A stretch of DNA of 26,762 nt from a virus. The notes under the pieces are model-generated. The model did not search any database. It saw only the letters and a program-made list of their open reading frames with translations, and was not told the DNA's origin. Position 1 is the first letter of the stretch. Each line of letters begins with the position of its first letter. Both the position numbers and the translations under genes were made by a program. Location of the stretch: IMG/VR virus record IMGVR_UViG_3300021961_000529, positions 1-26,762 of that record; one strand, given 5' to 3'. Of this stretch, positions 1-26,762 are shown piece by piece.

Positions 1-2014
1 ACGGTAGTGTTGGGGCAATAGCGGGTGCGGCAGGTGTTAGTAAACCAACCGCAGGGGGTGCTACAGCGGCGGCACAACCTGTTCCCATCCAAGGACTATC
101 GCCTACAATTTGTGAAAAACCTTTTAGAAATTCTTGTCCAAGACCAACAACACCGTCTTGGCTTTGGTGCATGAAAATTTCTTGATAAGCCTGTTTGGGG
201 TCTTTACCGTTTACTCCGACTTCATAATGGTAGGCTGACATTAGACCTGACACCGATAAATTCATGCCATTACCAAATGCGTTCTGTTCGCCTGCACCAC
301 CTGTGTATTTAATGAATTTACGCCCTGCGTAACTATCCATTGCAAATTCAGTTACCCAACCGTCATCCTTCCACGTTCCAAATTTTGGAAGTTCATACTT
401 GTAGTTAGTGGTGTTCCAATTACTTAAAATTTCATCTACACGCTTTTCAAGCGCAACCGTGTCTTGGTCAGCGTTAGGCGGGTTGTAGTATTTAAGGTAA
501 AACTCTTTAATTGCTTCTTTGTCGCCTTTAGCAATACGCATAGGCAAAGCCATAGCGTCATCGTTAGGAACACGCTTATCCTTACGAATCAATTCAAATA
601 ACGCCTGACGCACTTCTAGCGGCGCATTGTTAAAGTCTGTTTCTGCCCCCGCATCTGTATCGTCATAGGCTAGTTTGGCTTGTTTGTCTAAGCGCAGTGA
701 CAATGCTTCATATTGTTTTTCAAGATGGATTAGTGCTTCGTCTAGTTTAAGCAGTTCAACCTGTTGTCTTTGAATTTCGCCAATCGTAATAGCAGGATTA
801 GCCGCAACATTTTCAATTTCGGCTTGTTTGGCTTCTATTTGTTGTAGAAGTGCATTTCTGTTACCAACACCTTCGACTACTGCTTGAACGCTTTCACTTA
901 CGTTAACGCGAATTTCTTGTAGTTCAGTCTTTTCAACCTCTGACAATTCGCTGTAATTAAATTGCCCTGTTGTTGAATAATTACCATCCGAAAACTGCGG
1001 TTTAGTGATAGTAAACATCTTAGTAATAACTAGCGCACGTTGTGCATCTAGCGACAACGATGTGGCTTTTGCACCCTTTTGAATATCTGCAACCCAATCA
1101 GGTGCTTTGAAAGTAGGGTTAAATTGTTTACTAAGGTTAAGATATTTATTTGTCAGCGATAACAATTCATCCTGACGTAATTGAAACACACCACCTTTTG
1201 TGCCTGTTTCATTTAAAATATTTCTGTTTGCGCTTTCAATAGGGGAAATAAAAGATACTGCTTCGTTAATAGTATCTACTTGAAAGTCGCTTAATCCATT
1301 GGCTTTCTGAATACCATCTAGCAACGTCAATGTAGCTTCGCCGCTAGTTACCAATGTGTTTAAAACATTAGGGCGTTCTTCTCTTTTTTCTTCTTCACGC
1401 TGTGTAAATTTCTGATTTGGATACAGAACATCTTTTGACAAAATTCTTTCGCCACGTTCAAACAAACCTTTTGATGGGTCACCTGTCCAAAAGCCACCGC
1501 CCATTTTAAGTTGCATTTTTTGAGCATCAGTTAAATCTTCCCATTTATACACTGGTGCTTTGTTTGCTTCTGATTCTGCAATGCTCTTAGCCAATTCCTG
1601 ATTAAACAATGACATTTCAGGCTGATTGACCAATTCGCCACGCATATTCTCTTTGCCGATTAATCCATTGCTATTACCAACAACGGTTGATGTTTCTTTA
1701 TTTGCAATCTCGCCTTCTGTGTTAATTAGGACATTTCCACTTGCAATAGCGTTTTCAGTTAACGTGCCATCAGTTTTTGGTTTAATTACAAGGTTTTTTT
1801 CTGTTTCAACAGTCAGGTTCTTATCCTGCCCTGATAAAAGGGATTCATTAAAATAATCCCATGACTGTTGGGCTATACCGTAATGCGAATTGATTTCAGA
1901 ATCAGAAAATCCTGCCGCCCTCAAAAACGGTCTTTTGCTATTAGTAAAGTTAATGATATGTTCATCACTAAACCCTGCTTGTTTTAACTGTAGGACTGTG
2001 ACGTTATCTACCAT
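1..2014 (-). CDS. Internal virion / ejection protein, T7 gp16-like position, with lytic transglycosylase-like motif (partial, C-terminus beyond left edge)
   Basis: The frame is open from the ATG at 2014 to the left edge, about 671 codons, so the C-terminus is missing. The start overlaps the stop of the upstream gene as TAATG. It follows gp14- and gp15-like genes, the place where T7-like phages put the largest ejection protein, whose N-terminal region in T7 carries a transglycosylase that opens the cell wall during DNA entry. Residues 259-279 contain IESANRN, then ETGTKGGVFQL. This resembles the SLT pattern ES-x-x-N plus TG-x-x-G-x-x-Q, with E260 as candidate catalytic acid and Q278 as the conserved Gln. 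A long Glu/Gln/Leu-rich stretch at about residues 355-425 looks like coiled coil. The motif is inserted about 260 residues in rather than at the extreme N-terminus. The ejection role rests on position and size; the enzyme call rests on one motif. Confidence 0.7.
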   Translation of the reverse strand, partial: MVDNVTVLQLKQAGFSDEHIINFTNSKRPFLRAAGFSDSEINSHYGIAQQSWDYFNESLLSGQDKNLTVETEKNLVIKPKTDGTLTENAIASGNVLINTEGEIANKETSTVVGNSNGLIGKENMRGELVNQPEMSLFNQELAKSIAESEANKAPVYKWEDLTDAQKMQLKMGGGFWTGDPSKGLFERGERILSKDVLYPNQKFTQREEEKREERPNVLNTLVTSGEATLTLLDGIQKANGLSDFQVDTINEAVSFISPIESANRNILNETGTKGGVFQLRQDELLSLTNKYLNLSKQFNPTFKAPDWVADIQKGAKATSLSLDAQRALVITKMFTITKPQFSDGNYSTTGQFNYSELSEVEKTELQEIRVNVSESVQAVVEGVGNRNALLQQIEAKQAEIENVAANPAITIGEIQRQQVELLKLDEALIHLEKQYEALSLRLDKQAKLAYDDTDAGAETDFNNAPLEVRQALFELIRKDKRVPNDDAMALPMRIAKGDKEAIKEFYLKYYNPPNADQDTVALEKRVDEILSNWNTTNYKYELPKFGTWKDDGWVTEFAMDSYAGRKFIKYTGGAGEQNAFGNGMNLSVSGLMSAYHYEVGVNGKDPKQAYQEIFMHQSQDGVVGLGQEFLKGFSQIVGDSPWMGTGCAAAVAPPAVGLLTPAAPAIAPTLP

Positions 2015-3873
2015 TATTCACCTACAACATTAAAGTTTGCGCCGCCTGCATCTGTTGCATTACCTTGTAAGAACAGTGGCAAATTGCTTGAATTGCTAAA
2101 TTTGTTTTTCAACATCCACGCATCAAGACGTGGAAGATATTGTGACATACTTTCGTTTTCTTTTCTTACAGGCACATTAACAACAGTTGGGTTGCTTCTT
2201 AATGTGCTGTTTGCCCAACCTGCCGCATCAATGCCGTATTTACCATCTGTCATCCAATTTGTGTTAATGTATTGCTGTGCGGTTGAATTGAAAGTAGTTT
2301 GAGCGGCATTTACTTTTAAGTCTTTGTAAACTTTAATTATGTCGTTCACTACATAATTTGGACTTTCAGCATTAGCCAACATATTTTCTACGCTATAACC
2401 TTTCTTCTGACCTTCGGCTATAATTCTGTCTAAATTCTGAATAGCCATAAATGCTTCTTGGCTCATTTGACCTGATAAGCTATCCATAAAATTTTGCAGT
2501 TGTTCTAAATTGTTTAAAGAACCACCGTTTGCACTCATGTTAGAAAGTGCCGCAAGTTTGTCAGGTTTTTCACCCATTTCCTTCATAATTGTGCCAACCG
2601 CACGTTTATAAAGCATGGCGTAAGGCGCGTTCCTTGCCTTGATTTTTTCGTCAACAAGTGTGTCCAAAGCCGTCATTGTGTCAGGCGAAATTAACTGACC
2701 GTTAAGCCAAAAATCACGAATGATTGCTTTTTCTTCTACCGTATCAATAACATTTGCAGATATTAAATAACGCAACATACCTTCTGCGGCAATGCCTTGC
2801 TGTGTTTCCCACGGTTTTGTTTTGTCCTTAATGTTGCCAATCGTAGTGAAATACGCATTTTTAAGTGTCAATTTTGCTTCAGGTGATAGCGTATTATCTT
2901 TTTCCAAATCAGTCAGAAAATTTCCATCAGGCTGTCCTGTAGACATTGTAATAATACGGTCAGCAAAACTAATCTTTGAACCGCGTTCTCTATCAGTTCG
3001 TTCACGCTCAAAGAATGTATCTTGTTCACTATCCTTTTCACGATAACTTTTGACAAGACCTCTGCGCAATGGGTCATCAACAGTTAGTTCATTTCCTTGA
3101 ACGTCTGTCATTTTAAAATTAGGGTCAGCGGCTTTGTTCGCCAGTTCGCCCCAATTTATTGCGCTTGTTCCATTTGGTGCTTGTAGCGGTGCTATACCTT
3201 TACTTGATTGATGAAATAGAAAAGCATTATTAGCATATGCTAACATTCCATCACCGTCAGTCTTGTATCGTTGTCCGTCAATAAATTCAGTTTTAGCGTA
3301 ATTGGTTAACGTGTCATCTGTCCAAGTTTGATAAATACTTTGGACTTCTTCAGCGGACGATGCAGTATCTATTTTGTTTTGGGTATTAACCCAAGTCTTA
3401 TCATATTCTCTTTGTGCGTTTACAAGACGCTGTTTTTTGGCTAAAGCACGAATGTTTCTAATGCCTTCAATTCTTCCTAAAGTATGGAATGGCTCATGTT
3501 TTTTCCATGCAACCTCATCATTGTCAAATGCGCCACCTACACCTGTTTTAGTGGCAGTTAATTTATCGTAACTGTCAATAAATTCATTTTCCCATGATTC
3601 CCAATCAGTTCTGCCTGACGTTTCAATTTGGTAAACAAAATCATCGTTGTGCAACAAACTGTCGTTTTTGCCGTTTTCATTTTTAGAAACAAGGTCAAGG
3701 TCACGTAGTTTGGCTTCCATACGAATTTGACTATCCGCATAGGTAGACACTAATTTCATCATGGAATTACCCATGTTTGACATAGTGTCTGTCACGCCCG
3801 TTGTTAGGCTACGCCCACTGTTTACAGGCGAAGAACCTAAATTACCGTCATATCTTGGTATCTTAATCGCCAT
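2014..3873 (-). CDS. Internal virion protein, T7 gp15-like position (619 aa)
   Basis: A 619-residue soluble, charged protein with no signal peptide or membrane segment. It sits between a small gp14-like gene and the large gp16-like gene, the conserved order of the T7-type ejection core (gp14-gp15-gp16). Both ends are coupled to neighbours through TAATG overlaps (3875-3871 and 2016-2012), so the three are probably translated together. The N-terminal 45 residues are Ser/Gly/Asn-rich and the rest looks mostly helical. I recognise no enzymatic motif. By analogy it would be packaged in the head and ejected to help form the trans-envelope channel. The assignment is from gene order and size, not sequence identity. 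Confidence 0.6.
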   Translation of the reverse strand: MAIKIPRYDGNLGSSPVNSGRSLTTGVTDTMSNMGNSMMKLVSTYADSQIRMEAKLRDLDLVSKNENGKNDSLLHNDDFVYQIETSGRTDWESWENEFIDSYDKLTATKTGVGGAFDNDEVAWKKHEPFHTLGRIEGIRNIRALAKKQRLVNAQREYDKTWVNTQNKIDTASSAEEVQSIYQTWTDDTLTNYAKTEFIDGQRYKTDGDGMLAYANNAFLFHQSSKGIAPLQAPNGTSAINWGELANKAADPNFKMTDVQGNELTVDDPLRRGLVKSYREKDSEQDTFFERERTDRERGSKISFADRIITMSTGQPDGNFLTDLEKDNTLSPEAKLTLKNAYFTTIGNIKDKTKPWETQQGIAAEGMLRYLISANVIDTVEEKAIIRDFWLNGQLISPDTMTALDTLVDEKIKARNAPYAMLYKRAVGTIMKEMGEKPDKLAALSNMSANGGSLNNLEQLQNFMDSLSGQMSQEAFMAIQNLDRIIAEGQKKGYSVENMLANAESPNYVVNDIIKVYKDLKVNAAQTTFNSTAQQYINTNWMTDGKYGIDAAGWANSTLRSNPTVVNVPVRKENESMSQYLPRLDAWMLKNKFSNSSNLPLFLQGNATDAGGANFNVVGE

Positions 3874-4319
3874 TAAACTGTTGTCCCATATTTCTTAGCA
3901 TAGTCCATCTTAGATTTGTATGCGCCTGCTGAAGCCGCGCCATCCAATAATGTGCCTACCATTTGATAATTAGCCGATGTTAACTGCCCCTTTAATTCTG
4001 CGCTTGCGGCGGCATTTTTTACCGTTAATCCTTTTTCCAAGAACCACATATCGTTTTCAAATTCTTCTTGGTCTGCGGCGGCAATAAGTAAACTACTTCC
4101 TGTAAATAATTGCGTTCCACTAGCACCACCTCTAGCACGTTGTTCGCTAAGAAGTTTAGTTTGTTCTTTAAGTTTTTTTTGTTTGTCGTAATGATAGTTA
4201 AGTGTGCGCTCGTATTCTTGCCAAGCGGCATTAGCTTTCATTGTTTTTTTCTGTTGTTGGATGCCCATAACGGTTACTGCCGTTGATGCTACCATCGCAG
4301 GAATTACCCACCATGCCAT
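3873..4319 (-). CDS. Small internal virion protein, T7 gp14-like position (148 aa)
   Basis: The protein starts with a hydrophobic N-terminal segment (AWWVIPAMVASTAVTVMG, residues 2-19), followed by a charged helical region around residues 25-65 and an Ala/Gly-rich second half. A short protein with one hydrophobic N-terminal helix, next to two large ejection-protein genes, matches the T7 gp14 class, which inserts in the outer membrane during genome ejection. The stop overlaps the next ATG as TAATG. A run of G (5'-AAGGGGGGCGC on the coding strand, 4322-4332) lies just upstream of the start and can act as ribosome binding site. Function is inferred from position and topology. Confidence 0.6.
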   Translation of the reverse strand: MAWWVIPAMVASTAVTVMGIQQQKKTMKANAAWQEYERTLNYHYDKQKKLKEQTKLLSEQRARGGASGTQLFTGSSLLIAAADQEEFENDMWFLEKGLTVKNAAASAELKGQLTSANYQMVGTLLDGAASAGAYKSKMDYAKKYGTTV

Positions 4320-4334
4320 TATGCGCCCCCCTTC

Positions 4335-6803
4335 CTAATCGCTCGTAACCAATGTGCCTGTGACACCTAGGACTGTCATTGGCAATGGTTGTGCTTGTTC
4401 TATTATTATCTGACCATCTCTATCCCATCCTAAGTTGGTCACCCGTTTGTCGCCTGTAAATTCTTCAATATTCTGCCCAACAGGGGTAGACGAAGTTCTG
4501 AACGGTATTTGGTCACCGTTTATTGCTACACCAACCGTTTTGTATAAACGGACGGTAACTTCATTATACCTTTTTGGACGGGCTTGTGCCGTTCCTGCTT
4601 GCGCCCCTGCTTCTACTCGCATTGTTTTAATCTTACTGATGTATTTCAATCCTATCTCTATACTTTTATACCCCGAATTGGCAGGTAAGTTAACTGTTAT
4701 TTTTCCGTTTGTTACTGTTTGGTTAGGATAAACAGCGTCACCAATTAGGATTTGGACTGATTCGCCTTCTAAATGGTCTAGTCCTGTCACATCTGTAGAC
4801 GAACCATTAACCGTTCCTGATAGGCAGGAATCCATATTTACGGTCTTACTTAGGTATTCAATGTATGCGCGTTTAGTATTGCCAATCGTGCGTTCTACAC
4901 AAAGCCATACTTGGTTTTCTTCGTCTTCAGAAATAGTCGCAACAGACTTGCATTTTGCGGCGGCACGAATATAGTGTGTGCCAGTGCCAGTGCCAATTTG
5001 CACAATCGTGCGGTCTAATGCTTGTTGGTAGGTTTCTGCCAATTCAATCTCATTGGCACTGCGCACTACCACATAATAATCTTTTCCATTTTCAAGACCT
5101 GCAATCTTGGTATTGTTGTTTGCGTCATACGTTACTCTGTCACCTACCGCATAACCATGCCCATTAATCGTGATATAACCGTTGTTTAGCGCGTCTGTTG
5201 TATAGCTAGTTACCGCAGTAGCCGCATTAAACGAATAGCCGTTGTAGCCGCCTATAATGTGCCTGTGCCATGCCACCACGTCTTCTTGACGCTGATAGGT
5301 CATTCCGCACAGTGTTCCGTCTTCACGAACCACCCAATAAATACTTTCAGGTTCTTGTGCATAGGCTACGTCTACCGCGCCGTTGCCTAAGATATGTTCT
5401 GCCAATAGGCACATATCAGGTGCGGCATACGCATCGTCTTCAAACTGATACGCAAATTCACGGATTTTCTTACGCTGTTTCTGCACAAATAGAACCACGT
5501 TACCAATCTGAATTGGTTCTGTAGTCCACCCACCGTAGGTAGTTTGCTGTGTAATCGACACGTTGTCAGGCTTTAGCGGTTCGCCTGTAGGTCTGCCCAC
5601 TTTAAATTCACCACCCGCTGTGCCGACAATTAAGTCACGCGCAGGTGCTAGCCAACGAATTGTGTTAACCCTGTTAGCCGCAATCGTATAGATAAAGGCT
5701 TCTGCCGCTAGTGAAGTTCCTGTGGAAAAGTTTGTGTATAGACCTGATTGTGATGCCCAAATAGTCTGTGGATAAGCTGTAGACCCCGCAAACATTAACC
5801 TTTGTTCAAAGAATGATACGGTTCGTGGGTAACCTGTGTGTTCTGACCATGCACCTAATGACCAATCAGTTGTTGCCGCCGCCGATGACAGTGCTTTTTT
5901 AATCTGCCATGTAACTTGCGTAGGTGAATTGTAGGCTGTAATCACGCCCCAACCTGTAGTCATACGCACTAAACGCCCAACATCGTCAACGTGAAAACCT
6001 GTAAGACCTAATGCGTCAGGAAATAGACCTGATGCTGTTAGCGTTCTTCCTGTGCCTACACCTGTTGCAGATGATGTAAACGTAAAACTTGATGTGTTTT
6101 TATCAAGATATGGACCATCTTCAAATGTTTCGCTAACTAGCGTCCACGATGTATGTCCTGTTCGTGATAGTTTTTTTGGCGGTAGAGTTTCGTGAACAAT
6201 ATACATAACGTCCGCAGACTGCGTATATTGGATTTCATACAGTATACTTTCAGTGATTGGGCTAGCAATCTCGTAAACTTTGTTTGCTGTGCCGCCTGAC
6301 GTATATGCAGTAAAAGATGTCGTATCTATGCCATTTAAAGTAAAGTTATTAGCATCCACAACAGTAATGCGATAACGCCTGCCATTGATGCCGTCCATAC
6401 CAACAACAGCATAAATCCAAATATCGTCACCCGTAGTATATCCATGACCGACAGACGTGACGTTTGCAGGATTTGCTTGTGTAATTGCTGTGATGTTCTT
6501 GGCGGCTTCTGTAATCTGCCCACCATCTTTGTAGAACCTTATATACTGGTCACCAAATTCCAACACGTAGGATTGTTCTACGTTAAATTCAAAAGGAATT
6601 AGACGACATTTCTTTGTGCTGTCTTTTACTTCAGCAACAAATCGCGTTCCATAACGCCGCGTTGCACCCCCTTGAGGGAACACCGTCATGTTTTCTAATG
6701 TTTCTACGCCATTAGAATATTTCTTGAAGTCAGTTTGACCTGCAAGTTTTGGTGTTAGTTCACCCGCTGTAAAGTTTGTTTGAAAAGGATGAACACGTGC
6801 CAT
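4335..6803 (-). CDS. Tail tubular protein B-like / tail hub (822 aa)
   Basis: The N-terminus (FQTNFTAGELTPKLAGQ, then YSNGVETLENMTVFPQGGA) is the typical opening of T7 gp12-like tail tubular B / stabilisation proteins, which form the nozzle of the short tail. It directly follows a tail tubular A gene, with a TAATG overlap. Two inserted segments, about residues 104-175 and 530-610, share a GHGY-x-x-GD start followed by a beta-rich stretch (NGRRYRITVVDANNFTLNGID in the first). This resembles the FCCH-type beta domains often matched in phage tail proteins. They probably form exposed lobes on the nozzle. Length fits the family (about 800 residues). Confidence is high for the tail role and moderate for the domain reading. 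Confidence 0.85.
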   Translation of the reverse strand: MARVHPFQTNFTAGELTPKLAGQTDFKKYSNGVETLENMTVFPQGGATRRYGTRFVAEVKDSTKKCRLIPFEFNVEQSYVLEFGDQYIRFYKDGGQITEAAKNITAITQANPANVTSVGHGYTTGDDIWIYAVVGMDGINGRRYRITVVDANNFTLNGIDTTSFTAYTSGGTANKVYEIASPITESILYEIQYTQSADVMYIVHETLPPKKLSRTGHTSWTLVSETFEDGPYLDKNTSSFTFTSSATGVGTGRTLTASGLFPDALGLTGFHVDDVGRLVRMTTGWGVITAYNSPTQVTWQIKKALSSAAATTDWSLGAWSEHTGYPRTVSFFEQRLMFAGSTAYPQTIWASQSGLYTNFSTGTSLAAEAFIYTIAANRVNTIRWLAPARDLIVGTAGGEFKVGRPTGEPLKPDNVSITQQTTYGGWTTEPIQIGNVVLFVQKQRKKIREFAYQFEDDAYAAPDMCLLAEHILGNGAVDVAYAQEPESIYWVVREDGTLCGMTYQRQEDVVAWHRHIIGGYNGYSFNAATAVTSYTTDALNNGYITINGHGYAVGDRVTYDANNNTKIAGLENGKDYYVVVRSANEIELAETYQQALDRTIVQIGTGTGTHYIRAAAKCKSVATISEDEENQVWLCVERTIGNTKRAYIEYLSKTVNMDSCLSGTVNGSSTDVTGLDHLEGESVQILIGDAVYPNQTVTNGKITVNLPANSGYKSIEIGLKYISKIKTMRVEAGAQAGTAQARPKRYNEVTVRLYKTVGVAINGDQIPFRTSSTPVGQNIEEFTGDKRVTNLGWDRDGQIIIEQAQPLPMTVLGVTGTLVTSD

Positions 6804-7381
6804 TATCTTCTAAAGTCCGTAAATGTATCGGATACAAGGTCTTCAGTAGTTCCTTCTTGTCCGTCTACACTACGTGCTTCAGAAAGTTTTTGTTGATATA
6901 ACTTTTCCATTTGTCCTTGTAATTGGACGCTACCAGTTACAGGGTAAGCCAAATCAACAGCTAACTTTGCTGTTAACACGTCAACGAACATACTGTCGAA
7001 CAAGACCGCATTAGTGACCCGCGCGATATATAGAATCTTTGCTGTGCTTTCGTTGGTAATTAATACCCGCCCAAAAGTAGAATCGTTTTCTATTTTGAAA
7101 TCATAATCGGGGTATTCCATTCCCAACACGCGCAAGCAATATGGGTTTGTAGGTAGTGCATACTGATAGTCATAACCGTATGCAGGTGTTGCTGTTAGTT
7201 TCGTTAGCGTAGCCCGTGTGATTGCAAAATTCCACGGGTGACTTCTTAAAACTGAATCCCTTGCGTCTGCAAAAAAAGCATTACACAAACGGGCGCGTTC
7301 TGTGTCATCAGTTAAAGACGTAATTGGGCTGTCACCCAACCTACGTAGGGCGTTTGAACAAATTGATACGTCTGTAGCCAT
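6803..7381 (-). CDS. Tail tubular protein A-like (T7 gp11 family)
   Basis: The N-terminus (VSICSNALRRLGDSPITSL) and the SHPWNFAITRATL segment near residues 40-54 are hallmarks of the gp11 tail tubular A family, which forms the adaptor ring between portal and nozzle. The 192-residue length matches T7 gp11 (about 196). The gene lies between the capsid group and the gp12-like gene, with its stop overlapping the gp12-like ATG. A strong G/C hairpin (7401-7418) lies in the 48-nt gap upstream, separating it from the decoration-like gene. The identification is firm from both sequence and order. Confidence 0.9.
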   Translation of the reverse strand: MATDVSICSNALRRLGDSPITSLTDDTERARLCNAFFADARDSVLRSHPWNFAITRATLTKLTATPAYGYDYQYALPTNPYCLRVLGMEYPDYDFKIENDSTFGRVLITNESTAKILYIARVTNAVLFDSMFVDVLTAKLAVDLAYPVTGSVQLQGQMEKLYQQKLSEARSVDGQEGTTEDLVSDTFTDFRR

Positions 7382-7400
7382 ATGAACACCTAAGAATGAC

Positions 7401-7418
7401 GGGGGGTTTTACCCCCCC
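7401..7418 (-). terminator. GC-only stem-loop between capsid and tail genes
   Basis: G6 at 7401-7406 and C7 at 7412-7418 flank a five-base loop, giving a six-pair all-G/C stem in the 48-nt gap between the decoration-like gene and the tail tubular A gene. No U-run follows on the coding (minus) strand, so it is not a textbook intrinsic terminator. It may instead pause polymerase, be partially terminating, or protect the 3' end of the abundant capsid mRNA. Capsid and decoration proteins are needed in far more copies than tail proteins, so a leaky barrier here makes sense (inference). Confidence 0.5.
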
Positions 7419-7429
7419 ATCAAGCCCTT

Positions 7430-7894
7430 TTAGTCGGTTACATACAGCATAGTCAACGTGACTTTGCCCGTTGCCGCCGCACCCCCGATAGTAACGGTAA
7501 CTGGCACACCGACTTCGTTTGCATCTGTTACAGAAGCAAAGCCAAGTGCAAGTGTTGCCGCCGCATCTACTACTTGTGCAGAAGTAGAAGCCGCCGCCGC
7601 TTTATACGCCGCCGCCGCCGCTGATACGGCAGAGCCGTTAGAAGCAGTGTGCGCCGCATAACCAACGCTCAAAGTAGTTGATGCACCTAGGGCTTCGTGA
7701 CCTAGTTTAGCACCAACAATTCGTGCGCCATTCGGCAAGTTAAACATTTCTATTACGTCACCACTAGCGGTAGAAGCAGTAGTGTATTCGCCATAAGCGA
7801 CACGCACACGTCCTGCCAATTCGTTAGTGTTGACCTTTTCAGAGGGGTTATTCACAGACCATTTGGTCTTTTGAACAGAGTATATTGTAGCCAT
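7430..7894 (-). CDS. Probable capsid decoration or minor head protein (154 aa)
   Basis: A small Ala-, Val-, Thr- and Gly-rich protein immediately downstream of the major capsid gene (13-nt gap). The pattern of short beta-prone stretches (MFNLPNGARIVGAKL, then TTLSVGYAAH, ending in VTVTIGG and KVTLTMLYVTD) is what one sees in small all-beta structural proteins. Residues about 85-120 are extremely Ala-rich. Similar genes sit behind the capsid gene in many marine podophages. I infer a head-surface or head-fibre role from position and composition. No named family is certain. Confidence 0.55.
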   Translation of the reverse strand: MATIYSVQKTKWSVNNPSEKVNTNELAGRVRVAYGEYTTASTASGDVIEMFNLPNGARIVGAKLGHEALGASTTLSVGYAAHTASNGSAVSAAAAAYKAAAASTSAQVVDAAATLALGFASVTDANEVGVPVTVTIGGAAATGKVTLTMLYVTD

Positions 7895-7907
7895 TTTCTA
7901 CTCCCCC

Positions 7908-8768
7908 TTATTCTGAACAAGCGACTTCAACGACTTTTTCGTCTTCTACTCGCGTAGCACCGATAGTCATTGAAAGAAACACTTGAGTTGCATAATTCTT
8001 GTCTGCACGTTCAGAAATCCTAGTGGATACATCTGCACCTACAGCAAGCCCGATACCTGAACGGCAAAAAGCCAATACTGAACGGTTACCGCTACCATCT
8101 AAAGCAAGACGTTCGGTTCGGATAAAGTTGAAACCTAGAAAAGTTCCAATTTGACCCTGAACCAAAGCCTTAACAGACGCATAGTCTGCTGAAGTGATTT
8201 TGGTTTCGTTTAGCATATTGGTCATTTGCTTACTGGTCACAATCATAAACCGTGGTTCGTCAGGGTCTACATCGTTACCGTCCAAGATTTCCTTGGCTTC
8301 GATAAGTTTTGCGATAGTAAGACCTGCACCGCCAACAGCGATTTTTTGTGCCGCAGGTAATGCAATAGATGTGCCGCCGCTGACACCGCCAAAGGCGTTG
8401 CCTGAAGCCGCCGCAATTACTGCATCGTCCATTGCTCGACCCATAGCCCATGCACCTGCCATAGCGTATTCGCTTTGGGGTGAAATAAGCATACGGACCT
8501 TATCTTCTTGGTCAATCAGGTCTGCCCAATCATAGTCATCCATAGTGACTTTACGTCTACTATGGGGTGTGTCCATGCGTGGCGTATCTGCGTGACGTGA
8601 TGTGCGTTTCTGTGCCGCTACAGAGCCGATACGTTCAAAGTAATGCGATTTCCCTGTTACTGTTTCAGTTCTTACCGCATCCCTCAAACGTGAACCTTTC
8701 TGTTGCGCCAAGTGAAACACATTGCTTTTGTATTGTTCTACAAAAGCGGTAGTGATTTGCACTGACAT
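7908..8768 (-). CDS. Major capsid protein (286 aa)
   Basis: It lies after scaffold and before tail genes. The N-terminal region (TAFVEQYKSNVFHLAQQ at residues 6-22, then a Lys/Arg-rich stretch with HADTPRMDTPHSRR) and the later TIGATRVEDEKVVEV ending resemble the phage capsid family used by many marine podophages; the fold is presumably HK97-like. The ribosome binding site is very strong (GGAAGGAG, about seven bases before the ATG), as expected for the most abundant virion protein. A 178-nt untranslated leader precedes it. Length is short for T7 gp10 (about 345) but normal for this marine family. Confidence 0.85.
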   Translation of the reverse strand: MSVQITTAFVEQYKSNVFHLAQQKGSRLRDAVRTETVTGKSHYFERIGSVAAQKRTSRHADTPRMDTPHSRRKVTMDDYDWADLIDQEDKVRMLISPQSEYAMAGAWAMGRAMDDAVIAAASGNAFGGVSGGTSIALPAAQKIAVGGAGLTIAKLIEAKEILDGNDVDPDEPRFMIVTSKQMTNMLNETKITSADYASVKALVQGQIGTFLGFNFIRTERLALDGSGNRSVLAFCRSGIGLAVGADVSTRISERADKNYATQVFLSMTIGATRVEDEKVVEVACSE

Positions 8769-8946
8769 AATCAGTTCTCCTTCCGTTTAAGTTACAAAAT
8801 AGTCTTTCGACTGCTTTACGGTTTTTGTCCTATAAAGGGAAACCTCATCACTTACGGTGACTAATCGGATTGTTAAGGCATCACGCCCACCACACAGATT
8901 GTCCTTTCGGTTCTGACGTAGTTAGGTAACTATACCATATAAATAG
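8769..8946 (-). promoter_or_regulatory. Structured leader of the capsid gene
   Basis: This is the longest gap inside the late gene block. On the coding strand it holds several small hairpins. TAACTAT/ATAGTTA arms (8927-8933 and 8943-8949) straddle the scaffold stop. A TCAC/GTGA stem lies at 8848-8851 and 8857-8860. An AGTC-GAAA-GACT stem with a GNRA-type tetraloop lies at 8801-8812. The very strong capsid ribosome binding site follows. I find no convincing -35/-10 pair. The region may be an mRNA processing or stabilising leader that raises capsid yield (inference). Confidence 0.45.
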
Positions 8947-9765
8947 TTAATTACCATAAACTTTTTCGTGCAATTCTCGCATCCTTTCTACCGCCGCCTT
9001 ATGTTCAGGATGTTGGTCCTTGAAATATGGGTGGTTTGGATTATTGAATACTTGCTCAATTTCCATCTTAGCGTCAAGCGGTGATACAGCCAAACGGTTG
9101 TTAGCCGTGTTTTGCGCCATATCTTCCGTAATCTCTTTGCCAAGTTTTGCGAACAATTTAACTACCGCAGGATGATTGCCTGCCGATGTATTCATCAAAT
9201 CAATGATTTCTTCATCGCCATACACCTGCAAAGCACGTTGTGCGGCACGAACATTACGGTCATACTCTGCACCCCATTCTTTCTTTAGGTAGTCTTCTGT
9301 TTCGATTTTCTGTGCGGCTAACTGTGAAGGTTCGTTCTGAATAACCTCTGCCAATTCGCCTGACTGATAATCAATCAATGCTTGAACCTGTTTGTTGTTC
9401 AAGCCGTTAGCGTGTGCTACTTCTTTGAAACGACTTAAAGCCCCTTCATCGAAATACTGCTTAACTTCTTCATTTAATTGATATTCATACTTGTCAGCCG
9501 ATTCAGGTCTGCCTAGTTTGTTGTAGACTTCCGACAGTTCTTCGTCAGTTTTAGGTAGGGGAATACGACTTCCCATAGCCTTCTGTTGGTGAATTACAGT
9601 CTTGGCAAGGCTTTCAACGTCCTTGAAGTTCTGTAACGTAGGTTCATTGCGGATGTCTTCGGGCAGTGACGATTTCCAATCAAGATTATCGCCACCATCT
9701 TCAGAACCCATCAATGTCGATTCGACAGGGTTTGCCTGTTCTGTGGTAACGGTCTGCTCGTCCAT
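8947..9765 (-). CDS. Capsid scaffolding protein (272 aa)
   Basis: A highly acidic, helical, cysteine-free protein just upstream of the capsid gene, where T7-like phages encode the scaffold. The middle region (SRIPLPKTDEELSEVYNKLG, then PESADKYEY) is the segment shared by scaffold proteins of many podophages. The C-terminal part is helical and charged (KAAVERMRELHEKVYG), as expected for the capsid-binding end. It would nucleate prohead assembly and leave the shell before packaging. Only three bases separate its ATG from the stop of the Bbp19-like gene. Confidence 0.85.
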   Translation of the reverse strand: MDEQTVTTEQANPVESTLMGSEDGGDNLDWKSSLPEDIRNEPTLQNFKDVESLAKTVIHQQKAMGSRIPLPKTDEELSEVYNKLGRPESADKYEYQLNEEVKQYFDEGALSRFKEVAHANGLNNKQVQALIDYQSGELAEVIQNEPSQLAAQKIETEDYLKKEWGAEYDRNVRAAQRALQVYGDEEIIDLMNTSAGNHPAVVKLFAKLGKEITEDMAQNTANNRLAVSPLDAKMEIEQVFNNPNHPYFKDQHPEHKAAVERMRELHEKVYGN

Positions 9766-9768
9766 AGT

Positions 9769-9993
9769 TTATTCTTTCCTTTCTTTTATCATTGTTAATA
9801 TGCGTAGCACCATACTACGCTGTCCTTCCTTGTAAGCCGTGGCGTATGGGTCACTGCTAAAACTAATCCTGTGACCATATGCCGCTTCCAAGTCTTGTAG
9901 CACTTTCGCACCCGCAGGTGACGTAAAACACTGCTTATAGTTCTCGACTAATTCAGCGTGTTCTTTATGCAATTCTTCTTCTATATCTTCCAT
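9769..9993 (-). CDS. Bbp19-like small phage protein (74 aa)
   Basis: The pattern FTSPAGAKVLQDLEAAYG followed by FSSDPYATAYKEGQ and a hydrophobic LRILTMI tail is the one seen in the Bordetella phage Bbp19-like family, small proteins encoded between portal and scaffold in many short-tailed phages. The first 20 residues are acidic and helical. The start overlaps the preceding stop as TAATG. The biochemical role is unknown; position suggests head assembly. Confidence 0.7.
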   Translation of the reverse strand: MEDIEEELHKEHAELVENYKQCFTSPAGAKVLQDLEAAYGHRISFSSDPYATAYKEGQRSMVLRILTMIKERKE

Positions 9994-10136
9994 TATTTTT
10001 TATCTTTCTTGGGAAATCCCTTTTTCATATTGCTATAGGCTTCAGGCGAAACAGTAGAATCTTCTTTAGAACGACTTGTTCCTGCCGCCTTTCGCTTGTT
10101 TATATTAAAATACAATCCTTTTCTTTTAGGTATCAT
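9993..10136 (-). CDS. Small basic phage protein with GTSRSK motif (47 aa)
   Basis: This 47-codon frame fills the gap between portal and the Bbp19-like gene exactly. Its ATG lies one base after the portal stop and its own stop overlaps the next ATG (TAATG). It is Lys/Arg-rich with motifs KGLYFNINKRK, then AGTSRSK, STVSPEAYSNM and a KKGF tail. From memory, nearly the same short basic protein occurs beside head genes in many cyanophages and pelagiphages. Perfect coupling on both sides and the recognisable motif argue that it is real despite its size. The function is unknown; a nucleic-acid-binding or head-completion role is possible. Confidence 0.8.
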   Translation of the reverse strand: MIPKRKGLYFNINKRKAAGTSRSKEDSTVSPEAYSNMKKGFPKKDKK

Positions 10137-10137
10137 A

Positions 10138-11820
10138 TTACTGTTGCTCCATCTGTCGCATTGCTTCCGCTTCAGCCTGTTGCATTACGTCTTGAGTATT
10201 AGGGTCACCCATAACTTTTGCTGTTTCGGCTTGCGTCTTAGCCACTTGTGATTGCTGTTGCGCCGCCATCATTGCTTGTTGTTGTTGCATTGCTTGTTGC
10301 TGTGCTTGACGTTGTTTAGCAACATCACGTGGGTCACGCATAACTGTTGCAGGAACGCCCAATAATTTAGCCCTCATACGAATAGCTTCATCATGGTCAA
10401 TGTTATCCATGATACTTGGGTCAACCTGCGCAATATTCATGCCAAGTTGATATAGACGGTCAATCGCTTGCGCTTCTTCCATACGTTGTGAACGCGCTAA
10501 CGGTCCAACATACTCTACGTCCATTTGACCACCTGATTCCATTTCACGTGGCGGTTCTAACAATGCACCTGCACGTGACATGATTCCGTAAATACGTTCA
10601 ATAAGTGGGTTCAAAAACTCACTTTGGAATCTGCCAAGGGTAGGTCCAAGCAATCTTTGCATCAATTCGTAACGAACCTGCACTTCTGTTGCGGTCATCT
10701 GTGGACCTTCTTGCAGTTGCAGTTGGTCAGAATAGTAAGCCTGACGAATTGCTGTTCGTAATTGTGTTTCTTTTAGGTCTGTAATTTGCCAATTACTGCC
10801 GATTTGAAGCGGTCTGATAGCGTTTTCGTTACGGACTACAGTAATACCCGCAGGCGTAGTTCTAACGCGCCCTATAACGCCGTCATCAGTCACAAGTAGT
10901 GGTGGGTCAATAGCCTTTGCCCACGCCTTCAAACCAATCTCTACAGCCTTGTTAATGGTCTTGATGTCAGGCAACGCATTGTAGGACGGTGAACGTCCAT
11001 ACATTTCGCCTGTAGCCTTTGACCATCTAGGAACAAGATAAGGAAATTCATTGTAGCCGCCTGTTCGGACTACCATTTTGTCTTCTTCACAGATGTGGCA
11101 TGAATGGTATTTTAGTTTTGTAGCGACTTTGCCTGTTGCACGTTTGTAATCTTCAGACGGTTCTACCGCATGAATAAACGTAAATTCTTTATCAGGCTTT
11201 TGTTCGACTGCTTCTTTAATTTTTTCGCCAATATTGTCGTCACCAAATTCTTGCATGGCTTGACGGGCGTTCATTTTGTAGCGTCTATAAACCGTATCTA
11301 CATACCCGTTAATATTTTCGGCTATGTAAAATTCACTTATGTGCAATGTATTGAAATGAATACTGCTTTCAGTAAAACCGCCTTTACCTTCTTCAACAAA
11401 AAGACAACCTGTGCCAATACTGGTCAGGTCTAAATACATTTCGTGGACTTCAGTATTAAAATTACTGTCGCTAAATGTGTCATACATTCTACGCGCAGTA
11501 TCTTCTAACCATACTTTTACTTCACGGTTATCGTTAAGTTCTTTTTGTCGTAGTTTAAGGCTAAACCAAGGCAATGATGGGGATGTCAATGTGCCTTGTA
11601 GTGATGCGGCTAGTAGAGTATTTGCAGTGATTGCAGTGCTATCAAACAGTTTTTCTGTTCGCTTTTCACCTCTTGCACGAACAAAAGTAATATCCGCTTT
11701 TCGCGGCATAACATAGTCAAGAATTTCTTGCCAATGGTCTTCCCACGTCCCACGTTGTGTTGCCAAATATGATTGGCGTTTTTTAATATATTCGTATGGT
11801 GATGCGTAGGATTCTGCCAT
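10138..11820 (-). CDS. Portal protein (head-tail connector), 560 aa
   Basis: The sequence matches the T7 gp8-like head-to-tail connector family: an N-terminal TWEDHWQEILDYVMPRKADI region, SLQGTLTSPSLPWFSLKL near residues 73-90, and a C-terminal Gln-rich helix (QQQAMQQQQAMMAAQQQSQ). It forms the dodecameric ring at the packaging vertex, docking terminase and later the tail tube. I chose the ATG at 11820, one base after the upstream stop, rather than an in-frame start at 11880 that would run into the preceding gene. Length fits the family (about 535-560). Gene order terminase-portal-scaffold-capsid supports it. Confidence 0.92.
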   Translation of the reverse strand: MAESYASPYEYIKKRQSYLATQRGTWEDHWQEILDYVMPRKADITFVRARGEKRTEKLFDSTAITANTLLAASLQGTLTSPSLPWFSLKLRQKELNDNREVKVWLEDTARRMYDTFSDSNFNTEVHEMYLDLTSIGTGCLFVEEGKGGFTESSIHFNTLHISEFYIAENINGYVDTVYRRYKMNARQAMQEFGDDNIGEKIKEAVEQKPDKEFTFIHAVEPSEDYKRATGKVATKLKYHSCHICEEDKMVVRTGGYNEFPYLVPRWSKATGEMYGRSPSYNALPDIKTINKAVEIGLKAWAKAIDPPLLVTDDGVIGRVRTTPAGITVVRNENAIRPLQIGSNWQITDLKETQLRTAIRQAYYSDQLQLQEGPQMTATEVQVRYELMQRLLGPTLGRFQSEFLNPLIERIYGIMSRAGALLEPPREMESGGQMDVEYVGPLARSQRMEEAQAIDRLYQLGMNIAQVDPSIMDNIDHDEAIRMRAKLLGVPATVMRDPRDVAKQRQAQQQAMQQQQAMMAAQQQSQVAKTQAETAKVMGDPNTQDVMQQAEAEAMRQMEQQ

Positions 11821-11821
11821 G

Positions 11822-12034
11822 TTACACCACCGTTCCACCAAGCATAGTCTTTGCCGTAGATGCTTCTTCCTCAACACCAAGACCTGATGTTAGGATAGTG
11901 CCGTATTTACCCTGCTTGTTGACATTAATCATTTTATTTTTTTCTGCTGTTAGCGCGGCTTCCTTTTTCTTGGTTTCGTCTATAACAGAAGTGTCAACAG
12001 GGGGCGGCATCTGTGGTGCAGATTTCATACCCAT
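11822..12034 (-). CDS. Small head-module protein with C-terminal VEEEA motif, copy 1 (70 aa)
   Basis: The N-terminal half is Pro- and Lys-rich. The C-terminal half carries TILTSGLGVEEEASTAKTML plus GGT (residues 46-68). The same pattern occurs in the 90-residue protein at 12470-12742, with 16 of 23 positions identical by my count. From memory, short proteins with a TILT-x-x-G ... AKKTLLGG-type tail are common beside portal genes in marine podophages. It starts 10 bases inside the GNAT stop region and ends one base before the portal ATG. It is likely a minor virion or assembly protein; biochemical function unknown. Confidence 0.7.
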   Translation of the reverse strand: MGMKSAPQMPPPVDTSVIDETKKKEAALTAEKNKMINVNKQGKYGTILTSGLGVEEEASTAKTMLGGTVV

Positions 12035-12453
12035 TTACATTCCCCTTTCAAAATTCCGTAGATTGCACCGTCAACCCAAATGCCATCCACATTCATTATA
12101 TTTCTTATGATGCCTTCTTTTTTAAAGCCGACACCTGCTAGTAACCGTTCATTGCGCTCGTATCCATTTACACAAATTCCTGTCATCCTATTACATTTAC
12201 ACTGGTTAAACGCATAATCAAACATCAATTTAATGTTGCGCCTTGACGCAATCTTTGGGTCATCTAACGCTAAATGCACCATGATGTTGTTCCCATCATA
12301 GTCGCTAAACAGCAATGCACCAACGACTTCATCATCTTTTGTAAACGCAATAACACGGTCTTCGTGTTCAAGCGGTCTAAGAATGTGCGCCCTTGGCTGA
12401 AGGTATTGATAGGCTTTGTCATAAATTTCCCTATCCACCCTGACTTCAACCAT
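12025..12453 (-). CDS. GNAT-family acetyltransferase-like protein (142 aa)
   Basis: The C-terminal part has the GNAT signature region: a helix ending in KLMFDYAFNQ, then MTGICVNGYERNERLLAGVG and FKKEGIIRN. The NERLLAGVGFKKEG block is the acetyl-CoA-binding helix region seen in RimJ-like enzymes. The N-terminal half has VIAFTKDDEVVGALLFSDYD, the usual beta strands. GNAT-like genes lie in the head module of several podophages, where they may modify a host or virion protein. It overlaps the next gene by 10 bases. The fold is fairly sure; the substrate is unknown. Confidence 0.75.
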   Translation of the reverse strand: MVEVRVDREIYDKAYQYLQPRAHILRPLEHEDRVIAFTKDDEVVGALLFSDYDGNNIMVHLALDDPKIASRRNIKLMFDYAFNQCKCNRMTGICVNGYERNERLLAGVGFKKEGIIRNIMNVDGIWVDGAIYGILKGECKWV

Positions 12454-12469
12454 GATGCCACCTTATCCG

Positions 12470-12742
12470 TTATGCGCTACCTTCGCCCATCAGGTTCTTG
12501 ACTTTTTTCTTTGTCCCGCCAAGCACCGTCTTTGCAATGTTTGCTTCTTCCTCTACGCCACCTGCGCTACTCATAATGGTTGAACCACCATACAGAGAAC
12601 CCGCTGTCGCAACCTTTGCTACTGCCGCTTTAGCCGTCTGTGCTTTTTCAACAGCTTTTTTTGCTACAGTAGGTGCGGTAACTTTTGGCGTAGGTGCAAT
12701 GACTTTTGCCACTGCTTTAAATAATTTTTTAACTGCACCCAT
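12470..12742 (-). CDS. Small head-module protein with C-terminal VEEEA motif, copy 2 (90 aa)
   Basis: A basic, Ala/Val/Lys-rich N-terminal 45 residues (KKLFKAVAKVIAPTPKVTAP) looks amphipathic and possibly membrane- or DNA-binding. Residues 55-77 (TIMSSAGGVEEEANIAKTVL plus GGT) match the tail of the 70-residue protein at 11822-12034. The two flank the GNAT gene, so they look like a duplication whose N-termini diverged. No enzymatic motif is visible. Position next to the terminase suggests a head or packaging role (inference). Confidence 0.65.
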   Translation of the reverse strand: MGAVKKLFKAVAKVIAPTPKVTAPTVAKKAVEKAQTAKAAVAKVATAGSLYGGSTIMSSAGGVEEEANIAKTVLGGTKKKVKNLMGEGSA

Positions 12743-12757
12743 GTTTTGCCCCTTTCA

Positions 12758-14176
12758 TTAAGCGAATACGTTAAAGTCATTGTCGGAAAACATTTGCGTA
12801 GGTTGATAATCCTGAACCCGTGCCTTCCTTATTGACATAACTGCATAACGCAAAGCACTGATAATGTCATCATTAGCGGCAACAATTTTACCGTCATTAC
12901 GATGATACATTCTCAGTTCTTCTAATAGTTTACCTTGATTACTAAAAATTTTCAATCTGTTAGTTGAAAACCTTGTGAACATCTCTTGAATACCTGCTTC
13001 AACAGATATACCGCCTGTTCCTTCCTTCATTCCCTTCTGTGGTGGGTTTGTAAAGTGTTCACGTGTTAGGTTTACACCCTCATTGCGATATTGTTCGGCA
13101 AGTGACTTACCTGAACCTTTATCTGCTTGTCTACCATCCATAGGATAAATAACAGGAATCCAATTACCCCTAGCCTTGAAAGCACTTGCATGAATAGGCA
13201 CTGCTTCTTGGCGTAATGCGTAAGTATCATAAACATAAATACAGTCAGCATCCCTATCCCACGCTACCCACGCACCCGCTGTTGGGTGATTCCAACCAAA
13301 GTCGATACCCGCCATTCTTGCCCAATGCGCAGGTATTTCAATCGGTTCGCAGACCATTTGGCTTTCAGGTAGCGGAAAAACAAGACCTGAACCTAGTTGC
13401 GGTATGCCTTGCTCACGCATCTTTCTTTCATGGGGTGGCAATGCCGCAAGTATTTGTTCACGCACTTCAGGTGTCATATGTGGGGCATCATCCCATCCTG
13501 CTTGTATCAATGCTTGTCCTGCGCGTAGGTCATTTACAAATTGTGCAACCGTTTCGGTCATGCCGTTTTCAGGTGTAAAGGTCATATAGACAATACCGCC
13601 TTTGTCAGCGGTTCGGGTTAACGATTGTGTGTAGATTGATTGTGGCGGTTCTTCGTCTAGCCAAATCACATCTAGTGATTCACCCATCCATTTTTCTTTG
13701 CCCATTTCGTAAGCCTTAAACGCTAGTCGTGACCACCCACCAGTAATGTGTTTAATGACAAGACTGTTCATAGCATTAGGCACACCCGCTTTACGCACCG
13801 TTTCCCCAATGTATTTTAGTGGAATAGACCCCGTTCCCTTGGCAGTAGGGTCATCAGGCTGTCCAACCAGTTCTTTTTGGCAGATGTCACGGGTGGTTTC
13901 GTTAGATGCACCCCCTGCCCACGCCCGTATAGGGCGTTCAAATTTTTTGCCTTTCCACCAATCAGGGTAGTGACCCGTCAAATGGTAAGCCATTTCCATA
14001 GCCCCACAGAAAGACTTTCCGATACGGTTACCTGCCATTAGTAGCCGCTGTTGTGCCTCTGTATTGTGGAATTTTACCTGATAGTCATACGGCGAATAAT
14101 GCGCCATACGGTTAGTTGCCTTGCGAAATTCTAATTCTTTTGCGATTTCCACCGCTTTTGCTAATACACTGCTCAT
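12758..14176 (-). CDS. terL: Terminase large subunit (472 aa)
   Basis: This is the ATPase-nuclease motor that packages DNA through the portal. The ATPase domain has a Walker A-like loop AGNRIGKS at residues 48-55 and Walker B VIWLDEE at 170-176. The C-terminal RNase H-like nuclease begins with AGIDFGWNHPTAG, in which D292 is the first metal-binding Asp. Length is typical. Its ATG overlaps the preceding nuclease gene by four bases (ATGA). The coding region is intact, so the packaging module appears functional. Confidence 0.95.
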   Translation of the reverse strand: MSSVLAKAVEIAKELEFRKATNRMAHYSPYDYQVKFHNTEAQQRLLMAGNRIGKSFCGAMEMAYHLTGHYPDWWKGKKFERPIRAWAGGASNETTRDICQKELVGQPDDPTAKGTGSIPLKYIGETVRKAGVPNAMNSLVIKHITGGWSRLAFKAYEMGKEKWMGESLDVIWLDEEPPQSIYTQSLTRTADKGGIVYMTFTPENGMTETVAQFVNDLRAGQALIQAGWDDAPHMTPEVREQILAALPPHERKMREQGIPQLGSGLVFPLPESQMVCEPIEIPAHWARMAGIDFGWNHPTAGAWVAWDRDADCIYVYDTYALRQEAVPIHASAFKARGNWIPVIYPMDGRQADKGSGKSLAEQYRNEGVNLTREHFTNPPQKGMKEGTGGISVEAGIQEMFTRFSTNRLKIFSNQGKLLEELRMYHRNDGKIVAANDDIISALRYAVMSIRKARVQDYQPTQMFSDNDFNVFA

Positions 14177-14460
14177 AATTTTGCCAAATCATCGCTATGA
14201 ACCATTATCCAAAAACCTTTACGGTTCTTTTCAGCAAGACAAATAACAGGTGTTTTGTTTTCTTTGTCCGCTAGTTCCTTAGTTGCATCCCATAAGGTAA
14301 CCACACTGTGCTTTTGACGCAATTTGACCTCTATAAACAGGTCATCATGCACCACATCGGCACGGGTTATCTTGCCATTACCCCCCGATAACGGTGTGCG
14401 TTCCCCACCAAAGTAGGCGGCAACCTGTCTTTCCCGTTGTTTCCATGCTTTATCACCCAT
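14173..14460 (-). CDS. Small PDDEXK nuclease, Holliday-junction-resolvase-like (95 aa)
   Basis: The pattern D35 ... E44-V-K46 in DVVHDDLFIEVKLR, with an N-terminal helix (KQRERQVAAYFGGERTPLSG), is that of a minimal PDDEXK nuclease of the archaeal Hjc / phage resolvase type. It sits between the small and large terminase genes and overlaps the large subunit start by four bases. Branched-DNA trimming before packaging, as done by T7 gp3 or T4 endonuclease VII, would fit (inference). Its promoter (14467-14495) appears to start the RNA at the A of the ATG. What structure it cleaves cannot be told from sequence. Confidence 0.75.
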   Translation of the reverse strand: MGDKAWKQRERQVAAYFGGERTPLSGGNGKITRADVVHDDLFIEVKLRQKHSVVTLWDATKELADKENKTPVICLAEKNRKGFWIMVHSDDLAKL

Positions 14461-14466
14461 ACACCC

Positions 14467-14495
14467 ATCATACCCCCATACTTAACTTAGGGCAA
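14467..14495 (-). promoter_or_regulatory. Late promoter before the nuclease-terL operon, possibly leaderless
   Basis: On the minus strand, TTGCCC (14490-14495) and TATGAT (14467-14472) are separated by 17 bases. The expected start point, about seven bases after the -10, falls on the ATG at 14460, so mRNA would have no leader. An imperfect operator-like palindrome (14482-14495, 11 of 14 to TTAACCTAGGTTAA) covers the -35. The -35 is weak (4 of 6), so activation or alternative starts are possible. Confidence 0.45.
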
Positions 14496-14526
14496 TAGAA
14501 ATGTGATGTGTGTTAACCTAGGTTAA
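14482..14526. promoter_or_regulatory. Operator pair of the TTAACCTAGGTTAA family
   Basis: The perfect 14-bp palindrome TTAACCTAGGTTAA is at 14513-14526. A second copy, TTAACTTAGGGCAA (11 of 14), is at 14482-14495 and overlaps the -35 of the late promoter. Centre-to-centre distance is 31 bp, close to three helical turns, so two dimers would sit on the same DNA face. This is the best match of the motif in the window. The binding protein is inferred to be the Cro-like product at 21378-21587. A host CtrA-type regulator is an alternative, since CtrA sites contain TTAA pairs, but with seven rather than six bases between. Confidence 0.6.
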
Positions 14527-14533
14527 TACCTAA

Positions 14534-14554
14534 AAAAGCCCACCGCTGTGCGGA
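14534..14554 (-). terminator. Weak terminator-like hairpin upstream of the nuclease-terL promoter
   Basis: On the minus strand a CCGC-ACA-GCGG hairpin is followed after five bases (TGGGC) by six U. The stem is short and not directly against the U-run, so efficiency is doubtful. It would end the small-terminase transcript just before the next operator and promoter, which makes the layout coherent. Confidence 0.3.
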
Positions 14555-14907
14555 TTAATCCATTGTAATGGGACAGGGCGGCGACTTTGGGGGGTGGGGG
14601 GGTCATTTGCGCCGCGTTGCGTCTACATTTTGCCTGCACCTGCGCCCATGCGCCTGCCCCCCACGCGCAGACACGCACACCCACGCGCCGCAGAAGATGT
14701 ATGCCTGCCCCTGTGTGTAATGTAATGGTGATGATGCTAGCCCTTTAACAAGACCGCGCAGGCGATATGCCATGCCCGTGCCTTTGCTGTGGGTGCGTGT
14801 GTGTGTGCGGAAGAAACCACGTTTGCGCCTGTTACGGGCTACGTGATGAGGATGGTGTCTTGCCCCTATGTGTTCCCTATATATGGATGAAGGGAAGAAG
14901 CAGGGGT

Positions 14908-15342
14908 TTAGTGCTGTGTTTCTTCTTCAAGACCGCCGCCGATTGATTCGCGGCTGATGCCCATTGAAGCAAGCAGATGATTCAGTTCTGCTTCTAGTTC
15001 TGCGTCTGTGCGTTGCTTGGTTACATCTTCGACCTTGTGGACTGTCTGATACCCTGTGCGGTCAAGGACGCTGTTGATTGCCCCAAGACGGACGGCAGGC
15101 GATACCTTGTCATCAGTCATCAGGCTTCTAAGTTTCTCGACTGCTAGTGGAACGCTACTGCCTAGCATCTGCCTAGTGGCTTCGTCTATCTCGTTGACTA
15201 ACTTGTTCTTCAGTTCATAGCCCTGCTGTTCCGCTGTCGCAGGACTGTATCCCGCCGCGATTGCAGACTGTGTTGCGTTGCCCGTCTGACTAAAGTGATG
15301 GACAAACGCTTTCTGTTTATCTGTAAGGGTTTTCGTAGTCAT
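14908..15342 (-). CDS. terS: Terminase small subunit (144 aa)
   Basis: The N-terminal TLTDKQKAFVHHFSQTGNAT, followed by QSAIAAGYSPATAEQQGYEL, is the classic Terminase_2 DNA-binding helix-turn-helix. The middle forms helices for oligomerisation and the C-terminus is acidic, for contact with the large subunit. It recognises the packaging site and feeds DNA to TerL. It is separated from terL by the nuclease gene and a 447-bp gap, which is unusual. Its likely promoter places the transcription start on or next to the ATG. Confidence 0.93.
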   Translation of the reverse strand: MTTKTLTDKQKAFVHHFSQTGNATQSAIAAGYSPATAEQQGYELKNKLVNEIDEATRQMLGSSVPLAVEKLRSLMTDDKVSPAVRLGAINSVLDRTGYQTVHKVEDVTKQRTDAELEAELNHLLASMGISRESIGGGLEEETQH

Positions 15343-15348
15343 ATCATC

Positions 15349-15376
15349 ATTTTAACCTAAAGTAGTCACAAGTCAA
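15349..15376 (-). promoter_or_regulatory. Promoter of the small terminase gene with operator half-site
   Basis: Minus-strand TTGACT (15371-15376), 16-base spacer, TAAAAT (15349-15354). The predicted start is at about 15342, the first base of the terS ATG, again implying a leaderless message. TTAACCTA (15352-15359), a full half of the phage palindrome, overlaps the -10; the other half is degenerate (10 of 14 overall). It is divergent from the early promoter at 15398-15425. Confidence 0.6.
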
Positions 15377-15397
15377 TTACATAGTGAAAATTAATTC

Positions 15398-15449
15398 TTG
15401 CGTGTATTCTGAAATGTGCTATGATGTTAACCGTCATCAATGTTGATGG
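15398..15449 (+). promoter_or_regulatory. Promoter of the early small-gene operon
   Basis: TTGCGT (15398-15403), 16 bases, TATGAT (15420-15425), with a TGC just before the -10 that makes an extended -10 element. That compensates for the weak -35. A TTAACC half-site (15427-15432) follows, then CATCAA/TTGATG arms (15435-15440 and 15443-15448) just after the expected start point. The downstream ribosome binding site AAAGGA stands clear of the dyad. The dyad may be an operator rather than an RNA hairpin because its loop is very short. Confidence 0.6.
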
Positions 15450-15473
15450 CATAACTGCGAAAGGATAAACGCT

Positions 15474-15722
15474 ATGAATCTAAGACAAATCGGGTCAAAT
15501 ATGACTGAAGTAACTATGAACGGCGCACGTGTGTTGTTCTCTTATGAAACGCCTGTTGCCGCCTACGTGGACGGCGAGGCTGTGAAGACTGCGCACAAGT
15601 GGTCTGTCACGACATCCAAGCACATCCGCAAATATCTAGGCAGTGACTTTGACACTGCAAAGGTTCTGCCACAGACAGCGTTTGCGGCTTTGCATCTTCG
15701 TGCTGAATTAGGGGGCGAATGA
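15474..15722 (+). CDS. DUF8033-type small phage protein (82 aa)
   Basis: First gene of the rightward early operon, with a good AAAGGA site. The N-terminus MNLRQIGSNMTEV, then VLFSYETPVAAYV and KWSVTTSKHIRKYL, is a very common pattern in small early phage proteins, now grouped as DUF8033 (from memory). It appears to be a small mixed alpha/beta protein. The biochemical function is unknown. Its stop overlaps the next start (ATGA), so translation is coupled. Confidence 0.75.
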   Translation: MNLRQIGSNMTEVTMNGARVLFSYETPVAAYVDGEAVKTAHKWSVTTSKHIRKYLGSDFDTAKVLPQTAFAALHLRAELGGE

Positions 15723-15922
15723 TGAAAGGCTTGCTCAACGTGTTTGGTGCGGCGTTGCTTGTGCTTGGCTTTTTAGCCATTGCAGGCAGTGCGAATGACT
15801 GTGACGGCAAGTGCATGGAATACGCAAACGACATACCCACGATGCTTCTAGTCGTGGGCTGTGGCTTTGTGTCCTGTGCGCTTGGCGGCATTATGATTTT
15901 TTTAGCAAATGAAAGGGCTTAA
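15719..15922 (+). CDS. Small membrane protein (67 aa)
   Basis: Two hydrophobic helices (about residues 5-24 and 40-62) flank a short loop with NDCDGKCMEY. The loop cysteines could form a disulfide if it faces the periplasm. ATGA overlap couples it to the preceding gene. It is unlike the lysis proteins and is placed in the early operon, so an early envelope function such as superinfection exclusion is possible (inference). Confidence 0.65.
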   Translation: MMKGLLNVFGAALLVLGFLAIAGSANDCDGKCMEYANDIPTMLLVVGCGFVSCALGGIMIFLANERA

Positions 15923-15924
15923 TT

Positions 15925-16137
15925 ATGTGCGATAACAAAGTGACGCAATACGTGCCACGTGGCTACGACTATCGCGCCGTTGAAATGCGGTGCGGTTCTA
16001 CTGGTATTCATGGACAACGCCTGTTGTGCGATGCCTGTGAGAATGATTCGGCGGTGCAGGAACGCTTGCGCCGTCACGATGCAAACATGGAAGCCGATAA
16101 CGCATGGCTACGGTCTGCGGGTTGGGGGGAAATGTAA
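15925..16137 (+). CDS. Small cysteine-motif phage protein (70 aa)
   Basis: The core RCGSTGIHGQRLLCDACE (residues 22-39) has C23, C35 and C38, and a further Cys at residue 2. This is a candidate single zinc-binding site. The same CGSTG ... LCDAC pattern is familiar from small proteins of unrelated phages. The C-terminal half is a charged helix. The stop overlaps the next ATG (TAATG). Function unknown; a zinc-stabilised adaptor or host-target inhibitor would fit an early gene. Confidence 0.7.
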   Translation: MCDNKVTQYVPRGYDYRAVEMRCGSTGIHGQRLLCDACENDSAVQERLRRHDANMEADNAWLRSAGWGEM

Positions 16138-16418
16138 TGAACGCTCAAGCACTGCTTTATCGTAATAAGTGGGTGCAGGTCATTCGTAAGGGGCAGGCAC
16201 AGCCTACCCTTGCGGAAGCCCAAGCCTACATTGGCGGCTATGTTGAACGTGTGGAATTACCACGCGGCGACTTAGCTTTGGTTGATGAAGAAGGTCTGCT
16301 GAAGGACTTAGAACCAAACCCTGTGACCTTTGAGGAATACGGGGTTTTTCTATGTGGCAAGGCAATCATCATCGAATCTGATGCACGTAATCGCAAATCT
16401 GCGGAAGGGTGGGGATGA
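16137..16418 (+). CDS. DUF3846-like protein (93 aa)
   Basis: Residues 22-80 (QAYIGGYVERVELPRGDLAL ... DEEGLLKDLEPNP ... VFLCGKAIII) follow the DUF3846 pattern found in phages and mobile elements. I start at the ATG at 16137, which overlaps the previous stop and follows a GGGGGGAA ribosome binding site; an upstream in-frame ATG at 16104 lies inside the previous gene. Role unknown. Confidence 0.75.
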   Translation: MNAQALLYRNKWVQVIRKGQAQPTLAEAQAYIGGYVERVELPRGDLALVDEEGLLKDLEPNPVTFEEYGVFLCGKAIIIESDARNRKSAEGWG

Positions 16419-16606
16419 TGACGTTATCGACTGACCTTGATAGGTTGGTTGATGCTTTGGCGAGGTTGACCCAAGACGAATTGGGCAACCTTGCAGAAGC
16501 ATTGACCGAATCACGTGAAGAAACGGCAGATACATTGTCGTTTTTTTTGTGTGCTTGTTTACAAGACAAACAAATAAGAAAGGATGAAAAATATGGAAAA
16601 AACTGA
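16415..16606 (+). CDS. Small helical protein of unknown function (63 aa)
   Basis: It starts with two ATG codons right after an AAGGGTGGGG site; the first overlaps the previous stop (ATGA). The N-terminal half is an amphipathic helix (DLDRLVDALARLTQDELGNL) and the C-terminal part has FFLCACLQDKQ, a short hydrophobic Cys pair, then a Lys-rich tail. No family recognised. Coupling to both neighbours supports expression. Confidence 0.55.
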   Translation: MMTLSTDLDRLVDALARLTQDELGNLAEALTESREETADTLSFFLCACLQDKQIRKDEKYGKN

Positions 16607-16958
16607 TTTAGACCGTAGTTTTGGCACGTCATTTAAAGGCAAGTTCATCATGCCCTATGACCTGCTAGTCAAGGCACTTGGCACACCACATTGGCAATAT
16701 GTGCAACCTTTGAACGGTGAAATCGTTGAAGACAAGGTGGACGTTTCGTGGTGCTTTGAATTTGAGGAAGGACAAGTCGTGACCATCTATAACTGGAAAG
16801 ATGGACGCGCTTACAACGGACGTGACGGCTTAGAGGTTGAAGACATTAGCGAATGGCACATTGGGGGTAATGATTATGATGTTGTTCACTTACTTGCAGA
16901 AGAAATCAATGCCCGTCTTGATGCGGCAGAAGATGGGGGGAATATTTATGAAGGATGA
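16593..16958 (+). CDS. Conserved phage protein with YNWKDG motif (121 aa)
   Basis: I chose the ATG at 16593 rather than 16584, because AAGGA then sits about eight bases upstream. The segment VSWCFEFEEGQVVTIYNWKD and the EDISEWHIGG region recur, from memory, in small proteins of cyanophages and other marine phages. The protein is acidic and looks like a compact alpha/beta fold. No catalytic motif is evident. It overlaps both neighbours by 11-14 bases. Confidence 0.7.
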   Translation: MEKTDLDRSFGTSFKGKFIMPYDLLVKALGTPHWQYVQPLNGEIVEDKVDVSWCFEFEEGQVVTIYNWKDGRAYNGRDGLEVEDISEWHIGGNDYDVVHLLAEEINARLDAAEDGGNIYEG

Positions 16959-17166
16959 ACGACATCTAGCCGCCATCGTTGGGGTTGATAAGCATTGGGT
17001 TGAAATCATTGTGTCACAGCGCAAGGAATTAAGCCCTGCACAACGTGCGGATTGCACTGCTTACATCGTAGCAAATGATGGGGCAATCTACACAGCAATC
17101 AACAAAGCCATTGCATCAATGGTGGATGAATGGAAGGCATTACAAAACTTGGAACAATCCAAATGA
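16948..17166 (+). CDS. Small protein of unknown function (72 aa)
   Basis: The start at 16948 follows a GGGGGG site at 16935-16940 and overlaps the preceding gene by 11 bases; in-frame ATGs further upstream lie deep in that gene. The sequence is mainly helical, with VDKHWVEIIVSQRKELSPAQ and a second helix AIYTAINKAIASMVDEWKAL. I recognise no family. Coupling to the next gene through ATGA suggests it is translated. Confidence 0.55.
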   Translation: MKDERHLAAIVGVDKHWVEIIVSQRKELSPAQRADCTAYIVANDGAIYTAINKAIASMVDEWKALQNLEQSK

Positions 17167-17357
17167 TGACATATGCGTTCCGAATTTGTGTGTCACTTGC
17201 CGTATTTGTATTTGTGTTGGCGTTGATATTTATTGACCCAAATACAGATTGGCGTGGCGTTTTTATAGTCGGGTTCTGTAGCGTATGGAATTGGTTACAC
17301 GCCCATGAAGAATATGAAAAGGAAAAGGCAAGAAAATGGAAAAATACAAAGCACTAG
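17163..17357 (+). CDS. Small membrane protein (64 aa)
   Basis: It starts with overlapping ATG codons, the first overlapping the previous stop. Residues 5-24 (AFRICVSLAVFVFVLALIFI) are a clear membrane helix; residues 31-46 are a weaker second one. A Lys/Glu-rich cytoplasmic tail (EEYEKEKARKWKNTKH) follows. No family recognised. It is the second membrane protein in the early operon. Confidence 0.55.
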   Translation: MMTYAFRICVSLAVFVFVLALIFIDPNTDWRGVFIVGFCSVWNWLHAHEEYEKEKARKWKNTKH

Positions 17358-17671
17358 AATTGCTAGGAAAAACACTAAGGTCAGGTGACCACGTTTACAC
17401 TGTAGTAAAACGAATCAGCAACAGTGGACAATATAGGCACATTGATTTCTATGTGTTCAAGCCGAAGCAGTTTTTTGAAGAAGGTGAAAACCAAGTAGAA
17501 CACAAGAACATCAGTAAAGAGGTAGCACACGCTCTTGGTTTCCCATTTAAGGATAAGACAGGGTGCGTTGGTGTTCAAGGTGATGGCATGGACATGGGTA
17601 AATTTGTTGTCCAAGCCTTACAGGAAAGAATATTTGGTGACGATGGCAAATTGATTCACGTGCCGTTGTAG
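17336..17671 (+). CDS. Conserved phage protein, GMDMG family (111 aa)
   Basis: The pattern LRSGDHVYTVVKRISNSGQ, then RHIDFYVF, followed by AHALGF and the hallmark GDGMDMGKFVV is shared by small early proteins of many unrelated phages (from memory). No enzyme function is established. It is the last gene of the operon: its stop at 17669-17671 abuts the stop of the converging minus gene with no gap. Confidence 0.75.
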   Translation: MEKYKALELLGKTLRSGDHVYTVVKRISNSGQYRHIDFYVFKPKQFFEEGENQVEHKNISKEVAHALGFPFKDKTGCVGVQGDGMDMGKFVVQALQERIFGDDGKLIHVPL

Positions 17672-18049
17672 TTACTCGTAAATTTCACCGCTTAAAAAGG
17701 GGGGTAGTCCTAATTGGTCTGCCCCTCTTGCTTTTGTGCAACCACACGAACAGCCATTCACACCTAACCAAAGGTAAGTATCCTGTAGCAATTTGTCTTG
17801 TGTGCCAAACGTATGGTCAAACCATGCAGGTTCATTGTGGTAAGCGTTGTCACCTAGCCTATGGTGAAGCGGACACAGGGGCATCGTTTCAAAGTGGCTT
17901 GCCCGTCTTCCCATGCCCGTGTGATGACGGATGTGATGGATTTCCGCAGGCGTATCCCATATCCCTAACTTAGCGCAAGCGATACAGCCAAGGCTAGCAA
18001 CGCTGTTTAGATGTTTCTTTTCTTTTACTGTGTGTGGTTTACGCGCCAT
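17672..18049 (-). CDS. Ref-like HNH endonuclease (125 aa)
   Basis: It resembles the C-terminal nuclease domain of phage P1 Ref, which with RecA cuts displaced strands. Visible features are a Cys pair in LGCIACAKLG, EIHHIRHHTGMGRRASHFET and MPLCPLHHR (HNH histidines and metal cysteines), and a downstream YH. A C-terminal NGCSCGCTKARG adds three more cysteines. I chose ATG 18049, since the longer form would need a TTG at 18064. It overlaps the previous gene by 11 bases. As last gene of the replication operon it probably acts in recombination or joint-molecule processing. Confidence 0.8.
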   Translation of the reverse strand: MARKPHTVKEKKHLNSVASLGCIACAKLGIWDTPAEIHHIRHHTGMGRRASHFETMPLCPLHHRLGDNAYHNEPAWFDHTFGTQDKLLQDTYLWLGVNGCSCGCTKARGADQLGLPPFLSGEIYE

Positions 18050-18380
18050 ATTTTTTCTTTTCAATAGTTTGGTTAATCATTTCAGTCTTCCAACGCTCAA
18101 AGTTTATGTCCACAATTTTCTTTTCCCATGCCCACTTTGCTTCTTCACTGATAGCAACCCCAAGCATCTGAATGTGGTTCTTGTAACGTGGGTCTGCCCG
18201 TGCTTCACGTTCCTGACCTGCGGCAGTCTTTTCACCCTGCACCATGTATTCTTTCATCAATTCAGCAAGCAGAATTTGCCTGCCGTATTCCATGACAGAC
18301 AGGTCTTGCTTTGCTTTGGCGTGGTTTTCACCAATCTCGCGCAGTTTGTGTAACTGCCGTTCCATTTGGTCTTCGCTCAT
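18039..18380 (-). CDS. Charged helical protein in replication operon (113 aa)
   Basis: Mostly helical and charged, with a possible coiled coil over the first 45 residues (QLHKLREIGENHAKAKQDLS), then a basic middle (EREARADPRYKNHIQMLG) and a Trp-rich helix. No catalytic motif. It overlaps the helicase stop by four bases and the Ref-like gene by 11, so it is part of the same message and may be an accessory factor or loader. The function is not recognised. Confidence 0.6.
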   Translation of the reverse strand: MSEDQMERQLHKLREIGENHAKAKQDLSVMEYGRQILLAELMKEYMVQGEKTAAGQEREARADPRYKNHIQMLGVAISEEAKWAWEKKIVDINFERWKTEMINQTIEKKKYGA

Positions 18381-19873
18381 GCGTTTGCCCCTCTAAAGTT
18401 TTTAGACTTCGCTTTCTTAATACGCAGATGGTGAAGGAAGCCTTTGACTTCATCACCTACAGGCTTGGGCGCAACCCGCTTCGTGTGCGGAAAATGACCA
18501 AACTTTTCTTTGAATGTCCACGATGCCCAACCTTCCTTGTAACCTTTGCTTTTTGCATAGAAGACTAACTGCGCATAGAAATCTAACTTATGCTGTGGGT
18601 TAATCTTTTCTTCATCTTTTGGTAGTTCAATCAGCCTGCCTTCTTTAATCAAAACCATTTTGCTTTCGGCTGTCGGTGCAAATCCACATGACGGACATTC
18701 AATCGCCCCTTTGAATGGGGTGTAGACCGTGTGACATTTGCAACAAGTGAACGGCTGTTTCTCTATCGGCTGTGGTTCTTTCTTTTTAGGGTCAATAACC
18801 AAGCCTTCAGTCAGTTCCCATTTCGGCACGTCTTCAGGAAAACCGTGTTCATACACGCAACCTGAATGGTCAATAATTAAGGTGTCTTTCTTACCCGCAA
18901 ACGGACGCAATGAACGCCCAACCATTTGCAGATACAGACCGTATGATTTAGTTGGACGGGCAAGGATAACGCAGGAAACCTTTGGTTCATCCCAACCTTC
19001 AGTCAACACCTGACAGTTACACAACACTTTAATCTTGTTTGTATGCAGGTCATGCAACACTTCTTCACGTTCAAGTTCAGGAATTTCACCATCAATGTGA
19101 CCCGCAGGGATGCCGTTCTTACGAAATATCTGTGCCACATAGCGGCTGTGTGCAATGGATGTGCAGAACACAACAGTCGGTCTGTTCTCTGCATACCTAA
19201 TCCAATGCGTCACTATGTCGCCAACCAATTTAGGTTGGTTCATACGCTGTGATAGCGGTCTGTTTTCGTAATCGCCACGCACAACCTTGATACCTTGCAG
19301 GTCAGGCATTGTCGGTGCAACCACACGGTTTGGCACTAAGAAACCACGGTCAGTCAGTTCACGGATAGACCCACATTCGATGAGGTCATCATACATATTA
19401 GCAAGACCCTTGCCGTCTGACCTACATGGGGTGGCAGTCAAGCCAATCACGTAAGCATCAGGGTATTCAGCAACCAAGTCACGGAATGATTTGCTAACTG
19501 ACCGATGTGCTTCATCAAGAATAATTAGGTCAGCGTTAGGCTTTATAAAGTATTCGTTGTCCTTCCTTGCAGTAAAGGTTTGGACACTAGCAACGGTAGT
19601 CTTAGCCCACGAAACGCCTGATTTACCTGCCATCAACACACTGTGATTGACTTCAAAGTCATGCAGTTTGCTACTACATTGCATCACCAATTCACGTCTG
19701 TGCGCTACAAACAGGCATGACTTGTGGTTCTTAACCGTTGCACTAATCATGGCTGACGCAATCACAGTCTTGCCACTACCTGTTGGGCTAACCAACAGAA
19801 CCTTTTTGTTGCCGCGTCTGAAACTATCGCGGATAGCATCAAGGGCAGTTTGTTGATAATCACGCAGGTCCAT
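18377..19873 (-). CDS. SF2 DEAD/DEAH-box helicase with zinc ribbon (498 aa)
   Basis: It has the RecA-like motor with Q-motif-like RDYQQTAL, Walker A SPTGSGKT (29-36), DEAH (120-123), TAT (146-148) and motif VI QMVGRSLRP (316-324). A C-terminal zinc ribbon has C377-x2-C380 and C393-x2-C396. This is the UvsW/RecG-like type found in many marine phages, which unwinds or remodels DNA at origins, forks or R-loops. It follows the primase gene with a 14-base overlap. The combination of primase and SF2 helicase rather than a DnaB-type replicative helicase is notable. The enzyme class is firm; its replication step is inferred. Confidence 0.93.
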   Translation of the reverse strand: MDLRDYQQTALDAIRDSFRRGNKKVLLVSPTGSGKTVIASAMISATVKNHKSCLFVAHRRELVMQCSSKLHDFEVNHSVLMAGKSGVSWAKTTVASVQTFTARKDNEYFIKPNADLIILDEAHRSVSKSFRDLVAEYPDAYVIGLTATPCRSDGKGLANMYDDLIECGSIRELTDRGFLVPNRVVAPTMPDLQGIKVVRGDYENRPLSQRMNQPKLVGDIVTHWIRYAENRPTVVFCTSIAHSRYVAQIFRKNGIPAGHIDGEIPELEREEVLHDLHTNKIKVLCNCQVLTEGWDEPKVSCVILARPTKSYGLYLQMVGRSLRPFAGKKDTLIIDHSGCVYEHGFPEDVPKWELTEGLVIDPKKKEPQPIEKQPFTCCKCHTVYTPFKGAIECPSCGFAPTAESKMVLIKEGRLIELPKDEEKINPQHKLDFYAQLVFYAKSKGYKEGWASWTFKEKFGHFPHTKRVAPKPVGDEVKGFLHHLRIKKAKSKNFRGANA

Positions 19874-20702
19874 ATCGTTTCCATATATCTCTTAGTTGAA
19901 ACATCACTTCACTAATGCTTTCAGGTGGGTTGCAAGCGGCGGCAAAGGCTTGTGCTTCTGCTTGTGCATACTCAAAACTTTCACCACGCTTGCGAATAGC
20001 AATTAACATCTTTACCAATGCTTCATGCCTGTCACCTTCGCCTACGCCATAGCGCAACGTGCCTGAATACTTTCCTTGATAGGTAGACGGCTTGTAATCC
20101 ATCTTAAATTCAGGTTTTTTTGGGCGTTCCAACCCTAGCCCTTCCCTAATTTCAGCCATCGTGTAGGGTTCACATGAAACCTGACTTAGCACTTTGATAG
20201 GGTATGGCTTGGCTTTGTGGTGATAAAAACCTGCAACACGCATCACACGTGGCAAGTCTTTGACCTTTGGGTCAGCGTTAAACTTCTTAGCCAACGCCTG
20301 TTGATACAGTGTGAATGATGCCTTGGGCATATCCTTAACCAACCAATAGCAGTGGTATTTTCCAAAACTTGTGTTGACAATAATGTGCGGTTGTAGGTTA
20401 AACTGTTCAGGCAGGGGTGCGCCATCAAGGTCAATGAACACACTGCGGACATTAGTGATGCAGTCGGTGGTTCTCCCTCTGCCGTTAGTTTGATTGACGG
20501 TGAAGAACACCCCTGCACCCTGTCTGTTCAAATCCCACAGTTCAGCAATGTGTTCTTGGATAGTGCCATGTAACTGACGTATCAGTTTGCGGTTCTTACC
20601 CTTGTCATCAAAGGTCTGAAAACTGTGGTGACTACCAAACGCATCTAAGAACCAAGCGTAATGACTATTTTGATTGAACATCGTCTTCCATCCATTCATC
20701 AT
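19860..20702 (-). CDS. RepB-type (AEP superfamily) primase (280 aa)
   Basis: The sequence VFFTVNQTNGRGR ... NVRSVFIDLDG (residues 65-94) gives the catalytic acidic pair D91/D93 of an archaeo-eukaryotic-type primase. GKYHCYWLVKD (114-124) supplies the catalytic His. DLPRVMRVAGFYHHK (149-163) is the third motif of the plasmid RepB-like primase family. It would make primers for phage replication. I keep the start at 20702, but ATG 20681 with GGAAG upstream is possible. It overlaps the DUF1376 gene by 38 bases and the helicase by 14. Loss of any of these residues is not seen. Confidence 0.88.
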   Translation of the reverse strand: MMNGWKTMFNQNSHYAWFLDAFGSHHSFQTFDDKGKNRKLIRQLHGTIQEHIAELWDLNRQGAGVFFTVNQTNGRGRTTDCITNVRSVFIDLDGAPLPEQFNLQPHIIVNTSFGKYHCYWLVKDMPKASFTLYQQALAKKFNADPKVKDLPRVMRVAGFYHHKAKPYPIKVLSQVSCEPYTMAEIREGLGLERPKKPEFKMDYKPSTYQGKYSGTLRYGVGEGDRHEALVKMLIAIRKRGESFEYAQAEAQAFAAACNPPESISEVMFQLRDIWKRYGPA

Positions 20703-21078
20703 TAGGTTTGTTCCAACGTGCTTCAGCCCCTTTCTTACCTGCGGCTTGCCGCTTCGCCCTGTTTATTGCCTGTTCCCTGCGTTCTTCTTCCGCTTGGATA
20801 CATACAAGGCTGACGCTACCGTCACGTTCCTTGACCTGTTTGAACAGGTGCATCATCTTAGGCAACATCTTGTCTATCTTTTCGATGGTGCAATTACACA
20901 TCTTAGATAGGATTTCAGGGTCAAGTGGTATCTTGTGTCCACGCCAACAGTGGCAATACAACAAGACATACGCGCCCTGTTCTTCAAGCGACATCCGCAT
21001 CCTGCTTGGGTCACTTATCCAATCGCTTGCGTAAAACTGAAACGCAGGCGATTGCTCATCATTGGTTCGTTTTCTCAT
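20665..21078 (-). CDS. DUF1376-type replication-associated protein (137 aa)
   Basis: The N-terminus FQFYASDWISDPSRMRMSLE, then EQGAYVLLYCHCWRGHKIP, is the DUF1376 signature found in the N-terminal part of many phage replication proteins; the fold resembles a winged helix. The C-terminal region is basic (INRAKRQAAGKKGAEARW) and could bind DNA. It is the first gene of the minus-strand replication operon, so it may be the origin-binding protein or helicase loader (inference). A strong operator-containing promoter lies just upstream. Confidence 0.85.
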   Translation of the reverse strand: MRKRTNDEQSPAFQFYASDWISDPSRMRMSLEEQGAYVLLYCHCWRGHKIPLDPEILSKMCNCTIEKIDKMLPKMMHLFKQVKERDGSVSLVCIQAEEERREQAINRAKRQAAGKKGAEARWNKPNDEWMEDDVQSK

Positions 21079-21096
21079 TTGTTTCTATCGCAGTTA

Positions 21097-21144
21097 TTAA
21101 GTTTAGTTAAATGACATCATATATACCTAGGTTAAGTTTGTCAA
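21097..21144 (-). promoter_or_regulatory. Promoter-operator of the replication operon
   Basis: Minus-strand TTGACA (21139-21144), 17 bases, TATGAT (21116-21121): nearly ideal sigma70. The operator TATACCTAGGTTAA (21122-21135 in plus orientation, 12 of 14 to the palindrome) fills the spacer. A weaker copy, TTAAGTTTAGTTAA (21097-21110, 10 of 14), lies at the expected start point. Occupation would block RNA polymerase. This is the clearest repressor-type arrangement in the window. Confidence 0.75.
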
Positions 21145-21189
21145 TGCCCAATTTAAGAAGACGGGTTAGGGCTTCTACTATCTTGGTAT

Positions 21190-21224
21190 GAAGATGAAGG
21201 TGAAGTTGAAGATGAAGATGAAGG
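21190..21224. repeat. Purine-only GAAGATGAAG repeat tract
   Basis: About 35 bases built of GAAGAT/GAAGGT/GAAGTT hexamer units; nearly all purine on the plus strand apart from the T in each unit. It may be a slippage-prone tract or a protein- or RNA-binding element. No coding role is supported. Confidence 0.6.
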
Positions 21225-21257
21225 GGATAAAATCGCATTGGCTTTTTTTAATAACGC

Positions 21258-21279
21258 CATAGCATTGCTATAGCATTGC
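21258..21279 (+). repeat. Tandem 11-bp repeats (C/T)ATAGCATTGC
   Basis: CATAGCATTGC (21258-21268) is followed immediately by TATAGCATTGC (21269-21279). They are flanked by T-runs. Two adjacent copies one helical turn apart could bind a replication initiator or regulator as iterons do, but two copies are too few to call an origin. Confidence 0.5.
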
Positions 21280-21290
21280 CATTTTTTAGG

Positions 21291-21335
21291 GCAAAAAATA
21301 AGGGGTAGGCACAATGAGGATAAAAGCCTACCCCT
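21291..21335 (-). terminator. Intrinsic terminator of the Cro-like gene
   Basis: A perfect 10-pair stem (AGGGGTAGGC at 21301-21310 with its complement at 21326-21335) and a 15-base loop are followed on the minus strand by TTATTTTTT. It lies 43 bases past the stop of the Cro-like gene and isolates that gene from the replication operon, which has its own promoter 150 bp further on. Confidence 0.75.
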
Positions 21336-21377
21336 AAACCGCTTTGCTCTAAGGCTAACTGCGAATAGCCCTGCACC

Positions 21378-21587
21378 CTAGCGGTTGGGTGTGATAATCA
21401 AATCAGGGCGAATGTATTCTACTGTGTAATCGCCTAGTTTGGCAATCTGAAAAGCCCTTAGTGGTGGTATGGTTTGCCACTTTGATACGGCAGGGTGGCT
21501 AATACCCAACATACGGGCAAGGTTTTTGCCGCCGTAATGCGACACGATTTCCACCTTTCGTTCCTTCGCAATTTCAAATTTATTCAT
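21378..21587 (-). CDS. Cro/YdaS-like DNA-binding regulator (69 aa)
   Basis: Residues 16-42 (SHYGGKNLARMLGISHPAVSKWQ) form a helix-turn-helix with the Cro-type recognition helix, followed by IPPLRAFQIAKL and EYIRPDL, the standard ending of Cro/YdaS-like proteins. It should bind a palindrome as a dimer. It is a single-gene unit with its own promoter and terminator, divergent from the SSB operon. No CI-type partner or integrase is present, so it looks like a timing regulator in a lytic phage or the remnant of a lysogeny switch. It is the best candidate to bind the TTAACCTAGGTTAA sites, one of which lies in the divergent control region. Confidence 0.85.
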   Translation of the reverse strand: MNKFEIAKERKVEIVSHYGGKNLARMLGISHPAVSKWQTIPPLRAFQIAKLGDYTVEYIRPDLIITPNR

Positions 21588-21622
21588 GTCTGACCCATCA
21601 TCGTGGTAATTTACTTGGCTTA

Positions 21623-21651
21623 ATATTACAGGTATAATTAACGCAAGTCAA
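21623..21651 (-). promoter_or_regulatory. Promoter of the Cro-like gene
   Basis: Minus-strand TTGACT (21646-21651), 17 bases, TAATAT (21623-21628). A degenerate operator TTAACGCAAGTCAA (21638-21651, 10 of 14) overlaps the -35, allowing autorepression. The untranslated leader would be about 29 bases. Confidence 0.6.
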
Positions 21652-21661
21652 CACATAACGC

Positions 21662-21690
21662 TTGACACGCAGTTTAACCTACGTTAATAT
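21662..21690 (+). promoter_or_regulatory. Promoter-operator of the SSB-nuclease operon
   Basis: TTGACA (21662-21667), 17 bases, TAATAT (21685-21690). The operator TTAACCTACGTTAA (21674-21687, 13 of 14 to the palindrome) covers the spacer and part of the -10. It is divergent from the Cro-like gene. A leader of about 29 bases ends in AGAGGT before the ATG. Confidence 0.75.
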
Positions 21691-21725
21691 ACAAACTCCA
21701 ATAGTAAATCAGAAAGAGGTAGATT

Positions 21726-22346
21726 ATGACTGCAATTATGGCAACAACAAACTTTGGCGGGGACGAAAAGCGTTACCCTGACGTATCCGTAGGGGTGCAT
21801 CAGGCGCGTTGCGTCCGTGTCATTGACTTAGGCACACAAAAAACTGAATACCAAGGTGATGTATCTTGGAAACGTCAGTGCATGATTATTTGGGAAGTGC
21901 CTTCCGAAACAAACAACAACGGTGAACCGCTGACCATCAGCAAGTTCTACACGCTGTCGCTACATGAGAAATCCAATCTTGGTATTGACCTAACAGCATG
22001 GCGTGGACGTGCCTTCACTGAAATCGAAAAGCAAGGCTTTGACATTGGCAAGTTAGTCGGTGTGCCTTGCATGATAAATGTGATGGAAGGTAAGAACGGC
22101 AGACCACGTGTCACTAGCCTAATGCCTTTACCCAAGACAGCGGACATCCCTGCGCAGTATCACGAAAGCATCCTGTTCAGCATTGATGACTTCCAAAAGG
22201 GTGAACGTGGTGCGTTCAACAAGTTGGCAGATGGTATCCGTAACATCGTCCTGCGTTCCAAAGAATTGGAAAACTTTAACGCAGATGCAGAACACACTGG
22301 TGAAGACATTCCTGACTTTACCAATGATGAAGACATTCCATTTTAA
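21726..22346 (+). CDS. Phage single-stranded DNA-binding protein (206 aa)
   Basis: The body is beta-rich and suits an OB-type fold (GVHQARCVRVIDLGTQKTEY, KRQCMIIWEVPSE). The last residues, DFTNDEDIPF, copy the acidic DDDIPF tip of bacterial SSB, which recruits host repair and replication proteins. Related proteins occur next to nucleases in many marine phages. First gene of an operator-controlled rightward unit, followed after 11 bases by a Cas4-like nuclease. A good AGAGG site supports the 21726 start. SSB function is strongly suggested by the tip; the fold is inferred. Confidence 0.8.
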   Translation: MTAIMATTNFGGDEKRYPDVSVGVHQARCVRVIDLGTQKTEYQGDVSWKRQCMIIWEVPSETNNNGEPLTISKFYTLSLHEKSNLGIDLTAWRGRAFTEIEKQGFDIGKLVGVPCMINVMEGKNGRPRVTSLMPLPKTADIPAQYHESILFSIDDFQKGERGAFNKLADGIRNIVLRSKELENFNADAEHTGEDIPDFTNDEDIPF

Positions 22347-22357
22347 GGGGGGGCGAT

Positions 22358-23245
22358 ATGAAATTTACAAACACATCAAACCTGCCTGACGCGATTGTCC
22401 GTGCAGTAACCAATGACCCATATGATGCTAGTGGTAGTGACATTTCTGCAACACGTTTGTTGCAACCACCTTTGATAAGGGTGCTTGAACAGCGTCATTG
22501 GGATGACATTGAAGAAGACGTGTCTGACCGTATCTTTAGTTTGATTGGTCAGTCTGTGCATCACACCATTGAACGTGCGGCACAGGGGGATGACATGGTT
22601 GAAACCCGTTTGTTTGTTAACAACGAACACACCCAAGGTTGGACGCTATCAGGTCAGTTTGACTATCTGTCAAAAGATGGTCAGTTGCTAGACTTCAAGA
22701 CCACATCCGCTTGGTCAGCCCTTGATGCTATGCAGAATGGCAAAGGGGAATGGGAAGAACAGTTAAACATCCTTGATTATCTTATCCGTCACAACAAGGA
22801 CAAGGTAAAGCATGAGGTCAAATCACTTGGCATCATGGCTATCCTACGTGATTGGTCAAAGATGAAGGTCTTGACTTCAGATAATTACCCACGTCAACAG
22901 GTTGTAATGATACCTGTGCGCCGTTGGACACCTGAAGAACAAGATGCCTATGTCATGGGGCGTATTGCTCTGCACAAGTCAGCCATGCTTCAGGAACAGC
23001 CACCTATCTGTAGCCCTGAAGAACGATGGAACAAGCCTGATACCTACGCCGTGATGAAAGACGGGCGTAAATCTGCCGTCCGTGTCTTGCCTTCCAAGGA
23101 AGAAGCAAAGCAATGGATGAAAGACAACAACATGGTTGAAGGTAAAGGATGTATGATTGTTGAACGTAAGGGTGAAGACACACGTTGCGCACACTACTGC
23201 CGCGTGAATAAGTTTTGCCCACATTGGAACAATGTTTCTTTTTAA
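22358..23245 (+). CDS. Cas4/AddB-like PDDEXK exonuclease with probable Fe-S cluster (295 aa)
   Basis: The nuclease core reads HHTIERA (68-74), GQFDYL with D102, LLDFKTT with D112 and K114, and the Q-x5-Y helix EWEEQLNILDYLI with Q135 and Y141. This is the RecB/Cas4 order of motifs. At the C-terminus C265, C277, C281 and C287 (in TRCAHYCRVNKFCPHW) look like iron-sulfur ligands as in Cas4 and AddB, though all four are C-terminal with none near the N-terminus. It would resect DNA ends for recombination with the SSB-like partner. No CRISPR array or cas gene is nearby. AAGGGGGGG precedes the ATG. Confidence 0.87.
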   Translation: MKFTNTSNLPDAIVRAVTNDPYDASGSDISATRLLQPPLIRVLEQRHWDDIEEDVSDRIFSLIGQSVHHTIERAAQGDDMVETRLFVNNEHTQGWTLSGQFDYLSKDGQLLDFKTTSAWSALDAMQNGKGEWEEQLNILDYLIRHNKDKVKHEVKSLGIMAILRDWSKMKVLTSDNYPRQQVVMIPVRRWTPEEQDAYVMGRIALHKSAMLQEQPPICSPEERWNKPDTYAVMKDGRKSAVRVLPSKEEAKQWMKDNNMVEGKGCMIVERKGEDTRCAHYCRVNKFCPHWNNVSF

Positions 23246-23265
23246 TTGTAACAATTTGTAACAAT
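23246..23265 (+). repeat. Perfect tandem 10-bp repeat TTGTAACAAT
   Basis: Two adjacent copies (23246-23255, 23256-23265) fill the whole gap between the nuclease stop and the ATG of the next gene. There is no ribosome binding site, because the repeat occupies its place. Each unit is nearly self-complementary (TTGTWACAA). The repeat may be an operator, a translational repressor site, or a duplication product. Confidence 0.7.
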
Positions 23266-23485
23266 GAATGATGACTTCAAATTAACACGTGACCCTTTAG
23301 TTTCAGCTATTCTGAAACGTGCCAATGACCGTGCTAATAAGGGGTTGTTAGATTATGGCGGCACGATGGCAGACGCAAAGAAACCTGTGATTGATTGGAT
23401 AGGGGATGCACAGGAAGAATTGTGGGATGCCATCGTGTATCTTGAAAAAGTAAAGCATTTACTAGGGGGTAATGATGCCACTTAA
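23264..23485 (+). CDS. MazG-like / NTP pyrophosphohydrolase-type small protein (73 aa)
   Basis: The segment RANKGLLDYGGTM, then WIGDAQEELWDAIVYLEKVK (residues 44-63), gives the EE-x2-DAIVYLEK helix of all-alpha NTP-pyrophosphatase (MazG-like) proteins, cut to about half the usual size. Many phages encode such a short form. It may hydrolyse dNTPs or alarmones, or be only a structural relative, because other MazG acidic residues are not clear. No ribosome binding site precedes it; a tandem repeat does. The stop lies 14 bases inside the next gene. Confidence 0.6.
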   Translation: MNDDFKLTRDPLVSAILKRANDRANKGLLDYGGTMADAKKPVIDWIGDAQEELWDAIVYLEKVKHLLGGNDAT

Positions 23486-23624
23486 ACGAGGTAGTTCTGA
23501 TAAAACAATCAGTCAAAACATCAAGGCTTTGAACAAAGAAGGTGTTCCACGCAACCAAGCCATTGCAATAGCCTTAGAAAAAGCAAGGAAAAAACAAGAA
23601 GAAAAGCAAAAATCCAATTCTTGA
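23472..23624 (+). CDS. Small basic phage protein, MPLKRGSS family (50 aa)
   Basis: It has two in-frame start codons at 23472 and 23475; GGGGG sits just before them. The protein begins MMPLKRGSSDKTISQNI and continues with GVPRNQAIAIALEKARKK, a pattern I recognise from very many phages as a short conserved Lys-rich protein of unknown function. The overlap with the preceding frame indicates coupled translation. Likely nucleic-acid-associated, by composition only. Confidence 0.8.
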   Translation: MMPLKRGSSDKTISQNIKALNKEGVPRNQAIAIALEKARKKQEEKQKSNS

Positions 23625-23625
23625 C

Positions 23626-23653
23626 TTCACAAAATAATTTATTCTGATAAAAT
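23626..23653 (+). promoter_or_regulatory. Lysis cassette promoter
   Basis: TTCACA (23626-23631), 16 bases, TAAAAT (23648-23653), with TGA directly before the -10 making an extended -10. The expected start is near 23660, inside or at the end of the left arm of the inverted repeat at 23652-23678. No TTAACCTAGGTTAA-type operator is present here, unlike the other phage promoters, so this unit is under separate control. Confidence 0.6.
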
Positions 23654-23678
23654 AACCCTATGAATACTATAGGGTTAT
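23652..23678 (+). promoter_or_regulatory. Inverted repeat masking the lysis ribosome binding site
   Basis: Perfect 10-bp arms ATAACCCTAT (23652-23661) and ATAGGGTTAT (23669-23678) flank a seven-base loop. The AGGG at 23671-23674, seven bases before the ATG at 23682, is the only ribosome binding site candidate and lies within the right arm. In RNA that includes both arms it would be paired. In RNA started at the local promoter most of the left arm is missing. As DNA it could equally be an operator over the start point. Confidence 0.65.
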
Positions 23679-23681
23679 ATC

Positions 23682-23912
23682 ATGGCTACGCGGGGTAGAC
23701 CCCCTAAAGCCCAAGTTCCAACAATTCATCCTGATGCAATCATGGTGAAGTTGGATACTATTGAAAAAATCCTAGAGCATAATCGGAAAGACATCGAAGA
23801 CCTAAAGCAACAAGTGTCGATGGGAAGGGGGGGTATCAAAGCCATCTTCATCATCGGCGCAATCATCGCCGCCATCGCTACTGCGTATGGTTTATGGAAG
23901 GGGGTTCGCTAA
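23682..23912 (+). CDS. Small membrane protein with AT-hook-like N-terminus, first gene of lysis cassette (76 aa)
   Basis: N-terminal RGRPPK (residues 4-9) is an AT-hook-like minor-groove binding motif. Residues 23-47 form a short coiled coil (LDTIEKILEHNRKDIEDLKQ), and residues 53-71 are a single membrane helix ending in a basic tail. This may be a holin or holin modulator by position and topology, but an AT-hook on such a protein is odd. The stop overlaps the next ATG (TAATG). Confidence 0.65.
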   Translation: MATRGRPPKAQVPTIHPDAIMVKLDTIEKILEHNRKDIEDLKQQVSMGRGGIKAIFIIGAIIAAIATAYGLWKGVR

Positions 23913-24307
23913 TGGCTTTACCACTACTAGGATTTCTTGGAACGCTGTTCAAGAACCCTATCACTAGCGTCATCGTTGATAAGACTATCGGCGCAGTTCA
24001 GCATGAATTAGAGAAAAAGAAAATCATTCGTGGCATGGAAATTGAAGCCGCGAAATCCATAGACATTGCAAAGATTGACCTAATGGCTGAACAAGTCAAG
24101 GCATCTAAAGGGTCATGGAAAGATGAATGGCTTACGCTAGTTTTCACAGGCATATTGATTGCCCACTTCACCCCGTGGACTGTAGACCACATGATACATG
24201 GATGGGATATATTGAAAGATGTCCCTGAAATGTTTTGGTATATCGTCTTAGCAATAGTATCGGGTTCGTTTGGACTTAATGCTATGGGTAAGTGGAAAGA
24301 TAAGTAG
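23912..24307 (+). CDS. Holin candidate (131 aa)
   Basis: It begins with MALPLLGFLGTLFK, has a charged helical middle (about residues 25-65), then two C-terminal membrane helices around WLTLVFTGILIAHFTPW and EMFWYIVLAIVSGSFGLNAM. This matches the three-segment holin type found in GTAs and alphaproteobacterial phages, in which KDEW precedes the first helix. I start at 23912, overlapping the previous stop as TAATG with a GGGGG site; the longer 23894 form is less likely. It would control timing of lysis by opening the inner membrane. Confidence 0.75.
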   Translation: MALPLLGFLGTLFKNPITSVIVDKTIGAVQHELEKKKIIRGMEIEAAKSIDIAKIDLMAEQVKASKGSWKDEWLTLVFTGILIAHFTPWTVDHMIHGWDILKDVPEMFWYIVLAIVSGSFGLNAMGKWKDK

Positions 24308-24315
24308 GTAATGTT

Positions 24316-24774
24316 GTGGCAGACCCAATCACGATTGGTCTTGCCGCCTTCAGTGCTATCAAAGCAGGGGTAGCCGCAGGGAAGGAAATACAAAGTCTAG
24401 CAGGGGACATTGGTTCGCTATGGGATAGCATTGAAGCCATCAAAGCAGACCACACCAAAAAGAAATCTAAGAAAATACTGTCTGTTAATGAAGAAGCAAT
24501 GGAAACATTCATTGCTAAGAAGCAGGCAGAAGACATGGAAAACCAAATCCGCGAATTGGTAATCAACACCCGTGGTCTTGACGCATGGCATGAATTGATA
24601 CGCCTGCGTGTTCAGATAAAGAAAGACCGTATTGCCGCAGAAAAGAAAGCCAAGGCTGACCGCAAAGAAACTTTAGATACTATCCTTATATCTCTACTCA
24701 TCCTTGCAGGTGTAACCATAATAGGTTTGTTCTTTTGGTTTATCATTAAGGCAAAGCAGGAATCACCCGCATGA
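24316..24774 (+). CDS. Membrane-anchored coiled-coil protein of lysis cassette (152 aa)
   Basis: It starts with GTG at 24316, eight bases after AGG; the ATG at 24311 is in another frame. The N-terminus is small-residue rich (ITIGLAAFSAIKAGVAAG), the middle is a long charged helix (about 40-120), and residues 122-146 are a strong membrane helix. The topology resembles spanin or antiholin-type partners but lacks a signal peptide or lipobox. Function not recognised. Confidence 0.6.
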   Translation: MADPITIGLAAFSAIKAGVAAGKEIQSLAGDIGSLWDSIEAIKADHTKKKSKKILSVNEEAMETFIAKKQAEDMENQIRELVINTRGLDAWHELIRLRVQIKKDRIAAEKKAKADRKETLDTILISLLILAGVTIIGLFFWFIIKAKQESPA

Positions 24775-25043
24775 CAGCCTTCAGCAAAAACCTTTTGTTA
24801 GCACTTATCCCACTAGCACTAGCGGCAGTGGGCTATTTGTTTCAGGCATCTATTGCCATGCACGACAAACTATCTGTGATGGAACAGAAGATGTCGATAC
24901 TTGTTGATATGGATAATAAGATTATTCCTAGCCCTGACAATGCTATAGCACGTAACCAAATTAGAATGGAATTGCAAGATGACTTGCATGATTTGGATAA
25001 ACGGTTATCACTATTGGAAGCTATTATTCTAGGGAAGAAATGA
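24771..25043 (+). CDS. Small membrane-anchored protein, spanin-like topology (90 aa)
   Basis: The N-terminal signal-anchor (LLLALIPLALAAVGYLFQA, residues 8-26) is followed by a charged helical region (HDKLSVMEQKMSILVDMDNK ... DLDKRLSLLEAI). An inner-membrane helix with a periplasmic coiled coil just before the endolysin is what an i-spanin (Rz) looks like, but no partner Rz1 lipoprotein is seen. ATGA overlap with the preceding gene. Conserved in marine phages by memory; function inferred. Confidence 0.6.
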   Translation: MTAFSKNLLLALIPLALAAVGYLFQASIAMHDKLSVMEQKMSILVDMDNKIIPSPDNAIARNQIRMELQDDLHDLDKRLSLLEAIILGKK

Positions 25044-25053
25044 AAGGTAACAC

Positions 25054-25518
25054 ATGACTGAATATAAATCGCCGCATGAACGTGAAGAATGGCAAGACCT
25101 TCTGCACCGCATCAAAGAACATGAAGGCTTTCGCAACACTATCTATCTTGATACATTGGGTAAAGCTACAATCGGATACGGTCACTTAGTTGTTGACGAT
25201 GATGCCTATATAGAAGGGCAGGTTTATTCTGAAGAATTGCTATACAAACAATTCGGTTTGGATTTCGATAAAGCGTTCCTACAAGCACAGGAATTGTGGG
25301 AAGACTATCACCTACCGCACACCGCACAAGAAATCATTATTGAAATGGTGTTTCAGTTGGGGATGGGCGGGGTATCTAAGTTCCGCAAAATGTGGGAAGC
25401 GTTGAAAGACCGTGACTTTGAGGAAGCCGCCGCGCAAATGCTAGACAGCCGTTGGGCTAAACAGACCCCACGCCGATGTCAGGAAATGGCTAGTCGGATG
25501 GCTTCTTGTTCTGAATAG
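25054..25518 (+). CDS. Endolysin, T4-type lysozyme (GH24), 154 aa
   Basis: The catalytic triad has the exact T4 lysozyme spacing: E24 (HEGF), D33 (YLDT) and T39 (ATIGYGH). It cleaves the MurNAc-GlcNAc bond of peptidoglycan. There is no signal peptide or SAR anchor, so release through the holin is needed. The AAAGG site is good. The last 29 bases overlap the end of a minus-strand gene, an unusual arrangement. Confidence 0.93.
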   Translation: MTEYKSPHEREEWQDLLHRIKEHEGFRNTIYLDTLGKATIGYGHLVVDDDAYIEGQVYSEELLYKQFGLDFDKAFLQAQELWEDYHLPHTAQEIIIEMVFQLGMGGVSKFRKMWEALKDRDFEEAAAQMLDSRWAKQTPRRCQEMASRMASCSE

Positions 25519-25855
25519 TAGCAAACGCCAAAGTCATCAGACCTGCCGCAATACCTGTTAGCAATGCTTCATCGTAGACACCACCAAAATGTGATGGGTG
25601 TGTAGCAAAATCAGCAATGGCTGTCAGAAAGCCTGTAAGCCCCGCTAAGACGTATCTATTGCTTGCATACTGTGGCTTTAGCCAAACCAAAGAAACAGCG
25701 GCTACGGCTGTTAGAAAGCCTGTTTCTGTAGCCTTTAACACATGACGTAATTCAATAGCACCGACATCGCCTTGCGTCATCATTAGGATGCAGGCGGTAA
25801 AGGAATCTCTAAATCGTCCTGCCCATATATGCAGGTTCTTAATCAGAGCGTCCAC
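25490..25855 (-). CDS. Multi-helix membrane protein (121 aa)
   Basis: Helices at about residues 44-61 (TETGFLTAVAAVSLVWL), 67-85 and 95-113 suggest three membrane segments; the N-terminal part (LHIWAGRFRDSFTACILMMT) may be amphipathic. It resembles small membrane proteins of marine phages and could be a second holin. It lies on the opposite strand to the lysis genes and overlaps the lysozyme tail-to-tail by 29 bases. Function not known. Confidence 0.65.
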   Translation of the reverse strand: MDALIKNLHIWAGRFRDSFTACILMMTQGDVGAIELRHVLKATETGFLTAVAAVSLVWLKPQYASNRYVLAGLTGFLTAIADFATHPSHFGGVYDEALLTGIAAGLMTLAFATIQNKKPSD

Positions 25856-26012
25856 CCCTAAACAAATCCTTGATAGATAGCACTGCCTTCCTCAGAATGA
25901 TACGAATATCAGTCCACAAGATTACCCATTTGTAATCTATTTGAGTTCCAAACTTTGTAGCAAATACAAAACCTAGCACCCAACCTATGATAAAAGCGAT
26001 AAACAGTTCCAT
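25839..26012 (-). CDS. Small single-helix membrane protein (57 aa)
   Basis: I use ATG 26012, one base after the stop of the upstream tail gene, rather than 26051, which would lie within it. Residues 2-20 (ELFIAFIIGWVLGFVFATK) are one membrane helix; the rest is basic and amphipathic. It overlaps the next gene by 17 bases. No family recognised. Confidence 0.6.
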   Translation of the reverse strand: MELFIAFIIGWVLGFVFATKFGTQIDYKWVILWTDIRIILRKAVLSIKDLFRGGRSD

Positions 26013-26013
26013 G

Positions 26014-26762
26014 TTACGCCTGCGATTCTGACCAAGAAATACGTCCTGCAATGTTGAACGGGTTAGTGTTCGACACGGTAGACGGGTCTTCTGTCAATCG
26101 GGCAACCACAGTCAAGGTATCAGGACCATCAGGGAAGACGTTGTTGCCGCCCATGATACTGTTACCAAGTGTAGCCACATCGCCCAAGTCTTGTGTAGTT
26201 GATATAGCCGCACGGTTTGTTGTGCCTGTGCCGCCCTGCACACGGAAGCGGAAGATGTCCAAGCCACCTGTAATCGTGTCACCGTTTTGGTGATAGATAA
26301 GTTGTGACAAGGATGGGTTCTGCACCGATGTCCAATCAGCGTTATCCACCTGACCATTCAATCGCAATGAAACTTCTGCGGCGTGGGTAGATAGGATACC
26401 GACTTGACTTAGGATAAGTTGCATACGGTTGATAATCTCACGTTCACCCAAGAAGCCAATCGTGTTGGTATCAACAGATGGTGACAATCTAATGGTGATA
26501 AGTGGGATTTCAATATTAACTGGTGCGCCACTAGCGGCTAGCGTTACAGTGTAGTTGCTGTTTGCGCCTGTCGTTGCTGACGGGTTACGGTCAATAACAA
26601 ACAAGTCACGTGCCGCTTGGTTTTGATAACTATAGCCACGGCTTGACAACAAGTCAGGCTGATATGGACTACGGCTAAATGCACCATCCTGCGGGTTACG
26701 CAAACGTGTTGATGCCTGTAGGCTAGTGCCACTGATTGCCATGTTTTCAGCAACCTGATTGT
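26014..26762 (-). CDS. Tail/structural protein C-terminal part (partial, N-terminus beyond right edge)
   Basis: The frame stays open through the right edge (upstream residues NQVAEN precede the first ATG at 26742), so the true start is probably outside the window; the ATG at 26742 remains possible. The ending, with DVATLGNSIMGGNNVFPDGPD and NIAGRISWSESQA, is a pattern I recall from the C-termini of structural proteins in marine T4- and T7-like phages. The beta-rich sequence suits a tail fibre or tail sheath-like appendage. It lies next to small membrane genes. The host-binding role is unproven. Confidence 0.65.
   Translation of the reverse strand, partial: NQVAENMAISGTSLQASTRLRNPQDGAFSRSPYQPDLLSSRGYSYQNQAARDLFVIDRNPSATTGANSNYTVTLAASGAPVNIEIPLITIRLSPSVDTNTIGFLGEREIINRMQLILSQVGILSTHAAEVSLRLNGQVDNADWTSVQNPSLSQLIYHQNGDTITGGLDIFRFRVQGGTGTTNRAAISTTQDLGDVATLGNSIMGGNNVFPDGPDTLTVVARLTEDPSTVSNTNPFNIAGRISWSESQA

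Follow-up and report, generated by a model that had tools for sequence, protein, structure and literature searches.

How is a lysis cassette regulated when it lies directly behind an early operon on the same strand? The question is raised by the 26,762-base virus record analysed here in full (the window; GC content 44%), which belongs to an uncultured phage of podovirus type with T7-like tail genes. Tail, capsid, head-tail adaptor and terminase genes occupy the minus strand. On the plus strand, an early operon (21726–23624) comprising a 206 aa ORF, a PD-(D/E)XK exonuclease and ORFs of 73 and 49 aa leads directly into a five-gene lysis cassette. The 206 aa ORF (21726–22346) carried the earlier label 'SSB', and its PHROGs matches are all of unknown function. 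The early promoter (TTGACA-17-TAATAT, 21662–21690, plus strand) is accompanied by Cro-type operator sequence; it lacks a TG and differs in kind from the extended −10 promoter of the capsid gene. A gene for a P22 Cro-like repressor (21378–21587) is divergent from the early operon, and repeated TTAACnnnnGTYAA-like sites lie between the two (region 21378–21725), as they do in relatives. A terminator scan found no terminator-like site on the plus strand from 20484 to 25203, in agreement with a preliminary description of this DNA that had seen none between 23624 and 23682. No such site thus separates the early operon from the first lysis gene (gene 1), and the 57 bases between them (23625–23681) hold an extended −10 match and an inverted repeat.

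All five cassette genes are on the plus strand. Gene 1 (23682–23912) encodes a 76 aa protein with an N-terminal RGRP and a single C-terminal transmembrane (TM) segment, the one hydrophobic segment beginning at residue 54 of 76 and being preceded by a coiled coil, as judged by eye. A search of phage records with this protein returned no match, and Pfam gave no XhlA match up to E = 5. Gene 2 (23912–24307; 131 aa from ATG 23912) overlaps gene 1 through TAATG and has a very weak match to GTA_holin_3TM. It is followed by gene 3 (24316–24774; 152 aa, C-terminal TM, phrog_32327), gene 4 (24771–25043; 90 aa, N-terminal TM) and, as fifth gene, the lysozyme (PF00959, 25054–25518).

The repeat is a perfect 10-bp one with a 7-nt loop (GAATACT) between its arms. 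The left arm ATAACCCTAT (23652–23661) overlaps the end of the −10 element and the discriminator, and the right arm ATAGGGTTAT (23669–23678) contains AGGG (23671–23674), the only candidate Shine-Dalgarno sequence of gene 1 and a weak one (−3.7 kcal/mol with the anti-Shine-Dalgarno). No other perfect repeat with arms of at least 10 and a loop of 3–12 occurs in the window, and Markov shuffles give an expectation of 0.33 such repeats per whole window, which makes chance placement on a start region very unlikely. The helix continues outward beyond the arms by pairing of TGATA (23645–23649), which includes the TG of the extended −10, with TATCA (23678–23682), up to the A of the gene 1 ATG at 23682, so that AGGG and the base of the start codon are both buried. 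The fold z-score of the hairpin is −3.48, and none of 200 shuffles was as stable. An Rfam search returned no family and a nucleotide search of phage records no match. An exact search for the repeat over viral contigs recovered the closest relative (L001, below) and an unrelated 139-kb contig, in which a repeat identical in its arms and in loop length (L005:936–962) resembles a terminator, with a T run behind it.

The local promoter consists of a −35-like TTCACA (23626–23631), a 16-nt spacer and the extended −10 TGATAAAAT (23645–23653), in which TG (23645–23646) precedes TAAAAT (23648–23653). It matches at 10 of 12 positions plus the TG and is one of just four extended −10s of at least 5/6 in the window; the number of promoter calls in this region is near chance. 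The seventh base after the −10, A23660, is the predicted +1. The preliminary description had placed a perfect 10-bp repeat at 23652–23678, the only candidate ribosome binding site in its right arm, a −10 at 23648–23653 and a transcript start near 23660. All four were recovered, the start as a prediction from the letters, and the repeat proved in addition to be unique of its size in the window.

Folding calculations separate the two kinds of RNA that this arrangement would produce. To open the start region of gene 1 takes about 17 kcal/mol when the RNA reads through from upstream, as against about 5 when it begins at the predicted +1. When the start position was swept along the sequence, 5′ ends at or before 23652 gave 16–18 kcal/mol and 5′ ends at or after 23658 gave 4.5–6 kcal/mol, the switch from a buried to a free start falling between 23655 and 23658. 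Among the 35 gene starts in the window, that of gene 1 has the highest cost of opening the Shine-Dalgarno region, and shuffling the sequence upstream of it 400 times never gave a cost as high. The earlier proposal that read-through RNA folds over the site and locally started RNA does not is supported in silico by these energies. The further proposal, that holin and lysozyme are both kept silent, holds for the first ORF, the single-TM gene 1, and fails for the lysozyme: the downstream lysis genes, lysozyme included, have starts more open than that of gene 1 (ΔG_open 1.7–2.4 for the lysozyme). The hairpin masks gene 1 only.

A hairpin in this position could instead be a transcription terminator, acting on early read-through (plus strand) or on antisense late RNA (minus strand). 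The T run behind the identical repeat in the unrelated 139-kb phage contig speaks for such a function, as does TTTATC, which comes after the repeat on the minus strand. The plus strand, by contrast, has no U run (TTATATCATGG), the terminator scan calls the hairpin on neither strand, and the hairpins of relatives are not followed by U runs. Both readings were rejected for want of a U run, and we regard a terminator as highly improbable. A fold arising by chance, or a 5′ mRNA stabiliser with no regulatory role, is given equally little credence: the per-lineage evidence in relatives is modest, but the window's result of 0 in 400 shuffles and, in several lineages, the placing of a hairpin at the start codon argue against it.

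Relatives, gathered by exonuclease, lysozyme and cassette searches, fall into two gene orders. In the first (L002, L095), the cassette is inverted: it is preceded by a large late structural gene and runs convergently to the early operon. The inverted stretch is L002:5783–7757, corresponding to 23682–25518 of the window. Here there is no adjacent promoter and no hairpin, and the gene 1 start is open. In the second (the window, L001, L006, L087, L088, L286 and L297), the cassette follows the early operon. L001, the closest relative (proteins 93–98% identical), has the same repeat with unchanged arms; the intergenic stretch differs at 1 of 57 positions, against 9 of 150 in the preceding gene, and L001 is too similar for a test of covariation between the arms. 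L006/L087 and L088, whose gene 1 is about 60% identical and whose gene order is that of the window, have a buried start (ΔG 8–12; 3–15 of 400 shuffles) and an extended −10, TGGTATTAT, that puts the predicted +1 on the A of the ATG, the same A being the base of the stem. Each of the six outer stem pairs is formed in L006 and in L088 alike, with A-U replaced by U-A and U-G by C-G; as these are two distinct sequences in all, the conservation of pairing is suggestive. In L286/L297, AGGAG and the first two bases of the AUG lie in a 9-pair stem with a C-G to U-G change and with TGGTAAAAT in its loop (12–26 of 400 shuffles), and an extended −10 again gives a predicted +1 on or next to the AUG. The arms in both groups are unrelated in sequence to those of the window. 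Across lineages the base of the stem stays with the start codon, and its position relative to the −10 varies.

These shuffle statistics are modest for each lineage and were chosen after the fact; five relatives in which the gene 1 start is false or uncertain (L271, L289, L255, L240 and L236) were given no weight. Scans with genes 2 and 3 and the lysozyme found no further close relative of this gene order beyond L006, L087 and L088. In more distant members of the second order, where gene 1 directly follows another gene, starts are mostly open. Exceptions are L098, with a promoter and no masked start, and L114, with a masked start and no nearby promoter. As to coding sequence, the N-terminal RGRP of gene 1 (23682–23712), AT-hook-like though the product is a membrane protein, and with a weak Pfam match below cutoff, is kept in the window, L001, L002, L006, L088 and L095 and is not found in L286/L297. 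A putative 12-codon ORF, MNTIGLYHGYAG (23660–23698, plus strand), begins exactly at the predicted +1, runs across the start of gene 1 in another frame and is identical in L001. It might be a leaderless uORF or, given a CTATGnnTAC similarity, a relic of a leaderless start of the L006/L088 type.

The relatives also bear on the main rival explanation, in which the repeat acts as DNA: a dimeric repressor such as the Cro-like protein would sit over −10/+1 and hold the lysis promoter off until late. A symmetric site from −10 to about +19 occupies the classical operator position, the phage does encode a P22 Cro-like protein, and palindromic operators likewise change symmetrically. Yet the Cro-type sites of the early promoter (TTAACnnnnGTTAA) are, by eye, absent from the lysis promoter, nor were the TTAAC-type half-site pairs at about 21630–21690 found by eye in the lysis repeat, and the window holds no second copy of the repeat. 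Between lineages the arms differ fully, whereas the Cro-like helix is nearly unchanged. The asymmetries in L006 and L297 are G-U pairs, by which RNA pairing is kept and DNA symmetry broken, and the repeat is positioned by reference to the start codon, not the promoter. An operator thus appears unlikely, and pairing in the RNA is the reading followed below.

Whether the local promoter works, and when, decides between a switch and a mere brake. With no working promoter at 23660, the hairpin would hold gene 1 translation at a constant low level in all transcripts, and there would be no early/late switch. The +1 is a sequence prediction, and promoter calls of near-chance number are compatible with this reading; the 10/12 match plus TG, one of four such extended −10s in the window, and the extended −10s of the buried-start relatives, which also place +1 on the AUG or beside it, make it in our estimate rather improbable. 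The class of the promoter was compared with that of the major capsid gene (8768, minus strand), for which most relatives share an extended −10 promoter near TTATATGGTATAxT with no clear −35. A profile of this promoter ranked the lysis promoters of L006 and L088 26th and 14th in their own loci, and these resemble the capsid-gene promoter; the window's lysis promoter fits weakly (rank 102 in the window) and is not clearly in the late class by this profile. Late activity in the window is therefore only possible, and the promoter, being σ70-like, could fire early. The capsid promoter itself heads a long leader (8769–8946, minus strand) parts of which are conserved in 11 relatives (GGTTTCCC...AGGACAAAAACCG); it has no Rfam match and looks like an undescribed structured leader.

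In combination, the computed hairpin, opening energies and 5′-end dependence, the lack of a terminator-like site and the buried starts in two other groups of relatives lead us to regard it as probable, with moderate confidence, that a translational gate with the logic of T4 gene e heads the lysis cassette behind the early operon. RNA reading through from the early promoter would hold both arms and fold over the Shine-Dalgarno sequence and start codon of gene 1. RNA from the local extended −10 would begin at about 23660, lack the left arm and leave the start site free, the promoter being presumably active mainly late, or simply weak. Gene 1, with a single TM and a layout like that of SPP1 gp24.1/XhlA, would be the step that sets lysis timing. 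Genes 2–5 would be affected perhaps only by polarity or by translational coupling, which the TAATG and ATGA overlaps in the cassette would allow. Early read-through could yield lysozyme from its open start, provided that neither coupling nor polarity prevents this.

A broader proposal is more tentative, and we hold it as possible but on balance doubtful: in this phage group, hairpins that enclose the promoter tend to arise afresh when a cassette with its own promoter directly follows the early exonuclease operon. In some lineages (L006, L088, L286) the local RNA would be leaderless. Good translation would then be limited to RNA with the AUG at its 5′ end, and the hairpin would be free in sequence as long as it pairs. 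Should the gate in the window be real, uncultured and largely marine phages with promoters of the host type have come to the solution of T4 gene e on their own, the same trick possibly being repeated in some relatives of this phage. A regulatory element would then be tied to a genome rearrangement, the placement of the cassette behind late or early genes, which clearly predicts which relatives carry the hairpin.

Among isolates, the closest by exonuclease (60%) is Pelagibacter phage EXVC032P Baldr (OQ414636.1), in which lysis genes likewise follow the exonuclease on one strand; unlike the window, its gene 1 homologue has neither a buried start nor an adjacent extended −10. In SPP1, endolysin and holin gp26 are early and gp24.1, thought to set lysis time, is late (PMC6316719). 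The likeness to the window is that endolysin may be early, with a holin component bearing a single C-terminal TM as the timing step; gene 1 resembles gp24.1/XhlA in this layout, not by a Pfam match. SPP1 gates by promoter position; in the window the gate would be a hairpin, which on gene 1 alone could do the timing job of gp24.1. Early masking of start sites, with late RNA lacking the 5′ part of the hairpin, is described for T4 I-TevI, I-TevII, I-TevIII, soc and segB and for Aeh1 mobE (PMC2988022); these hairpins differ from that of the window in their T4-type late promoters and in the genes masked. At T4 gene e, folding of the longer early RNAs over the start lowers lysozyme synthesis by a factor of 100, and late transcripts start without the 5′ arm (PMC3014915). 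The window shares, on paper, folding of early RNA over the start of a lysis gene and an adjacent promoter whose RNA lacks the 5′ arm. It masks a 76-aa TM protein where T4 masks lysozyme, its promoter is a σ70-like extended −10 where T4 uses the late promoter TATAAATA (absent near 23650), and there is no shared sequence. The likeness to T4 gene e drawn in the preliminary description therefore stands for the logic, through the masking and release computed here and the relatives, and falls for homology: the window hairpin is, to judge from gene, promoter and sequence, not a member of the T4 gene e type by descent. On the best reading, masking of the T4 gene e type is its closest precedent, realised here with a different gene and a different promoter.
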